DNA from: Candidatus Phycosocius bacilliformis
GTDB taxonomy: Bacteria > Pseudomonadota > Alphaproteobacteria > Caulobacterales > Aquidulcibacteraceae
Assembly (NCBI RefSeq): GCF_003112735.1
Contig: NZ_BFBR01000003.1
Coordinates: 62,001-126,000 of the forward strand
Direction of reading: 5' to 3'
DNA length: 64,000 nt
Below, in pieces: positions 1 to 64,000 of this stretch (the first letter of the stretch is position 1; each line of letters opens with the position of its first letter). Made by a program: the position numbers and the translations under genes. Below the pieces are notes generated by a model. It was not told the origin of the DNA. It searched no databases and worked only from the letters and a program-made list of their open reading frames with translations.

Positions 1-1247
1 GCCTCCCCGGTTTGGATCAGACGATGATAAGCAGCTTCGGCTTCCAGGTCACGGCGATTGGCTGCCAGCATATCGGCCAGCACTGTCCAAGCTGCTGGAA
101 CATCTTGGGCGGCAGCAAGTCGTTCGGCTTTTTGCAGTGCCAAAACTGGATCGCGATCATATATCAGCCAAGCCAATTCGACCTGTGCAGCGACATAATC
201 GGGGCTTGTGGACCCAACGCGCGACAGAATGAGCTCGGCTTGATCGGCTTGCCCATAACTCACCAGATGCTGGCCAAGTACTGCATTCACCGCACTTGAG
301 CCAGGATTGAGAAACGCCAAAAGATACAGAAGCTCGGTTGTCTCACCGGATGCACGCTGGCCTTTGCGTGCCTCAACCAAAGTCAACAATCCTGATGTGG
401 CCGAACTGAGAAAGCTCGACCGCGAAACGACGCGTCCGCCTGCCTGCGCATCTGCCAACGCCCCTGAGAGAGCCGACGCCATGGGCGAATTGCCGGTTGC
501 AAAAGGGGTTAGACGAGCAATGGCGTCAGATTGGCGGCCGGCCGCTGTCAAAAGCTGACCATAGAGGCGCAGACCTGTCGGGGAGTCCTGCCCGGCTTGA
601 TGGGCTTGATCCAGCAGCCTGATGGCCTCGGCGGAGCGGCCCGCATGAGCCAAAATAAAGGCGCGCGACATCAGGGCCGCCTCATCAAGTGCCGCGCTGC
701 CCGTTGGTTTGGCGGCCAGATCGACAGCTGCTTGGGTTTGACCTTGCCCCAATAGCGCATAGGCCCGCAAATGGCTGGCAAACTGGGTTAAGCCGGCATC
801 AAATGCGCGGCTTTCCAACAAGCGACCTGCATCAGCAAAGCGCCCCTCCGTGAAAGCCTCAACGGCCAAGGCCAGAACAGCTTCATCGGTGCGCTGGGTG
901 GCAGGCACCAGTTTGGCCATGCGGACAACCATGGCGAAATTGCCGATCTCCAAATTGGCGGCGGTTGCCTGATCATATAGCTCAACATCGTGGGGACGGC
1001 GATAAAAAGCCTGAACCCAAGCCTGCGCCGCCAGCCTTGGATCATTGACATTTTGGGCATAGCGCCCTGCCAATGTGGCCGCATAGAGATCTGCATCTGA
1101 GCGTTGCAGCACAACTGGCCGGGTTGCTTCAGCCTTCTTGGCCTTCGGTCGCCCTTCCGCGGCCCAACTGGTCGCCGTTGTGGCTATTAGGATTGCAGCG
1201 CCTACCGACAGACCCAAAAAAAGATGTTTTGATCGCAGCTTGATCAT
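1..1247 (-). CDS. TPR-repeat protein with signal peptide, partial (runs off left edge)
   Basis: The frame stays open from the ATG at 1247 to the left edge, giving about 415 residues without a stop, so the C-terminus is missing. The start reads MIKLRSKHLFLGLSVGAAIL and continues with Ala/Thr residues and a likely signal-peptidase site near TSWA-AEG, so the protein is probably exported. The rest is Ala/Leu-rich helical repeats of TPR type (for example a segment around LAAQAWVQAFYRRP and later AEAIRLLDQAHQAG). It starts 13 bases after the stop of the other TPR gene on the same strand, which suggests one transcript with that gene and ETF-QO upstream. TPR proteins are scaffolds; no enzymatic motif is visible and the partner is unknown. 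I am confident that it is a gene, less so about its role. Confidence 0.8.
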   Translation of the reverse strand, partial: MIKLRSKHLFLGLSVGAAILIATTATSWAAEGRPKAKKAEATRPVVLQRSDADLYAATLAGRYAQNVNDPRLAAQAWVQAFYRRPHDVELYDQATAANLEIGNFAMVVRMAKLVPATQRTDEAVLALAVEAFTEGRFADAGRLLESRAFDAGLTQFASHLRAYALLGQGQTQAAVDLAAKPTGSAALDEAALMSRAFILAHAGRSAEAIRLLDQAHQAGQDSPTGLRLYGQLLTAAGRQSDAIARLTPFATGNSPMASALSGALADAQAGGRVVSRSSFLSSATSGLLTLVEARKGQRASGETTELLYLLAFLNPGSSAVNAVLGQHLVSYGQADQAELILSRVGSTSPDYVAAQVELAWLIYDRDPVLALQKAERLAAAQDVPAAWTVLADMLAANRRDLEAEAAYHRLIQTGE

Positions 1248-1260
1248 GGGCAGCTTTGGC

Positions 1261-3249
1261 TTAGACACTGCCAGGTTCCAGAACGATCGGGGCATCGCGG
1301 CGGGCAGGCGGTGGCGTTCGCAAGCCATCCTTCAACTTGGCCTTGACCGCGTCAGCATCCTCATAGGCCGGCCCAAAGCTCGCCGCCTTTTGCCACATGC
1401 GACGGGCGGCCTCTGGCTTGCCCTGATGCCAATAGACATTGCCAAGATTGTCGTAAATCTCTGGGTCAGGCGACTCTTTGCGCATATCGACCGCTTTTTC
1501 GATCAATTGCTGCGCCTCGTCCAATTGGCCAAGCTTGTAATGGGCATAGCCAAGCGAGTCGGTGATCGCCCCCGAATAAGGCCGCAATTCATACGCCTTC
1601 TGAAGCAGTTGAAAACCCTCTTCAAGATCAATATCATAACGCACCAACGTATAGCCCAGTGCATTCATATACATGGCGGATCGAGGTAGCTCCGCCAAGG
1701 CATCGCGCAAATGTTGGATGCCTTCGGCGCGGGTTTCGGGGAATCTACTCAGCGTATCGCCCAGCGCGACTCGGGTTTGGCTGGAGGCACCTAGGGCCTG
1801 CAAGCTTGCCCGGGCAGCAGCCAGACCTTCAGTGCGGGTTTCAGGCTGGCTGGCCAGAAAATTACCTGCATCACCGCGGATGAGATTATTTGGCTTGAGG
1901 GTGTCAATCAGGTTGCGGGCAATGGTTTTGGCTTCGGCCTTACGCCCGACCTGATCCAGCGCGCCCATCAGCGCGAGCTGTGCGGCTGCCTTGGTCCATT
2001 CATCCTTGTCCTTGGCACTTTCCACGCAGCGCTGCGCGCTGATCAAGGCATTGGCGAAATCACCGCGCATCGACAATGCCATTGCCTGCATTGCCCACCA
2101 ATTCCAGTCCCGCTCCGCTGCGGGAATTTGGTCCAGCACAGCCATAGCGGCTACGGGGTTTTCAAGCGCAAAATAGAGGGACGCTCGTTGATATTGCGCC
2201 TTGGTCTCATATTGGCCCGACTTCACCGCTTCCAAGACGGCCAAAGCCGCCTTTTCCTCATGTATGTCCGACAGGCTACTGGCCAGCGACATGCGCGCAG
2301 AGCTGTTTTCAGGATCGAGCAAGAGTGCGGTCCACAGGATCAAGGCGTCATCAGCAAACAGCGTTTCCCCGTCAGGCACCTCTTCGGGCTGATCATCTTG
2401 ATCCTTGTTTGCCGCAGCAATTTCTGGATCATTCTGCAATTGGCGCATCAGCACCATCGCATCCACATAGTCCGTCAAGAGCGAACTGGCTGCAGCTGGT
2501 GCGTCAATCTTGGGATTGGCGGGCGGTTTTCCAGCACTAAGACTTGCTCGAAACCGCGCCTCAGCAGGATCAAGGCTCGCAGGTTCTCCAAAAAAATCAT
2601 CATGAACCGCTAAGGCATCCTGGCGGCGACCTGCCTCAACCAAGAGCACCAGATAGCGGCGGGTCAGATCCTTGACAAAATGCAATTCACCGATGGCCTG
2701 CGCTTGCTCATAAAAGCCAAGAGCCGCAGCCTTATCGCCCGCCAGCTCAGCCAATAAGGCCCGATAAGGTAAGTAAAAGCCCCGATATTCGGATTTGGCT
2801 CCAGAGCTGCCAGCGGTGCGATACCTGTCCCAAGTCTTGATAGCTTCGTCCAACTTGCCATCGCCCACAAGCGCCCATGTGGTCAGATTGGCCGTTAACA
2901 AATCACCGGGGTCAGATTGTTTCAGTGCGCTGGCAACACCGGCATAATTGCGTGAGCTGAAGGCGCGCACCGCATCGTAATAATCCGCCAGCGCCGGATC
3001 ATCATTGGCCAAGCCTAACGAAGCATAGGTTTTCAGAACCGCTTCGACATCACCATTGATCAAGGCCTGCCGGATAGCATCCAGCAGGGATAGACCGGCA
3101 TAGGCCCGATCTCGCGTCAGCGGGCTCGTGCCGTCCCGCCCGTCTGACCGTTCAACCTCTGGCGGGGCAGCCAGGACTGCAGCCTGGGCAGAAGACATAC
3201 CGCAGATCAAGGCTGCAGCAGAGGCAAGAAGAACGGCTTTTAAGCGCAT
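1261..3249 (-). CDS. Exported tetratricopeptide-repeat protein (662 aa)
   Basis: A predicted signal peptide (MRLKAVLLASAAALICGMSS, cleavage near AQA-AVL) is followed by an almost fully helical protein. The C-terminal third carries the clearest TPR units, for example around residues 540-620 (GYTLVRYDIDLEEGFQLLQK, SLGYAHYKLGQLDEAQQLIE, NLGNVYWHQGKPEAARRMW). An acidic linker (DQDDQPEEVPDGE) lies near residue 300. The tail is Pro/Arg-rich. It sits about 100 bases downstream of ETF-QO on the same strand and upstream of a second TPR gene. In many alphaproteobacteria ETF-QO is followed by a TPR gene, so the context looks ancestral. The function is unknown; an envelope assembly or scaffolding role is only an inference. 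Confidence 0.85.
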   Translation of the reverse strand: MRLKAVLLASAAALICGMSSAQAAVLAAPPEVERSDGRDGTSPLTRDRAYAGLSLLDAIRQALINGDVEAVLKTYASLGLANDDPALADYYDAVRAFSSRNYAGVASALKQSDPGDLLTANLTTWALVGDGKLDEAIKTWDRYRTAGSSGAKSEYRGFYLPYRALLAELAGDKAAALGFYEQAQAIGELHFVKDLTRRYLVLLVEAGRRQDALAVHDDFFGEPASLDPAEARFRASLSAGKPPANPKIDAPAAASSLLTDYVDAMVLMRQLQNDPEIAAANKDQDDQPEEVPDGETLFADDALILWTALLLDPENSSARMSLASSLSDIHEEKAALAVLEAVKSGQYETKAQYQRASLYFALENPVAAMAVLDQIPAAERDWNWWAMQAMALSMRGDFANALISAQRCVESAKDKDEWTKAAAQLALMGALDQVGRKAEAKTIARNLIDTLKPNNLIRGDAGNFLASQPETRTEGLAAARASLQALGASSQTRVALGDTLSRFPETRAEGIQHLRDALAELPRSAMYMNALGYTLVRYDIDLEEGFQLLQKAYELRPYSGAITDSLGYAHYKLGQLDEAQQLIEKAVDMRKESPDPEIYDNLGNVYWHQGKPEAARRMWQKAASFGPAYEDADAVKAKLKDGLRTPPPARRDAPIVLEPGSV

Positions 3250-3351
3250 GAAAACATCCCGCGGGCATCAAGGGGAAAGACTGAGGTTACAATCATCTTG
3301 TACCAAGGTGGCGCCGATCCAAACCACAGGCAAGGGCTGTCGATGTATGCC

Positions 3352-5016
3352 CTACATGTTCTGATAGATCGGCCCTTCTCCACCCTGTGGTGTTGTCCAA
3401 GTGATGTTTTGATTGGGGTCTTTGATGTCGCAGGTTTTGCAGTGCACACAGTTTTGCGCATTGATCTGGAAGCGCTTGCCCGCTCCATCTTCCACCCATT
3501 CATAGACCCCAGCAGGACAATAGCGATTGGACGGCCCTCCATAGACGCCCAACTCACTGGTCTGTTGCAAGTCCCCATCAGCGACTTTGAGGTGGATTGG
3601 CTGATTTTCTTCATGATTGGTGTTGGAGAGGAACACAGACGACAATTTATCAAAGCTGACCACGCCATCGGGCTTGGGATAGGCGATCTTGGGGCATTGG
3701 TCGGCGGGCAACAGGCTTTCTGCGTCTGTTTTGCCATGCTTGAGCGTCCCGAACGGTGACCAGCCGCCAAACAGCGTGTTGAACCACATGTCGATCCCGC
3801 CAAGTGGCAGGCCCAACAAGGTGCCGAACTTTGACAAAAACGGCTTCACATTGCGCACCAGTTTGAGGTCTTGGTGCACCCAGCTCGTCTCATAAGCCGT
3901 TTGATAAGCCGACACTTCATCGCCCGAACGGCCTTCCGCAATGGCCGCCGCAACAGTTTCTGCCGCCAGCATGCCGGTCTTCATGGCATTATGGCTGCCC
4001 TTGATGCGCGGGACGTTCACAAATCCTGCCGAGCAGCCAATCAACGCCCCGCCGGGGAAGGGCAATTTAGGCACAGATTGCAGGCCGCCTTCGGTAATCG
4101 CCCGCGCGCCATAGGACAGGCGCTTGCCGCCTTCAAACGTGGGACGGACGTCAGGATGCTGTTTGAAGCGCTGGAATTCGTCAAATGGGCTTAGCCAAGG
4201 GTTTTTGTAGTTCAGGTGAACCACATAGCCGACCGAGACCAGATTATCGCCCCAATGATAGAGGAAGGAACCCCCACCGGTGTTCCAATCCAAGGGCCAG
4301 CCAAACGCATGCTGAACCAGACCTGGTTTGTGTTTGTCTGGTGAGACCTGCCAGACTTCCTTGAGGCCAATGCCGTATTTTTGCGGCTCTTTTCCCTCGT
4401 CCAGACCATATTTGGCGATGATTTTCTTGGCCAGCGACCCACGTACACCCTCGCCGATCAAGGTATATTTGGCGAAGATATTGATGCCAGGGGTGAAGTC
4501 GGGGCCCATCTCACCCTCGCGGGTTATGCCCATATCGCCGACTTGCACACCCTTTACAGCACCTGCCTCGTCATAGACCACATCGGCAGCGGCAAATCCT
4601 GGATAGATTTCCACGCCCAATTCTTCAGCCTTCGCCCCCAAATAACGGCAGACATTGCCGAGCGAGCCAATGAAATTGCCATGATTATTCATCAAAGGCG
4701 GCATGATGAAATTGGGGATCGGCAGGCTTCCAGCCTCGCCCAAAAGCTTCAATTCATCCTTGTGAACCTGGGTTGTCAGGGGCCGATCCGCATCATCACG
4801 CCAGTCTGGCAGCAATTCGTCCAAGGCCTTCGGATCAACCACCACGCCTGACAGAATATGGGCACCAACTTCTGAACCCTTTTCAAGAACCGCCACCGAC
4901 AGATCAGCATTGAGCTGCTTGAGTCGGATCGCAGCGGCCAGACCCGCGGGGCCTGCGCCAACGATCAGCACATCATATTCCATCGATTCCCGCTCAATTG
5001 AGTCAAAAGCCATCAT
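3352..5016 (-). CDS. Electron transfer flavoprotein-ubiquinone oxidoreductase (ETF-QO)
   Basis: This 554-residue protein has the expected length for ETF-QO, the membrane-associated flavoprotein that passes electrons from reduced ETF to ubiquinone. The N-terminal FAD-binding motif is visible (VLIVGAGPAGLAAAIRLKQL, about residues 15-34). The C-terminus has the 4Fe-4S ligand set: a Cys in RYCPAGVYEW and three in NCVHCKTCDIKDPNQNITW. A good ribosome site (AAGGGGAG) precedes two consecutive ATG codons at 5016/5013; a start at residue 12 (MEYDVLIVG) is less likely on that basis. It would re-oxidise the ETF reduced by the acyl-CoA dehydrogenases encoded at 38.4-41.5 kb; the etfAB genes themselves are not in the window. 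Confidence 0.96.
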   Translation of the reverse strand: MMAFDSIERESMEYDVLIVGAGPAGLAAAIRLKQLNADLSVAVLEKGSEVGAHILSGVVVDPKALDELLPDWRDDADRPLTTQVHKDELKLLGEAGSLPIPNFIMPPLMNNHGNFIGSLGNVCRYLGAKAEELGVEIYPGFAAADVVYDEAGAVKGVQVGDMGITREGEMGPDFTPGINIFAKYTLIGEGVRGSLAKKIIAKYGLDEGKEPQKYGIGLKEVWQVSPDKHKPGLVQHAFGWPLDWNTGGGSFLYHWGDNLVSVGYVVHLNYKNPWLSPFDEFQRFKQHPDVRPTFEGGKRLSYGARAITEGGLQSVPKLPFPGGALIGCSAGFVNVPRIKGSHNAMKTGMLAAETVAAAIAEGRSGDEVSAYQTAYETSWVHQDLKLVRNVKPFLSKFGTLLGLPLGGIDMWFNTLFGGWSPFGTLKHGKTDAESLLPADQCPKIAYPKPDGVVSFDKLSSVFLSNTNHEENQPIHLKVADGDLQQTSELGVYGGPSNRYCPAGVYEWVEDGAGKRFQINAQNCVHCKTCDIKDPNQNITWTTPQGGEGPIYQNM

Positions 5017-5188
5017 CGCTCCCCTTTTTCCGGCCTTGCTGCCTCACTTAGACTGTTCTTGCATGAGGACAAATGCCAGTTTGCCTTGATCATCAGCCTC
5101 TAGATCGCTTATCGAGGCCTTGCCAGAGCAAGGTCAAGTCCAATTCGGCACCTCGATGGTGCAAACTCTGCTGCAGGATCGCCCGCCT

Positions 5189-6058
5189 ATGCATGCCCGC
5201 CCGAGTATAAGCGTCGAAACAGCCGCACAAGCCTTGGCTCAGTGGTGGGAAATGGCAGGCCTTGATCCCATTGATCTGAGCCATGTTCACCGGCTTCGTG
5301 CCCAAGCACTCAAGCGCACGATCGAGCCGTCCCCACCTGTTGCGCCCAAAATCACCCCAGCACGGGCAACTCCGGTGCGTAAGCCGGTCGACGCCCTTGC
5401 CCAAGCCCACGCGCTTGCTGCCGCATGCAGCAGTCTGGATGCACTGGAAAAAGCCTTGGCCGGATTTGATGGCTGCGGTCTTAGGGCCCATGCGCGCAAT
5501 CTGGTCTTTGCAGGAGGCAGAGCTGGAGCCCCCATCATGGTGGTTGCTGATGCTGCCGGGCGGGACGACGACGAGGTGGGTTTGCCCTTTCAAGGGTTAG
5601 AGGGTGAGCTGATGGCCCGAATGTTGGCCAGTATCGGGATTGATAAGGATGGAGATTGTTATCAGGCTTGCCTCATTCCTTGGCGCCCCCCCGGCGGCAG
5701 GCAAGCAACGACCGAAGAGATTGCCGTGTGTCGGCCGTTTCTGATGCGCCATATTGCCTTGGCAGCGCCTCGGGCGCTTCTGCTCGTCGGTGGGCTGACC
5801 GCGCAGGCGGTTTTGGGCACGAGTGAGAGCGTTATGAAGCTTCGCACGCGGTCTTTTGATCACCCAATTGATGGCGAAGGCGGACCGGGAGCGGGCCTGC
5901 AGGCGAACACGGCATACACGCAATGCCTTCTTTCGCCTGATTATTTGATGAAGCGGCCACGCGATAAGGCTGCAGCGTGGCAAGATCTTTGCCGGTTTCG
6001 CGACAAAATATCAGCAATGGGAATTGCCTTGACGGGTAAAAACAGGGCAAAAGGTTAA
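5189..6058 (+). CDS. Uracil-DNA glycosylase superfamily (family 4-like) protein with altered catalytic motifs
   Basis: The protein aligns along its length with alphaproteobacterial family-4 UDG: RNLVFAGG (residues about 103-110), GLPFQG (131-136), PWRPPGGR (164-171), CRPFLMRHI (181-189). However, motif 1, normally GEAPG, reads ADAAG (120-124), and motif 2, normally HPAYL, reads SPDYL (249-253), so the usual acidic and His catalytic positions are lost. Only some of the iron-sulfur Cys positions remain. I chose the ATG at 5189 because the family N-terminus (helical, ending in a WW pair) begins just after it; a TTG at 5120 and an ATG at 5156 are longer alternatives. It diverges from ETF-QO and is followed by a lytic transglycosylase. 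It may bind DNA without classical uracil excision. Confidence 0.85.
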   Translation: MHARPSISVETAAQALAQWWEMAGLDPIDLSHVHRLRAQALKRTIEPSPPVAPKITPARATPVRKPVDALAQAHALAAACSSLDALEKALAGFDGCGLRAHARNLVFAGGRAGAPIMVVADAAGRDDDEVGLPFQGLEGELMARMLASIGIDKDGDCYQACLIPWRPPGGRQATTEEIAVCRPFLMRHIALAAPRALLLVGGLTAQAVLGTSESVMKLRTRSFDHPIDGEGGPGAGLQANTAYTQCLLSPDYLMKRPRDKAAAWQDLCRFRDKISAMGIALTGKNRAKG

Positions 6059-6230
6059 TGATGTCGCTGTCTTTCTGGCATGAGAAGACGGCTTATGTGC
6101 AGTGGCTGTAACTTAAATGGGCCCTGTGATCACCTTGCCGGAAGTGCGTGTGGGCTTGGATTGCCCGAGCGCGCCGGGACTGGGCGGGCCGTGCTGCACG
6201 GGTCCTCACCGCCAGTAATGAGGGACCAAA

Positions 6231-8066
6231 ATGGGTGTGAGGCGACAGACTGTGTTACAGGCTGAAGGTGGGGCAAGCGCGCCACGGGGGCAAAAGCGCC
6301 TTCGCAGTGTCTCGTTCTGGGGCCCGTTCTGGACGCTGCTTGGCACGACAAGCCTTGCCCTGACTCTTCTTGTGCATCCTGCCAAGGCTGAGGGACAAAC
6401 ACCAGCAATCGCGACCCAAAGTGCTGTCGGGTTGCGCGGCGTCCAATCAGGCGGCGATCTCTTGTCTGCCAGTGATGAAGCCAATTATCGCCGCGCATTT
6501 GCGGCCGCCTCCGCCAATCAGCGCGCCGTGCTTGAGGAAGTTCTGCCCGCCATTAGTGACGGTACGCTCAAACCTCATGTCGAGCGGACGCGCTTGTTGT
6601 CGACCGCGACCGCACCAGATTTGCGGGCAATGGCCGCCTGGTTGGAACGCTGGGGCGATGTGGCTGGTGCTGCAAGTGTTTATGAGCGCGCCCAAGATGC
6701 CCAAGAAGATGCGATTCAAGCGGCGCGCATCATGGGCGTGGTGCCAACACCCTTCCGCTTAAAGCGGCCTGACCCGGTGCCGACGCGCCGGTCGATGGGA
6801 TCGGTCCGCGAGCCGAGTTTCATTCCCGTCCCCATCGGGCCTGGTGCAACCCGCGAACATCGCGCGGCAATTGATGCATTGGCTGCCCGCTTCTATGCCG
6901 GTGATGACGTGGCCGCCCTCGCCATGGCCCAGGCCGCCGTCAGCGGGCCACAATCTGGCCAAGCCGGTTGGATCGGCGGGCTGGCTGCCTATCGGCTGGG
7001 TGACTTTGCCACCGCGCAAACACTGTTTACTGCAGCGGCCAATTGGAATGCAGGTGATGATTGGGGCCGCTCGGCCGGCGCCTTCTGGGCAGCACGGGCC
7101 TCGGAGAAACTGGGTGATAAAGCCAAAACCCAATCCTATCTGGAACAGGCTGCTTCCAATCCATTGACCTTTTATGGCCAATTGGCGCTGGCCCGACTAG
7201 GCCGATGGGAAACGTTGCGCATTCCCCAAGCCCAAGATGAGCGTGATCGGGCCAATCGCTTGATGCGCACCGATGCAGGTGTGCGCCGGGCTATGGCTTT
7301 GATGGAGATTGGCCGCCAGGCCGATGCAGCAGCCGAATTGATGGCCAGTTGGGGTCGCGCCAAGGCTGATGATGATCTGGGCTATATGGCGATTGCGCGC
7401 AATCTGGGCCTTGACGAGGTGGCAGACCGGATTGCCCAAGCCTCGCCTGCAGCTGCCCTTACCGCGCTTTACCCCATTCCCGACCAATTCCGTCCGGTCG
7501 GGGGTGAGTTTGTGCTGGACCGGGCGGTTATTCTTGCCGTGATGCGTCAGGAATCGAAATTCGACACCAAAGCCCGCTCATATGCTGGTGCACGCGGCCT
7601 GATGCAGGTGATGCCGCGCACGGCGGCCTGGATGACCGGACGCAATGACCTCGCGCGCAATCCCGCCCTCCTCAATGACACCACACTCAATGTCACTCTG
7701 GGTGAGGCCTATCTGGAAAAGATGATGGCGATGGGCGTGGTGGGCAATTGCCTGACCCGCACCTTCATGGCCTATAATGCCGGGCCAGGAAATGTCGCGC
7801 GGTGGAGCACGAGCGTCAAAGGTGGCGAGGATACGTTGATGTTCATGGAAGCCGCCCCAAGTGGACAGGCGCGCGTCTATGCTGAACGCGTTATGAGCAA
7901 TATGTGGATTTATCACCGCCGATTTGGCCAGCGCGCACCGACATTGGAAAAGCTGGCCCGAGGGCAGGCTCCCACCTATGAACCCCAAGACAATCCGCGC
8001 TTGGCCAATGCGTCTGGTCGCTCAAATAGTGGAACCGGCATGGCTGGAACAGTTTCGCTGCGTTAG
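6231..8066 (+). CDS. Periplasmic lytic transglycosylase with SLT domain
   Basis: This 611-residue protein begins with a basic stretch and a hydrophobic signal segment (about residues 30-53, ending AKA-EGQ). A long helical superhelical domain follows, as in Slt70, and a C-terminal SLT domain. The catalytic Glu is in MRQESKFD (Glu441), followed by the family signatures ARGLMQVMPRTAAWM and FMAYNAGPGNVARW. Enzymes of this type cut peptidoglycan between MurNAc and GlcNAc, forming 1,6-anhydro ends. A clear ribosome site (GAGGGA) precedes the ATG. It lies 172 bases downstream of the UDG-like gene. The tail after about residue 580 is Pro/Asn/Ser-rich and probably disordered. Identification is firm; the specific class (Slt or another soluble type) is less sure. 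Confidence 0.94.
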   Translation: MGVRRQTVLQAEGGASAPRGQKRLRSVSFWGPFWTLLGTTSLALTLLVHPAKAEGQTPAIATQSAVGLRGVQSGGDLLSASDEANYRRAFAAASANQRAVLEEVLPAISDGTLKPHVERTRLLSTATAPDLRAMAAWLERWGDVAGAASVYERAQDAQEDAIQAARIMGVVPTPFRLKRPDPVPTRRSMGSVREPSFIPVPIGPGATREHRAAIDALAARFYAGDDVAALAMAQAAVSGPQSGQAGWIGGLAAYRLGDFATAQTLFTAAANWNAGDDWGRSAGAFWAARASEKLGDKAKTQSYLEQAASNPLTFYGQLALARLGRWETLRIPQAQDERDRANRLMRTDAGVRRAMALMEIGRQADAAAELMASWGRAKADDDLGYMAIARNLGLDEVADRIAQASPAAALTALYPIPDQFRPVGGEFVLDRAVILAVMRQESKFDTKARSYAGARGLMQVMPRTAAWMTGRNDLARNPALLNDTTLNVTLGEAYLEKMMAMGVVGNCLTRTFMAYNAGPGNVARWSTSVKGGEDTLMFMEAAPSGQARVYAERVMSNMWIYHRRFGQRAPTLEKLARGQAPTYEPQDNPRLANASGRSNSGTGMAGTVSLR

Positions 8067-8165
8067 GGTCTGCGTTTGGTCCTGCCCCTGTTCATTGGCA
8101 CCCCTAAACCGCGACAAACAGAGGCTAAATCAAACATTCAAAGAGCCAACTTGGTTCTGGCGGGA

Positions 8166-8789
8166 CTAAACCCGCGCCAAACGCCTCTGGCTTGACCGTT
8201 TGAGGCTTGCAGCATCATCCACATCTTCCAACTCACGCAAATAGCCGACGCGCCAGCCTCTTGGCAAAACTGCCAGCGTGTCTGCCAATGTGTGCGGGCT
8301 TGACCAGCGCACTGGGGCAAGATGGGCCCGTCGCGCGGCCCGTGGCGTCATGCCGATCAGCCAATAGCCGCCATCTGTGGCTGGCCCCAATACCACATCA
8401 TGGCGCTTGAGCCGGCCGAAAGCCGCCGTGAGGTCAGCGGTCTTCAGGTCAGGCAAGTCCGAGCCGATGATGCACACCGGGCCACGACCAAAACGGCGCA
8501 AGGCCCTGGCCATGCGGTGTCCAAGATCACCCTTGCCCTGCCCAATGCGGGCAAGATCAGCGGGCCAAGCACCGGGAAAAGTGGCATGGATCGCCCGGTC
8601 CGGAGCCACCGCCAGCACACTGTCCCAGGCCGGCGATCTTGCGATGCGGCAGGTCAAAGCATCCAACCGCCGCTTGGTTCGCCAGGCAGCCACCGCGCCG
8701 ACCCCACGGGCAAGCCGTGTCTTGGCCTGGCCCAGACGGGGGGCTTTGGCAAAAATCAGCACATGGGGTCTGCCGGTCACCGGTACCAT
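8166..8789 (-). CDS. TIGR04282/DUF2064 arsenosugar-type glycosyltransferase (GT-A fold)
   Basis: The protein reads like the DUF2064/TIGR04282 family: an N-terminal nucleotide-binding motif (VLIFAKAPRLGQAKTRLARG), the central IGSDLPDL motif carrying the metal-binding Asp, then GPATDGGYWLIGM. These proteins are annotated as arsenosugar-biosynthesis glycosyltransferases because some members lie in arsenosugar operons; the true substrate here is unknown. I chose the ATG at 8789 because the nucleotide-binding strand begins a few residues later and the start overlaps the end of the upstream glycosyltransferase gene by 13 bases, which indicates translational coupling. The last gene of a four-gene minus-strand operon. 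Confidence 0.87.
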   Translation of the reverse strand: MVPVTGRPHVLIFAKAPRLGQAKTRLARGVGAVAAWRTKRRLDALTCRIARSPAWDSVLAVAPDRAIHATFPGAWPADLARIGQGKGDLGHRMARALRRFGRGPVCIIGSDLPDLKTADLTAAFGRLKRHDVVLGPATDGGYWLIGMTPRAARRAHLAPVRWSSPHTLADTLAVLPRGWRVGYLRELEDVDDAASLKRSSQRRLARV

Positions 8790-9472
8790 CCGCGCAGGCG
8801 CTCTGGCGAGACGCCACCATAAAAGCCTGCCAAAAGGGTGAGATTGCGCAGTGGCACAAACCACCAGCCCCCTGCGCGATAGCGGCTGGCACTGGTTTCG
8901 ACGCCGCAGGGCAAGCCACGCAGCCGCCCCCGTCCAAGACGACGGACCAGATCAACATCTTCCATCAGCGCCAAGGGCTTATAGCCGCCGATCTCATCAT
9001 AAAGGGTGCGGCTGATCACAAGACCCTGATCGCCATAGGGCAGCCCAAGGCACCGGGCGCGCAGATTGGCCCACCAAGCAATACGGCGCGCGGGCGCGGT
9101 TTGATCATCATAGGAGAGCGCAAAATAGCCAGCGTGATGCGGGGCTTGTTCGATGTGGGCCTGAATAGTGCTGACCCAATCTTGTGGCAGCACACAATCG
9201 CCATGGAGAAACATCAGCCAATCGCCTTTGGCCGCATTGGCCCCGGCGATGAGTTGGGTGCCGCGCCCGCGCCCTGCCGCGCCAACATCGAGAACCCGAC
9301 AGCCCATATCAAAGGCCAAGTCGCGGCTCTGATCGGTTGAGCCTGCATCCACCACCACCACATCTCGAATGAGACCCGCACTCAAGCCCGGGACAAGGGC
9401 CTCCAAACAGGCTGCCAAACGCGGCATGGCGTTCCAAGTGGGGATGACGATGGACAAGGGCGGGCGCGACAT
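8777..9472 (-). CDS. TIGR04283-type family 2 glycosyltransferase
   Basis: A GT2 domain starts at the N-terminus (LSIVIPTWNA), followed by VVVDAGSTDQS, the GRGTQL segment typical of TIGR04283, and FLHGDCVLP, the metal/donor site (most relatives have HAD; Gly replaces Ala here). LMEDVDLVRRL near the C-terminus supplies the acidic catalytic motif. It would transfer a sugar from a nucleotide donor; the acceptor is not evident. It lies 9 bases downstream of the YcgN gene and overlaps the DUF2064 gene. The pairing of TIGR04282 and TIGR04283 proteins is conserved in many bacteria, so they probably act in one pathway, but no arsenic or phosphonate gene is visible nearby. Confidence 0.9.
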   Translation of the reverse strand: MSRPPLSIVIPTWNAMPRLAACLEALVPGLSAGLIRDVVVVDAGSTDQSRDLAFDMGCRVLDVGAAGRGRGTQLIAGANAAKGDWLMFLHGDCVLPQDWVSTIQAHIEQAPHHAGYFALSYDDQTAPARRIAWWANLRARCLGLPYGDQGLVISRTLYDEIGGYKPLALMEDVDLVRRLGRGRLRGLPCGVETSASRYRAGGWWFVPLRNLTLLAGFYGGVSPERLRGWYR

Positions 9473-9481
9473 CGGCTTGGA

Positions 9482-9928
9482 TCAGGCCCCTTCTTCACCC
9501 GGCCAGATACGAATTCGCCGGACCAAATGGCGCAGCTTGACCTGGCCTTCCGGCACGGTCTGATGGGCCACGCTCATGCCGGCCTTATGCACGCTGTCAG
9601 CCTCTCCACTGACCAAGGGGTGCCAGTCAAACAAGGGCTTGCCTTCATAGACCAGCCGATAGGCGCAAGTCATGGGCAGCCACGTCAATTCGGCCAGCGT
9701 GTCGGGTGTCAGCTTGACGCAATCAGGCACATGGGCTTTGCGATCTGGATAATTGCTGCACCGGCAGCTGGCTGAATCAAATAATTTGCAATGCACATCT
9801 GTGGTGTGGATGTCGCCAGTATCCTCATCTTCCAGCCGGATGAGACAACATTTGCCACACCCGTCGCACAGGCTTTCCCATTCCTGCTCGCTCAAATCCG
9901 CTAAGCTTTTTTCGGTCCAAAAGGCCAT
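9482..9928 (-). CDS. YcgN family cysteine-cluster protein (UPF0260)
   Basis: This 148-residue protein matches the YcgN family in length and in its Cys pattern: LCDGCGKCCLIRLEDEDTG near the N-terminus, then HCKLFDSASCRCSNYPDR and a Cys in the CVKLTP segment. The cluster suggests metal or Fe-S binding; the biochemical role is unknown. The start (MAFWTEKSL) lies only 4 bases after the stop of the RNA methyltransferase gene and lacks its own clear ribosome site, which suggests re-initiation after that gene. Operon order: methyltransferase, ycgN-like, two glycosyltransferases. Confidence 0.93.
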   Translation of the reverse strand: MAFWTEKSLADLSEQEWESLCDGCGKCCLIRLEDEDTGDIHTTDVHCKLFDSASCRCSNYPDRKAHVPDCVKLTPDTLAELTWLPMTCAYRLVYEGKPLFDWHPLVSGEADSVHKAGMSVAHQTVPEGQVKLRHLVRRIRIWPGEEGA

Positions 9929-9932
9929 GGGA

Positions 9933-11186
9933 CTAACGCACAAATCGGGCTGCGATTTCGACATGAGCCGAAAAGCGGAATTGATCGAAGGTCTCAATCT
10001 CATCAAGCTTAAAGCCGGCATTGACCAGAATGCGTGCGTCGCGGGCAAAACTGGCCGGATCGCAGGACACATAGACGATAGTATTGACCGGCCCACGTGC
10101 AAGCTGAACGCACTGGGCCTCAGCCCCTGCGCGCGGGGGATCCAGCACAATTGCATCCAGGCCCTTCATTTCCAGAGGGGCGAGTGGCGCGCGAAACAGA
10201 TCACGGACCTCTGCGGTCAAGGTTCGCCCACCTGCCAGTCCGTCGGCTGCCTTTTTCAAGGCCGCAACCGCTTGAGGTTCATTCTCATAAGCACGCACTT
10301 GGGCTTTGTCTTTGAGGCGCAAGGCAAAGGTTCCAATCCCGGCAAACAGATCGGCCACCACACGGGCTCCTGCCGTCCAATCCAGAACTCGGGCCGCTAA
10401 TGCCTCCTCCCCGGCTTGGGTGGCCTGCAAGAAAGCGCCCGCGGGCAATTCGACCAGTGCGGGACCCATTTTCACCCGCGGTGTGACCCGGCTTAGGGCG
10501 GTCTCGCCATGCAGTGTGAGCCTGGCGATTTGGGTAGCCTCAACAAGGCCTGCCAGCTTTTCAAGGCCTTTGCGGTCAAACTTGGCCAACCGCCCTGCCT
10601 GACGCACATCCACATCCAGACCCACCGGGGTCTCCGTCACAAGCACATCAATGCCATCTTGTCGGGGGGCGAGGGCTTCAGCGATTTGGGCCAGACGTGG
10701 TAAGGCCGCCGCAAGACCGGGGGTTAGAACCGGGCAGACGGTGATCGGCTCAATCTGGTGACTGCGGGCTTGGGTAAAGCCGAACACAAAGCGCGGGCCA
10801 GTCCGTTTGCCATGCAAGGTGGCCCGCCGTCGCCCCGCCCCCCAGGCTGGCTGGCTGGGAGGGAGTTCCACCTCAATCCCAACGCGCTGAAGCGCCCGAC
10901 TGACCAAACCTGCTTTCCAAGCCAGATAAGGTTGTTCCGCCCAATGCTGGAGCGCGCAGCCACCGCAGCGGGTGAAGTGCGGACACACAGGATCAATCCG
11001 CTCAATCGAGGGTTCCAAAACGCGAACGAGACGGGCCCGGTCACCGCGTTGTTCTGCGTGAACCACCTCGCCGGGCAATGCAAAAGGCACATGGACAGCG
11101 CGGTCGTGATCACGGCTGACACCGTCTCCGCGGGCACCGACATGGGCGATGTGCAGCGTCTGTGTTTCCTGAATGAAATTCGTCAT
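9933..11186 (-). CDS. TrmA/RlmD-like RNA (uracil-5-)-methyltransferase
   Basis: 417 residues, with an N-terminal TRAM-like beta domain (about residues 10-60), a Fe-S ligand set (CPHFTRCGGCALQHW plus a downstream Cys), and a C-terminal SAM-binding domain with DLFAGIGTFALRL. The catalytic motif VSCDPASFARD contains the nucleophilic Cys that forms the covalent adduct with C6 of uracil. The family methylates U54 of tRNA or U747/U1939 of 23S rRNA; sequence alone does not tell which. It heads the minus-strand operon continuing into YcgN and the two glycosyltransferases. Confidence 0.93.
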   Translation of the reverse strand: MTNFIQETQTLHIAHVGARGDGVSRDHDRAVHVPFALPGEVVHAEQRGDRARLVRVLEPSIERIDPVCPHFTRCGGCALQHWAEQPYLAWKAGLVSRALQRVGIEVELPPSQPAWGAGRRRATLHGKRTGPRFVFGFTQARSHQIEPITVCPVLTPGLAAALPRLAQIAEALAPRQDGIDVLVTETPVGLDVDVRQAGRLAKFDRKGLEKLAGLVEATQIARLTLHGETALSRVTPRVKMGPALVELPAGAFLQATQAGEEALAARVLDWTAGARVVADLFAGIGTFALRLKDKAQVRAYENEPQAVAALKKAADGLAGGRTLTAEVRDLFRAPLAPLEMKGLDAIVLDPPRAGAEAQCVQLARGPVNTIVYVSCDPASFARDARILVNAGFKLDEIETFDQFRFSAHVEIAARFVR

Positions 11187-11295
11187 GTCCGCTCATGCGC
11201 CGTTCAGGTTGGGGAATGCAAGATGATTTGCACAGAAGGCACGAACCTCCTCCCCGGTTTACCCCAACGCCTTCCGCTGAAAAAGGAGCACGACG

Positions 11296-11871
11296 ATGCG
11301 TACATGGATTGTTTCAGCACTGGCTGCCAGCGTGGCATTGGCTGCCCCTGCATTGGCCTCGGCCCAAAATTATGACCGCGACTACCCGCCTTTTGGGCAA
11401 GTTTCGCAAGAATGCCAGCAGAGCGTCAATAATAATCGCTTGGCCGGTGGCGCGATTGGTGCCATCGCCGGGGCCGTGATCGGCAAGCAGGTCGCCAGCC
11501 GCAATGCCCGCACAGAAGGCCAGGTTTTAGGTGCCATCGTTGGCGCGGTCGCAGGGTCGCAAATTGGCAAAGCCCGTGTGGCTTGTGATGATCCAGCTTA
11601 CCGCGACTATGGCCCTGCCCCGCGTCCACAAGGCGCGCGTGACCCACGCGATCAATTCTCATACCAAGCGCCTGAGTTCCGTCCCAGCCGACGCGACCAT
11701 GACCATGCCGATCGTGATCGGATCTATCGTTCTGGCTATGTTGCCGCCCCTGTCGTGCGGCAGGAATGTGGCTGGGGCGAAGCTGCCCTTCGCCGCCCCG
11801 ATGGCATCTATCAACGCCAACAGGTCTGGATGTGCCGGGATAGTGATGGTGAGTGGCGCGTCATTGACTGA
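11296..11871 (+). CDS. Exported glycine-zipper protein with a C-terminal Cys/Trp domain (trio member A)
   Basis: A signal peptide (MRTWIVSALAASVALAAP, cleavage near ASA-QNY) precedes two glycine-zipper segments (residues about 50-64 and 75-88) of the 2TM/Rick_17kDa type, ending in VAC at 95-97. A basic, Asp/His/Arg-rich linker follows, then a compact C-terminal region (residues 158-187) with the pattern C-x-W-x4-L-x2-PDG-x6-VWMC-x4-G-x-W. The zipper, down to the VAC, recurs with identical spacing in the protein at 13210, and the C-terminal pattern recurs at the end of the protein at 12112. A strong ribosome site (AAAAGGAG) precedes the ATG, and a strong terminator closes the gene. Probably an outer-membrane or periplasmic protein; function unknown. 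Confidence 0.9.
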   Translation: MRTWIVSALAASVALAAPALASAQNYDRDYPPFGQVSQECQQSVNNNRLAGGAIGAIAGAVIGKQVASRNARTEGQVLGAIVGAVAGSQIGKARVACDDPAYRDYGPAPRPQGARDPRDQFSYQAPEFRPSRRDHDHADRDRIYRSGYVAAPVVRQECGWGEAALRRPDGIYQRQQVWMCRDSDGEWRVID

Positions 11872-11898
11872 TCAAACGCTCAATCGCTGAACCAAACT

Positions 11899-11932
11899 GA
11901 ATGGGTGCAGACTTTGTTTGCACCCATTTTTT
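11899..11932 (+). terminator. Rho-independent terminator of the glycine-zipper gene
   Basis: A perfect 9-bp stem (ATGGGTGCA at 11901-11909 with TGCACCCAT at 11919-11927), a 9-base loop, and a run of six T at 11927-11932. It lies 30 bases after the stop codon at 11871, so member A of the trio is transcribed separately from the next two genes. Confidence 0.92.
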
Positions 11933-12063
11933 GCACTCCTTGCAGATTACTTGACCTCTGGTAACCGAAAACTGCAAGTTGTTTTCCCCGATTGGGTGAA
12001 GGCCAGATGCAATTAAATAATTCGCTGGTATAGTTACCAAATTAAATCGATAGAACTTCGTTA

Positions 12064-12107
12064 GATAGCAAAGTCTCCACTTTGCTGTCTTTGTCCTAGA
12101 AGAGGAC
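12064..12107 (+). promoter_or_regulatory. Leader hairpins, one over the ribosome-binding site, before 12112
   Basis: Two short inverted repeats lie directly upstream of the start. AGCAAAGT (12067-12074) pairs with ACTTTGCT (12079-12086) around a 4-base loop, extended by imperfect pairs. GTCCT (12093-12097) pairs with AGGAC (12103-12107), and the latter is the likely Shine-Dalgarno sequence for the ATG at 12112. Folding of the second hairpin would hide the ribosome site. Whether this regulates anything is an inference; the 180 bases upstream are AT-rich relative to the surroundings and probably contain the promoter. Confidence 0.4.
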
Positions 12108-12111
12108 CATA

Positions 12112-13182
12112 ATGATGCGGTGTGTTTGGATTGGTGTTTTATTGTCCGTTTGGCTGGCTGGCCCGGTGGCGGCTGCCTGTGAGGGCATGCAGTGCCAATC
12201 AGCCCCAGCCGAAGCCAAGAAAGCACACGTCACGCCTGCGCCAATCCCGAGCATCGCCAAAGCCGCGACTGCTTCAAGCCCAGCCCCCGCGAAAGCTGAC
12301 ATGTCAGCACCCACTGCGGCATCCACCCCCGCATCAGGGCCCAAGCCCGCTGCAAATCCGACGCCTGTCCCCGTGCCATTTCCGAAGACCAGTTCGGCTG
12401 CCAGCTCCCCGGGTCAGGCCGCAACAACGCCCGGTCCAAAGGCTCAATCCAGCCCGCAAACAGGCCAGCCTGCAGGCCAAGCGCGCTCAGACCGATCAGT
12501 CTATCGCACAGGCTATCGGGCTGGTTATCGGGTAGGCTATCGTGATGGCTCACGCCAAGCGCGCGCGACATCTTGCCGGTGCAAAACCGCCTCCGTGCGT
12601 TCAGGGCGGTCCAAGTCAGCGCGTTCGGCCCAGGTGAAACATCGCCCGACCAGTCGCCATGCCGCGGCAACACCTGTACCCGTGCCAGTTCCCGTGCCAG
12701 CCCCCGTGCCTGTGCCAGCGCCCGTTCCTGTGCTAGTCCCGACCCCTGCACCAACACCCGCCCCAGTACCTGTAGCGCCGCCAAACCCGGCTCCGGCTCC
12801 CATCTATGTTCCAGCCCCTCAGGTGGAAAAACCTGCCGTCTCCCACAAACCCAAGACAGAGCATGGTGTTAAGGATCGGGCGACAGCTTATGGGGCTGCC
12901 CAATCAGGCAATAGCCTGTCGCTTGGCACGCTCTTTCATGATCGCCAGCTCAGCACGTCGACAAGCCAGAGCTCGACCAGCACTTATCAAAGCTGGACCG
13001 GGCAAACAGGCCAAATGGGCTGGCAAAGCCCGCCTGCCCCGCCCCCGGCCTGCCAGCAAACGTGCCAGCAGATATGCAGTTGGCAGATCCAAGTCTTGAC
13101 CGCGCCTGATGGGTCGAACCCGCAACCTTACTATGTCTGGCTGTGTCAGACGCCACAGGGATGGCGGCCACCTGGTTATTGA
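12112..13182 (+). CDS. Exported Pro/Ala-rich protein with a C-terminal Cys/Trp domain (trio member B)
   Basis: 356 residues starting MMRCVWIGVLLSVWLAGPVA with a signal peptide. Long low-complexity Pro/Ala stretches fill residues 25-125 and 180-235. Between them is a GYR repeat (VYRTGYRAGYRVGYRDG, about residues 129-145) and a basic Ser/Arg segment. The last 35 residues have three Cys in CQQTCQQIC and then the pattern C-x-W-x4-L-x2-PDG-x7-VWLC-x4-GW (residues 322-351), matching the end of the protein at 11296. The Pro-rich parts probably span the periplasm or cell wall. The next gene follows at once and may be co-transcribed. No enzymatic motif is visible and the function is unknown. Confidence 0.85.
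   Translation: MMRCVWIGVLLSVWLAGPVAAACEGMQCQSAPAEAKKAHVTPAPIPSIAKAATASSPAPAKADMSAPTAASTPASGPKPAANPTPVPVPFPKTSSAASSPGQAATTPGPKAQSSPQTGQPAGQARSDRSVYRTGYRAGYRVGYRDGSRQARATSCRCKTASVRSGRSKSARSAQVKHRPTSRHAAATPVPVPVPVPAPVPVPAPVPVLVPTPAPTPAPVPVAPPNPAPAPIYVPAPQVEKPAVSHKPKTEHGVKDRATAYGAAQSGNSLSLGTLFHDRQLSTSTSQSSTSTYQSWTGQTGQMGWQSPPAPPPACQQTCQQICSWQIQVLTAPDGSNPQPYYVWLCQTPQGWRPPGY
12670..12790 (+). repeat. Degenerate hexamer repeat encoding Val-Pro/Ala-Pro dipeptides
   Basis: About 20 imperfect copies of a CCNGTNCC-like unit encode alternating Val-Pro and Ala-Pro dipeptides inside the gene at 12112. Such repeats tend to vary in copy number between strains. Confidence 0.7.
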
Positions 13183-13209
13183 GGCTGCTCATTGAAGAAA
13201 GTCGATTTT

Positions 13210-13857
13210 ATGAACAGATTTCAAAATTCACCAATTCTAAGGCCTCATTTTCCGGGCATATCGCGCCAATGTGGCGTCACGCTGGTGATTGTGGCAGCGC
13301 TGATGGTGCCAATGGATGCAGGGGCGATGCGCCGGGCGATAGGTACGCCACTCATCTCGGATCCCAATTGCCAAATCATCATTAACCCCAACACAGCATC
13401 TGGGGAGATGATCAGTTCGCTTGAAGACGGCATGACGGGCAAACTTCTGGCAGCCACGGGGATGCAGCCCAAAGGCATGGCCTTAGGTATTGCGATGGGG
13501 ACGGTTTTGGGGGCACAGATGCGCGGCCACCAAGTTGCTTGTCCCAGTCCACCCCCGCAAGCCGCCTATCCAACCCCGGCTCAGATGGCGAATGGTGTAA
13601 GTCCAGCAAGCGCAAATGCGCAGAGGGCGGTGGATTGGTATCAACCTTCGTCCAATTCCTATTATGGACGTGAGCGGCGAGGACCATTGATCAGCGCACC
13701 AGCCCCAATCAGTCGGCCTGCCCAAGTGCCACGCGATTCCTATGTCGGATATGCCTACCCCCTACAGCCGACGATGCAGCAGGGCCAGGTGCCGATTGTC
13801 GCGATTCCAGTCTATCCGGGGACGGCCCCGCAAGCTGCCCCAGTCCCCCCGCGCTAA
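13210..13857 (+). CDS. Exported glycine-zipper/Pro-rich protein (trio member C)
   Basis: A 215-residue protein with a hydrophobic segment at about residues 22-39 (GVTLVIVAALMVPMDAGA) that looks like a signal peptide after a longer than usual N-terminus. Residues 89-111 form a glycine zipper, GMALGIAMGTVLGAQ then HQVAC, with the same spacing of Gly and the VAC as the second zipper of the protein at 11296. The remainder is Pro/Tyr/Gln-rich. I chose the ATG at 13210, with a GAAGAAAG ribosome site; a TTG at 13192 would add six residues. It starts 27 bases after the stop of the gene at 12112. Unknown function; probably membrane-associated or cell-envelope. Confidence 0.8.
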   Translation: MNRFQNSPILRPHFPGISRQCGVTLVIVAALMVPMDAGAMRRAIGTPLISDPNCQIIINPNTASGEMISSLEDGMTGKLLAATGMQPKGMALGIAMGTVLGAQMRGHQVACPSPPPQAAYPTPAQMANGVSPASANAQRAVDWYQPSSNSYYGRERRGPLISAPAPISRPAQVPRDSYVGYAYPLQPTMQQGQVPIVAIPVYPGTAPQAAPVPPR

Positions 13858-13877
13858 AGGCCCAAGGGCAGGCGAAA

Positions 13878-14615
13878 TTAACCGAGGCGGCGGGCATGGA
13901 GCAGCCATTCGCGGTTACCATCACCGCCAACGATTGGGCTCTCCATCATATCTAAAACCGCAAACCCGGACAGCCCATCAAGGGCTTGACGGGTTTCCTC
14001 TGCAACCTGGGCGGCAACATCGGGTGCAACCAGTCCGCGCTTACCCACGCGGTTTGGACCGGCCTGAAACTGTGGCTTGACCAATGCGACCAGATCCGCG
14101 CGCGGTGCCACGAGGTCCAACACAGACGGTAGAATTTTTTCGAGCCCGATGAAGCTGACATCGATGACAATCAGGTCGGGAAGCGGATCACCCAAATCGC
14201 TGGCAGACAATGTGCGTGCATCGGTACTCTCCCGCAAGGTGATGGCCGGATGCCCGCGCAAGCTGACATCAAGCTGGTCGCGGCCGACGTCAACGGCCAA
14301 AACATGGGCCGCCCCCCGCAAGATGAGGACTTGGGTGAATCCACCGGTCGATGCGCCAATGTCGAGGCAAAATCGCCCCTCTGGGTCCACCCCAAACCGA
14401 TCAAGGGCCGCGGCCAGCTTAAGTCCTGCGCGCGAGACATAGGGATGAGCCTGTCCGGCGGAAAGCTCTCCATCCGGGTCAAGCAGGTCGGCAGGTTTGC
14501 GTATGATCCGACCAGCACTCTGGACCAGACCGGCTTCAATCGCCTCCCGCGCTTTTGCCCGGGTCGGCATCAGGCCTTTGGCAACCAATAACAGATCCGC
14601 GCGCATCTTGCTCAT
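13878..14615 (-). CDS. tlyA: TlyA family rRNA (cytidine-2'-O)-methyltransferase
   Basis: 245 residues with an N-terminal S4 RNA-binding domain (RADLLLVAKGLMPTRAKARE) and a FtsJ-like Rossmann methyltransferase. The SAM site is LDIGASTGGFTQVLI, followed by VDVGRDQL and VIDVSFIGL, consistent with the K-D-K-E catalytic arrangement of this fold. TlyA proteins 2'-O-methylate cytidines of 16S and/or 23S rRNA; the short form may act on 23S only. Alphaproteobacteria often carry it beside dxs, but dxs is not here. It converges with the gene at 13210 and is separated from the permease by a terminator. Confidence 0.93.
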   Translation of the reverse strand: MSKMRADLLLVAKGLMPTRAKAREAIEAGLVQSAGRIIRKPADLLDPDGELSAGQAHPYVSRAGLKLAAALDRFGVDPEGRFCLDIGASTGGFTQVLILRGAAHVLAVDVGRDQLDVSLRGHPAITLRESTDARTLSASDLGDPLPDLIVIDVSFIGLEKILPSVLDLVAPRADLVALVKPQFQAGPNRVGKRGLVAPDVAAQVAEETRQALDGLSGFAVLDMMESPIVGGDGNREWLLHARRLG

Positions 14616-14664
14616 ATACTTGCCCTAAAGGCGGACACTGAGTTTGGCCAGTCAAACAGGCACG

Positions 14665-14696
14665 AAAAAGGGCGGAGCCCGTGAGGACCCCGCCCT
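14665..14696 (-). terminator. Rho-independent terminator of the amino-acid permease
   Basis: Reading the minus strand: a 7-bp perfect stem (AGGGCGG at 14696-14690 with CCGCCCT at 14675-14669, with a further looser pairing inside) followed by five T (complement of 14665-14669). It lies about 25 bases after the permease stop at 14720 and has the correct polarity for that gene. Confidence 0.88.
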
Positions 14697-14719
14697 GTCA
14701 GGATCAAACCCGAAAGGGT

Positions 14720-16258
14720 TTAGTCGATCTTGTGTGGCAATTCATTGGCAGGTGGCTCATGGCCGGTAACGGTCTCACCCTTACCAAGCTTGGAGTTCCA
14801 CATGCCATAGACGAAATAGATCGCCGTGGCCCCGATCAGGAATTGCACAAAGAAGATGAGAACCTTCTTCTCCACCGTGAAAATCAATGCACAGCACGAC
14901 AAAATGCCGAGGATGGGCAGGATTGGGTAGAGCGGCACTTTAAAGCCGCGTGGCAGGTCTGGACGCGCCTGACGCAACCAGATCACCGACAGACAGACGA
15001 TGGCAAATGCTGCCAGCGTCCCCACAGAAGTCACATCCCCCAACACGTTGATGTCGAACATGCCCGCAGCAAAAGCCACGATCACACCAACCACCAATGT
15101 ATTGATCCAAGGGGTCTGGAACTTGGGATGCACGCGCGAGAAGACACGTGGCAACAGACCATCGCGGGCCATGGCGTAGAAGATACGTGTCTGACCATAC
15201 ATCAGAACCAAAATCACCGACGTCAGGCCGATAATGGCACCCGCTTTGATGGTCATGGCAAACCACGCCCATTGTGGACCGAGCGAGTCCACCGCCACCG
15301 CCACCGGATCAGGAACATTGAGCTCCTTGTAATTGATCATCATGGTCAAGACGGCGGCAACCAGCATATAGAGAATGGTGCAGACCATCAGCGAGCCAAT
15401 GATGCCGATCGGCATGTCACGCTTGGGATTTTTGGCTTCTTGGCCAGCGGTCGAGACCGCCTCAAACCCGATATAGGCAAAGAATACGATGGATGCGGCG
15501 CGCAGCACGCCCTCAATCCCGAACTTGCCCTCTCCCTCATTCTCGGGAATGAACGGCACCCAATTCTGCGACAATTCGGGCAGATTTGTCAGAACTTTAT
15601 AGCCGCCAATCACGATGAAGGCGACAATCACCGAGACCTTGATTGCCACGATGATGTTGTTGACCTGAGCGGATTCAGAAATCCCGATGGTGAGGAGGCA
15701 GGCCAGCACCAATGTAACCAGGAAAGCAGGTACGTTGAAGACCGTGGTGATCACTGTCCCATCGGCCAAAGTTTTGGCATGGTTCATAGGGCCAGTAAAT
15801 TCCGGCGGTATGATCAAATGGAAGTCTCCAAGCAGACTGACCACATATCCTGACCACCCCACGGCAACCACGGATGCGGCCAATCCATATTCGAGCAGCA
15901 ACAAGGCTCCCATGATCCAGGCCGCAAACTCACCCAATGTGGTGTAGGAATAGGTGTAGGCCGAGCCCGCCACCGGCAAGGTCGACGACAATTCAGCATA
16001 GCACAAGCCCGCCAAGGCGCAGACAAAGCCTGCGACCACGAAGGACAACATCACAGCAGGGCCAGCATGGAGTGCGGCGGCATTGCCAGTGCGCACAAAA
16101 ATACCTGCCCCGATGATACAACCGATGCCAAGCAAGACCAGATTGACTGGGCCTAAGGTGCGCTTGAGTTCACTCTTGTCGTTTTCACTCATGATCTGCG
16201 CGACTGATTTTCGCGCGAAAATTCGGCTGAGGCCCGTCGGTGCGTTGGTTTCGGCCAT
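14720..16258 (-). CDS. APC-superfamily amino-acid permease
   Basis: A 512-residue integral membrane protein with about 12 hydrophobic segments. The first helix carries the APC signature GIGCIIGAGIFVRTGNAA at about residues 40-57, and the sixth-helix region has FFAYIGFEAVSTAGQEAKNP, both typical of cationic/neutral amino-acid permeases (YfnA/CAT group). It would import an amino acid in symport with protons; the substrate is not certain. A strong ribosome site (GAGGGGG) precedes the ATG. It is divergent from queF across a 232-base region with a repeated CCCCAATTGG element, and ends in its own terminator. Confidence 0.94.
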   Translation of the reverse strand: MAETNAPTGLSRIFARKSVAQIMSENDKSELKRTLGPVNLVLLGIGCIIGAGIFVRTGNAAALHAGPAVMLSFVVAGFVCALAGLCYAELSSTLPVAGSAYTYSYTTLGEFAAWIMGALLLLEYGLAASVVAVGWSGYVVSLLGDFHLIIPPEFTGPMNHAKTLADGTVITTVFNVPAFLVTLVLACLLTIGISESAQVNNIIVAIKVSVIVAFIVIGGYKVLTNLPELSQNWVPFIPENEGEGKFGIEGVLRAASIVFFAYIGFEAVSTAGQEAKNPKRDMPIGIIGSLMVCTILYMLVAAVLTMMINYKELNVPDPVAVAVDSLGPQWAWFAMTIKAGAIIGLTSVILVLMYGQTRIFYAMARDGLLPRVFSRVHPKFQTPWINTLVVGVIVAFAAGMFDINVLGDVTSVGTLAAFAIVCLSVIWLRQARPDLPRGFKVPLYPILPILGILSCCALIFTVEKKVLIFFVQFLIGATAIYFVYGMWNSKLGKGETVTGHEPPANELPHKID

Positions 16259-16300
16259 TCAATCCCCCTCAAAAAGGTTGCCAGGGTACCGCCTATACTG

Positions 16301-16410
16301 GCTGTGTTACCCCAATTGGCCGACACGCTAGTGGGGTCTTAAGGGATTGGCAATAAATCAACGTGCGAAACACCTTCACAGCTGTGTTTGCTCCCCAATT
16401 GGGCGTGTCA
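16301..16410. promoter_or_regulatory. Two direct copies of a GCTGTGTT-CCCCAATTGG element between permease and queF
   Basis: Copy 1 at 16301-16327 reads GCTGTGTT-ac-CCCAATTGG-cCGACACG; copy 2 at 16381-16409 reads GCTGTGTT-tgct-CCCCAATTGG-gCGTGTC. Each core is a CCAATTGG palindrome and each is flanked by the GCTGTGTT block, about 80 bases apart in the divergent promoter region. The arrangement resembles a pair of operator sites, perhaps for a regulator of the permease, but no regulator is adjacent. Confidence 0.45.
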
Positions 16411-16490
16411 CCCCTTCGTCGACATGCCGACTGCGACAGGACGTGCATTCCCACGGTGCGGGAACGCCAATTTGACGCTATGAAGCAGAC

Positions 16491-16958
16491 ATGACCCACT
16501 CAAGCATTTATGACGGCCTCAACACATTGGGCCAAGACGTTCGCGGCTATGCCTCGCCCGAAGAAGCGATTCTGGAAAAAGTCGCCAATCCGCACCCGGG
16601 CACGGATTATGTCGCCCGCTTTGTCGCGCCTGAATTCACCAGCCTGTGCCCGGTGACTGGCCAACCTGATTTCGCCCATCTTGTGATCGACTATGTGCCC
16701 GGCGACTGGCTGGTTGAGAGCAAGAGCCTGAAATTGTTTTTGACCAGTTTCCGCAATCACGGTGCGTTCCATGAAGATTGCACCGTCGCGATTGGCAAGC
16801 GTCTGGTGGCGCTCTTGACCCCTCGCTGGCTGCGGATCGGGGGCTATTGGTACCCGCGCGGGGGAATCCCGATCGATGTGTTTTATGCCACCGGGCCCGC
16901 CCCCGAAGGGGTGTGGATCCCAGATCAAGGCGTACCGCCCTATCGCGGTCGAGGCTAA
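16491..16958 (+). CDS. queF: NADPH-dependent 7-cyano-7-deazaguanine reductase QueF (preQ1 synthase)
   Basis: 155 residues, the short single-domain QueF type. The catalytic region [13 protein letters not shown] gives the nucleophile Cys53 (thioimide formation with preQ0) and Asp60; [20 protein letters not shown] is the conserved NADPH-binding stretch. The enzyme reduces the nitrile of preQ0 to preQ1, the base inserted into tRNA for queuosine. The other queuosine genes are not in the window. The M24 peptidase gene follows 6 bases later. Confidence 0.97.
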
Positions 16959-16964
16959 TGTGTC

Positions 16965-17624
16965 ATGGGCAGCGACCCGCGCGAGGCCAATCACGACCAT
17001 TTCAGCCTGCGCCTTCAACAGGCAGCTCAAGCCCGTGCATGGGACGCTTTGGCAAAAGCAGCAGCCATGATCGAGCCAGGCATGAATGATCTGGACGGCA
17101 GGGCCATCGTTGACCAGGTGATCGCCGAAAGTGGCGCAGACCGGCTCTGGCATGCCAGCCAAGTCCGCTTTGGACCCAATACGCTATTGCCGTTTGGTGA
17201 GGTTCCCGCTGCACCTCATGTGCTGGGTGAAAACGATATCTTCTTTCTCGATATTGGGCCTTGCTATGAGGGCCATGAAGGTGATGTTGGCGCGGGTTTT
17301 ACCATTGGCGCTGATCCCGTTCACCGCACGCTCATCGCGGATTCCAAAGCCGTGTTTGAGGCGGTCAAAGCCCATTGGGCAGCCACAGGGGCAACTGGGC
17401 CTGAACTCTATCGGTTTGCGCGCCAAGAGGCGGACCAGCGTGGCCGAACATTGGCGCTGGAGGGGGCTTCGGGCCATCGGATCGGGGCATTCCCGCACCG
17501 GGTTCATCATTCAGGCAAACTCAAGGCCTTTGACAAAACCCCGTCGCCGGCCTGCTGGATTCTTGAGATCCATGTGGTCGACCGCACTCTGGGCATCGGG
17601 GCCTTTTATGAGGATATGCTTTAA
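16965..17624 (+). CDS. M24 family metallopeptidase (Xaa-Pro aminopeptidase-like)
   Basis: A 219-residue pita-bread fold protein, so it lacks the N-terminal domain of full-length Xaa-Pro peptidases. The five metal ligands are recognisable: Asp96 (FFLDIGP), Asp107 (EGDVGAGF), a His in the 171-178 segment (GHRIGAFPH), Glu201 (WILEIHV) and Glu216 (AFYEDML). It is likely to be an active dinuclear-metal peptidase of unknown substrate. The stop codon TAA shares bases with the stop of the convergent gene (a TTAA palindrome at 17621-17624). The start follows the queF stop by 6 bases, suggesting coupling. Confidence 0.9.
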   Translation: MGSDPREANHDHFSLRLQQAAQARAWDALAKAAAMIEPGMNDLDGRAIVDQVIAESGADRLWHASQVRFGPNTLLPFGEVPAAPHVLGENDIFFLDIGPCYEGHEGDVGAGFTIGADPVHRTLIADSKAVFEAVKAHWAATGATGPELYRFARQEADQRGRTLALEGASGHRIGAFPHRVHHSGKLKAFDKTPSPACWILEIHVVDRTLGIGAFYEDML

Positions 17625-18247
17625 GCCTCTGGATGAGCCGTATCTTGCGGACCGACGGCTCCTGCAATCGCGTCTCTACCAGCCGAAAAATTGGCTTTGC
17701 GGCCCTGCCCGGCCAAACGCGCGGTTGCAGCAATACGTTCCTTGCGTGTTTCGGCACGTTTTGCCGCCAGAATCCATTCCAATATTCCCCGTCGACTTGA
17801 CGGCGACATCAAGGCCCAGTTTTCCTTGGCATAGGCGACCGCATCAAGGGCGGCGAGCAAATCTGTTGGCTCAATCAGGGCATCAACCTCATTGAGTTTG
17901 TCCCAAGTGCCTGATTGTTTGGCAAGATCCACCATGGCTTGGCCGCGTGGATGCATCAGACCGGCGTTCTGCATTTTGGCAATGCGGGATTTGTTAAGTG
18001 CCGACCATGCGCTTTCAGGACGGCGTGGCGACATGAGGAGCATGGTGCGATCGGCATCGAGCTTGGCGACACGAGAATCGACCCAGCCAAAACACAGAGC
18101 CTCCTCGACCTGCTCGTCATAGCTGACATAGGGGCCGCGGCCCTTCTTATAGGTTACAAGCCAGATACTCTCGGTCTGGTCGAGGTTGGCGCTCAACCAA
18201 TCGCGCCACTCCTGACGGCTCTTGATCTCAACTTGGGCAAAGTTCAT
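17621..18247 (-). CDS. YdeI/OmpD-associated family protein
   Basis: 208 residues of the YdeI/OmpD-associated family: the N-terminal segment with WLVTYKKGRGPYVSYDE and ALCFGWVDSRVAKLD is diagnostic, and the C-terminal half (SPSSRRGILEWILAAKRAET) is the helical domain with its basic tail. Relatives have been linked to bacteriocin or oxidative protection but the mechanism is not known. Convergent with the M24 gene with a four-base overlap of stops; upstream, its start faces the fliQ promoter region. Confidence 0.92.
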   Translation of the reverse strand: MNFAQVEIKSRQEWRDWLSANLDQTESIWLVTYKKGRGPYVSYDEQVEEALCFGWVDSRVAKLDADRTMLLMSPRRPESAWSALNKSRIAKMQNAGLMHPRGQAMVDLAKQSGTWDKLNEVDALIEPTDLLAALDAVAYAKENWALMSPSSRRGILEWILAAKRAETRKERIAATARLAGQGRKANFSAGRDAIAGAVGPQDTAHPEA

Positions 18248-18383
18248 CGATTTTCCCGCCGGTTTTCAGTGCGGAACCCCCTTTAGCAAGGATTTGTTAA
18301 CCATGCCACGCCATCCCCTTAAGTGTGTCACCAGAAGCGGATGACCTGCACGAGAGTGTGCCCTAAAGTCGGAGAAACTGACG

Positions 18384-18656
18384 ATGAATGCGCCTGAAGT
18401 TCTTGATGTTGCCCGCGATGCCATTTGGTTGACGATTGCCATGTCAGCCCCGGTCATGCTGGTTGGGTTGGCGGTTGGTCTTGTCATCGGCTTGTTGCAA
18501 GCACTGACACAGATTCAAGAACAGACTTTGGTATTTGTGCCGAAAATTCTGGCGATCTTCGCGGCCTTATTGTTGTTCTTGCCCCTGATGGGCGGGCTGA
18601 TGGGCGAGTTCATGACCCAAATGATGGCCAAGGTGGCCGCAAGTGGCGCTGGCTAA
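18384..18656 (+). CDS. fliQ: Flagellar export protein FliQ
   Basis: Ninety residues, the FliQ norm, with two hydrophobic helices (about 16-39 and 50-73) joined by LQALTQIQEQTLVFVPKI, the conserved FliQ loop. FliQ sits with FliP and FliR in the export gate of the flagellar type III apparatus. It starts after a GGAG site and is followed 12 bases later by fliR and then flhB. In Caulobacter the same order, with cckA behind, is found. fliP is not in this window. Confidence 0.96.
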   Translation: MNAPEVLDVARDAIWLTIAMSAPVMLVGLAVGLVIGLLQALTQIQEQTLVFVPKILAIFAALLLFLPLMGGLMGEFMTQMMAKVAASGAG

Positions 18657-18668
18657 CAGAGCCGGGCG

Positions 18669-19418
18669 ATGGAACTTCTGCCACAGACAGTCTGGGTGAT
18701 CGGCATTGTTTTTGCCCGCGTCGGCGCGTTGATGATGCTGGCACCGGGTATTGGCGACCAATTCGTGCCGCCCCGGGCCCGCTTGATGGTGGCCCTATTT
18801 CTGGCTTTTGCCATTGCCCCGGTTGTCTCAAGCAAGATTCCACCAATCCCAGCCGATATGGGTGGGCTGTTCCTCGCCATTGGCAAGGAAATCCTGATTG
18901 GCCTGTCGCTGGGGTTGACCACGCGTATCCTGTTTTCAGCTTTGGCAACTGCCGGGGCGATTGCAGGTATGCAGACTGGCCTCGGCATGGCGATGGCCTT
19001 TGACCCATCTCAACAGCAACAAGGGGCGGTTTTTGGGACGTTTCTGGCCCTTTTAGGCACCGCCTTGGTATTTCAAACCGACGTGCATCATTTGTTTTTG
19101 ACCGGGGCTGCCCGCAGCTTTGACAATTTCCTGCCCGGCAAGCCGATGCCCTTAGGCGATATGGCTCAATTCAGCTTGCAGGCCTTCTCGCAAGCCTTTT
19201 CTCTGGCCATTCAAATCACAGCCCCGCTCCTTTTGTTCGGGATTATCATCAATGTGGCGCTGGGTATCATCAATCGCGTGGCCCCAGCCATCCAAGTCTT
19301 CTTCATCGCCCAACCGGTTCAGGTCCTCTTAGGAATCATGCTGTTTGCCATCACTGCGGGGGCAGGCATGCTGGTTTGGCTGGAGGCCATCGCCACCGCG
19401 GGCCGGTCTTTAAACTGA
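18669..19418 (+). CDS. fliR: Flagellar export protein FliR
   Basis: 249 residues with six or so hydrophobic segments and the FliR features FARVGALMMLAPGIGDQFVP at the N-terminus and APAIQVFFIAQPVQVLLGIM near the C-terminus. With FliP and FliQ it forms the export gate. It is 12 bases after fliQ and 10 bases before flhB, so the three are surely co-transcribed. Confidence 0.95.
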   Translation: MELLPQTVWVIGIVFARVGALMMLAPGIGDQFVPPRARLMVALFLAFAIAPVVSSKIPPIPADMGGLFLAIGKEILIGLSLGLTTRILFSALATAGAIAGMQTGLGMAMAFDPSQQQQGAVFGTFLALLGTALVFQTDVHHLFLTGAARSFDNFLPGKPMPLGDMAQFSLQAFSQAFSLAIQITAPLLLFGIIINVALGIINRVAPAIQVFFIAQPVQVLLGIMLFAITAGAGMLVWLEAIATAGRSLN

Positions 19419-19428
19419 GGGGGGCGGC

Positions 19429-20532
19429 GTGGAAGAAGACGAATCCCAAAAGACCGAAGCCCCCAGCCACTATAAGCTGGAGGAAGCGCGCAAGAAGGGC
19501 GATGTCCCCAAAAGCCAGGATGTGGCAACGCTGTTCATTCTAACTGCTGGGGTTGCTGTTTTGCTGACCCTAGGCCTGCACAGTGCCCAAGACCTTGCCC
19601 GCTATATGATCGTCTTTGTCGAACGCCCCGACCAGATCGCTGTTGATGGCGGTGCCTTGCAGCGCTTGAGCTTTGATATCGGATTGAAGACAGGTCTGGT
19701 TTTAAGCGCGACCATTGGCGCAATCTGTGTGGCGGGACTTGCCGGTCATCTGGTGCAGTCGGGGTTGCTATTCACCGCCGAAAAAATGATCCCCAAGATC
19801 GACAAGATTTCCCCGATTGCCGGCTTCAAGCGTTTGTTCGGGGCTGAAGCCTTGATGACCTTTGTCAAAACAGTGATCAAGCTGATTGTCATTTGCTGGG
19901 TTGCTTATGCGATCTTGGCCCCACACGCCAAGGAAATGCCAATCCTGGTCGCGATGGAGCCGGCGGCATTGATGCCGGTCTTGGTGAAAATCCTGTTGGA
20001 ATTGTGCTTTGCCCTCATTGGCATCATCGCGGTGGCTTCTGCAGCTGACTACGCCATCCAACGCTTTGCTTGGCTCAAACGTAACCGCATGAGCAAGCAA
20101 GAGCAAAAGGACGAATATAAGAAACTGGAAGGCGACCCACAGATCAAAATGAAGCTGCGCCAAATCCGGATGCAGCGTGGACGTAATCGCATGATGGCCA
20201 AAGTGCCGGAAGCAACCGTCATTATCACCAACCCAACTCATTATGCGGTCGCGTTACGCTATGTGCCAGGTGAGACCGCCGCCCCGGTTTGCGTTGCCAA
20301 AGGTCTGGACAATCTGGCGCTGAAAATTCGTGAGATCGCAACCGAGGCCGAGGTGCCAATCGTCGAAGATCCACCTCTTGCCCGCGCACTTTATGCCAGC
20401 GTCGATCTGGAGGAGACAATCCCCACCGAACATTATCAAGCTGTTGCAAAAATCATTGGAGTGATTTTGGGTGTAGCCGCGCGGCGCAAATCAGGTGATT
20501 CTCGCCAGAGTCGAGTCCAAAACGCTGCGTAA
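19429..20532 (+). CDS. flhB: Flagellar export switch protein FlhB
   Basis: 367 residues starting at a GTG (19429), the only start that keeps the typical EDESQKTEAPSHYKLEEARK N-terminus. Four transmembrane segments lie between about residues 30 and 205. The cytoplasmic domain carries the autocleavage motif NPTH (Asn268-Pro269-Thr270-His271), followed by HYAVALRY; cleavage switches the export substrate from hook to filament. It lies 10 bases behind fliR and 33 bases before cckA. Confidence 0.97.
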   Translation: MEEDESQKTEAPSHYKLEEARKKGDVPKSQDVATLFILTAGVAVLLTLGLHSAQDLARYMIVFVERPDQIAVDGGALQRLSFDIGLKTGLVLSATIGAICVAGLAGHLVQSGLLFTAEKMIPKIDKISPIAGFKRLFGAEALMTFVKTVIKLIVICWVAYAILAPHAKEMPILVAMEPAALMPVLVKILLELCFALIGIIAVASAADYAIQRFAWLKRNRMSKQEQKDEYKKLEGDPQIKMKLRQIRMQRGRNRMMAKVPEATVIITNPTHYAVALRYVPGETAAPVCVAKGLDNLALKIREIATEAEVPIVEDPPLARALYASVDLEETIPTEHYQAVAKIIGVILGVAARRKSGDSRQSRVQNAA

Positions 20533-20565
20533 GCGAACAATTGGACCGGTTAGGGGCGAAGAAGC

Positions 20566-22470
20566 ATGGCTGGACTGTTGACGTTGTTTTCCAGATCGGA
20601 ATCGCATGACTGGTTGGCCAGCATGGATGGGCCAGCAGCCCTGTTTTCCCGGTCAGGCCGTTATTTGGATGCCAATCAGGCCTATTTGGACATTTACCGG
20701 CCTGTCTCGATTGATCCGCTCCTGATGAGTTTGCTGGATCGGGCTTGTGCTTTCCGGGCGTCCAAGGCCGTGCGGCGTGGTCTGGTGCTGGATGAAAGCG
20801 TTGAGACCATGCGGGTACGTGTTACCCCGATTGGCGACCGATCCTTGGTGCGCTTGACCGCCATTGATCAGACCCCTGCAGCAGACACCACCGGCGCTGG
20901 CAATGCCGGGCAGAATAACGCCCCAGGTCTGGCCCATCAAACATCATCCTCGCTTTTAACCGGTCTTGCCCGACTGATCGCTGAGGCTCCAGTCGGCATT
21001 GCGCGGCTTGACCGACGCGACGCCCGTCAAGCCAAGATTGAGGAAGCCAATCCGGCCTTCATCCGTATTGCCGGAGGTGGGAAAGGTGCTCAGCTGGCTG
21101 ATCTGATCGCTTTAAGCCATGTTGAAGAGCTTGAGCGGCTGGAAGTTGGCAATCAGCGGCCGATCGAACTGGATATGGCCCATGCTGGCGGGCAAACCTG
21201 TGAAGGCTGGTTGCTGCAAGATGATGGCGAAGGCGCTGGGCTGTTGCTGGTGGATGTGTCGGCCCGCCGGGAAATGGAACATCGCCTCGCCCAGACCAGC
21301 AAGATGCAAGCCGTTGGCCAAATCGCCGGTGGCGTTGCCCATGAACTCAATAACTTCCTGTTGGTTATCACGCTCAATTGTGACGCACTCTTGGCCCGTC
21401 ACCCGGTGGGTGACCCCAGCTATGGCGAATTGCAAAGCATCCAGAATACCAGTTCGCGCGCAGCAGAATTGGTCAAGATGTTGCTGGCTTATGCGCGCAA
21501 GCAGACGTTCCGGCGCGATGTGCTCGATGTTGGTGCCGTCCTGACAGAGTTTGCCGTCCTGATGCGCCAGGTGCTGGATGAGCGGATTGTCTTCGACATT
21601 ACACATGGCCGCGATCTACCCAATGTCCGCGCCGACAAGCAGCAGCTTGAAACCGTCTTTATGAACCTTGTGACCAATGCGCGCGATGCGGTGCTGATGT
21701 CGGGTAAAGGAAAAGGCTCGGTGACCGTGCGCACGAAACGGGCAACCACACAGGATGTGCGCGCGGCACTCAAAGGCCTGAGCATCGCAGATATTGACGA
21801 CTGCGATTGGGCCATGATTTCAGTTACCGATACCGGGACGGGCATGTCGCCGGACGTGGCGACCAAAATCTTCGAGCCTTTCTTCACAACTAAAGAGCAG
21901 GGCAAAGGCACCGGCATTGGGCTGGCCACAGTCTATGGGATCATCAAGCAGTCAGACGGCTTTATTGCCCTGGATTCCATCGAAAATGTCGGCACCACTT
22001 TCCATGTCTTCTTGCCAGCCACAACAGCCGACGATGTCAGCGAAGAGGCACCCGTTCCGGCTGGCCCCGCTCCGGAAGCACGGCCGATGGATCTTGCCGG
22101 GCGCGGACGTATTTTGTTGGTTGAGGATGAAGAAGGTGTGCGCAATATCGCGACCCGGCTGCTCACCCAACGCGGCTATCATGTGACCTCGGCCGGTGAT
22201 GGCGAAGAGGCACTTGAGATTCTCGAAAATGACCCCAACAGCTTTGATCTTGTCCTGTCGGATGTGGTGATGCCGGGCTTGGATGGACCCAGCCTATTGA
22301 AGGCGGCCAAACCTTATTTGGGCCATGCGCGCATTGTCTTCATGTCTGGCTATGCCGAACAAGACTTTGCCCAAACACTGGAAGACGAGCGTTCCATCTC
22401 TTTCCTGCCCAAGCCCTTCACCTTGGCGCAATTGGCAGAACGGGTGAAAATGGAGCTCGCCGCCGCATAA
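20566..22470 (+). CDS. cckA: CckA-like hybrid histidine kinase (soluble, no transmembrane segments)
   Basis: 634 residues. An N-terminal PAS-like region (about 15-110) and a second one (about 130-230) are followed by HisKA with the phospho-acceptor His259 (AGGVAHELNNFLLVI), HATPase_c (NLVTNARDAV, DTGTGMS, GKGTGIGLATVYGI) and a C-terminal receiver with Asp566 (LVLSDVVMP) and Lys616 (FLPKPF). The domain order and position behind fliQR-flhB match CckA, which through ChpT phosphorylates CtrA and CpdR. Unlike Caulobacter CckA, I see no N-terminal hydrophobic helix pair, so it would be cytoplasmic unless recruited. The start ATG has a nearby GGGGCGAAG site. Identity is strong by context and receiver; the missing membrane part is the oddity. 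Confidence 0.9.
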   Translation: MAGLLTLFSRSESHDWLASMDGPAALFSRSGRYLDANQAYLDIYRPVSIDPLLMSLLDRACAFRASKAVRRGLVLDESVETMRVRVTPIGDRSLVRLTAIDQTPAADTTGAGNAGQNNAPGLAHQTSSSLLTGLARLIAEAPVGIARLDRRDARQAKIEEANPAFIRIAGGGKGAQLADLIALSHVEELERLEVGNQRPIELDMAHAGGQTCEGWLLQDDGEGAGLLLVDVSARREMEHRLAQTSKMQAVGQIAGGVAHELNNFLLVITLNCDALLARHPVGDPSYGELQSIQNTSSRAAELVKMLLAYARKQTFRRDVLDVGAVLTEFAVLMRQVLDERIVFDITHGRDLPNVRADKQQLETVFMNLVTNARDAVLMSGKGKGSVTVRTKRATTQDVRAALKGLSIADIDDCDWAMISVTDTGTGMSPDVATKIFEPFFTTKEQGKGTGIGLATVYGIIKQSDGFIALDSIENVGTTFHVFLPATTADDVSEEAPVPAGPAPEARPMDLAGRGRILLVEDEEGVRNIATRLLTQRGYHVTSAGDGEEALEILENDPNSFDLVLSDVVMPGLDGPSLLKAAKPYLGHARIVFMSGYAEQDFAQTLEDERSISFLPKPFTLAQLAERVKMELAAA

Positions 22471-22519
22471 TACGCCAAAATCGGACGTACAAAATCAAAA
22501 AAGTTGATTTCTCCACTTT

Positions 22520-22534
22520 GTTCTACTTGTGTTC
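22520..22534 (+). promoter_or_regulatory. LexA (SOS) box, alphaproteobacterial type
   Basis: GTTC at 22520-22523, a 7-base spacer, and GTTC at 22531-22534, exactly the GTTC-N7-GTTC operator known for LexA in alphaproteobacteria. It lies 111 bases upstream of the recA ATG. It is adjacent to a TTGATT hexamer at 22504-22509 that could be a -35 element, so the operator would overlap the promoter. Confidence 0.88.
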
Positions 22535-22645
22535 CGAGAACATTTCAGATACAAACCTTCTGGACGGAACGACGTCTGATTTGCACGCAGCTCGGCTGAG
22601 CCCGGCGTGCCGATACAGGCGGGAATCGTGAAAAGGGGTTTGATC

Positions 22646-23737
22646 ATGGCTATTCAGGCAACTGGTGCAGCGCTTCGCTTGGTGGAAAAAAACGACATGG
22701 ACAAGGAAAAAGCTCTCGAATCGGCATTGAGCCAGATTGAACGCGCCTTTGGCAAAGGCTCAATCATGCGCCTAGGTGAACAAGGTGCTGCGGTTGAGAT
22801 TGAAGCGGTCTCGACCGGGTCGCTCGGCCTCGATATTGCGTTGGGGATTGGTGGTTTGCCGCGCGGCCGCATCATCGAAATCTATGGCCCTGAAAGTTCG
22901 GGCAAGACGACGTTGGCGCTGCATTGCATTGCCGAAGCGCAGAAGAGCGGTGGCGTTTGCGCCTTTGTTGATGCCGAACATGCGCTCGACCCAGTCTATG
23001 CCCGCAAGCTAGGGGTTGATTTGGGCGATCTTCTGATCTCCCAGCCAGATACCGGTGAACAGGCCTTGGAAATCACTGACACGTTGGTGCGCTCTGGGGC
23101 GGTGGATGTGCTGGTGATCGATTCAGTGGCCGCCCTCACCCCGAAAGCTGAAATCGAAGGCGATATGGGCGACAGCCTGCCAGGCTTGCAGGCCCGCCTG
23201 ATGAGTCAGGCATTGCGTAAGCTGACAGGGTCGATTTCGCGTTCGAAGACCTTGGTGATCTTCATCAACCAGATTCGCATGAAGATTGGGGTGATGTTCG
23301 GCAATCCCGAAACCACCACTGGCGGAAATGCGCTGAAATTCTATGCCTCGGTCCGCCTTGATATCCGCCGCATCGGGCAAATCAAGGACAAGGAAGATGT
23401 GGTCGGCAATGTCACCCGCGTCAAAGTGGTCAAAAACAAGGTCGCCCCACCCTTCAAACAGGTTGAATTCGATATTCTCTATGGTGAAGGTATCTCCAAA
23501 CAGGGTGAATTGATTGACCTCGGTGTGAAGGCCGGGATCGTTGAGAAATCAGGATCTTGGTATTCCTATGACAGCACCCGCATCGGCCAAGGCAAGGATA
23601 ATGCCCGTGCATTCTTGAAGGCCAATCCTGATGTGGCCGCCGAGATTGAACATAAGGTGCGTCAGAACGCTGGTATCCTTGCAGAAGTCCTCGCGGGCGA
23701 GCCCGGTTCGGATGATGGCGAACTCGACGATATGTAA
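22646..23737 (+). CDS. recA: Recombinase RecA
   Basis: 363 residues from the ATG at 22646, which has an AAAAGGGG ribosome site; a GTG at 22607 would give a less typical N-terminus. The Walker A motif GPESSGKTT is at residues 81-89, and [20 protein letters not shown] and [20 protein letters not shown] are standard RecA signatures. RecA forms filaments on single-stranded DNA for homologous recombination and LexA cleavage. The upstream LexA box predicts SOS induction. In Caulobacter recA lies close behind cckA too. Confidence 0.98.
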
Positions 23738-23794
23738 GTCAAAAACGTCATCTGCGCCTTGTCCCCGCAGCGACTTCTTTAGCTCCTATTGAAG

Positions 23795-23869
23795 GGTGGG
23801 TGCCATCGCTCTCACCAATTTAATGGGGCTGATAGGTGGTGGTGAGGGTGCCCCAAAGCACCCACGCCC
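23795..23869. repeat. Imperfect inverted repeat downstream of recA
   Basis: GGTGGGTGC near 23795-23803 can pair with GCACCCACGCCC near 23858-23869, and an inner CTCACCA can pair with TGGTGAG. It may form a long stem downstream of recA, possibly acting at the 3' end of its transcript, but there is no T run. Confidence 0.4.
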
Positions 23870-23931
23870 ATTGTCCGAGTGGGGCAGTAACAACATCAGC
23901 TGCTTGGAAACATCTACACATACAAATGCGT

Positions 23932-24023
23932 GTCATCCCGGACGGCGTTAGCCGATCCGGGATCTCATGACGCACGAGCGCGATGAGGTCCCCGCTCTCC
24001 GCTGCGCTTCGGCAGGGATGATG
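23932..24023. repeat. REP-like palindromic element, copy 1
   Basis: The element opens with GTCATCCCGGACGGC, a hairpin (ATCCCGGACGGC-GTTA-GCCG-A-TCCGGGAT at 23935-23963), and ends with an inverted GGGATGAT, so both ends match. A second copy 246 bases away matches at most positions. Such dispersed palindromes are common in alphaproteobacterial intergenic regions. Confidence 0.75.
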
Positions 24024-24032
24024 CCCCAATGT

Positions 24033-24155
24033 CCTCCCCCGTTTACGGGGGAGGTGGCAGCGAAGCTGACGGAGGGGGCGTCAGCGGCGCTGACCTTCCA
24101 GCACACCCCCTCCACTCTGCTGCGCAGTGTCCCCCTCCCCCGCACGCGGGGGAGG
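24033..24155. repeat. Hairpin-pair repeat element (CCTCCCCCG...CGGGGGAGG)
   Basis: Two perfect 10-bp hairpins bound the element: 24033-24054 (CCTCCCCCGT/ACGGGGGAGG) and 24134-24155 (CCTCCCCCGC/GCGGGGGAGG). The middle is itself inverted-repeat-rich. The same hairpins appear at 40239-40303. Confidence 0.7.
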
Positions 24156-24177
24156 AGATCAACATAACCACCGCGCT

Positions 24178-24268
24178 GTCATCCCGGACGGCGTTAGCCG
24201 ATCCGGGATCTTGTGCCGCACATGCGCGAGGAGATCCCCGCTCTGCGCTGCGCTTCGGCAGGGATGAC
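24178..24268. repeat. REP-like palindromic element, copy 2
   Basis: Second copy of the element at 23932: GTCATCCCGGACGGCGTTAG start, same central region, and GGGATGAC end, perfectly inverted relative to the start. It differs from copy 1 at scattered positions, e.g. after the first hairpin. Same orientation as copy 1. Confidence 0.75.
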
Positions 24269-24486
24269 ATGGTTTTAGAGAGCTTTTATCCAGAAGAGCT
24301 TTGGTGCCAATTATGGCCAACCAAAGTGCACCCTCAATTTTTTGCGCCATCAGATTGGTTAGGTGTCGCGCGCTCACGCGTGGGATCATTTCGGCAAGAC
24401 ACGGTTTGCACCAGCATAAAGCCTGATTGCATAATGTCCCATCCGTCTTGCTAAGCTCGCTTGGCAAGGCGTCAAGCCTGACAGAA

Positions 24487-25269
24487 TTAGCCAGCTTTCC
24501 GGGCAACGACCATGTAATTCATGCTGGTATCCCGCCCCAATGACCAACGGTCCAATAAAGGGTTGTAATTTACCCCAATCGGAGCATCGAGGCTGAGATT
24601 GGCCATATCACCCAAGGCTGCTGCAATCTCCTCCGGCTTGACCAGCTTATCATAGTCATGTGTGCCAGGAGGCAGCCAGCGTAAGATGCGCTCCGCACCG
24701 ATAATCGCCAGAGCCAGCGCCTTGGGGGTGCGATTAATGGTGGCGATGAACATTAAGCCGCCCGGGGCGACAAGATTTGCTGTATTTTGCAGAAATGCAG
24801 CTGCATCGGCGACATGTTCGACAACTTCCATGTTGAGAACAATGTCAAACGGCCCTTCGCCAGCCGCCAAAAGAGCCTCTGCGGTGCCATGACGATAATC
24901 AATGTCAAGGCCAACTTGGCGAGCATGAGTCATTGCCGTCTTGATATTGGGCAAGGTTGCATCTACCGCCGTCACCTGTGCGCCAAGCCGGGCCATGGGT
25001 TCGCTTAACAGCCCACCGCCGCAGCCAATATCCAGCAATTTCAAGCCTTCAAGTGGCTTACCCAATCGTGGTGCCAACCCAAAATGGGCTTCGGCCGTTT
25101 CGCGAATGAAGCGCAGACGCGTCGGGTTGAACTTGTGCAACGGACGGAATTTGCCGGTCGGGTTCCACCAGTCTTCTGCCATAGCGGCAAACTTTGCCAC
25201 TTCTGCAGGGTCGATTGAGGGGGCTTGCGGTGGCAGGTCCAACGGGGCGTCTTGGGCAGCTTTTCCCAT
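24487..25269 (-). CDS. ubiG: UbiG bifunctional O-methyltransferase of ubiquinone synthesis
   Basis: 260 residues from the ATG at 25269; a TTG at 25320 is a weaker, longer alternative. The N-terminus has [20 protein letters not shown], the UbiG signature; the SAM motif is [27 protein letters not shown] is the typical motif II and [19 protein letters not shown] the conserved membrane-interaction segment. UbiG performs both O-methylations of ubiquinone. Faces lysC, with the repeat region behind it. Confidence 0.95.
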
Positions 25270-25446
25270 AGGCTTCAACTCAGTTTGTGACAGTTTGCAA
25301 CATGCAAAAGGATTGACCAATTCATTTCATAGAGCGAAGAGCGCCCGCGTCGAGTGTCCGTCGCTGTTTGCCACTGCAAACGGGGCGATCCGTGACCGGA
25401 CTAAAGCAGCTGGGATCAGATTATGGGATCGGTGGAACACAAAAAT

Positions 25447-26691
25447 ATGCCGCGTCTGGTGATGAAGTTTGGTGGCACCTCAGTCGGCGACGTCGAACGC
25501 ATTCGCCGCGTGGCGCGTCTGGTCGCCGCAGAACGCCAATCAGGCCGCGGCATTGCTGTGGTGGTGTCGGCTATGTCGGGCGAGACCAATCGGCTGGTGG
25601 ATTTAGCTCAGCAAGCTGGGCAAGGCCTGCCGCCAGAGCTCTTTGATGATGAGTATGATGTGGTGGTCGCCACGGGCGAACAGGTTACCACCGGCCTTTT
25701 GGCGTTGGCCTTGCGCGGCATGGGCATTCCAGCGCGGTCTTGGCAAGGCTGGCAGATCCGGGTGGCATCGAGCTCAACCCACGGCTCTGCCCGGATTTCC
25801 GACATTGATGCCGATGAGGTAGCCGCCGCCATTGATGCCGGTGAAGTGGCTGTGATCCCGGGTTTCCAAGGCGTCACTGAAGAAGACCGCATCACGACCC
25901 TGGGCCGGGGCGGGTCGGACACCTCCGCCGTAGCCGTGGCGGCCGCACTCAAGGCAGAGCGTTGCGACATCTATACCGATGTGGATGGGGTCTATACCAC
26001 CGACCCGCGTCTGGTGCCCAAGGCCCAGCGGCTTGAGAAAATTTCCTACGAGGAAATGCTGGAAATGGCCTCACTTGGGGCCAAAGTACTGCAGACCCGG
26101 TCGGTCGAATTGGCCATGGCCAAGCGCGTGCCGGTGCGTGTGCTGTCGAGCTTTGTTGAACCAGGTGAGGCCAATCCTGGAACTCTGGTCTGTGATGAGG
26201 ATGAGATCGTGGAAAAGCAAATCGTTTCAGGCATCGCCTATTCGCGCGATGAGGCCAAGCTGTCGCTTAAGGGCCTGCAGGATAATCCCGGTGTTGCCGC
26301 CGACATTTTCGGACGGCTGGCTGAAGCCAATATCAATGTCGATATGATTGTTCAGGCACCATCGCGGACTGAAGGTGCCGTCAACATGACTTTCACCGTG
26401 CCAGAACGGGAAGCAGATCGCGCCCTTGCCTTGATGTCAGCTGCCCAACAACAAATCGGCTTTGAACAGGTCGAGGTCAAGAAAGATGTCTCGAAAGTCT
26501 CCGTCATTGGCGTGGGCATGCGCTCTCATGTCGGCGTCGCGCGTGTGATGTTCGACGCACTTTCGCGCAAAGGCATCAATATCGAGAATATCGCCACCTC
26601 GGAGATCAAAATCTCGGTTTTGATCGACTCCTCCTATACTGAACTGGCGGTGCGTGCGCTTCACACCGCCTATGGGCTCGACGCTGCCTAG
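25447..26691 (+). CDS. lysC: Aspartate kinase (LysC)
   Basis: The N-terminal kinase motif is VMKFGGTSVGDVERI and the central LGRGGSDTSAVAVAAAL is the Asp/ATP site. Two ACT domains lie in the C-terminal third, the place where lysine/threonine feedback would act. It catalyses the first step of the aspartate pathway (Lys, Thr, Met). I chose the ATG at 25447 since the conserved sequence starts two residues later; an ATG at 25423 is also possible. The ptsP gene follows 132 bases later, as in Caulobacter. Confidence 0.95.
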   Translation: MPRLVMKFGGTSVGDVERIRRVARLVAAERQSGRGIAVVVSAMSGETNRLVDLAQQAGQGLPPELFDDEYDVVVATGEQVTTGLLALALRGMGIPARSWQGWQIRVASSSTHGSARISDIDADEVAAAIDAGEVAVIPGFQGVTEEDRITTLGRGGSDTSAVAVAAALKAERCDIYTDVDGVYTTDPRLVPKAQRLEKISYEEMLEMASLGAKVLQTRSVELAMAKRVPVRVLSSFVEPGEANPGTLVCDEDEIVEKQIVSGIAYSRDEAKLSLKGLQDNPGVAADIFGRLAEANINVDMIVQAPSRTEGAVNMTFTVPEREADRALALMSAAQQQIGFEQVEVKKDVSKVSVIGVGMRSHVGVARVMFDALSRKGINIENIATSEIKISVLIDSSYTELAVRALHTAYGLDAA

Positions 26692-26823
26692 ATTTTGTGC
26701 AGCTTGCGGCAGAAATTTCTGCCGCCTTGAAGGACAGCGTCGCCCATCTCTTGTATGAGGAAAGCGACTTATGGTGTGGTCCTGCGACGGCAGCGGCCAC
26801 AGCGCACCGTTTCGAGGAAGTGA

Positions 26824-29085
26824 ATGAGCCCTGTTTCTTCTGGCACTGCGGGGGGGTCACGCGTTCTGCTGCGTCGCCTGCGCGATGTCATGGTACAGGA
26901 CGCCGACACCCAAACGCGCCTAGACCGGATCGTCGCCCAGATCGGCACGACGATGGTCGCCGACGTGTGCTCGATCTATTTGCGCCGGGCCGATGGATCG
27001 CTCGAATTATTTGCCACTGAAGGTCTGTCGCGCGACGCTGTGCACCGCACACGGATGAAGGCTGGCGAGGGGCTTGTGGGCTTGGTGGCGGAAGGCGTCG
27101 AGCCGATCAGTCTGGCGGATGCGCCCAAACATCGCCGCTTCTCTTATCGGCCTGAAACCGGTGAAGATCCGTTTCAATCCTTCTTGGGTGTGCCTGTTCT
27201 GCGCAGCGGCCGGGTGGTTGGGGTTCTGGTGGTGCAAAACCGCTATGCCCGTACCTATGAAGATGATGAGATTGAGGCGCTGCAGCTCATCGCCACAGTG
27301 CTTGCAGAAATCGTCTCAGTTGAAGACCTGACTGGGGCATTGTCAGAATTTCAAATCAAGCCCACAGCACCTGAAACACTGAAAGGCCGCACCTATGCAC
27401 CGGGCTTGGCATCAGGTCAGGCTTTGCTGCATGACCCCGATGTCGAGCCGACGCGCTATCTCTCCGATGATCCGATTGCCGAAGAAACCAGACTGAACGA
27501 GGGGCTGGAAAAGCTGCGGTCTGGACTTGAAGCATTATTGGCAGGCGATGTGCAGACTTTAGGCGGCACGTCCTATGAGGTGTTGGAAACCTTTCACCTG
27601 TTAAGCCAAGACCGCTCTTGGGAACGTCGCCTCCGCGACGGGGTGAAAAATGGCCTGACTGCTGAAGCCTCGGTTGAGCAAGTACGTTCAGAACACCGTG
27701 CCCGCATGACCAGTGCCAAGGACGGCTATCTGCGCGACCGCCTGGCTGATCTTGAAGAACTCGACAACCGGCTCTTGCGCTATTTGTCCGGGGATGCAGG
27801 TGAGCGCAAAGACGCACCTGAGGATTCCATTCTGGTCGCCCGTGACATTGGCCCAGCAGAGCTTCTTGAATATGGCCGTGGGCGCATCAAGGCCATCTTG
27901 TTGGAAGACGGCTCACCCTCCTCGCACGCCGCGATTGTTGCCAAGGCGATGGGCGTCCCCATGATTGGCCAATTGCCCAATCTTCTCTCACGGGTCGAAG
28001 CCGGTGACACGATCATCGTGGATGCCAACGAGGCCCAAGCCTATCTGCGGCCTGATCGGATGGTGTCGGCGGCCTTGCACAGCCGATTTGAGGCCCAAAG
28101 TGCTGAGCAGCAATTATTTGCTGCCACCCGCGACTTACCCAGCCAGACCCTAGACGGTCAGACCATTCATTTGCTGCTCAATGCAGGCCTCACCATTGAT
28201 CTGGAACAATTGGCCACCACCGGGGCCAGTGGTGTCGGTCTGTATCGTACCGAATTCCAATTCATGATCGCCGATTCCTTGCCCCGGCTTGATGCCCAGA
28301 CCGCGCTCTACACCGAAGCGCTTGACCTCGCCGATGGTCGTCCGGTCACATTCCGCACCCTCGATCTGGGTGGAGACAAGGTTGCCGCTTACATGCCGAC
28401 CGAACGGGAAGAAAACCCGGCTATGGGTTGGCGGGCGGTCCGCATGGGCCTCGATCGTCCCGGACTGTCGCGCTATCAATTGCGGGCCTTGGTTCGCGCA
28501 GCCGAAGGCCGCCTTTTGCGGGTGATGTTTCCACTGGTTGCTGAGGTGGACGAGTTTCACCGCGCCAAGGATTTGCTTGACAAGGAACTGGCGTGGGCAC
28601 GGGCCAATGGACGGGCCGGGCCATCCAAAGTCCAAACTGGTGTGATGATTGAGGCCCCGTCTCTGGCGTGGGATACAGCACATATTGCCCAATATGCCGA
28701 CTTCTTGTCGATCGGCACCAATGACCTCATGCAATTCTTCTTTGCTGCAGATCGGGGTACTGCCAAGGTGGCCGATCGCTATGACATCTTGTCCCGACCG
28801 GCGCTGACCTTCCTTAAGCATATTCGCGATGCGGCAGGTGACACGCCAGTGTCGATTTGCGGGGAACATGCTGGCCGTCCACTCGAAGCCATGGCCATGA
28901 TCGGGCTGGGCTTCCGCCGGCTATCCATGCCTGCTGGGGGAATTGGGCCAGTCAAAAGAATGCTAATGTCCCTCAATGGGGAAGAATTCGCCAGAACTTT
29001 GGCGTGTTTGTTGCACGAGGGTGACGTAAACCTTCGCAATGCACTGAAAAACTATGCAAAAGCACACAAGGTTATAGTAAATTGA
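26824..29085 (+). CDS. ptsP: Nitrogen-PTS enzyme I (PtsP) with N-terminal GAF domain
   Basis: 753 residues. A GAF domain fills about residues 25-165 (QIGTTMVADVCSIYLRRADG, GLVGLVAEGVEPISLADAPK). The PEP-utilising enzyme follows, with the phosphorylated His368 in GSPSSHAAIVAKAMGVPMIG, and the TIM-barrel with GLYRTEFQFM, and SICGEHAGRP near the end. It takes phosphate from PEP and passes it to NPr, the start of the regulatory PTS linking nitrogen or (p)ppGpp status to cell physiology. The lysC-ptsP order is typical for the group. Confidence 0.96.
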   Translation: MSPVSSGTAGGSRVLLRRLRDVMVQDADTQTRLDRIVAQIGTTMVADVCSIYLRRADGSLELFATEGLSRDAVHRTRMKAGEGLVGLVAEGVEPISLADAPKHRRFSYRPETGEDPFQSFLGVPVLRSGRVVGVLVVQNRYARTYEDDEIEALQLIATVLAEIVSVEDLTGALSEFQIKPTAPETLKGRTYAPGLASGQALLHDPDVEPTRYLSDDPIAEETRLNEGLEKLRSGLEALLAGDVQTLGGTSYEVLETFHLLSQDRSWERRLRDGVKNGLTAEASVEQVRSEHRARMTSAKDGYLRDRLADLEELDNRLLRYLSGDAGERKDAPEDSILVARDIGPAELLEYGRGRIKAILLEDGSPSSHAAIVAKAMGVPMIGQLPNLLSRVEAGDTIIVDANEAQAYLRPDRMVSAALHSRFEAQSAEQQLFAATRDLPSQTLDGQTIHLLLNAGLTIDLEQLATTGASGVGLYRTEFQFMIADSLPRLDAQTALYTEALDLADGRPVTFRTLDLGGDKVAAYMPTEREENPAMGWRAVRMGLDRPGLSRYQLRALVRAAEGRLLRVMFPLVAEVDEFHRAKDLLDKELAWARANGRAGPSKVQTGVMIEAPSLAWDTAHIAQYADFLSIGTNDLMQFFFAADRGTAKVADRYDILSRPALTFLKHIRDAAGDTPVSICGEHAGRPLEAMAMIGLGFRRLSMPAGGIGPVKRMLMSLNGEEFARTLACLLHEGDVNLRNALKNYAKAHKVIVN

Positions 29086-29159
29086 CACGTGTTTGCGCTA
29101 AAGGTTTGTAAACCAATTGGCCACACAGTGGTTACCCAGTCGATACAGGATTGACGCAG

Positions 29160-30230
29160 ATGAGCCCGGCAGAGGCCGCACGTACATTAGATGCCGCAAA
29201 AGCGCTCGGCCACGGGCGTTCGCATCTTCGACTCGTGGGGTCTGTGGATAATCCCGATGCGGATGGTCCCGGTGCCCGGCTGCAAGCAGCCCGCCGTGAT
29301 CAAGAATTGTCGATCCACCAAGTTGCTGCCGCCCTCAAATTGAAGCCAGAGCAGGTGGCTGCCATTGAATCCATGCAGTTTCAAAAGCTGCCCGGTCTTG
29401 GCTATGCGCTGGGCTATGTCCGCGCGTATGGGGAGCTTCTGGGCCTGGTGGATTGCGACGGCCTGGTGAGTGAATTCCGCGATGCGTGGGAGCCAGTTCA
29501 GCGCCGCCGCGAGTCCGAGATTGTGCGCACGCCCAACCGCTTTGTTGCGCCGATTGGCGCGGTCCTTGCCCTTGGCTTATTGGCTTGGCTGGTTGTCTGG
29601 GCAAGCCTGCATGCGGTGCGCCCACAAAAGGCAGATGTGGTGGCTCCACCCGATGAAACCATCAAGGCTTGGGCGACAATCACCCCAGAAGGCCCTGCTC
29701 AGGCCACCGCCGATGTCCAACCATTGTCAACTTTGACAGCGCTTCAAGACGTGCGCGTAACGCTGCGCGGGGAAGATGGGGCGCTGGTGACAGACCGGAT
29801 TTTGCGCAAGGGTGAAAGCATTTCAACCGATGGTCTGGGGCGTTGGTTTGTCTCTGCGTCCTTCGGTGGGGCACTTGAGGCCAGCGGCTATGGACAGACA
29901 ATGGTCGTGGGTGAACCTGGCCTGAAAGTGGTCAATTGGCGCGCACCCGACTTTGAACAAATGGCTTTGGCAAAAGCCAAGGCCGAAGCAGAAGCCGCTG
30001 CTGCTGCCGCTGCTGCCGCCGCGGAGGCTCAACCAGCTGTGGAAGGCGTGGTTGTGGGTCCCAATACGGCCCCGACCGCCCCTGCCCTATCGGCCCCAAC
30101 CAGTGGCATGAGTGCACCTGTGGCCGCAAAGGCGGCGCCAGTTGCCAAGCCGGTTCCCAAACCTGCCTCATCAGGTCCGGCCAAGCCGTCGGCCAATTCA
30201 GGTCAAACCCCAGCACCTGCAGCTCCCTAG
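29160..30230 (+). CDS. RodZ-like helix-turn-helix protein with DUF4115
   Basis: A Cro/C1-type HTH (GARLQAARRDQELSIHQVAA and AIESMQFQKLPGLGYALGYV) is followed by one membrane helix (VAPIGAVLALGLLAWLVVWA), then a periplasmic DUF4115-like domain (about 190-270), an Ala tract (DNA 29992-30023) and a Pro/Ala tail. This is the RodZ layout; RodZ links MreB to the cell wall. I prefer the ATG at 29160, 9 bases after an AGGA, over the TTG at 29151. Sits between ptsP and ispG; in many alphaproteobacteria the RodZ-like gene precedes ispG too. Confidence 0.9.
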   Translation: MSPAEAARTLDAAKALGHGRSHLRLVGSVDNPDADGPGARLQAARRDQELSIHQVAAALKLKPEQVAAIESMQFQKLPGLGYALGYVRAYGELLGLVDCDGLVSEFRDAWEPVQRRRESEIVRTPNRFVAPIGAVLALGLLAWLVVWASLHAVRPQKADVVAPPDETIKAWATITPEGPAQATADVQPLSTLTALQDVRVTLRGEDGALVTDRILRKGESISTDGLGRWFVSASFGGALEASGYGQTMVVGEPGLKVVNWRAPDFEQMALAKAKAEAEAAAAAAAAAAEAQPAVEGVVVGPNTAPTAPALSAPTSGMSAPVAAKAAPVAKPVPKPASSGPAKPSANSGQTPAPAAP

Positions 30231-30454
30231 ACTTGCTGCCATCAACCGCTGTTGTTGCGGACGGCGGAGCCGATCTGGGACTTTATTTGGCAAAAATCAC
30301 GAAACCTTGCCATCTCCAACGGGGCCCCTGCCCCTCTACCGGTCAGCTGGCGGCCACACAGGTGTGTGACTTTGATTTCTGCCCCAGCCATCCTATAGTC
30401 GGGTGGTGCGACGGCGGACCTTGGTCCAATGTGCAAAGCTGGAGAGGATAGCGC

Positions 30455-31597
30455 GTGGCGACCGGTCTGGAACATATCCGTCCTTGGCGCACGATTGTGC
30501 GCCGCAAGTCCCGTCAGATCATGGTTGGTAAGGTGGCTGTTGGCGGGGATGCACCGATCAGCGTGCAAACCATGACCAATACGCCGACGCCTGACGCGGC
30601 TGCGACGATTGACCAAATCCGCCGCTGTGAAGAGGCTGGTGCCGATATTGTGCGGGTCTCTTGCCCAGATGTGGAATCCACAGCCGCACTGAAAACCATC
30701 GTCAAGGCAGCAAAAGTGCCCATCGTTGCCGATATCCATTTTCACTATAAGCGCGCGATTGAGGCTGCCCAAGCGGGGGCGGCCTGCCTGCGCATCAATC
30801 CAGGCAATATTGGTTCGGCTGATCGGGTACGCGATGTGGTCAATGCCGCACGGGATCATGGTTGTTCGATCCGAATTGGGGTCAATGCCGGATCGCTGGA
30901 GACTGACTTGCTCGAAAAATATGGCGAACCATGTCCAGAAGCCATGGTTGAAAGTGCCCTGGACCATGCCCGCATCCTGCAAGACCTGGATTTCCATGCC
31001 TTCAAAATCTCGGTGAAGGCCTCCGACACCTTCCTAACGGTTGCCGCCTATCAGGCATTGTCGGAAGCCATCGATTGCCCCTTGCACCTGGGAGTGACCG
31101 AAGCGGGGGCTGCACGTTCAGGCACAGTGAAGTCGGCGATCGGCATTGGCTCGCTTTTGTGGGCCGGGATTGGCGATACGATCCGCGTATCGCTGTCAGC
31201 CGAACCTGAAGAGGAAGTGCGCGTCGGCTTTGATATTCTCAAAAGCCTGGGTCTGCGCACACGCGGGGTCAATATCATTGCCTGCCCGTCCTGCGCCCGT
31301 CAGGGCTTTGACGTGATCCGTACCGTCGAAGCCCTTGAACAACGATTGGCGCATGTGGCTGAGCCCATCTCGCTGTCCATTATTGGCTGTGTGGTCAATG
31401 GTCCAGGCGAAGCCCTTTACACTGATCTGGGCTTTACCGGCGGCGGCAAGGGCTCAGGCATGGTCTATATGGCCGGCAAAGCCCACCACAAGCTCTCAAA
31501 CGATGAGATGATCGACCATATTGTTGAACTGGTCGAGGCCAAGGCCGATGAAATGCGTGCCGCCAAGACTGATGAGGCTCTGGTTCCCGCGTCCTGA
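30455..31597 (+). CDS. ispG: IspG, 4-hydroxy-3-methylbut-2-enyl-diphosphate synthase
   Basis: 380 residues beginning at GTG 30455 after a GGAGAGGA ribosome site. The Fe-S ligands are Cys277 and Cys280 ([13 protein letters not shown]) and Cys312 ([11 protein letters not shown]), with Glu319 as fourth ligand. The N-terminal TIM barrel contains [19 protein letters not shown]. It carries out the penultimate step of the non-mevalonate isoprenoid pathway. A hairpin lies just after its stop. Confidence 0.97.
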
Positions 31598-31598
31598 T

Positions 31599-31624
31599 CG
31601 CAGATAGGTCTGCACCTATCTGCG
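31599..31624. terminator. Hairpin between convergent ispG and the flavin oxidoreductase
   Basis: An 11-bp perfect stem, CGCAGATAGGT (31599-31609) with ACCTATCTGCG (31614-31624), loop CTGC. There is no T run on either side, so it may be a transcript-end structure rather than a classical terminator. Confidence 0.55.
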
Positions 31625-31640
31625 AACCAGTGAAAACCCC

Positions 31641-32753
31641 CTAGTACAAAGTCGCCAGCGCTTTGCCGTCATAATCCATCAGATCATCGGTGCGGCCTTC
31701 CTTGACCTTTTTGGCCCATTCTGGGTCTTGCAACAGCGCCCGACCAATGGCGACCATGTCATACTCGCCTTTCTCAAGCCGACGCACGACATCGTCCAGC
31801 GGGGCTTTTGCCGAGCCTTCACCGCGGAACGATCCGGCAAAATCACTGGACAAACCAATCGAGCCGACCGTGATGGTGGGAAGCCCGGTCACCTTCTTGG
31901 TCCAGCCAGCACAATTGAGACCCTTTTCGCCATCTACATCGGGAAATTCCGCTTCCCAGACCCGGCGCTGCGAACAGTGCAGGACATCAACCCCTGCGGC
32001 AACGATGGGGGCAAGGAAGGCCTCTAATTCCTGCGGTGTGTGAGCCAGCTTGATGGTATAATCCTGCTGCTTCCATTGCGAGAAGCGCAGAATGATCGGC
32101 ACAGTGGGGCCAACAGCTTTGCGGCACTCCGCAACGATTTCGGCGGCAAAGGTTGCCCGTTGCGGCAAGGATCCGCCGTAGCGGTCGGTGCGCGCATTCA
32201 TGACATCCCAGAAGAATTCATCGATCAGATACCCATGGGCACCATGGATTTCGATGGCATCAAAGCCCAGCTTGACCGCTTCAGCGGCGGCGCGGGCATA
32301 GGATTGCACCATGTCCCAAACTTCTTCTGTGGTGGGTGCTGGCAGAACAGCCTTGCCGGCATGGGTGAGGCCAGAGGGGCTGTCTGTTGGTGCTTCAGGA
32401 TAATGACCGGTGCCGGGTTTGCGCATCATGCCCTGATGCCAGATTTGTGGCGCGATCTTGCCGCCTTGGGCATGCACATCCTTGGCAACTTTCGCCCAAC
32501 CTTCCAAAGCATCCGCACCATGAAAGCGTGGCACATTGGCATCGTTGGATGCGCCCTTACGGTCCACAACCGTGCCTTCAGTGACAATCAACCCAACATC
32601 GGCCGCCGCGCGACGGGCGTAATAATCAGCCACATTCTGACCTGGCACGCCATTGGGGGAGAAAGATCGGGTCATCGGTGCCATGACGATCCGATTGGGA
32701 ATCGTAACCCCGCGCAAAGTGATAGGCTGAAACAGGGCGGAAACGTCGGTCAT
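31641..32753 (-). CDS. NADH:flavin oxidoreductase (old yellow enzyme family)
   Basis: 370 residues; the ATG at 32753 has an AGGAG site 5 bases before it. OYE features: N-terminal IPNRIVMAPMTRS, the FMN-binding region with PQIWHQGMM, the His/Asp catalytic patch AIEIHGAHGYLIDEFFWD, and DMVAIGRALLQDPEWAKK near the end. These FMN enzymes reduce activated C=C bonds with NAD(P)H; physiological substrate unknown. Convergent with ispG. Confidence 0.93.
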   Translation of the reverse strand: MTDVSALFQPITLRGVTIPNRIVMAPMTRSFSPNGVPGQNVADYYARRAAADVGLIVTEGTVVDRKGASNDANVPRFHGADALEGWAKVAKDVHAQGGKIAPQIWHQGMMRKPGTGHYPEAPTDSPSGLTHAGKAVLPAPTTEEVWDMVQSYARAAAEAVKLGFDAIEIHGAHGYLIDEFFWDVMNARTDRYGGSLPQRATFAAEIVAECRKAVGPTVPIILRFSQWKQQDYTIKLAHTPQELEAFLAPIVAAGVDVLHCSQRRVWEAEFPDVDGEKGLNCAGWTKKVTGLPTITVGSIGLSSDFAGSFRGEGSAKAPLDDVVRRLEKGEYDMVAIGRALLQDPEWAKKVKEGRTDDLMDYDGKALATLY

Positions 32754-32837
32754 GGGAACTCCTGAGCAGTGTTTTTGCTGCAAACCCAAGCTGGGCAGCG
32801 AATTTCATTCCGGCCTAATTGAAAGCCGGGGCGAGGT

Positions 32838-33578
32838 CTAGACTGCTAACACGCCGCCATCGCAAATCGCCTGATAGGCTGCACTGAAACGGCCCTCCCC
32901 CATTGGGGGATGCATGTCCATGCCCGCCAACAGCCGCAAGGGCGCGCGTGAGCCTTTTTTCGCGCTAACCAGCACCCGCTTGGCCGGGTCGCCCGCGCGC
33001 GGGCGGATGGGGCACACGCCAATATCGCCTGCTCGTCCGGCAAGCGCTGCTAACATGTCGGGCAGGCGGTCTGCACGATGGATCATCAAGAAGCGCCCTT
33101 TGGGACGGGCCAGAGCCAGCATGGCCTTGATCCAATCGGCTAAGGGTGCGCCCAGAATATAGGCAGCTTGACGGGACACAGCTGGATCACGGATCGCCTG
33201 ATCATCGTCGAAGAATGGTGGATTGGAAAACACCAGATCAAATTGGCCGATGAGGGCTGGATCGGGGTTGAGAACATCGCCGTGCACAACATTCAATCGC
33301 CCAGGCACAGGATTGCGGGTCAGATTGGTCCGGGCCAATTCATAGGCCCCCGGATCTTTTTCGAGGCCCGTCAAGGCCAGATGAGGGTCGGCGCGCAGGG
33401 CCGCGACACTCAACAAGGCCACCCCAACCCCACATCCGACTTCCAACATAGTCGGAACCGCAACCGCCGCAGCCGCTGCCGCCAGCAAAACGGCGTCTGT
33501 ACCAGCCCGATAACCGTCACTGGGTTGCTCTATGGTCAAGCCGCCTTTGAGAAATATATCCAGTGTCGTTGCAGGCAT
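32838..33578 (-). CDS. Class I SAM methyltransferase, TrmN6-like (NPPF motif)
   Basis: 246 residues. SAM motif I is LEVGCGVGVALLSVAAL, and the NPPFF motif (FDLVFSNPPFFDDDQAIRD) marks N6-adenine/N-directed methylation; relatives are tRNA1(Val) A37 N6-methyltransferases. The N-terminal DGYRAGTDAVLLAAAAA is typical for the group. Divergent from the polyprenyl synthase, a pairing seen in many alphaproteobacteria. Confidence 0.9.
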   Translation of the reverse strand: MPATTLDIFLKGGLTIEQPSDGYRAGTDAVLLAAAAAAVAVPTMLEVGCGVGVALLSVAALRADPHLALTGLEKDPGAYELARTNLTRNPVPGRLNVVHGDVLNPDPALIGQFDLVFSNPPFFDDDQAIRDPAVSRQAAYILGAPLADWIKAMLALARPKGRFLMIHRADRLPDMLAALAGRAGDIGVCPIRPRAGDPAKRVLVSAKKGSRAPLRLLAGMDMHPPMGEGRFSAAYQAICDGGVLAV

Positions 33579-33737
33579 GGGATGTCCAGCATGTGTAAAC
33601 TTGGTTCTGCTTGAAGAGCCAAAGCCGAAGCTGTGTCAATCCAACTGTTGCCGACCTTCTGGTTCAGCGCAGCGCATGCTTGACCCAAGGCCCCTCGAGA
33701 GGGCATGGAATAGGACAGTGATAAGGAATCCGCTGAC

Positions 33738-34748
33738 GTGAATGTGACCACCCGCCCAGTTGATGCTGTGTCGGTTCATCCTGCCGAGGCACTTGCCGCC
33801 GTGCTGGCACAAGAACTGGCAGCGACCGAGGCTGAGATTGCGGCGCGGATGGAAAGCCCTGTCGGGCTGATTCCCGATGTTGCCCATCATTTGGTTGATG
33901 CAGGTGGCAAGCGTTTACGGCCCCTTTTGACTTTGGCGGCGGCCAGTGCCTGCGGCAAGGTCACGGAGGGGGCGATCAAATTAGCCACGGCGGTTGAGTT
34001 CATTCACACCGCAACTCTCTTGCATGATGATGTGGTCGACGGGTCATCGCTGCGCCGCGGCAAACGGGCAGCCAATCTGATCTGGGGTGACAAGGCCAGC
34101 GTTCTGGTGGGCGACTTCTTGTTTGCCCGCGCCTTCAACCTGATGGTTGAGACCGGCTCCTTGCAAGTGCTTGATATTCTGGCCAAGGCCGCCAGCACGA
34201 TTGCCGAAGGTGAGGTGCTGCAATTGGCCACCACAAACCGGGGCGAAGCCAGTCGCGAGCGCTATTATCAGGTCATCGAAGCCAAGACCGCCGCTTTGTT
34301 TGCAGCTGCATGCGAGGCTGGGGCCATTACGGCCGGTGCGCCGACAGTCATGGTGGAGGGGCTTGCCCATTATGGCCAGAAGCTGGGCTTGGCGTTCCAA
34401 TTGGTCGATGATGCACTCGATTATGGCGGCCTGACCCAGAGCTTGGGCAAGAATACTGGCGATGATTTCCGAGAAGGAAAGGCCACCCTGCCGCTGATCA
34501 TCGCATTGGAACGTGCGCAGGGTGAAGAGCGGCTGTTCTGGCAGCGTGTGCTGGCCCGCAAGCATCAGGATGAGGATTTGGCCTTTGCCATGCAAACCAT
34601 CCGGTTGCGTGGGGCGGTTGAGGCCACACTCGATGAGGCGCGCGCTCATGTCAGCGATGCGAAGGCAGCCCTTGCCTGCCTGCCCGATGGGGTGATCCCT
34701 CAATTGCTGGCCAATCTCGCCGATTATGTCGTCTCGCGGCTAAACTAG
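33738..34748 (+). CDS. Polyprenyl diphosphate synthase (octaprenyl/decaprenyl type)
   Basis: 336 residues with the two Asp-rich motifs: LLHDDVVDGSSLRRG (first DDxxD) and FQLVDDALDYGG (second), plus GGKRLRPLLTLAAA. Makes the long all-trans prenyl tail of ubiquinone; chain length is set by residues before the first motif and cannot be decided here. GTG start at 33738 after AAGGAA. It fits with ubiG and ETF-QO in this window. Confidence 0.95.
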   Translation: MNVTTRPVDAVSVHPAEALAAVLAQELAATEAEIAARMESPVGLIPDVAHHLVDAGGKRLRPLLTLAAASACGKVTEGAIKLATAVEFIHTATLLHDDVVDGSSLRRGKRAANLIWGDKASVLVGDFLFARAFNLMVETGSLQVLDILAKAASTIAEGEVLQLATTNRGEASRERYYQVIEAKTAALFAAACEAGAITAGAPTVMVEGLAHYGQKLGLAFQLVDDALDYGGLTQSLGKNTGDDFREGKATLPLIIALERAQGEERLFWQRVLARKHQDEDLAFAMQTIRLRGAVEATLDEARAHVSDAKAALACLPDGVIPQLLANLADYVVSRLN

Positions 34749-34779
34749 GCAGACGCAGCCAGCCTAAGCCCATAACAAG

Positions 34780-34809
34780 AAAAGGGGGCAGAGCTTGCGC
34801 CCTGCCCCC
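34780..34809 (-). terminator. Terminator of the TerC gene
   Basis: Stem GGGGGCAG (34784-34791) with CTGCCCCC (34802-34809), followed on the minus strand by four T (complement of 34780-34783). It lies about 30 bases after the TerC stop. Confidence 0.78.
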
Positions 34810-34836
34810 CAAATTGGGTCGCATGGTGAATAACGC

Positions 34837-35886
34837 TTACTCCGCCGGCTTCACACCCTCATGGCGGGTCTTCCACAGCGAGTAGCCGATCGCACCGCCC
34901 AACAGAACCAAGGTGGCGATCAGCGACCAATGAGGTTCCATATAGGGCACCATCTTGAGTTCTTTGGACAGACCGAAGTTCCAGATGATCTTAAAGCCGA
35001 TCAAAACCAGCACCAGCGACAGGCCGTATTTCAGATACTTGAAGCGTTCGACCGCCTCAGCCAGCATGAAATACATCGAGCGCAAGCCCAGGATCGCGAA
35101 GATATTGGACGTGTAGACGATGAACGGGTCACGCGTCACCGCGAAGATGGCTGGCACGCTGTCGACAGCGAAGATGATGTCGACCAATTCCACCATCATC
35201 AAAGCAAGGAACAAAGGTGTCGCCCACAAGACCAAGCGGCCTGATCCATCGGGATGTGGCTTCTTGACGAAGAAATTATGGTTTTCAATCGTCTCAGTCA
35301 CCCGCATGCGCTTCTTGACGAATTTCAGAACCGGATTGTCTTCCAGCTTCATCTCATGATCGCCACCAAATAGCATTTTCCAGCCGGTGAAGATCAAGAA
35401 GGCCGCAAAGATATAGAGCACCCAGGTGAACTCATTCACTACTGCCGAACCCAGACCAATGAAGATCGCCCGGAACACAATCGCCCCGATGATGCCCCAG
35501 AACAAAACGCGATGCTGATATTCGCGCGGGACAGCGAAGAAGGTGAAAATCATGCCGATGACGAAGATATTGTCGAAAGCGAGCGCGGTTTCCAGCAAAT
35601 AGCCGGTGAAATACTGGATCACCGCTTGCTGGTTGAGATTGTCCGGGCTGTTGTAATAGCGCGGATCGGGCTCATAAACGAAATAGACATAGGCCCCGAA
35701 GGCCACAGCGAGACTGGCAAACGCCGCCCACATTTTCGCGGATTTCGAGGCAGAAACCACCCCGTCCTTATTGTTGATGACACCAAGGTCAAGCCACAAC
35801 AAGAAACCGATGAAAGACAAAAAGGCGAGCCACAACCAGACTGGTTGGCCCGCATAGACGGCGGTCAGAAAAGGCAAGGCATCCAT
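34837..35886 (-). CDS. TerC/Alx family membrane protein
   Basis: 349 residues from the ATG at 35886 with seven or more hydrophobic segments. The TerC signatures ETALAFDNIFVIGMIFTFFA and VDIIFAVDSVPAIFAVTRDP hold the conserved acidic residues in the membrane. Family members export manganese or are linked to tellurite/alkaline stress; Mn2+ export is the best guess. I see no yybP-ykoY riboswitch upstream, in contrast to many TerC genes. Ends in its own terminator. Confidence 0.93.
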   Translation of the reverse strand: MDALPFLTAVYAGQPVWLWLAFLSFIGFLLWLDLGVINNKDGVVSASKSAKMWAAFASLAVAFGAYVYFVYEPDPRYYNSPDNLNQQAVIQYFTGYLLETALAFDNIFVIGMIFTFFAVPREYQHRVLFWGIIGAIVFRAIFIGLGSAVVNEFTWVLYIFAAFLIFTGWKMLFGGDHEMKLEDNPVLKFVKKRMRVTETIENHNFFVKKPHPDGSGRLVLWATPLFLALMMVELVDIIFAVDSVPAIFAVTRDPFIVYTSNIFAILGLRSMYFMLAEAVERFKYLKYGLSLVLVLIGFKIIWNFGLSKELKMVPYMEPHWSLIATLVLLGGAIGYSLWKTRHEGVKPAE

Positions 35887-36096
35887 TGGCCCCGGTCCCC
35901 TAGATTTGGCTGCGTCGGCCCCGAGAACAATCAATCCGACATCACGATCAACGCCTTGATCGCCAGAGGGGCCCGGATTGCGGTATGGGCCGCATATGGG
36001 ACGCTGGGCCCGGTGCGCAAGGCGTACACTGACAGAATCTTTGCCACAGCACTTCACAAGAGCGTGAAGGCAGGTGACGTCGCCCTGTTAGACTGA

Positions 36097-37086
<990 letters not shown>

Positions 37087-37120
37087 CTAGTGATTCCATC
37101 GCCCGATAAGAAGGGCAGTC

Positions 37121-37603
37121 TCAGCGCCGGGCCTTGAAGAAACTGCGCAACAGGGTGCTGCTGTCCTCGCCCAACACGCCTGAGGTCACGTGCGGACGCC
37201 AATGGCAGGTGTCTTGTTCAAAAAAGCGCACACCATTCTCAACAGCCCCGCCCTTGGGATCTGCAGCCCCATACACAAGGCGATTAATGCGGGCATGGCT
37301 GATCGCCCCCGCACACATGGTGCAGGGCTCTAGCGTGACATATAGGGTCAGATGTGGGGCAAGCCGGTAGTTGGCGAACTTTTCCCCGGCCCGACGCAGC
37401 GCCAAAATCTCGGCATGACCAGAAGGATCATGCAGGCCAATAGGCTCATTATGGGCAGTGGCAATCAATTCCTGGGTTTGATCATCGACCAGCACTGCCC
37501 CGATTGGAGCCTCCCCGGCAGCTGCCGCCTGACGCGCCAGATCAAGCGCCTGGGCCATCCAGGCGGCATCGCGATCAGGATCAATGACAGGAACAGGCCG
37601 CAT
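37121..37603 (-). CDS. tadA: tRNA-specific adenosine deaminase TadA
   Basis: 160 residues with the zinc/catalytic motifs His63-Ala-Glu65 (DPSGHAEILALRRAG) and Pro93-Cys94-x2-Cys97 (LEPCTMCAGA). It converts A34 of tRNA-Arg to inosine. Upstream of trxB on the same strand, 58 bases apart. The 212 bases between it and the merR-type gene contain the candidate MerR operator. Confidence 0.95.
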   Translation of the reverse strand: MRPVPVIDPDRDAAWMAQALDLARQAAAAGEAPIGAVLVDDQTQELIATAHNEPIGLHDPSGHAEILALRRAGEKFANYRLAPHLTLYVTLEPCTMCAGAISHARINRLVYGAADPKGGAVENGVRFFEQDTCHWRPHVTSGVLGEDSSTLLRSFFKARR

Positions 37604-37756
37604 GATGTGGTGTTAGCGGCTTTGGACCTGCAAGGCCAGATGAATATGCCCGCCACTGGTCCCCATGCGTGTCCCCTACGTCTGTCCAAAGGGCGGACCA
37701 CGGGCCCCCTGCGCGCATATGTCCCCTTGCCAAAGCGGGTCAACACCAAGATTTTA

Positions 37757-37779
37757 CTTGACGTGTGCGTAAACGTAAG
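37757..37779. promoter_or_regulatory. Candidate MerR-type operator overlapping a -35 hexamer
   Basis: CTTGACGT (37757-37764) and AACGTAAG (37772-37779) form an imperfect palindrome with a 7-base centre. The left half includes TTGACG, a good -35 hexamer. It lies 37 bases upstream of the merR-like gene. This ACGT-rich palindrome is in line with fatty-acid/branched-chain MerR regulators, but the binding is inferred. Confidence 0.45.
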
Positions 37780-37815
37780 CCACAGGCGACATCCTGCAGT
37801 TTCGGGAGGACAATC

Positions 37816-38307
37816 ATGTCTGAAACGGCCGACAAGAACAGATATTGGACCATTGGCGAATTGTCGCGTGAGTTTGGGGCCACGGCTCGGGCCTTGCGCT
37901 TCTATGAAGACAAGGGATTGTTGAGCCCAGCGCGCGAGGGTCTCAACCGACATTATTCGGCTCGCGATCGGGCGCGTCTGCAGCTGATCCTGCGCGGCAA
38001 GCGCGTCGGTTTTACTCTGGCTGAAATCCGCGAAATGATCGATTTGTACGATCTGGGTGACAATCAACGCACCCAGATGCAGCGTACACGCGACAAATAC
38101 CTCAAGCAGATCGAGCTGTTGAAGCGCCAGCGCGAAGATATCGTCGGCTCGATTGAAGCGCTCGAAAATGGGGTGCAATGGCTCAATGAACAATTGGCCA
38201 AAGCCCCAGCCGACATCGCAGTTGCTGGGGCGTCAGCCTATGAGGCGGTTGCCCGCGCCCGCCTTGATGGGGAGGATGCAGCCTATCTCGGCGAGAAGGC
38301 CAATTGA
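37816..38307 (+). CDS. MerR family transcription regulator of the beta-oxidation block
   Basis: 163 residues from the ATG after a GGGAGGA ribosome site. The winged HTH is at about residues 10-75 (WTIGELSREFGATARALRFY, EDKGLLSPAREGLNRHYSAR) and a coiled coil follows (residues 90-130). It has no Cys cluster for metal sensing. Its place, 150 bases before an acyl-CoA dehydrogenase gene, suggests control of fatty-acid degradation by acyl-CoA, as for LiuR-like regulators. That role is inferred from position. Confidence 0.9.
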   Translation: MSETADKNRYWTIGELSREFGATARALRFYEDKGLLSPAREGLNRHYSARDRARLQLILRGKRVGFTLAEIREMIDLYDLGDNQRTQMQRTRDKYLKQIELLKRQREDIVGSIEALENGVQWLNEQLAKAPADIAVAGASAYEAVARARLDGEDAAYLGEKAN

Positions 38308-38456
38308 TCATTTTCATCTGAACAACGCGCACAAACAACACGAAAAAGCCAAGGCAAGGCCTGCTCAGGGTCACACTAAACACGCAAAGCAACAAGATGG
38401 CACGCCGATACTGAGGTCCACACCCGGTTGACTATGTGCCTTTGAGGGAGACTGAC

Positions 38457-40235
38457 ATGGGCTATCAAGCACCCGTTCGCGACATGAAGTTTTTATTTGA
38501 TGATGTGTTACAATTAGACCGGTTTTCCAACCTCGAAGGGTTTGCCGATGCGCCAAAAGATGTGCGCGACCAAATCCTCGAAGAAGGCGCAAAGTTCTGC
38601 GAAAATGTGCTGGCCCCGTTGAATTCGGTCGGTGACAAGCAGGGCTGCAAACTAAACCCAGACAATACAGTCACCGTGCCAGACGGCTTCACGGAAGCCT
38701 ATCATGCACTGGTGGAGGCTGGTTGGCCGTTGCTGAGCGCCGACCCCGCTTATGGTGGCCAAGGCCTGCCCCATGTTGTCAACATGGCCTATAGCGAGAT
38801 GACCTCGTCAGCCAATATGGCGTTTGGCATGTATCCGGGCCTGACCCATGGCTGCTATTCGGCAATCCATGAAGGCGGCACAGACGAGCAAAAGGACCTC
38901 TATCTGCCCAAGCTCGCCAGCGGGGAATGGGCCGGCACCATGAATTTGACCGAGCCACATTGTGGCACGGACTTGGGCCTCTTGCGCACCAAAGCCGTCC
39001 CCCAAGCTGACGGGACCTATAAGATTACGGGCCAAAAGATTTGGATTTCGGGTGGCGAACACTCGATGACATCCAACCACATTCATTTGGTCCTCGCCCG
39101 CATCGAAGGCGCACCCGCAGGGGTTAAGGGCATTTCGCTTTTCATCGTCCCAAAGTTCATCGTGCACGCCGATGGCAGCTTGGGTGCGCGTAACACCGTG
39201 ACCTGTGTGGGCCTTGAAGAAAAAATGGGCATTCACGGCAATGCTACCTGCGTGATGCAATATGAAGAAGCCACGGGCTATTTGATTGGCGAGCCCAATA
39301 AGGGCCTGTCCATCATGTTTGTGATGATGAATGAAGCCCGCCTCGGCGTCGGGCTGCAAGGCATGGCGGTGGGTGAATCGGCCTATCAGGCGGCGCTGGC
39401 TTTCGCAAAGGACCGCCGCCAAGGCCGTAGCCTGACCGGCCCGAAGGAGCCAGATCAGCCCGCTGACAATATTCTGGTGCACCCCGACGTCCGCCGCATG
39501 TTGATGGACATCAAAGCCCATACTGAAGGCGGCCGCGCCTTCTTGTACTGGACCGCCCTTTATGGCGACTTGCTCCACAAGAGCCCGGATGAAGCTGTGC
39601 GCCAGAAGGCAGGTGATTATATGAGCCTGCTGACCCCAGTCCTCAAAGCCTATCTGACCGACAAGGGCCACAAAAATGCGTCTGACGCGTTGCAAGTCCA
39701 TGGCGGCTCTGGCTTTACCGAGCATTATCAGGCCAGCCAGTTCCTGCGCGACAGCAAAATCGCCATGATTTATGAAGGAACCAATGGCGTGCAGGCGCTA
39801 GACTTGGTTGGGCGCAAGCTCGCGGCCAATGGTGGCCGGGCAATTCAGACTTTCTTTGCCGAAATTGACGCCTTCGTGGCTGAACATGAAGGTGATGAAC
39901 AGCTGGCACCCTTCATTGCCGGTCTGGCTTCGGCCCGCGCGCAATTGCAAGACGCCACCATGTGGCTGATGGCCAATGGCATGAGCAATTTTGATAATGC
40001 CGGGGCTTCTAGCCATGACTATCTGCATGTGTTTGGACTGACCGGCCTTGCCTATATGTGGGCCCTGATGGCCAAGGCGGCCTTTGCCAAGGCAGGCTCT
40101 GAGCCCTTCTACGACACCAAGATCAAGACCGGCCGCTATTTCATCGACCGTATCTTACCCGAAATCGCCAGCCATTTGGCCAAGGTCAAAACCGGGGCCG
40201 CCCCAGTCATGGCACTGAGCGCTGAGGAGTTTTAA
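38457..40235 (+). CDS. Acyl-CoA dehydrogenase, large type with extra C-terminal domain
   Basis: 592 residues; the ATG at 38457 has a GAGGGAGA site. The FAD/substrate region has GTMNLTEPHCGTDLGLLRTK; the catalytic base is Glu440 in MIYEGTNGVQALDLVGRKL. The length and the helical C-terminal extension (about 460-592) match the DmdC/FadE-like subgroup. It would oxidise an acyl-CoA and pass electrons to ETF. Downstream of merR, 110 bases upstream of a second dehydrogenase with two hairpins between. Confidence 0.94.
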   Translation: MGYQAPVRDMKFLFDDVLQLDRFSNLEGFADAPKDVRDQILEEGAKFCENVLAPLNSVGDKQGCKLNPDNTVTVPDGFTEAYHALVEAGWPLLSADPAYGGQGLPHVVNMAYSEMTSSANMAFGMYPGLTHGCYSAIHEGGTDEQKDLYLPKLASGEWAGTMNLTEPHCGTDLGLLRTKAVPQADGTYKITGQKIWISGGEHSMTSNHIHLVLARIEGAPAGVKGISLFIVPKFIVHADGSLGARNTVTCVGLEEKMGIHGNATCVMQYEEATGYLIGEPNKGLSIMFVMMNEARLGVGLQGMAVGESAYQAALAFAKDRRQGRSLTGPKEPDQPADNILVHPDVRRMLMDIKAHTEGGRAFLYWTALYGDLLHKSPDEAVRQKAGDYMSLLTPVLKAYLTDKGHKNASDALQVHGGSGFTEHYQASQFLRDSKIAMIYEGTNGVQALDLVGRKLAANGGRAIQTFFAEIDAFVAEHEGDEQLAPFIAGLASARAQLQDATMWLMANGMSNFDNAGASSHDYLHVFGLTGLAYMWALMAKAAFAKAGSEPFYDTKIKTGRYFIDRILPEIASHLAKVKTGAAPVMALSAEEF

Positions 40236-40238
40236 GCC

Positions 40239-40303
40239 CCTCCCCCGCACAGCGGGGGAGGACAGGCGCAATCAAATTTATTCTCCCCCGCAAGGCGGGG
40301 GAG
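40239..40303. repeat. Two G/C-rich hairpins between acyl-CoA dehydrogenase genes
   Basis: Hairpin 1 at 40239-40261 (CCTCCCCCGC-ACA-GCGGGGGAGG) and hairpin 2 at 40283-40303 (CTCCCCCGC-AAG-GCGGGGGAG) start 4 bases after the stop. They have the same cores as the element at 24033-24155. No T run follows; they may stabilise or punctuate the operon transcript. Confidence 0.75.
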
Positions 40304-40345
40304 GACCGGCGATAATGAAATGACGACGCTCAAGGGAGAAACACC

Positions 40346-41509
40346 ATGACAGCCATCACCATGCCGAAAGCCGCTTGGCGCGATAGCGAAGAACTCACGA
40401 TGTTTGAGGATTCCGTGCGCGGCTTCTTTGCCAAAGAAGCCCCACCCGAGGCGTGTGCAAAATGGCGGGAAAATGGCATTGTTGACCGCGAGATGTGGAC
40501 CAAAGCGGGCCAAGCAGGTTTGTTGTGCGTGTCAATGCCCGAGGAATTTGGTGGTGGTGGGGGTGATTTCCGCCATGAAGCTGTCATCATGGATGTGATG
40601 GGCACCATGGGCATTGATGGCTTTGGCCTGCCTTTGCACAATGCCATCATCGCGCCTTATATCAAACATTATGGCAGCCAAGAGCAGAAGCAAAAATGGT
40701 TGCCCAAAATGGCTTCGGGTGAATTGGTTGGCGCGATTGCCATGACCGAGCCTGGTGCCGGCTCTGACTTGCAGGGAATCAAGACCACTGCGGTCAAAAG
40801 CGGCAATCACTATGTGATCAATGGCTCCAAGACCTTTATCACCAATGGTGCGACGGCCGATCTGATCATTGTCGTCGCCAAGACTGACCCAAGCCAAGGC
40901 GCAAAGGGCACAAGCCTGATCGTGGTTGAAACCAATGAGGTGGAGGGCTTCCGCCGGGGTCGCAACTTGGACAAGGTCGGCCAAGACGCACAAGATACGT
41001 CCGAGCTCTTCTTCGATGATGTGCGTGTACCAACGTCCAATCTTTTGGGGCCGGTTGAAGGCATGGGCTTCATCCAGTTGATGGAGCAATTGGCCAGTGA
41101 ACGCCTGCAAATCGGTATTCAGGGCGTTGCCAGCATGGAACGCGCCCTGACCGAAACCATCGCCTATGTCAAAGAACGTAAGGCATTCGGCAAGTCGATC
41201 ATGGACTTCCAAAACACCCAATTCAAACTGGCTGAGTGCAAGACCAAAGCCACCATCGCACGCACGTTCTGCGACCGCTGCATTGAGCTGTTGCTGGAAG
41301 GCAAGCTCGACCCTGCCACCGCCAGCATGGCCAAATACTGGGTTTCGGACGTTGAAAATGAAGTGATGGATGAGTGCCTGCAATTGCACGGCGGCTGGGG
41401 CTATATGAACGAAATGCCGATCGCCCGCATGTGGCGCGACAGCCGGGTCCAACGCATTTATGGCGGGGCCAATGAAGTCATGAAAGTTCTGATTGCGAGG
41501 ACGCTGTGA
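40346..41509 (+). CDS. Acyl-CoA dehydrogenase (LCAD/IVD-like catalytic base)
   Basis: 387 residues. FAD-binding region [19 protein letters not shown]; the C-terminal [16 protein letters not shown] lacks the Glu found in the YEGT form, and the catalytic base is therefore expected at Glu252 in [15 protein letters not shown], the position used by long-chain and isovaleryl-CoA dehydrogenases. A GGGAG site precedes the ATG. Its stop overlaps the GTG start of the next gene by 4 bases. Confidence 0.95.
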
Positions 41510-41790
41510 ACGATCCCCTCCACTCCGCCATTGCTGACGCGCTGGCCTTGATCGAGGCAAACCCTGAGCCAAGCGATGACAATTTGCGTGCGCTTTCGGT
41601 CCGCTTGGCCTTAGCCCATGCCGCAACCGAAGATGAAATCAATCAGCTGGCGGTGGAAAGCTTCCAGGAAACGATTGACGACATGCAGGCTGACAAGAAT
41701 CCAGATCATCGCGCCTATTTGTACGAACAGATGACCACGGGACTAATGGCCTATGAAGTCCAACTTCTGGTCGACGGGGCCAAGGGATGA
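41506..41790 (+). CDS. Small helical protein of unknown function in the beta-oxidation operon
   Basis: 94 residues, GTG start at 41506 overlapping the previous stop by 4 bases and ATGA overlap with the next gene, so translation is coupled at both ends. The sequence is acidic, helix-favouring and without Cys or signal peptide (starts [20 protein letters not shown]). I do not recognise a family. The double overlap argues strongly that it is a real gene. A role as accessory subunit or regulator of its neighbours is an inference. Confidence 0.8.
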   Translation: MNDPLHSAIADALALIEANPEPSDDNLRALSVRLALAHAATEDEINQLAVESFQETIDDMQADKNPDHRAYLYEQMTTGLMAYEVQLLVDGAKG

Positions 41791-42236
41791 GCACGCACAC
41801 CGCCTCCATCCTGTGGCAACGCGGCGACGCTGTCTTCTCGGACGGCAAATATGCCCGCACGCATCAGGCCAGTTTTGATGGCGGGGTGGAAATTGCGGTC
41901 ACAACCGCCCTGCCCTTGCCGTCGAACACGGTGCCCGCTGCCGACCCAGAAGAAATGGTGGTGGCGGCCACAGCCAGTTGCCACATGATGTTCTTTTTGG
42001 CCTTTGCCAAACAGGCTGGCTTCATCGTCGATACGTATCGGGACACGCCCGTCGGAACCTTGGGCAAGGACGATGCAGGTGTGGAACGCTTTGTTGAGGT
42101 GGTTCTGAACCCCAAGATCAGTTGGAGTGGCGATGTGATCCCCGGTGCCGCCGACATCGACCTCTTGCACCACAAGGCCCACAAGGCCTGCTATATTGGC
42201 AATTCGCTTGCCTGCCCTGTGAGGATTGGCGCATGA
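41787..42236 (+). CDS. OsmC family protein (peroxide-related)
   Basis: 149 residues with the OsmC/Ohr fold. Cys65 lies in VAATASCHMMFFLAFAKQAG, matching the first peroxidatic Cys; Cys135 and Cys143 (LACPVRIGA) are nearby candidates for the second. These proteins reduce organic hydroperoxides or act on thiol adducts. Coupled (ATGA) with both neighbours, so probably linked to fatty-acid metabolism. Confidence 0.9.
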   Translation: MSTHTASILWQRGDAVFSDGKYARTHQASFDGGVEIAVTTALPLPSNTVPAADPEEMVVAATASCHMMFFLAFAKQAGFIVDTYRDTPVGTLGKDDAGVERFVEVVLNPKISWSGDVIPGAADIDLLHHKAHKACYIGNSLACPVRIGA

Positions 42237-42670
42237 GCGACCATGCCCAAACCTTCCTCGACATCGGTATGAAGCAGCCGTCGCAAAGCTCACAAACTTT
42301 GGGCTTCAAGCTGATTGAAATGGATGTGAAGGCTGGAACCGCGCGGGTTGAGTTTGCAGGCAAACCCGAATTTGCCAATCCGACAGGTTTCATTCAAGGC
42401 GGGTTTCTGTCTGCCATGCTCGATGACGTCATGGGTATGATGGCGATGCTGAAAGTCGCCCCCAAAAGCTTTGCCAGCACAATTGACCTGCATGTGCATT
42501 ATCTGCGCCCGGTTCGCATCGGCAAGATCGAAGTGGCCGCCCGCATCACCAACAAGGGGCCCAGCATCATGTTCGCCGAAGCTGACCTCTATGATTGCCG
42601 GGGAAAAGTCTCGGCCAAAGCCACCTCTGCCTTGGCGATTACGCCATTGCAGATTAAATCCGACTTATAA
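42233..42670 (+). CDS. PaaI-like hot-dog thioesterase
   Basis: 145 residues, start in ATGA overlap with the OsmC gene. The hot-dog helix region FIQGGFLSAMLDDVMGMMAM carries the Asp expected for the PaaI family active site, followed by a TIDLHVHYLRPVRIGKIEV strand. It would hydrolyse acyl-CoA thioesters, perhaps recycling CoA from dead-end products of the pathway. 15 bases before the thiolase gene. Confidence 0.92.
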   Translation: MSDHAQTFLDIGMKQPSQSSQTLGFKLIEMDVKAGTARVEFAGKPEFANPTGFIQGGFLSAMLDDVMGMMAMLKVAPKSFASTIDLHVHYLRPVRIGKIEVAARITNKGPSIMFAEADLYDCRGKVSAKATSALAITPLQIKSDL

Positions 42671-42685
42671 CAAAGGGAGCGCCAA

Positions 42686-43897
42686 ATGGCCGAAGCATTC
42701 ATCTATGACGCAGTACGTACCCCTCGGGGTAAGGGCCGCAACACCGGGTCCTTGCATGAAATCACCGCCTTAAGCCTGGCCACCCAGACGCTGCAGGCGA
42801 TCCGCGACCGCAATGAACTGGACACCTCGAAGGTTGATGATGTCGTCCTCGGCTGCGTCAGCCCGGTTGGCGAACAGGGCAGCGACATTGCCCGCATCGC
42901 CGTGCTCAATGCCGATTATGCTGAAACCACCGCTGGCGTGCAGATCAACCGTTTCTGCGCCTCGGGACTGGAAGCCTGCAATATGGCAGCAGCCAAGGTG
43001 ATCTCGGGCGAAGCTGACATGGCGATTGGCGGCGGGGTGGAAAGCATGAGCCGCGTGCCCATGGGTTCTGATGGTGGGGCTTGGGCATCTGACCCCTCCA
43101 TCGCCATCAAATCCTATTTTGCGCCTCAAGGCATTGGTGCCGATACCATTGCCACCAAATATGGCTTCTCGCGCGATGATGTGGACGCCTATGCGGTTGA
43201 AAGCCAGAAGCGCGCGGCGACGGCTTGGAAAGAAGGCCGCTTTGCCAAGTCAATTGTGCCGGTCAAGGACCAGATGGGCGCGGTCATCCTCGCCCATGAT
43301 GAGCATATGCGCCCTGATACCACCATGCAGAGCCTTGCCTCACTCGATCCGAGCTTTGTTGCTCAAGGCACGATGATGCCGGGATTTGATGCCATCATCC
43401 AACAGCGCTATCCTGAACTGGAAGCGATTAATCACGTCCACCATGCCGGCAATAGCTCTGGCATTGTGGATGGCGCCTCTGCTGTTCTTATTGGCAATAA
43501 GCGTATGGCCAAACCCACTGGCATTAAGCCACGCGCCAAAATCATTGCGATGGCCTCGATTGGGTCAGAGCCCTCCATCATGTTGACGGGCCCCGAGTTT
43601 GTCGCCCGTAAGGCATTGGCCAAGGCCGGTATGAAGCCAGAAGACATTGATCTTTACGAACTCAATGAAGCCTTCGCCTCGGTTGTTCTGCGCTTCATGC
43701 AAGCGCTCAACATCCCGCACGACAAGATCAATGTGTGCGGCGGGGCGATCGCCATGGGTCACCCCTTGGGTGCTACCGGCGGCATGATCCTCGGTACCGT
43801 CCTCGACGAGCTTGAGCGGAGCGGCAAGGAAACCGCGCTGATCACGCTGTGCGTGGGTGCTGGCATGGGTACAGCCACCATCATCCAGCGGGTCTAA
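42686..43897 (+). CDS. fadA: Acetyl-CoA acyltransferase (thiolase, FadA-like)
   Basis: 403 residues with the thiolase triad: Cys91 ([12 protein letters not shown]), His359 ([11 protein letters not shown]) and Cys389 (LCVGAGMG), plus [11 protein letters not shown]. It performs the last, thiolytic step of beta-oxidation. Strong GGGAG ribosome site. The multifunctional enzyme gene follows 99 bases later. Confidence 0.95.
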
Positions 43898-43915
43898 GGC
43901 CCCTTTTTGCCACAT

Positions 43916-43934
43916 GCGGGCAGGCTTTGCCCGC
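43916..43934 (+). other. Hairpin between thiolase and multifunctional enzyme genes
   Basis: GCGGGCA (43916-43922) and TGCCCGC (43928-43934) with a 5-base loop. No T run follows, so it may be an intercistronic stabiliser rather than a terminator. Confidence 0.5.
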
Positions 43935-43996
43935 GCCTTGGCCCGACGCCGACCAGATTGGCGCGGCCATGATTTGCGAATTCTGGAGATCGTTAC

Positions 43997-46198
43997 ATGG
44001 AAAACTTCAAGACCAACCTCGATGCAGATGGCGTGTTGCACATCGCCTTCGATGTTCCTGGCAAAACAATGAACACCATCACCGCCGGGGTGATGAAGGA
44101 AATGGGCGAACTTGTCGCCGAGATCAAAAGCAATGAGGCCATTAAGGGTGCCGTGCTGTTTTCGGGCAAGGACAATGGTTTCTGCGCCGGTGCCGACTTG
44201 GGCGAAATCGGCAGTGGCAGCATGGATGCAGATCAGAAATTGTCTGAGGATGACAAGCTGAAGCAAGCCTTTGAACGCGGCTTCAGCCTGAACCGCTCGC
44301 TGCGCGCGCTTGAAACCTGCGGCAAGCCCGTGGCCTGTGCGCTGGAAGGCTTGGCGTTGGGCGGTGGCCTCGAAATCGCTTTGGCCTGCCACTATCGGGT
44401 CGCGGCCGACAATCCAAAGATCCAATTCGGTCTGCCCGAAGCAAAAGTTGGCCTGCTGCCTGGTGCAGGCGGGACACAGCGCCTGCCGCGTCTGATTGGG
44501 GTGATGAATGCCATGCCACATTTGTTGCAAGGCACCAGCATGAACCCACAAGAAGCCTTGAAGAAAGGTGTTGTCGGGGCCGTTGTGCCCGCAGGTGAAA
44601 CCGTTGCCGCAGCCAAGGCCTGGGTATTGGCCAATCCGAATGCTGTCGCCCCGTGGGATGTAAAAGGCTATCGGGTCAAGGACGGCCCCTATACCCCTGG
44701 CGGTGGCATGACATTTGTCGGCGGCAATGCCATGCTGTCGAAGACCACTTACAGCAATTACCCCGCCCAAAAGGCAATCATGAGTGCGGTGTTTGAAGGC
44801 GTGCAAGTGCCGATGGATGCCGCTCTGCGCATCGAGACACGCTATTTCTTGAAGAATATGGCCAGCCCTTCGGCCAAGGCCATGGTGCGCTCGCTCTTCT
44901 TATCGACCCAAGCCCTCGCCAAGGGTGCAAACCGTCCTCAGGGCTTTGACAAGTTCGAGGTCAAGAAAGTCGCTGTCTTGGGTGCGGGCATGATGGGTGC
45001 AGGCATTGCCTATGTGCAGGCCATGGCGGGCATTGAATCCGTTCTGATCGATCAGAGCCAGGAATCGGCCGAAAAGGGCAAGGATTATTCCAAGAAGCTG
45101 CTCGACAAAGCCGTCTCGCGTGGGAAAATGACGCAAGACAAGGCCGATAAGGTTCTGGCATTGATCACACCGACCACCGATTATGCCCATGTGAAGAAGT
45201 CTGATCTGGTTATCGAAGCGGTGTTTGAAAACCGCGAGATCAAGGCCGATGTGACCCAGAAGGCCGAAGCGATGCTGGGCCCCAAGGCCGTGTTCGGCTC
45301 CAACACCTCGACTTTGCCAATCACGGGTCTGGCGACTGCCTCGAAGCGACCCAAGAATTTCATCGGCATCCACTTCTTTAGCCCTGTCGACAAAATGGGT
45401 CTGGTGGAAATCATCATGGGCAAGAAAACCAGCCAGGAAACCTTGGCCAAGGCGGTCGATTATGTCCTGAAGATCAAAAAGACTCCGATCGTCGTCAATG
45501 ACAGCCGCGGCTTCTATACCAGCCGTTGCTTTGGCACCTATGTGCAAGAAGGCCAGGAAATGCTGGCCGAAGGCATCAAACCGGCCATTATCGAAAATGT
45601 CGGCCGCATGACCGGTATGCCCGTGCCCCCCTTGGCCATGGCTGATGAAGTTGCACTCGATCTGGCCTATAAGGTTGCTCAGCAAACCAAAAAGGATTTG
45701 GGCAATAAATGGGTGGCCACGCCGTCTCAATTGATCATTGAAGAAATGGTCGAAGGCCTTGGCCGCTATGGCCGCAAGAACAAAAAAGGCTTCTATGATT
45801 ATAAGGAAGACGGCACCAAGGCGATCTGGCCTGGCTTGACCTCGGTCGTGCCAACCAAAGTGCATGAAGCCGACCCTGCCATGGTGAAGGAATATAAGAA
45901 CCGCCTCCTCTATCGTCAGGCCTTGGAAACCGCGCGTTGCTTTGAAGAGGGCGTCATCACCGACCCACGCGACGCCGACATCGGCTCCATCCTCGGCTGG
46001 GGCTTTGCCCCTTACACGGGCGGCACAGTCAGCTTTATGGACGGTATTGGCATCGCCAATTTCGTTGCCGAAGCCGAGCGCCTCGCCAAGAAATATGGCC
46101 CCCGCTTCAAGCCCAACAAGCTTTTGAAGGACATGGCCAAAAAGGGTGAAACCTTCTATGGCCGCTTCGGTGGCGAGGCCGCGAAGAAGGCAGCTTAA
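43997..46198 (+). CDS. Multifunctional enoyl-CoA hydratase/3-hydroxyacyl-CoA dehydrogenase
   Basis: 733 residues in the FadB/FadJ order: a crotonase domain (residues 1-300) with GLALGGGLEIALACHYRVA and LPEAKVGLLPGAGGTQRLPR containing both catalytic Glu, an NAD-binding domain starting KVAVLGAGMMGAGIAYVQAM at about 324, with IGIHFFSPVDKMGLVEIIMG supplying the catalytic His, and the C-terminal 3HCDH repeats. It does steps two and three of beta-oxidation. Ends in a strong terminator. Confidence 0.95.
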   Translation: MENFKTNLDADGVLHIAFDVPGKTMNTITAGVMKEMGELVAEIKSNEAIKGAVLFSGKDNGFCAGADLGEIGSGSMDADQKLSEDDKLKQAFERGFSLNRSLRALETCGKPVACALEGLALGGGLEIALACHYRVAADNPKIQFGLPEAKVGLLPGAGGTQRLPRLIGVMNAMPHLLQGTSMNPQEALKKGVVGAVVPAGETVAAAKAWVLANPNAVAPWDVKGYRVKDGPYTPGGGMTFVGGNAMLSKTTYSNYPAQKAIMSAVFEGVQVPMDAALRIETRYFLKNMASPSAKAMVRSLFLSTQALAKGANRPQGFDKFEVKKVAVLGAGMMGAGIAYVQAMAGIESVLIDQSQESAEKGKDYSKKLLDKAVSRGKMTQDKADKVLALITPTTDYAHVKKSDLVIEAVFENREIKADVTQKAEAMLGPKAVFGSNTSTLPITGLATASKRPKNFIGIHFFSPVDKMGLVEIIMGKKTSQETLAKAVDYVLKIKKTPIVVNDSRGFYTSRCFGTYVQEGQEMLAEGIKPAIIENVGRMTGMPVPPLAMADEVALDLAYKVAQQTKKDLGNKWVATPSQLIIEEMVEGLGRYGRKNKKGFYDYKEDGTKAIWPGLTSVVPTKVHEADPAMVKEYKNRLLYRQALETARCFEEGVITDPRDADIGSILGWGFAPYTGGTVSFMDGIGIANFVAEAERLAKKYGPRFKPNKLLKDMAKKGETFYGRFGGEAAKKAA

Positions 46199-46226
46199 GC
46201 GGCTTTCGTCTGCTCACGATTGCACG

Positions 46227-46260
46227 AAGGGCCACCCCACGGGTGGCCCTTTTTGTTTTG
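46227..46260 (+). terminator. Terminator of the beta-oxidation operon
   Basis: A 10-bp perfect stem, AGGGCCACCC (46228-46237) with GGGTGGCCCT (46241-46250), a 3-base loop and then TTTTGTTTTG. It lies 29 bases after the stop at 46198. Confidence 0.95.
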
Positions 46261-46341
46261 CCTAGAGCCAAAGACTACGTTAAGGAAGCTGCTTTGAAGA
46301 GAGTTTGAGTTCTTGCGCAATTGGTCGGAAAGATAGCGGTC

Positions 46342-47112
46342 ATGCGAAGCTACTTGATTGGTGTGGTCTTCCTCGCTGCAAGCCTTACGTCCTGCTCTGG
46401 CGAGTCCGCCCACGTCACAGCCACCCCGGAATACACACTTGACCTGTGCGCTTGGAAGCCAGGGTACCAATCAACAAGATATTTTGACCCTGGCATTTTG
46501 ACACCGGTCATTGCCGATATTCAAGAGAGCCTGAAGTCTAACGTCTCTCGCGTACAAAAAGCGCCGCCGGCATCCGTCGGGCCTTGGAAACAACATGTGG
46601 ACAAATCGCTCACTGTTGCTCGGGATGCTGGTATGGATCTGGGTTATTATGCCGACGTGAGAAAGATCGGTCTCGCTGACCTTTCGGGAATAGAAATAGC
46701 CCCTCAATCCCAAATTTCGGTCAGGCTTGTTATTGGCAGCCCTGAGCTGAATCGTGAAACCAGCAGGGATTGGTTGAATATCTTTGACGAGTTGAACCAA
46801 CCATCGTTGTACGCACTGTCGCAAACGAGCATGAGTACCATAGAGGGTACGTGGCGCTTCCATCAAGAAAAAGAGGTTTCGCCTACATTTGGAGGTCTAC
46901 GTCCGTACATAATGTCTCCCGAGCATCTTTGGAGGTGCATGGTTGCACAGGAAGGACAGAATATCATGGCAGGATATTGGGTGTCCTGCGATTTGTTCTA
47001 CCCACATTTGCAGACATTTGCGCAAGTCGGGTTCGAGCGACCACTCCTATGCCATACGCCTGAGATCGCCTCCAAAGTTGACGCCCTGATCCAGAAAATT
47101 GCCTCAGATTAA
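46342..47112 (+). CDS. Putative lipoprotein of unknown function
   Basis: 256 residues. The ATG at 46342 has a GGAAAG site; the N-terminus MRSYLIGVVFLAASLTSCSG has a lipobox (LTSC), so a membrane-anchored lipoprotein is likely. Four further Cys are scattered in the mature part, which I do not recognise. G+C is visibly lower than in the neighbours (about half) and it uses rare codons such as ATA, suggesting recent acquisition. Next to an orphan antitoxin gene and bounded by the operon terminator on the left. Confidence 0.75.
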   Translation: MRSYLIGVVFLAASLTSCSGESAHVTATPEYTLDLCAWKPGYQSTRYFDPGILTPVIADIQESLKSNVSRVQKAPPASVGPWKQHVDKSLTVARDAGMDLGYYADVRKIGLADLSGIEIAPQSQISVRLVIGSPELNRETSRDWLNIFDELNQPSLYALSQTSMSTIEGTWRFHQEKEVSPTFGGLRPYIMSPEHLWRCMVAQEGQNIMAGYWVSCDLFYPHLQTFAQVGFERPLLCHTPEIASKVDALIQKIASD

Positions 47113-47218
47113 CCAAAGCGGACGGACCATGGTGACAATCAGATTGCGGGGCTAGCACTGCGGCAATTTTGTTGTAATTATCTTAGATTGTTTTTCGCGA
47201 TTTAATAGGACAACCAAG

Positions 47219-47452
47219 ATGCGAGTGTTCTCCAGTTCTCAAGCCCAAGCAAACCTCTCGGAGCTCATCAGTCATGCTATTGCGGGGCAAGACGTAGCGA
47301 TTTCTCGTGATGGCATAGCAGTGGCGAAAATCATTCCCCTTGAGCCGCCCAAAGAAAAACTCGACTTCGAAGCCATGCGCGCGCTCACCAGCAAAATGAA
47401 GCTCTATCCGGGTAGTTTCGTTGAGGACATGCGAGCAAAGGGCGAACTCTGA
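47219..47452 (+). CDS. Phd/YefM family antitoxin without an adjacent toxin
   Basis: 77 residues: MRVFSSSQAQANLSELISHA and DVAISRDGIAVAKIIPLE are the Phd/YefM DNA-binding N-terminus, and the C-terminal FEAMRALTSKMKLYPGSF would fold on binding a toxin. RBS AGGACAACC before the ATG. No toxin frame (PIN, RelE, Doc) follows: 69 bases later cobT begins, and none lies upstream. It may be an orphan or repress its own promoter. Confidence 0.85.
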   Translation: MRVFSSSQAQANLSELISHAIAGQDVAISRDGIAVAKIIPLEPPKEKLDFEAMRALTSKMKLYPGSFVEDMRAKGEL

Positions 47453-47521
47453 CGCCCCCACTGAAATCAACGCACATAGAGGCGTGACAGGCACACGGCT
47501 CCGGCTTATGTCAAAGTCAAC

Positions 47522-49447
47522 ATGGCCCACAAAGAGACCCCACAAGACATTTTCAAGCGCGTGATTACCCACACAGCGCGTGCGCTTTCGCGCAGTGAAG
47601 ATGTGGAGGTGAGCTTTTCCGCCGATGGCCCCAGCGTGTCGGGCAAACGTATTGGACTGCCCCATCCGGCGCGCGCTTTGGGCGAGCAAGAGGTTTCGCG
47701 TCTGCGCGGCCATGCCGATGCGGCGGCCCTGAAGCTGGCTTATCACGACCAGGTGGCCCATGCGGCTGCCATGCCTGAAGGCCCGCGCGCACGAGCATTG
47801 TATGATGTGGCTGAAAAAGCCCGCATCGAGGCGATTGGGGCATTGGCCATGCCAGGGGTTGCGCAGAATTTGACGGCTGCCCTGACAGAGACATGCGAAA
47901 AAAAGGGCTATGCCCGCATGACGGACCGGCAGACAGCCCCCCTCGCCGATGCCCTCGGCCTGCTCTTGCGTGAGCGTCTGACCGGGCTTGCCCCCCCAGA
48001 GGCCGGGCAAGGCATTGCCGATTTGTGGCGCGAAGAAGTGCAGTCAAAAGCCGGCGATACCATCACCCGCCTGATTGACCGCCTCGATGACCAAAAGGCT
48101 TTTGCCGAAGTCACCCGCGATCTGATCCGTGATCTTGATTTGGGTGATGAGCTGGGGGCAGAGCCCGATCCCTCTGACGAAGATGGCGAAGAGCCTGATG
48201 GTGCCGATCAACCGCCCCCCGATCAGAGCCAGAATGAAGATCAGGATGAAGAGGGTGGCGAGCAGCAGCAAGATACCCAGCGCGGGGAATCCCAAGGCAG
48301 CGAGCAGGAAGAAGTTCAAGTCAGAATGGAGTCTGAAGACACCAATCCTGACGATGATGATGACAGTGACGTCGAGGACGGCACCACGCCTGTGCGACCG
48401 AATTTCAAGGCCGGCGATGGCGATGGCCCGGCCTATAAAATCTATACCCGCAGCTTTGATGAAACCATCGGGGCGGAAGATTTATGCGATGGGGAAGAGC
48501 TTGCCCGCCTGCGCAGCTATCTCGATGCCCAATTGACCCAATTGCAGGGCGTGGTCGGCCGTTTGGCCAATCGCCTGCAACGCCGCTTGATGGCCCAGCA
48601 AAACCGCAGCTGGCAGTTTGATCTGGAAGAAGGTGTGCTGGATGTGGCGCGCCTGTCGCGCGTGGTGATCGAGCCTTTAGCCCCGCTGACCTTCAAAATG
48701 GAAGACGACACCGACTTCCGCGACACAGTTGTCACACTGCTGCTCGACAATTCAGGCTCAATGCGCGGTCGGCCCATCATGATTGCAGCGATTTGTGCGG
48801 ATATTCTCGCCCGGACGCTTGAGCGTTGCGGCGTGAAGACTGAGATTTTGGGATTTACCACCAAGGCTTGGAAGGGCGGACAAGCGCGTGATGCCTGGAT
48901 GAAAGCGGGTAAGCCTGCCAATCCCGGTCGCCTCAATGATTTGCGCCACATTATCTACAAAAGCGCAGACGCGCCTTGGCGGCGCGCGCGGCGTAATCTG
49001 GGTCTGATGATGCGCGAGGGATTGCTAAAAGAAAACATCGACGGCGAGGCCTTGGATTGGGCGCATGACCGCCTGTTGGCTCGGCCCGAACAGCGCCGTA
49101 TCCTGATGGTGATTTCAGATGGTGCACCCGTCGATGACAGCACTTTGTCAGTCAATTCAGGTGCGTATCTTGAACGCCACTTGCGCGACACCATTGCCAA
49201 GATTGAGGATTATAGCCCGGTTGAATTGATCGCCATTGGCATTGGCCATGATGTTACGCGCTATTATCGCCGTGCGGTGACAATTGTGGATGCCGAGCAA
49301 TTGGGCGGAGCCATTGTCGATAAGCTGGCTGAATTGTTTGAGGAAGAGCCCAAAGCTGCCAAAATGGCGCGCAGCAAACCCACCAAAACCAACCCCACCC
49401 CTACTGCCCCAAGCAGCAGCCGCATCGGTTCCCGCCCCGTGCGGTGA
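47522..49447 (+). CDS. cobT: Cobaltochelatase subunit CobT
   Basis: 641 residues. N-terminal helical part, then a long acidic, Glu/Asp/Gln-rich linker (about residues 215-290), then a VWA domain with the MIDAS motif DNSGS ([18 protein letters not shown]). With CobS (AAA+) it powers cobalt insertion by CobN in aerobic cobalamin synthesis. No cobS or cobN is adjacent, unusual since cobS-cobT usually lie together, though cobS may be elsewhere. Starts 69 bases after the antitoxin. Confidence 0.93.
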
Positions 49448-49453
49448 GCCCCC

Positions 49454-50803
49454 CTAATTCCGATACGCGGGTCGGGGGCTGGTGTCGCTGGCGGGTTTAT
49501 AACGGGCCGCAAGCTCGGTAGAGCGGCTGGTCATGGGTTGGGCCACACCGGCAATAAAGACTGCCGTGGGATAGCTTTGGCCTTCTAGTGGATCTCCGCT
49601 CCAGATCACCACATCGGCGGCCTTGCCGGCTTCCAAAGAGCCTGTCTCCTGATCCACACCCCAAATGCGCGCAGGCACCAGAGTGATTGCCTGCAAGGCC
49701 TGCTGATAGGGCAGACCGTGGGCTACAGCGGTTCCAGCATTCATGCGGCTCTGGCGGAGATTGTTATAGTCCCGACTGCCCATAATGGCGACACTAACCC
49801 CCGCTGCCTGCAAAACGCGCGCATTGTCCAAATGGGTGCCCAAGGTCTCAAAGCTAGACGGAAGTGCTGCCTGAGAATCGATAATGACAGGGACTTTGGC
49901 AGCGGCCAGTTCCGCCGCAACCCGCCAGCCCTCTTCGGCCCCTTCCAGAATGATCGACAGCTTCTCCTCGCGCGCAAGCTTGAGGACTTGACGTATGTCA
50001 TTGGCGCTCGAGACCCGCACCAACAGCGGCGAGCGGCCCTGCACCACCGGCACAAGGGCTTCCAGATCAAGGCGGCTGACCATCAGGCCCCGCCCCTCAC
50101 CCTTATCATAGGCTGCCCGATTAGCAGCAAAATGGCGGGTATCGGCCAAAACCTGTTTCAACAAGATAAGTGAGGCCCCGCGGGAGCCCCCAGCGGCAGC
50201 AGCAGCGGATTCGCCAAATTGCAGCACCATGCCAGCATTGGTTTTGAACACAAGATCAGTCTGATCGCTGGCCAAATTGATGCCAATTGCTTGGCCCGCA
50301 AATAAGGTGGGATCATCCTCTTCGTGACCGCCAGCAGTGGCAAAGGCGCTGTCGTCATGGGCGTGGGCACCGCCACCGGAACGGCCGGCAACAGGGGTCA
50401 AAAAGGCCCGTGTCACGCCATTCAAGCGGGCAAGCGAAATGGTTGGCGCATCCGGGTTAATGCCGGCGGCCGGATTAAAGGCCGCACCCAATTTTTGACC
50501 GGCCCCATCATCGCGGGTTTCAGGAACTTGCTCGATCTCAGAGATGCCCAGACTTGTCGAGGCTTGAATCAAGCCTGGAGTCACCACCTGGCCCTTGGCA
50601 TCAATTATTTTCGCACCCGCCGGCACACCAATCGTTGGGCCGACTGCAACGATCCGGCCTTGATCCATCACCAAAGTGCCGCTGGCAATGCTGCCTTGAG
50701 GGCCAGCTGTTTCAATCCGGGCATTGATGATGGCAACGGGTTGGGCCAAGGCAAGAGCAGGTCCCCCAACCGCGAGACCAAAGGCGAGAATGGCGGACTT
50801 CAT
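49454..50803 (-). CDS. Exported amidohydrolase-fold protein lacking metal ligands (pseudoenzyme)
   Basis: 449 residues, signal peptide MKSAILAFGLAVGGPALALA. It aligns with the neighbouring amidohydrolase at 50800 (about residues 25-440), but every visible metal-ligand motif is altered: the HxH of GIIDIHSHLG is GLIQASTSLG (residues 77-86), FHHSSEA is LEGAEEG, HSDDATITQ is MGSRDYNNLR. Only the C-terminal GSLEAGKAADVVIWSGDP composite-domain motif is kept. Its start overlaps the upstream gene's stop by 4 bases (ATGA). Probably a non-catalytic partner of the neighbour. Confidence 0.9.
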   Translation of the reverse strand: MKSAILAFGLAVGGPALALAQPVAIINARIETAGPQGSIASGTLVMDQGRIVAVGPTIGVPAGAKIIDAKGQVVTPGLIQASTSLGISEIEQVPETRDDGAGQKLGAAFNPAAGINPDAPTISLARLNGVTRAFLTPVAGRSGGGAHAHDDSAFATAGGHEEDDPTLFAGQAIGINLASDQTDLVFKTNAGMVLQFGESAAAAAGGSRGASLILLKQVLADTRHFAANRAAYDKGEGRGLMVSRLDLEALVPVVQGRSPLLVRVSSANDIRQVLKLAREEKLSIILEGAEEGWRVAAELAAAKVPVIIDSQAALPSSFETLGTHLDNARVLQAAGVSVAIMGSRDYNNLRQSRMNAGTAVAHGLPYQQALQAITLVPARIWGVDQETGSLEAGKAADVVIWSGDPLEGQSYPTAVFIAGVAQPMTSRSTELAARYKPASDTSPRPAYRN

Positions 50804-52299
50804 GGCTTGGCCTCCAGGCTGGGGCGACCCAGATCGAAGTCCGACCGGGCATGGGTGGCAGGATCGGTGCGATCATAAGCAATGCCGCCATCGACATAGA
50901 CGATCTGGGCCAGAGCATAGGTTGAGAAGGGGTCGCGATCCCACAAAACGATATCAGCCATTTTGCCGACTTCCAGCGAACCGGTCCGCGCGCCAATGCC
51001 CATAGCTTTGGCCGGATTAGCGGTGATCCATTTGATGGCATCCAGCCGTGATACCGGTATACCAGCGCGCGCTGCTGCCCCCATCGCAATCGCGGCCTCC
51101 TGATTGAGATGCTGGGTGATGGTGGCATCATCGGAATGGATAATGGCGCAAGCACCATAGGCCTGCAGGATGCCGGCATTTTCAGAAATGCCATCGAGCG
51201 ATTCCATCTTGAAGCCCTGCCAATCGGCCCATGTGGCGGAGCAAATATCCGCCTCTTTCAACAGAGGAGCGATTTTATAAGCCTCAGACGAATGGTGGAA
51301 CGTGGTGATCTTATAGCCAAATTCCTTGGCCATATCGATCATCAGCGCCATCTCATCGGCGCGATAACAATGGTTCTGCACCAAAATATCGCCATTGAGC
51401 ACACCTGCCAGCGTTTCGAGCCTCAGATCACGCTTTGGCGGATCACCGGCGGCTTCGCCTGCGGCCACCTTGGCGCGATAATCAGACCATCGGCGGTTAT
51501 ATTCCGCCGCATCAATCCAGGCCCGCCGCGCCACAGCAATATTGCCCATGCGAGTCGAAGGGGCCCGCGAGCGAGAGCCATAGACACGCTTGGGATTTTC
51601 GCCACAAGCCATCTTCAAGCCATAGGGCGCACCGGGAAACTTCATGCCTTGGATGGTGGTTGACGGGACATTTTTGACCGTCACCGACCGACCACCAAAC
51701 AGATTGGCCGAACCGGGCAGGATCAGCAGACTTGTCACCCCGCCTTCGCGTGCCCGATTAAAGCCGGGGTCTTGTGGCCAGATCGAATGCTCGGCCCAGA
51801 CTTCGGCAGTATTGGGGTCAGTTGCTTCATTGCCGTCAGAATTGGCCTGCACACCCGGACTGGGATAGACGCCAAGATGCGAGTGGATGTCAATAATGCC
51901 GGGGGTTACGAACTTGCCCCTTCCATCCACCCGTTTGGCCCCGTCAGGAATGGCCACATCCTTTCCAACAGCAACAATCTTGCCCTCGGCAAAGACAATT
52001 GTGCCATTGTCGATTTCCTCGCCTGCCGCCGTGAGAATGGTTGCCCCGACAATGGCAGTCGTAGACCCTGGTAATGGCTTATAGGTGGATGGAAACGGAT
52101 CCAATGCACCAGAACTGTCAAGCCCTTTGGGGATGGGCTTTGGTGTCGCCTTAGGTTTGGTAGCTTGCTCACCACCTGTCGACGCTGATTTTGTTGCCGC
52201 CACTTGGGCAGCAGACTGGGTCGCACAACCGGCAATTAGCAAGGCAGTACTTGCCAAGACCAGGGCGGAAGCGGAGGCGAATGGTCTTAAAGGTCGCAC
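50800..52299 (-). CDS. Lipoprotein amidohydrolase (imidazolonepropionase-like)
   Basis: 499 residues; signal with lipobox LLIAGC (Cys25), so it is anchored in the envelope. The metal motif GIIDIHSHLG gives His139/His141; further ligand candidates are in NHCYRADEM, TTFHHSSEA and IIHSDDAT, and GSLEVGKMADIVLWDRDP closes the composite domain. A zinc-type hydrolase of unknown (possibly cyclic-amide or dipeptide) substrate. Coupled to the ligand-less paralogue; upstream region faces the ABC-F gene. Confidence 0.92.
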   Translation of the reverse strand: MRPLRPFASASALVLASTALLIAGCATQSAAQVAATKSASTGGEQATKPKATPKPIPKGLDSSGALDPFPSTYKPLPGSTTAIVGATILTAAGEEIDNGTIVFAEGKIVAVGKDVAIPDGAKRVDGRGKFVTPGIIDIHSHLGVYPSPGVQANSDGNEATDPNTAEVWAEHSIWPQDPGFNRAREGGVTSLLILPGSANLFGGRSVTVKNVPSTTIQGMKFPGAPYGLKMACGENPKRVYGSRSRAPSTRMGNIAVARRAWIDAAEYNRRWSDYRAKVAAGEAAGDPPKRDLRLETLAGVLNGDILVQNHCYRADEMALMIDMAKEFGYKITTFHHSSEAYKIAPLLKEADICSATWADWQGFKMESLDGISENAGILQAYGACAIIHSDDATITQHLNQEAAIAMGAAARAGIPVSRLDAIKWITANPAKAMGIGARTGSLEVGKMADIVLWDRDPFSTYALAQIVYVDGGIAYDRTDPATHARSDFDLGRPSLEAKP

Positions 52300-52448
52300 G
52301 TGTCGGCACTTTCTTCAGAATTCAGATCACGCAGGCAACACGAAATTGTGAACATGCACAAGGCCCACACCCGCACTTGCGCAGTGGGCCGCAGGTCGGC
52401 CTGCAGGGAAAACTTGACCTTGGACCAAGGGACGGACACTTGCAGCCC

Positions 52449-54293
52449 ATGAGCCGCGACATCGTCATCCAATTGAAAGACATCGCCCTAACCCGTGGGG
52501 GTGCCCCAGTATTCACAGGGGTGGATCTGACGTTGCGTCGCGGGGAACGGGCCGCCCTTGTCGGGGCCAATGGCGCAGGCAAGTCGACGCTGATGGCTGT
52601 GCTGGCAGGTACGCTGGAGACCGATCGGGGAGAACGTGTGGTGGCCACGGGAACCCATGCAGCGACCCAGACCCAGGAACCAGATTTTTCAGGGACAGCC
52701 AGTTTACTAGATTGGGTCGTCCAAGACGTCCCGCATGATCGGGATGAACCTGCCCGTCTTGCAGCAGCAGCAGCCGAACTCGACAGCTTCGGGCTGGCGG
52801 CAGATCGACCTGTGACCGCTCTTTCTGGTGGGGAAGCCAGACGGGCAGCATTGGCGCGTGCCTTTGCCGCCGATCCAGACCTGTTGATGCTTGACGAACC
52901 GACCAACCATCTCGACATTGCCGCGATTGAGGAGCTGGAGCGACGGCTCAAACAATTTTCAGGTGCCGTGCTGGTGGTGAGCCATGACCGGGCCTTTCTG
53001 TCAGCTATCTCAACGACTTGCCTGTGGCTGCGCCACGGTGTTGTGCGCCGCCTTGATGCCCCATTCGCGAAGTTTGATGCCTGGGCCGAGAGCATTGAAG
53101 AGCAGGATCGCAAGGCGCTGGAAAAGCTCGACAAGACACTTGAAGATGAAACCCGTTGGTTGGCCCGCGGTGTCACCGCCCGGCGAACGCGAAACGAAGG
53201 ACGGCTGCGGCGCCTGATGGCGATGCGCGAGGCCCGCAAAGGTCAAGCCGCGCTGGTGCGCAAGGATAGTGCCGCGCTTCAGGCTGAAACGGGGGCCATA
53301 TCTGGCAAATTGGTGTTTGAAGCCAAAGGCGTGTCAAAGGGCTTTTCGGGCCGTGGTGATTTGATCAAGGGCTTGGACCTGCGGGTGATGCGCGGAGACC
53401 GGCTTGGTATTGTCGGACCCAATGGGGTGGGAAAATCAACCTTGATCAAAATGTTGGTCGGGGATTTGGCCCCGGACAGCGGTACGATGCGGATTGGCAA
53501 AAATCTGACGATTGCCTATTTGGACCAGTCGCGGGCAGCCCTCGATCCTGCCGCCAGTCTGTGGGAGACTTTTGCCCCTGCCGGTGGCGATCAGATTATG
53601 GTGCGCGACAGGCCGCGACATGTGGCGGCCTATGCGAAGGACTTTCTGTTCGACTCCCGACATTTGCGCCAACCGGTTGGCTCCTTCAGCGGGGGTGAGC
53701 GCAATCGTGTCCTGCTGGCACTGACGCTCGCCAAGCCATCCAATGTGTTGGTCCTCGACGAACCAACCAATGATTTGGATATGGAAACCCTTGATGTGCT
53801 TGAGGATATGCTGGCCGATTATGATGGCACTGTGCTGTTGGTCAGCCACGACCGCGCGTTTCTCGATGGTGTGGTAACAGCAACTTTGGCCCCATGCGGG
53901 GATGGCCGCTGGATTGAAACCCCAGGCGGCTGGAGCGATCTGGTCCGCCAAGGTGTACCGATGCTGGGTCGCAAGCCCGTGGCAAAGGCCAAAACCACGC
54001 CCTCTGCCCCACATAATCAATCGGCGGACCCAAGCCCCAACAAGACGGCAAAGAAACTGTCCTACAAAGATGAGCGTCGCCTCGCCGAACTTGAAGCTCT
54101 TATGCCGGAATTGGAAAGGGAGATCGCACGGCTTGAGGCCGAGCTCGCCGATCCGGGTCTTTACACGCGCGATCCAGCCCGATTTGAACGGACCTCCGCG
54201 CAAGCCGTGGCAGCCCGTTCACGGCTTGAAGCCGGCGAAGAAGAATGGCTGGGCTTGGTGGAATTGAAGGAGTCGCTGGCAGCAGGTGCTTAA
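52449..54293 (+). CDS. ABC-F family ATPase (Uup-like)
   Basis: 614 residues with two ABC domains: the first with GANGAGKST and LSGGEARRAALARAF, the second with GPNGVGKST and FSGGERNRVLLALTLAK, LDEPTNDLDMETLDVLEDML. No membrane segments. The linker between them and the C-terminal coiled coil (about 545-610) match Uup/ABC-F proteins that act on ribosomes or DNA. ATG at 52449 chosen because the first ABC domain begins right after it. Confidence 0.94.
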   Translation: MSRDIVIQLKDIALTRGGAPVFTGVDLTLRRGERAALVGANGAGKSTLMAVLAGTLETDRGERVVATGTHAATQTQEPDFSGTASLLDWVVQDVPHDRDEPARLAAAAAELDSFGLAADRPVTALSGGEARRAALARAFAADPDLLMLDEPTNHLDIAAIEELERRLKQFSGAVLVVSHDRAFLSAISTTCLWLRHGVVRRLDAPFAKFDAWAESIEEQDRKALEKLDKTLEDETRWLARGVTARRTRNEGRLRRLMAMREARKGQAALVRKDSAALQAETGAISGKLVFEAKGVSKGFSGRGDLIKGLDLRVMRGDRLGIVGPNGVGKSTLIKMLVGDLAPDSGTMRIGKNLTIAYLDQSRAALDPAASLWETFAPAGGDQIMVRDRPRHVAAYAKDFLFDSRHLRQPVGSFSGGERNRVLLALTLAKPSNVLVLDEPTNDLDMETLDVLEDMLADYDGTVLLVSHDRAFLDGVVTATLAPCGDGRWIETPGGWSDLVRQGVPMLGRKPVAKAKTTPSAPHNQSADPSPNKTAKKLSYKDERRLAELEALMPELEREIARLEAELADPGLYTRDPARFERTSAQAVAARSRLEAGEEEWLGLVELKESLAAGA

Positions 54294-54357
54294 TCTGTGT
54301 GCGTGCGCCGCCCTGTCACCGACAGCGATCACAAATAACTGCGAATTGAATCGAGGC

Positions 54358-54373
54358 TTAATTCTAACTTAAC
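54358..54373 (+). promoter_or_regulatory. Perfect CtrA binding box
   Basis: TTAA (54358-54361), seven bases, TTAAC (54369-54373): the full TTAA-N7-TTAAC consensus of the cell-cycle regulator CtrA. It lies 39 bases upstream of the ATG at 54413. A GANTC methylation site for CcrM (GAATC, 54348-54352) lies 5 bases before it. No other perfect box was noticed in the intergenic regions of the window. Confidence 0.85.
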
Positions 54374-54412
54374 CGGCGCGCGCCACCGATGTGATATCTT
54401 CGGAGTCGTTTC

Positions 54413-56155
54413 ATGCGCGTGCGTTCACTGGCCTTTGGGCTGGTCCTGCTCGGACCTGCCGAGGCGCTTGCTCAATCGTCTGACTACGTGCGCTTTCAAG
54501 CCGCGTCGGCCGATGCGTGCGCAACCGCCTGTTCGGGCGACCGCATGTGCGCGTCTTGGTCGTTTGGCAAGCCGGCTGCGCCATCTCCTGCTGGCTTGGT
54601 TGATCGGCTTGTCCCGCCAGCTTCAGCTAAAATGTGTACGCTGTCCTCGTCACGCAATCAGGTCCAGATGGGTGGCCAGAGGGGTGGGATACAATCGGGC
54701 TTGCCACGCAGACTTGCCCAAAGCCCAAACAACCTGCCCCATGCGTCGGGCGGTGCTGCCTATGAGGTTCGCCCCGCACCTTGGCTTAATCCAAGCGGGA
54801 AGGCGGCCAATCCTGTCACCGCCCAAACCCCATGGTCAAATAATCCAGGTACGTCTGCGCCCATGTCGCTGGCACCCAGTATGGCCCCGCCGGTGACTCA
54901 TGCACCCACCCCACGCGGGCCGAATCTGGCTCAAGCACTCGCCGCACCTCAACCCCAAACCGCACCGGCTGCCCGCGGGACACCTCGTGGCGAGCCCTCC
55001 GCACCAGCCAAGCCGCAAACCGGGCCTTTTGCCGCAAACAACCCGCCCAATCGGCCGCCACAAGCCTCTGCATCGGTCCAAGCCCCGGCAAGCCAAACCA
55101 CCGCGCCAACCTTTGCCATCCCTGTAGGCTCGCAGACTGTTGCGACGCAGGGGCCCCCATCCCAGAGCGCTGCGCCGAATCCAGCGCCAGCCCCGCCGCT
55201 TCCTGTCCAGTCCCAAGTGGTTCGCCCATCGCCACCACAGCCCGCAACAAGCCCGGCACCCACCATGACTTGGGATCCTCGGCCCGAGCAAACACAAGTC
55301 GCGCCAGATGCAGCAGAGGCCTATTCGGAGCAAAAGTCGGTTCGCCAACCCATCTTCGTGCCCAGCCCACCAGAGCCAGAGCAGCCCAGTCCAGCCGCGG
55401 TCAGTAAACCACCCACCCCAGCCCCATCACGGCCCGCGGCGGTAACTCCTAAACCACAAGCGACACGTGCGACGCCGGTGCGCCCTGCGCCACCGCCGCC
55501 ACCCCGAGCAGTCAGTTCTGCAGGGCAGGCCCCAGTCCCAGTCCCAGCCCCAGCAACACAGCCAACATCTGACGTGCCTGCCCAAGCACAGCCCCAAAGG
55601 CCAGCTCAGGCCCAAGCTCAAGGACAATCACAAGCCTCGGCCCCGGTTCAATCCTCGCCCCCAGTCTCTCAAAATGGTTTGCCGGACCTTTCGCAATTTC
55701 GGGGCCCAGACGGAATGATTGATGCAGCTGCCATGCGTCGCGCCCAGCTAAATGCCGCCCGTGACAAGGGCCAGCCGGCCTATGCGGTGCAGCGGGAATG
55801 GGAAGCAGTCGAAGCCGAACGTCAGCGCGCTGCGGCCACAGGCGAAGTTCGCCCCGACCCCCTGGCAGGAACTGTCCCCGTTGCGATACCAGAGCCTGAG
55901 CGGCCCAAAGCCACACGGGTTGAGCGCCCCCCAACGCAGGAGCCAGCGCCTGATCCCTTCTATCAGGAAGATGAAACCGATGCACAACCCGCCCCCAAAC
56001 CTGCCTCGAAATCCAAAGGGGCGCGCGGGACGCCACGCGCCGAGGGTTTGACCAAAGCGCAGCAAAAATCCTTGGCTGATGCGGCGCGGCGTCGGGCCAG
56101 TAATCCAGCCTATATTGATCGCGAACCCCGTCTGGGCGGTGGTCCTGGCGGGTAA
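54413..56155 (+). CDS. Exported PAN-domain, proline-rich protein (CtrA-controlled)
   Basis: 580 residues. Signal peptide ending ALA-QSS; a PAN/Apple-like domain at about residues 22-90 with the Cys pattern DACATACSGDRMCASWSF ... MCTLSSS; a very long Pro/Ala/Gln-rich region (about 100-430); and a charged helical tail (LPDLSQFRGPDGMIDAAAMR onward). PAN domains bind carbohydrate or protein, so a cell-surface or cell-wall-spanning role is likely. The CtrA box suggests timed expression, as for polar and motility structures. The DUF2336 gene follows 76 bases later. Confidence 0.87.
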   Translation: MRVRSLAFGLVLLGPAEALAQSSDYVRFQAASADACATACSGDRMCASWSFGKPAAPSPAGLVDRLVPPASAKMCTLSSSRNQVQMGGQRGGIQSGLPRRLAQSPNNLPHASGGAAYEVRPAPWLNPSGKAANPVTAQTPWSNNPGTSAPMSLAPSMAPPVTHAPTPRGPNLAQALAAPQPQTAPAARGTPRGEPSAPAKPQTGPFAANNPPNRPPQASASVQAPASQTTAPTFAIPVGSQTVATQGPPSQSAAPNPAPAPPLPVQSQVVRPSPPQPATSPAPTMTWDPRPEQTQVAPDAAEAYSEQKSVRQPIFVPSPPEPEQPSPAAVSKPPTPAPSRPAAVTPKPQATRATPVRPAPPPPPRAVSSAGQAPVPVPAPATQPTSDVPAQAQPQRPAQAQAQGQSQASAPVQSSPPVSQNGLPDLSQFRGPDGMIDAAAMRRAQLNAARDKGQPAYAVQREWEAVEAERQRAAATGEVRPDPLAGTVPVAIPEPERPKATRVERPPTQEPAPDPFYQEDETDAQPAPKPASKSKGARGTPRAEGLTKAQQKSLADAARRRASNPAYIDREPRLGGGPGG

Positions 56156-56231
56156 GCGCGCACATTTTGATGAATTCCCGGCACCAAATCTTTACGCTTA
56201 TGCGGTACACGGTAATGAGCAGTGGGAAATC

Positions 56232-57323
56232 ATGATGCGAGTTGGCGAAAGATACTCAAAGCTACTAGAAGTAGCCAGCGAGAGTTCCAGCGAAAAACGC
56301 CGCGAACTCTTGAATGAAGTGACAGATTTGTTTTTCGACTCGCAAGACAACCAAAGTCCTGTGGAGACGAAACTATTTGGCGATTTGATCGCCAAAGTCG
56401 CCTATGAGCTTGATTCAGAAGTCCGCAAGCAGTTAGCCAATCGCTTTTCTGGTGGTGAGGCACCGCGGTCTCTGGCGGTCGCCATGGCAAATGATTCTGA
56501 AATTGGTATCGCAGGCCCGATCCTACGTCGGTCAACATCGCTGACCCAAGATGATCTGATCCGCGTTGTCGAAACCCGCGGCCATGAACACCAGATGGTG
56601 GTGACCCAACGCCCTGACGTGGGTGAGCAATTGTCTGAAGCTTTGGTGGTACATGGTGATGACAGGGTTGTCGCCTCACTGGTCAGCAACCAAACAGCCA
56701 AGGTTTCTGATGAAACCTTTGATAAGATCGTCGACCGCGCCGCGAAGAACCCGGACCTGCATCGCCCAATCGCAGAGCGCAAGGTCATATCTCCAGAACA
56801 TCTCAATCGGCTCTACACCATCGTGGAAGGCCCAATGCGCCGGGAAATCCTTGAGCGCAATGCCGAGTTCACCGAAGAAGAAGTCGAGCGCGCCATGCGT
56901 CGGGCTCAGACGCGGGTCGCGGTTGTCAATGGCACTTTGCCAGCCGACTTCGAGAAAGTGCAAGCCGAATATAATAAGCAAAAGGGTAGCAATGCGATCA
57001 ATCGCAGCCAGTTGCCAAGCTTGTGGCGCAATCATGAAACCACCAAGTTCATGATCGCTTTTGCCGATTTGACGGGCCTAGACTATTTCCAAACCGCGCT
57101 CTTGTTCGAGAAAAAAGACATCGACACAATGGCTATGGTGTGTCGGGCAGCCAATTTCGAGCGGGCTTTGTTCGTGACCATCGCTGTTTTGGTGCTGGGC
57201 AATGAGGGGCTGAGCCAGGCCGAAGTGTTGGGCAATATGTATAATGACGTGCCGCCTGAAGCGGCCCAACGCGCCATCCGCTTCATGCGCCTGCGCGCCA
57301 CGGTAACCGCCCAAGCCGCCTGA
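56232..57323 (+). CDS. DUF2336 domain-containing protein
   Basis: 364 residues from the ATG at 56232 (second ATG at 56235). All-helical, HEAT-like repeats; conserved DUF2336 segments include VVETRGHEHQMVVTQRPDVG, ALVVHGDDRVVASLVSNQTA and NRLYTIVEGPMRREILERN. Function unknown; the family is restricted to alphaproteobacteria. It may be co-transcribed with the PAN-domain gene. Confidence 0.9.
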   Translation: MMRVGERYSKLLEVASESSSEKRRELLNEVTDLFFDSQDNQSPVETKLFGDLIAKVAYELDSEVRKQLANRFSGGEAPRSLAVAMANDSEIGIAGPILRRSTSLTQDDLIRVVETRGHEHQMVVTQRPDVGEQLSEALVVHGDDRVVASLVSNQTAKVSDETFDKIVDRAAKNPDLHRPIAERKVISPEHLNRLYTIVEGPMRREILERNAEFTEEEVERAMRRAQTRVAVVNGTLPADFEKVQAEYNKQKGSNAINRSQLPSLWRNHETTKFMIAFADLTGLDYFQTALLFEKKDIDTMAMVCRAANFERALFVTIAVLVLGNEGLSQAEVLGNMYNDVPPEAAQRAIRFMRLRATVTAQAA

Positions 57324-57526
57324 TTGACCCTGGCTATCGGTGAAAAGCACATGAGACGGCACCTCTCAGATTAGGTGGATGCCATCTCGCACGCCACAAA
57401 GCAAAATCCGACCGCGATCAGCAATCTTGTTTCAGACGGCATCTGCAGCGGGCTCGACTTCGGCGAAGGCTCGGCGGTTCCAAAACTGGGAGCCGCGCGA
57501 CACGCCTCACATCTCAGTCCAAAGAC

Positions 57527-59131
57527 TTAGATCATACGCTCGCGTACATTGGTAAAGCGGATTTTTGGGAAACGTTCGGCCACATAGCCGATTTCCCACG
57601 CATTTTTGGCCAAGAACACCTCAGCTCCATCAAGATCGGTGCCCATGCCGGCGCGATTGCGGTCAGCAAAATGCTCCAAATCGGTGGCTGTCTCGGCCGA
57701 AATCCAGCGCACACCATTATAGGCGCAGGCTTCAAACGTGACATCCAAGCCATATTCGGCGGACAGCCGCTCAACCAGCACGTCAAACTGCAACGGGCCG
57801 ACTGCGCCCACGATCAGGTCAGAGCCGAAATGGGGGCGGAATAATTGGGTAACGCCCTCTTCGGCCAGCGACTCCAGCGCCTTTTTCAGATGCTTTGCCT
57901 TGAGCGGATCCTTGACCGAGGCCCGACGCAGGATTTCCGGGGCAAAATTGGGAATGCCGGCAAACTTGACTTGGCCGGTTTCCGACAGGCTGTCACCCAC
58001 GCGCAGCACGCCGTGATTGGGCACACCAATAACATCGCCTGCCCAGGCCTCATCGGTAATTTCGCGATCCTGGCCCACAAACATCAAGGGCGCATGCACG
58101 CCGATCTGTTTGCCAGAGCCGGTCTTCAGCCGCATGCCGCGCTGAAACTTACCCGAAGCCAACCGCACCATGGCAACACGGTCGCGGTGAGCGGGGTCCA
58201 TATTGGCCTGGATTTTGAAGACAAAGCCCGTCACCTCATCGCGGTCGGCATGCACCTGGGTCTCAACCCCCTTATCCAGCGCCTTCTGATCGCGCGGTGC
58301 CGGCGCATAATCGCGCAAGCCATCGAGCAATTCACGTACGCCAAACTGCCGCAAGGCAGAACCAAAGAAAACTGGCGTCATGTGACCTTCGCGGTAGGAG
58401 GTCAAATCAAACGCTGGATAGCCACCTTGGACAAGTTCAGCAGAGCCACGCAATTCATCCAACTCATCCCCCGTCAACACAGATCCGATATCAGGGGCGC
58501 TTAAGCCAATTTGGTCGTGAACCAAGGGGCCGGTATCGCCGACTTGGGGACGGCGAAACACTGTGAACATATCCGTGCGCAGGTCAACCATGCCCCGGAA
58601 GCGATTGCCCGAGCCCTGCGGCCAAAAGATTGGCGCAGGATCTAGCGCCAGCTTGGAGGCCACTTCATCCAACAATTCCATCGGGTCTTGGGCTTCCCGG
58701 TCCATCTTATTGATAAAGGTGAGGATCGGGATGTCGCGCAGACGGCAGACCTCAAACAATTTAAGGGTCTGGGGCTCAATCCCTTTAGCAGCGTCCAGCA
58801 CCATAACAGCCGAGTCTGCGGCTGTCAGAGTGCGATACGTGTCCTCAGAAAAATCTTCGTGGCCGGGGGTGTCGAGCAGATTGATGATGCAATCATCATG
58901 CTCAAATGTCATCACCGAGGCCGACACCGAGATACCGCGCTCGCGCTCAATCTTCATCCAGTCCGACCGGGTGCGGCGTTGTTCACCGCGCGCGCGAACC
59001 GCACCGGCTGCGCGGATGGCCCCACCCATCAAGAGCAGATTCTCCGTTAGCGTGGTTTTGCCCGCGTCAGGGTGCGAGATGATGGCAAAGGTACGACGGC
59101 GCTTAACTTCGCGCGCAAGTTCGGCAGACAT
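57527..59131 (-). CDS. prfC: Peptide chain release factor 3
   Basis: 534 residues. GTP-binding motifs: SHPDAGKTTLTENLLLMGG (G1), LLDTPGHEDFSEDTYRTLTA (G3) and TFINKMDREAQDP (G4); the RF3 segment QRRTRSDWMKIERERGISVS follows G1. It recycles RF1/RF2 from the ribosome after termination. ATG at 59131 chosen as the family starts here (MSAELAREVKRRRTFAIISH). Confidence 0.96.
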   Translation of the reverse strand: MSAELAREVKRRRTFAIISHPDAGKTTLTENLLLMGGAIRAAGAVRARGEQRRTRSDWMKIERERGISVSASVMTFEHDDCIINLLDTPGHEDFSEDTYRTLTAADSAVMVLDAAKGIEPQTLKLFEVCRLRDIPILTFINKMDREAQDPMELLDEVASKLALDPAPIFWPQGSGNRFRGMVDLRTDMFTVFRRPQVGDTGPLVHDQIGLSAPDIGSVLTGDELDELRGSAELVQGGYPAFDLTSYREGHMTPVFFGSALRQFGVRELLDGLRDYAPAPRDQKALDKGVETQVHADRDEVTGFVFKIQANMDPAHRDRVAMVRLASGKFQRGMRLKTGSGKQIGVHAPLMFVGQDREITDEAWAGDVIGVPNHGVLRVGDSLSETGQVKFAGIPNFAPEILRRASVKDPLKAKHLKKALESLAEEGVTQLFRPHFGSDLIVGAVGPLQFDVLVERLSAEYGLDVTFEACAYNGVRWISAETATDLEHFADRNRAGMGTDLDGAEVFLAKNAWEIGYVAERFPKIRFTNVRERMI

Positions 59132-59265
59132 GATGCGGCGGCCTGGCTGATGAGATTGGGCGACTGGGGCCTGATCACTCAGGCCAAACGGGGGCTGTGT
59201 GTAGCCGAGCCACGCGCACAATTAAAGGGCCGGACCTGCGCTCGCGCTTTATGGCCGGATCAGGG

Positions 59266-59652
59266 TCAGGCGGCGAAGGATTGCCAGACCGAATTATTGA
59301 TGATGCCGGAGTTTAGCTTGCCCGCTTCCTGCAAAGCCATCAGGCTTCCCAGCGTGGTCAAGGCCACTGTTGCGAGGCGGAAACCAACTTCCTGTGGCTT
59401 GCGGCATTTGGGGGGCGCAATAAACAAAACAGCATTGGCGTCACTGCGGCTGGCGATCAGCCACGCAAGCGCGGCGGCCTTCAGGGGTGACTCAACCGCC
59501 AGATTCGGGACTTCCATGACCGCAGTCTGGGTGGCCAGAATAGAGTCGGCGAGCGTGTAACGTGCGACAGCTGTCGCAGGAATGCCCGAATTGATCACAA
59601 AGTCTGCGTTCCCAGTCAGGCGCAAGACCCGATCATTGAACAAAAAGAGCAT
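59266..59652 (-). CDS. Conserved hypothetical protein (128 aa)
   Basis: A GGAGGACAG ribosome site precedes the ATG. Sequence starts MLFLFNDRVLRLTGNADFVI and has a central Ala-rich helix, no signal peptide and one Cys (PPKCRKPQE). I do not recognise it. It lies 134 bases upstream of prfC on the same strand. Confidence 0.75.
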   Translation of the reverse strand: MLFLFNDRVLRLTGNADFVINSGIPATAVARYTLADSILATQTAVMEVPNLAVESPLKAAALAWLIASRSDANAVLFIAPPKCRKPQEVGFRLATVALTTLGSLMALQEAGKLNSGIINNSVWQSFAA

Positions 59653-59807
59653 TTACTGTCCTCCCCGGCCTTCTCCCGATACCACCGCATCGCGGCGGAC
59701 TCAGGCGGACCGATTGTCATCGCACCACTGCAGACTGTCGGTCCCTTGCCCCACAGGCACAGGCCTTCATATCAGTGGCCTATAGCCTAACGTGTTTGGG
59801 TTAATAA

Positions 59808-60149
59808 TCAGTCCACGCGCTCAGAAATAAAACTACGTCCATCTTTGTCTTCTATTTCAATAATCCAAATGTCGTCATCTTGGCTCGCCCGTTTCGCGAG
59901 ATAGGCATCAATTGACATTTCGTCAGGACCTGCGGTCTTGCCTGTCAAATCAAGAAACAGCCGCGTGCCTGCGCCATCTCGCGCCGGAACCAAGAGGCGT
60001 GCTGTGCCATCCAATCGTGCAACTTTCACCAAGACTGCGCCAGCCTCGCCATGCCCGCGTCGGACCACATGGCCCGCAGCCCCATGTGCTTGGGCAGTTC
60101 TCAGCAAGGCCTTAACCCAAATCTCGCTTTTGAGTTCACTGCCAGACAT
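59808..60149 (-). CDS. DUF1491 family protein
   Basis: 113 residues fitting DUF1491: N-terminal SEIWVKALLRTAQAHGAAGH and the strand-rich AVLVKVARLDGTARLLVPAR, ending in DDDIWIIEIEDKDGRSF. Small cytoplasmic alphaproteobacterial family of unknown role. Divergent from the gene at 60207. Confidence 0.9.
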   Translation of the reverse strand: MSGSELKSEIWVKALLRTAQAHGAAGHVVRRGHGEAGAVLVKVARLDGTARLLVPARDGAGTRLFLDLTGKTAGPDEMSIDAYLAKRASQDDDIWIIEIEDKDGRSFISERVD

Positions 60150-60206
60150 CAGAACTGTTTTACCTTGTTTAATCCAAGTGAAAGAACAACGCTGTAATAC
60201 ATTCCA

Positions 60207-61031
60207 ATGCGCCTTGTAAGATATATTGCTCTGTTTATACCTTTGGTTCTGCCGTCATTGGCCGTGGCCCAAGTCAATGGACTTGAGCGTGCATATGCCG
60301 AGCGGATGGCGATGCGAGCCATTGATGAGCGGTGCGGCTTGTTGGAAACCGGTCCACGTCGGGCCTTGGCTGGCTTTACAGCCCAAGCCAGAGGTGCCGC
60401 CTTGCGGGCGGGTGCCAGCAGCCAACGCCTGGATTTGATCGCCAATCAGGCCAAGACCGCCGCCGCCGCAAAACCGTGCCGCGATCGGGTGGTGCAAACC
60501 GAAGCGAGTCGTATCCGGGCTGCCCACAAGGGCTGGCGCGCACAAATGACTGGTTCATATCCCGGCACCGCACGCAGCTGGCAGGTAGATCGCAGCGGTA
60601 AAGACAATTGGCGGGCTGTGCAGGATACGGGAAATGCAACCCGCGCCGGGCTGATCACACTTGGCCAGGGCTTAAGCTTTGCTGTGGAAACCCCGGATGT
60701 GCAGGCAGCGGGTGCGCGGCTTTTCTTGCGCGACCTCTCCAAACTTGGCCCACCCCAAGCCAATCGCGCATTGAGCCCACCGCTGCGGGGTGGCACCAGC
60801 GTGCATCTTGCCGCATCTCGGCGACCTGCCATGACAAAGGCACGGGTCGATCAAAAACCGCGAGCAGGCACATTGTTTGTGTTTTCCGATGAGACCACAC
60901 GAGCAGTCCTCAACGCAGACCCACGCGATAGTTTTGAGATCGAAATCACCAGCCGAACGGGCCAAGTATCCCGCCTTGTGGTGGAGGTTGGCGATCTGGT
61001 CGCCGCTTTTACCTTTGCGGCTGAGTTTTAG
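60207..61031 (+). CDS. Exported protein of unknown function (274 aa)
   Basis: Signal peptide MRLVRYIALFIPLVLPSLAV, cleavage near VAQ. The first mature part is helical with two Cys (DERCGLLE, KPCRDRV) that could pair; the rest is basic, with a beta-rich C-terminus. No recognised domain. Convergent with the histidine kinase; no clear ribosome site but the signal peptide supports the start. Confidence 0.8.
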   Translation: MRLVRYIALFIPLVLPSLAVAQVNGLERAYAERMAMRAIDERCGLLETGPRRALAGFTAQARGAALRAGASSQRLDLIANQAKTAAAAKPCRDRVVQTEASRIRAAHKGWRAQMTGSYPGTARSWQVDRSGKDNWRAVQDTGNATRAGLITLGQGLSFAVETPDVQAAGARLFLRDLSKLGPPQANRALSPPLRGGTSVHLAASRRPAMTKARVDQKPRAGTLFVFSDETTRAVLNADPRDSFEIEITSRTGQVSRLVVEVGDLVAAFTFAAEF

Positions 61032-61069
61032 TGACCTTCCTCAGCCACAAAAGGATCTGCGATCACTGG

Positions 61070-62512
61070 TCAATTTGAGGCGGGTGCCAAGGGCAGTGCC
61101 ACTTTGGCAATTGTGCCAACACCCAAGGTGCTGTCGAGCCAGAACCGCCCACCCTGCAATTCGCTCAAGCGCTTTACGACAGCCAGCCCCAGCCCTGAAC
61201 TGCGCTTTAGGCGGGCACTTCCTTCATTTTGATTATTGGCCTGCGCCCAAGGTTGCCCAATCCGGGACAGATCAGCCGCACTAATGCCCGCCCCTGTATC
61301 AGCCACTTCCAGTACAGCCGAGCCGTCGGGATTGCCCATGCCATCGGTGAGGATGCGCAGCGTCACCATCCCACCTTCTGGGGTAAATTTGATGGCATTA
61401 GACAACAGATTAAAGGCAATCTGGCGCAGGGCGCGCTGGTCGGCCAAAACTGTGACAGCCGGGCCTACCTCATGGCGGATTTGCACCCCGGCTGCCCGGG
61501 CTGCCCCGCTCGACAAAGATATAGCCTCGAACAAAAACTGATCGAGCCGAATAGGTTCGCAGGCAACTTCGTAGCGACCCGCCTCAATCTTGGAAATGTC
61601 CAACAGATCGCTGACAAGATCGAGAAGATGGCTGCCGCTTTTATGAATGAGGCCTGGATAATCCTGGTAAGGTGCAGGCAATGGGCCAAACACTTGTTCG
61701 CGCATCGTGTCGGCAAAGCCGAGGATCGCATTCAACGGTGTTCGGATCTCATGGCTCATTTCTGCCACGAAGCGCGACCGATCTTCGGTCTCGGCCCGAG
61801 CCGCGCGGGCTTCAGCCTCTGCTTGCCCCTGGCGGGCTTGCGCCTGAGAGACCAGCGCCCGGGCAGATTGGCGGGCACGGGCGATGACGCTCGCGGTCCG
61901 TGCGCTGGTGGCCACAGCCAATCCTGCCGTGATCAGTATGAGGAGCCCCACAGGAACATAGGCCAGCCAGCCGCTCAATGTCGGCAGACTGGCGGGTGGC
62001 AATAGGGGGTGCAGCACCAGGGTGGCAGCCGCCACGCACAGGCTGGCCGCCACGCCATTCATCCGCGACACCCCAACCGCACTGGAACCCAAGAGCGGCC
62101 AGATGGCCGCGATCAGCAGCAGCCCAATAGTGAGCCCACTCAATCCGGCAAAGCCCAATCCGGCCCCCGCCCATAAGACCGGGATTGCCACACTTTGCTG
62201 GCCTTGGTTGGCCAGACTGGTCAGGAGAAAAATGGCGCAGAGACAAGCTGACAGCCAGACCAGAGCAACAATCAGTCGAATATCGGCGAATTGTAGGGCC
62301 GGGACGAGCAAAATCGCGACCAGTAAAGCCAATAGGCCACTGACCCATTGAGCAGGCACCAGCGACGGGCCAGCCCGTGGCCACACCTTCTCGCCGAGGC
62401 CGGAATCAGCCAATTCTGTTTGTTGTGCTACGTCCACGCCATTTTCTAACCGATCGGCTGGATAAAGTCGCCCCAGTTCGCGTGACAGGTGAAACCAGAC
62501 TCCTGAAAACAT
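61070..62512 (-). CDS. Membrane histidine kinase, DivJ-like
   Basis: 480 residues with about six hydrophobic helices in residues 50-205, a coiled-coil linker, then HisKA with His254 (FVAEMSHEIRTPLNAILGF), dimerisation FGPLPAPYQDYPGLIHKSG, LLDLVSDLLDISKIEAGRYE, and HATPase_c (LLSNAIKFTPEGG, ADTGAGIS, SSGLGLAVVKRL). The layout and the HisKA phrasing resemble DivJ, the DivK kinase, but identity is not proven; PleC-like alternatives exist. Divergent from the gene at 62591. Confidence 0.88.
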   Translation of the reverse strand: MFSGVWFHLSRELGRLYPADRLENGVDVAQQTELADSGLGEKVWPRAGPSLVPAQWVSGLLALLVAILLVPALQFADIRLIVALVWLSACLCAIFLLTSLANQGQQSVAIPVLWAGAGLGFAGLSGLTIGLLLIAAIWPLLGSSAVGVSRMNGVAASLCVAAATLVLHPLLPPASLPTLSGWLAYVPVGLLILITAGLAVATSARTASVIARARQSARALVSQAQARQGQAEAEARAARAETEDRSRFVAEMSHEIRTPLNAILGFADTMREQVFGPLPAPYQDYPGLIHKSGSHLLDLVSDLLDISKIEAGRYEVACEPIRLDQFLFEAISLSSGAARAAGVQIRHEVGPAVTVLADQRALRQIAFNLLSNAIKFTPEGGMVTLRILTDGMGNPDGSAVLEVADTGAGISAADLSRIGQPWAQANNQNEGSARLKRSSGLGLAVVKRLSELQGGRFWLDSTLGVGTIAKVALPLAPASN

Positions 62513-62590
62513 GAGTTGGTTGTGATTTATTCACAAACGCAGGGCCATAAGGTCGGTTTCTGTCTGCTGGGGCGCACGGAGGAAAGATCA

Positions 62591-63676
62591 ATGCAACGCA
62601 AATGGCTGGCCTTTGTTTTCGCGGGTTTGTTGGCTGGAACAGGCCTGATGATCCATGCCGATGCCGCAGCTCAACAGCGCCCCAAAGCCGGCGCACCCAA
62701 AGCGGCAGCCAAAAAAGCCCCTGCCCGAAAGGCAGCGCCAAAAGCCACCAAGGCAGCCCCGAAAGTCACAACTGTGCCTGCTGGCATTCTGATACCTCCC
62801 GGTGCCAACACGTTGGGCGCACATGCCGCCCTCTATGCCGCCTATGCGAACGATGTGAACGGTTTGTCGGTCGGTAGCATTACAACAGGACGGGGCCTGA
62901 CAGTGTCAACTGAAAGGATTGCACGCCATCTCAATTCGGACCGTCTGGCCCTTGGCATTATTGCCTATGGGGCGGCTTGGGCGGCCAGCGAACCTGAGTT
63001 TGTGACAGAAGTGCGCAAGGCTGAAGCGACCATGGGCCGCGATGCTCTGATCGCACGACTGCGGTCGGACATCACTTTTGCCCGCAGCCTGCCAGGCGGT
63101 GAACAAGCTGCCCAATCAGCTGCCCGTGTCGTGCTGGCCGACGCTGCCCGCATCCAGACCCAAGGGGATGCCTTCAAGCAGGCAGCTTATGACTGGCAAC
63201 GCTTTGCTTGGGCAAAGGCAAGTACTGCCGATTCTAAAGCACGCAATGCGGCGCTGCGTGCTTTGGTCCCTCCCCCCCCACTCGCCGCACCTTCAGTGAC
63301 CTTTTCAACTTTACCAGATGCCAATCCGACCAGTCAGTCGCGCCAAGTCCGCACCCAAGTGCTGCAGCGGGGTCTCAATATTTCCACCCCCGCCGCACGT
63401 GAGGCAATCGTTTTGACCGACCCGATCCGGCCTTACTCCCCGATTGATCGCATGGTTGCAGTTGCGGCTTTAACCGCCATCGGGGCCCCCAGCGACCGCA
63501 AGGAAGACACCGAAGCCCTGATGCGGGATCCCCGCTTGGTCAGCTGTGTGAATTCCTCGCGTCTGAACATGCAGATGTGTAATGCAGCCACCAAACAACC
63601 CTATGAGCGTTCCTTCTGTCTGGCCGAGCACCCTTTGGGTGAGATTGCCAAATGCATGGCCAAGGTGGTGCGTTAG
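62591..63676 (+). CDS. Exported protein of unknown function (361 aa)
   Basis: Start ATG 62591 has a strong GGAGGAAAG site. Signal peptide with cleavage near ADA-AAQ, then a Lys/Ala/Pro-rich basic linker (about 25-60) that could bind peptidoglycan or DNA. Mature helical domain, then four Cys in the last 40 residues (SCVNSSRLNMQMCN, FCLAEHP, KCMAK). I do not recognise the family. Upstream of the sufE gene, 99 bases apart. Confidence 0.82.
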   Translation: MQRKWLAFVFAGLLAGTGLMIHADAAAQQRPKAGAPKAAAKKAPARKAAPKATKAAPKVTTVPAGILIPPGANTLGAHAALYAAYANDVNGLSVGSITTGRGLTVSTERIARHLNSDRLALGIIAYGAAWAASEPEFVTEVRKAEATMGRDALIARLRSDITFARSLPGGEQAAQSAARVVLADAARIQTQGDAFKQAAYDWQRFAWAKASTADSKARNAALRALVPPPPLAAPSVTFSTLPDANPTSQSRQVRTQVLQRGLNISTPAAREAIVLTDPIRPYSPIDRMVAVAALTAIGAPSDRKEDTEALMRDPRLVSCVNSSRLNMQMCNAATKQPYERSFCLAEHPLGEIAKCMAKVVR

Positions 63677-63775
63677 GGTCTGTCACCTTGTTTCCTGAAG
63701 TGCCGCATTCTGTATGCCGAAAGTCGACTGCTCGATTTCGGCCCAATGTTCTGAATTGAAAGCCTGACTGCAAGC

Positions 63776-64000
63776 ATGACCGATGCCCGTCTTGAGGAGC
63801 TGATTGAGGAATTCTCCTTCCTGGATGATTGGGAGGAGCGTTATCGCTATGTCATTGATCTGGGTCGGGGTTTGCCGCCGTTGCCGTCTGAGGAGAAGCT
63901 TGATGTGGCCAAGGTTCGCGGGTGTGCCAGCCAGGTATGGCTGATTTCCAACCTTGATCCTGACAGTGGCCATATCCAGTTTCGCGGTGAATCTGATGCT
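63776..64000 (+). CDS. sufE: SufE family Fe-S assembly protein, partial (cut by right edge)
   Basis: 75 residues before the edge. The start MTDARLEELIEEFSFLDDWE and then RYRYVIDLGRGLPPLPSEEK, and VRGCASQVWLI hold the family signature, with the persulfide-accepting Cys in RGCAS. SufE passes sulfur from the cysteine desulfurase SufS to SufB. The C-terminal half is missing. Confidence 0.93.
   Translation, partial: MTDARLEELIEEFSFLDDWEERYRYVIDLGRGLPPLPSEEKLDVAKVRGCASQVWLISNLDPDSGHIQFRGESDA

Follow-up and report, generated by a model that had tools for sequence, protein, structure and literature searches.

The question raised by this locus is whether three neighbouring genes for secreted proteins, here called A, B and C, descend from one gene by local duplication with domain splitting, and whether their products are parts of one envelope structure. 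The genes lie in the window, the whole stretch of 64,000 nucleotides that was analysed, which probably belongs to Candidatus Phycosocius bacilliformis (Caulobacterales), and share two modules, a glycine zipper and a C-terminal Cys/Trp end (CW module). The features are as follows.

9933 to 11186, minus strand: RumA/RlmD-type 23S rRNA uracil methyltransferase, upstream divergent flank
11296 to 11871, plus strand: gene A, 191 aa; Sec-type signal peptide (by inspection), Cys-bracketed glycine zipper, Tyr/Arg/Asp-rich linker, C-terminal predicted CW hairpin
11413 to 11586, plus strand: A zipper (PF05433, glycine zipper 2TM), Cys40 to Cys97, C-x56-C
11761 to 11868, plus strand: A CW module, Cys158, Trp160 ... 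Trp178, Cys180 ... G-x-W
11899 to 11929, plus strand: intrinsic terminator after A, a hairpin and then a T run
12112 to 13182, plus strand: gene B, 356 aa, CW without zipper; by inspection a signal peptide, then Cys23/Cys28 at the start of the mature protein, a middle part of basic low-complexity sequence, DRAxxYxA and a C-terminal CW
12497 to 12542, plus strand: tandem repeat in B, 12-nt unit coding YRxGYRxGY
12679 to 12741, plus strand: tandem repeat in B, 12/18-nt unit coding a PVPV/PA stretch
12874 to 12897, plus strand: conserved B segment DRATAYGA
13069 to 13179, plus strand: B CW module, Cys322, Trp324 ... Trp343, Cys345 ... GW
13210 to 13857, plus strand: gene C, 215 aa, ATG start, zipper without CW; by inspection a signal peptide, then a zipper bracketed by Cys and the segment WYQPSxxSYYGRE
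13369 to 13542, plus strand: C zipper, Cys54 to Cys111, C-x56-C, Gly-poor in the window species
13636 to 13686, plus strand: conserved C segment WYQPSSNSYYGRERRGP
13878 to 14615, minus strand: TlyA-family rRNA methyltransferase, downstream convergent flank

The top NCBIfam matches of the upstream flank are RlmD/RumA models, under their equivalog cut-offs, and the downstream flank matches TIGR00478 over its cut-off. RumA and/or TlyA genes flank 42 of 53 loci picked by zipper/CW match, the 42 coming from three families, and both are present in 28. A single A-like gene stands at this place in 8/10 loci read in f3, another family of the order. The nine neighbouring ORFs scanned (6.2 to 17.6 kb) encode methyltransferases, a permease, YcgN, QueF, an M24 peptidase and a transglycosylase, and include two arsenosugar-type glycosyltransferase models. 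A defence system was considered and dropped (0 PADLOC families).

The earlier note had placed zipper and CW in A, CW only in B and zipper only in C, and profile searches bear out both links. The A and C zippers are similar by BLASTP (7e-10) and by profile-profile comparison (probability 99.6 %, E 3.7e-24, 62 columns without gaps); the A zipper profile scored above all 400 local shuffles in 11/11 C proteins, as did the C zipper profile in 12/12 A proteins. For the CW ends of A and B the corresponding values were 6e-4 by BLASTP and 95.6 % with E 1e-8 between profiles. The B-CW profile exceeded all 400 shuffles in 11 of 12 A proteins, the twelfth being equalled by 1/400, and the A-CW profile did so in 8/10 B proteins, the exceptions being L092 (1/400 shuffles) and L088 (51/400). 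The zipper profile found nothing in 10/10 B proteins, and the CW profile reached at most 0.4 bits on C proteins, with only 3/400 shuffles as high for one of the 11 (L094). The proposed similarity of the zippers and of the Cys/Trp ends beyond composition thus holds against local shuffles. As for the zipper spacing, C-x56-C was found in both A and C, but the "VAC" named with it is not conserved; this position reads VTC, VEC, VSC or AAC in relatives, and the Cys alone is kept. The YR[ST]GY segment was rejected as a shared domain of A and B: the strings are literally there, but at chance level (E 0.54), they are not retained in A relatives, and the likeness of B to A arises because the 12-nt tandem repeat of B codes YRxGYRxGY.

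The A zipper matched PF05433 with 36 bits (cut-off 24.2), 12/12 A proteins matched it at E up to 5 (best 1.8e-10), and the Cys at both zipper ends is invariant in the 12/12 aligned A proteins, all of which contain four Cys. The CW pattern C-x-[WYF]...[WYF]-x-C is present in 21/22 proteins, with a Cys spacing that varies from 17 to 23. The CW of A was predicted as a beta hairpin (strands 156-166 and 172-182; pLDDT of 66, 81, 82 and 75 in 10-residue blocks), strands 323-330 and 339-347 were predicted in a single-sequence model of B, and the model of the A zipper was a hairpin of helices (residues 39-67 and 72-97) with pLDDT around or mostly below 50. The A model was built from three rows, the third (Asticcacaulis, L101) being a zipper protein without CW, and the B model from one row; only the hairpins were read from them. 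From these models we infer that the CW may be a hairpin closed by a putative disulphide. The solved structure nearest to the A profile was SlyB 7ojf, a weak match (E 0.068), and no solved structure matched the B or C profile with an E under 0.77. A prion-protein match to the A profile (0.3) was put down to composition, and EGF-like Pfam matches on the CW ends (hEGF 3/18, best 0.011) were taken as coincidence of Cys spacing. One of 18 CW ends matched the 17 kDa common-antigen family PF16587 (0.084).

The window B has a pI of 10.0, and B is basic in all proteins compared (pI 9.7-11.7 in 10/10). A257, Y260 and A262 of its DRATAYGA segment are invariant in 10/10, and its PVPV/PA stretch is mostly gaps in the other nine aligned B proteins. 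No Pfam domain was found for the window B, the PF05433 zipper included, and FliH, its sole NCBIfam match, was rejected (13.7 bits, cut-off 180). PF05433 was matched by 10/11 C proteins (E up to 0.1; best 8.9e-5); the zipper of the window-species C is eroded, with the longest branch among C rows in the zipper tree (2.33), and it matched nothing in Pfam, PF05433 included, nor was any domain found for the whole protein in Pfam or NCBIfam. W143, Y144, S147, Y152, G153 and G158 of the C segment are invariant in 11/11. A TTG at 13192 is a mechanical alternative start of C. A C-terminal Cys pair is present in 9/11 aligned C proteins and absent from that of the window species, whose B is missing the third CW Cys; a linked loss of the two was considered and set aside as one event only. 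All three genes are under purifying selection among congeners, with a dN/dS of 0.05-0.14 for A (congener pairs other than those with the window species).

The distribution of the genes points to how the trio came about. The same 15/60 genomes of the family carry B and C, with C being counted at a match E below 1e-38 and the single gene into which B and C are fused in one congener being counted for both; both are absent from 45/60, and an A match is present in 56/60. Among 249 genomes of the order, B was found in at least 14, all in the window's family, with at most 11 candidates scored in each genome. In this and other searches (limits of e.g. 31 or 17 candidates per genome) large genomes had their candidates scored in part, so match counts are lower bounds. 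B and C stand beside A, in constant order, in four genera. In the RumA tree, which covers a single gene, has a midpoint root and includes g13 rows of odd composition, 7/7 rows with A, B and C fall in one clade (99/98), and Ca. P. spiralis, from which B and C are absent, is nested within it, which indicates one loss. On this tree B and C were gained once and lost once, so that their co-occurrence does not reflect repeated independent events, and from the shared genomes and the single clade B and C probably arose once, beside A. The C zippers form a single branch in the zipper tree (100/96); this tree has 62 columns, with 31/62 inner branches open and 21/70 rows ungrouped, among them L074, in fact an A copy, and is too short for firm rooting of C. 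A related genus has a tandem A copy with a zipper-less positional counterpart, indicating a second duplication with zipper loss. The same locus and order, the one gain in the RumA clade, the single branch of C zippers and the second case of zipper loss leave the suggested local duplication with domain splitting well supported by sequence comparison.

The explanation we prefer, with a probability of roughly 45 %, is duplication and module loss followed by the building of a modular outer-membrane or surface layer from A, B and C. A would be the old member, a secreted protein of Caulobacterales kept between the RumA and TlyA genes, and would have been tandem-copied in the common ancestor of a single clade within its family; one copy would have lost the zipper to become B and another the CW to become C. 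This part of the explanation rests on the sequences. We further infer a mechanism in which the hairpins formed by the A and C zippers would be inserted into the outer membrane or packed against it and would associate with one another, as proposed for SlyB-type zippers, with a C-x56-C disulphide tying the base of the hairpin. The CW would be a hairpin with a cross-strand disulphide and an aromatic pair, by which B docks on A; B, zipper-less, basic and flexible, might tie the layer to peptidoglycan, lipopolysaccharide or extracellular polymer. A would then be the two-ended hub of the layer, and C would lengthen its zipper part. The trio probably acts at the outer cell surface, and it is plausible that its members are parts of one envelope structure, as the earlier note had thought.

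The layer has to be weighed against ordinary lineage-specific paralogues that have diverged into separate envelope proteins with no joint structure, their proximity and co-occurrence reflecting tandem duplication. One gain and one loss account for all the co-occurrence of B and C, the family has far more genomes with an A match than with B and C, and the middle regions of the three proteins are unlike in length and composition. A also has its own terminator, which was found by folding and not picked up by a pattern scan (43-nt fold of -21 kcal/mol, z -5.8; 0/200 shuffles equally low), so co-transcription with B and C is not required. The constant order beside A in four genera, the absence of both genes together from Ca. 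P. spiralis and the purifying selection on proteins that keep the shared modules speak against such paralogues, and we regard separate paralogues as a possible account that is still somewhat doubtful. Unlikely, in our view, is a more general scheme in which zipper and CW are independent docking modules of a two-plug envelope assembly, with A as the hub, B and C as alternative ends, and the A:B:C ratio tuning the surface polymer. Near RumA/TlyA, zipper+CW pairs occur in one family, with three zipper proteins in one genus thereof, and CW-only copies have appeared twice in the window's family besides the fusion of B and C; that this locus keeps yielding new module combinations belongs to the same scheme.

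A role in life on algae, with Tyr/Gly/Pro-rich, disulphide-closed proteins binding algal extracellular polymer as surface adhesion or matrix proteins, is still less probable. The genus lives with algae (PMC5946039; also PMC10008586), B is basic throughout, and Ca. P. spiralis, described in PMC10008586 as burrowing and having lost tad pili, is also without B and C. But Ca. P. spiralis has a reduced genome and stands for one loss only, genera g4, g6 and g13 carry B and C too, and domain searches matched no adhesin domain. Contact-dependent killing of the CdzC/CdzD kind is very improbable. These bacteriocins of Caulobacter crescentus, of the same order, are likewise secreted proteins with glycine zippers, theirs being found at the cell surface, and PMC5380434 gives them 86 and 84 aa, a type I secretion system encoded alongside and an immunity gene, cdzI, without obvious homologues, many such systems looking horizontally acquired. 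The trio differs from them in size, in its Sec-type signal peptides (by inspection), A included, and in a locus kept across families, and the nine neighbouring ORFs scanned include none for type I secretion.

Alphaproteobacteria commonly carry glycine-zipper "17-kDa antigen-like" proteins, and for most of these no function is known. The CW ends of f4 proteins resemble the C-terminal domain of the 17 kDa outer membrane surface antigen (PF16998, 17kDa_Anti_2), which those of A matched below the cut-off in 3/3 f4 genomes (5e-5 to 5.4e-4) and one f4 protein matched at 0.0033, whereas no match was obtained with A or B from the window's family (f1). At the same lax threshold, sub-threshold matches were seen in 7/14 control genomes too, and none of 15 genomes passed the curated cut-off. 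In the titles and abstract openings listed for the Phycosocius, caulobacterial glycine-zipper, SlyB and 17 kDa-antigen literature there was no description of an A-B-C locus. At this conserved chromosomal site, loss and recombination of the two modules of a zipper/CW family can be seen to have happened repeatedly; the single-module proteins B and C make module function testable one by one, and with a single A-like gene at the f3 locus, genetic work may be feasible in a relative that is easier to handle. The closest known proteins are those with a glycine zipper 2TM domain (Rick_17kDa_Anti, PF05433), to which SlyB belongs; the A zipper passes the Pfam cut-off of this family. By inspection, A, B, C and their aligned relatives lack a conserved lipobox, unlike the SlyB lipoprotein. 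According to PMC13067283, SlyB assembles into ring-shaped oligomers in the outer membrane. Compared with SlyB and other PF05433 proteins, the zipper of A has a Cys at both ends (C-x56-C), and the CW module and the module-swapped neighbours B and C set the trio apart.

The three genes of the trio, A (11296-11871), B (12112-13182) and C (13210-13857), are real open reading frames at the coordinates that the earlier note gave, and they share the + strand and a Sec-type signal peptide recognised by inspection. They had been described as secreted proteins sharing a zipper-VAC segment, a Cys/Trp end and a YR[ST]GY segment, and read as local duplication with domain splitting. Single comparison, profile-profile comparison and local shuffles upheld both the A-C link through the Cys-bracketed glycine zipper and the A-B link through the C-terminal Cys/Trp module (CW), the latter with three weaker proteins (loci L088, L092 and L099). 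The A-CW profile on B of L088 was equalled by 51 of 400 local shuffles, i.e., inside the shuffle range, and 1 of 400 shuffles reached its score on B of L092 and likewise that of the B-CW profile on A of L099. The YR[ST]GY strings are present in A and B, but their likeness is within the chance level. The zipper profile found no match in the ten B proteins (10/10), and the CW profile scored at most 0.4 bits throughout the C proteins; just 3 of 400 shuffles scored equally high on C of L094. The alignments comprised 12 A, 10 B and 11 C proteins chosen from genomes containing them, and excluded the fused B-C gene of the congener G004.

The zipper Cys pairs are 57 residues apart in both A (C40-C97) and C (C54-C111), and the two families align gap-free across the zipper in the profile-profile comparison. 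This spacing was found in 12/12 A and 10/11 C zippers cut for comparison, being one residue shorter in C of L094. The CW module carries two Cys and two aromatics as C-x-W ... W-x-C with equal residue sums in A (158+180 = 160+178) and B (322+345 = 324+343), which is the pattern of a predicted beta hairpin whose two strands are bridged by a disulphide and, next to it, an aromatic pair. This pattern is kept in 11/12 A and 10/10 B sequences despite a Cys spacing of 17-23. AlphaFold2 modelled the module as a hairpin in A (strands 156-166 and 172-182, pLDDT of ten-residue blocks 66-82) and B (strands 323-330 and 339-347, block pLDDT 67-79); outside the hairpins the models are of low confidence (mean 48.7 for A and 48.2 for B), except for a Pro-rich coil at about residues 190-230 of B (block pLDDT 66-75). 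The middle of B is basic and of low complexity (pI of B 9.7-11.7 in 10/10), its mature N-terminus carries a Cys pair, and it has a DRAxxYxA segment. C bears a WYxPSxxSYYG segment. A PVPV/PA-coding tandem repeat at 12679-12741 of B is mostly a gap in the nine other aligned B proteins. In the window species, the zipper of C is eroded and the C-terminal Cys pair present in 9/11 aligned C proteins is missing, and B is without the third CW Cys and contains extra Cys; these changes are perhaps linked, and represent one event only.

A strong intrinsic terminator lies 3' of A, and the B-C gap is 27 bases by coordinates. A, B and C are under purifying selection among congeners, with pairwise dN/dS of 0.05-0.14, 0.09-0.19 and 0.07-0.18, respectively, for congener pairs other than those of the window species, ratios that are rough because dS exceeds 1 in many pairs. 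The genome of the window species comprised 21 contigs and 3,325,274 bases; the published draft of Ca. P. bacilliformis BOTRYCO-2 has 3,332,539 bp in 21 contigs (PMC5946039).

Fifty-three loci, picked for a zipper or CW match and thus not a random sample, were read. RumA upstream (9933-11186, - strand, in the window) and/or TlyA downstream (13878-14615, - strand) flanked the zipper/CW genes in 42/53 fetched stretches, and both did in 28, other small genes being allowed in between. Neither flank was found in 11 loci: five of genus g13, of which 4/5 have an amino-acid permease downstream, and those of G010, of G073 and G069 (both family f3), of G078, and of G179 and G127 (both family f2). A single zipper or zipper+CW gene occupies the locus in f3 and most of the window's family, the CW end being sub-threshold in several of these. 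The A-B-C arrangement occurs in the window's genus, g4, g6 and g13. In family f4, two-gene loci were found in g29, g19, g26, g27 and g28, and in g48 at a looser threshold; two secreted-type proteins, mostly zipper+CW, adjoin TlyA and/or RumA at L177-L184, L187, L215 and L216, with a first ORF of 384-568 aa. The f4 genus g24 has three zipper genes without CW in 2/3 loci (L096 and L097, near TlyA), whose middle protein combines two zippers with 16 Cys; in L097 it also bears a repeated C-P-x-G-T-x5-G-x-C unit. Zipper proteins elsewhere in Caulobacterales genomes (L251 of G093, L250 of G077, L254 of G089 and L249 of G013) carry a C-terminal tail of similar form, C ... C-x-(3-5)-G-x-[WY], so this combination of zipper and Cys tail may be more widespread. 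Just past YcgN and RumA in the window, an adjoining gene pair (8169-9472) matches the arsenosugar biosynthesis glycosyltransferase models TIGR04282 and TIGR04283 above cut-offs.

B was present in 15/60 family genomes, and full C matches (E <1e-38) in the very same 15; when weaker C-profile matches, largely A zippers, were counted too, the number was 56/60. The 15 include 8/9 members of the window's genus, the window's among them, 5/5 of g13, and single genomes of g4 and g6. The sole exception in the genus is Ca. P. spiralis, in which A is followed directly by TlyA. At least 14/249 order genomes had B, all of the window's family; G011, B-positive in the family search, is absent from these 14. 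CW profile matches occurred in at least 83/249 order genomes. The A profile (E <1e-8) matched at least 16/190 class genomes. Three of these belong to the order; among the 13 outside it no match was full-length, six spanning the zipper to about residue 176-179 of 195 and the others being shorter. Within the window's own genome, where 31 of 74 candidates were scored for CW, A and B were the only CW matches found; the A-profile matches found at 1e-8 were A and C only.

The RumA tree (22 rows) grouped 7/7 ABC rows together in a starred clade (99/98) that also contains Ca. P. spiralis as a nested branch, and on this midpoint-rooted one-gene tree the history of B and C would be one gain and one loss. 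The C zippers form a single branch (100/96) in a 70-row, 62-column zipper tree, attached near the A protein of G011, of the same clade, with just moderate support (87/82). A second duplication with zipper loss is visible in g13, where an extra gene lies upstream of A:

L089:7302-8060 (G025), zipper+CW
L090:7675-8238 (G029), CW only
L092:7455-8015 (G034), CW only

The tandem copy of G025 is 38 % identical to the A of G029 (1e-31), and the G029 protein at the matching position kept the CW end (1e-15) and the signal region (1e-8) and has no zipper. The congener G004 has B and C fused:

L083:5974-7068, - strand, B-C gene, one open frame of 364 aa

The junction lies at a GGMI-coding stretch found in both genes of congeners L081 and L085 and not in B of L082, the third congener examined. 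The fusion lacks the CW of B and the signal peptide and first zipper Cys of C.

We propose that B would dock on A through the CW module and C through the zippers. That A, B and C are independent paralogues is a doubtful reading that still deserves some weight. Surface or matrix proteins for living on algae appear improbable, and Cdz-type killing proteins very improbable indeed.

The protein families described here are of known kinds; what appears new is that the modules are split between genes, that this happens at a conserved place and that it recurs. No description of these features was found in mostly non-subscription literature on Phycosocius, glycine zippers, SlyB and 17 kDa antigens, including the accessible parts of PMC5380434, PMC10008586, PMC12700997, PMC13067283, PMC13082787, PMC8224329 and PMC6538847; glycine zippers appear in the last two, in those parts, in the reference lists only. 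The zipper is of the glycine zipper 2TM type, A scoring above the cut-off, and the best solved-structure match of A, a weak one, is SlyB, a lipoprotein that builds ring-shaped outer-membrane complexes according to PMC13067283. The CW end appears to be distantly related to the 17 kDa surface antigen C-terminal domain, which is matched by f4 relatives below that family's cut-off and not by A and B of the window's family. On these likenesses A is read as a probably disulphide-stabilised Caulobacterales relative of SlyB/17 kDa-antigen-type proteins, non-lipidated by inspection, and B and C as its putative single-module derivatives.
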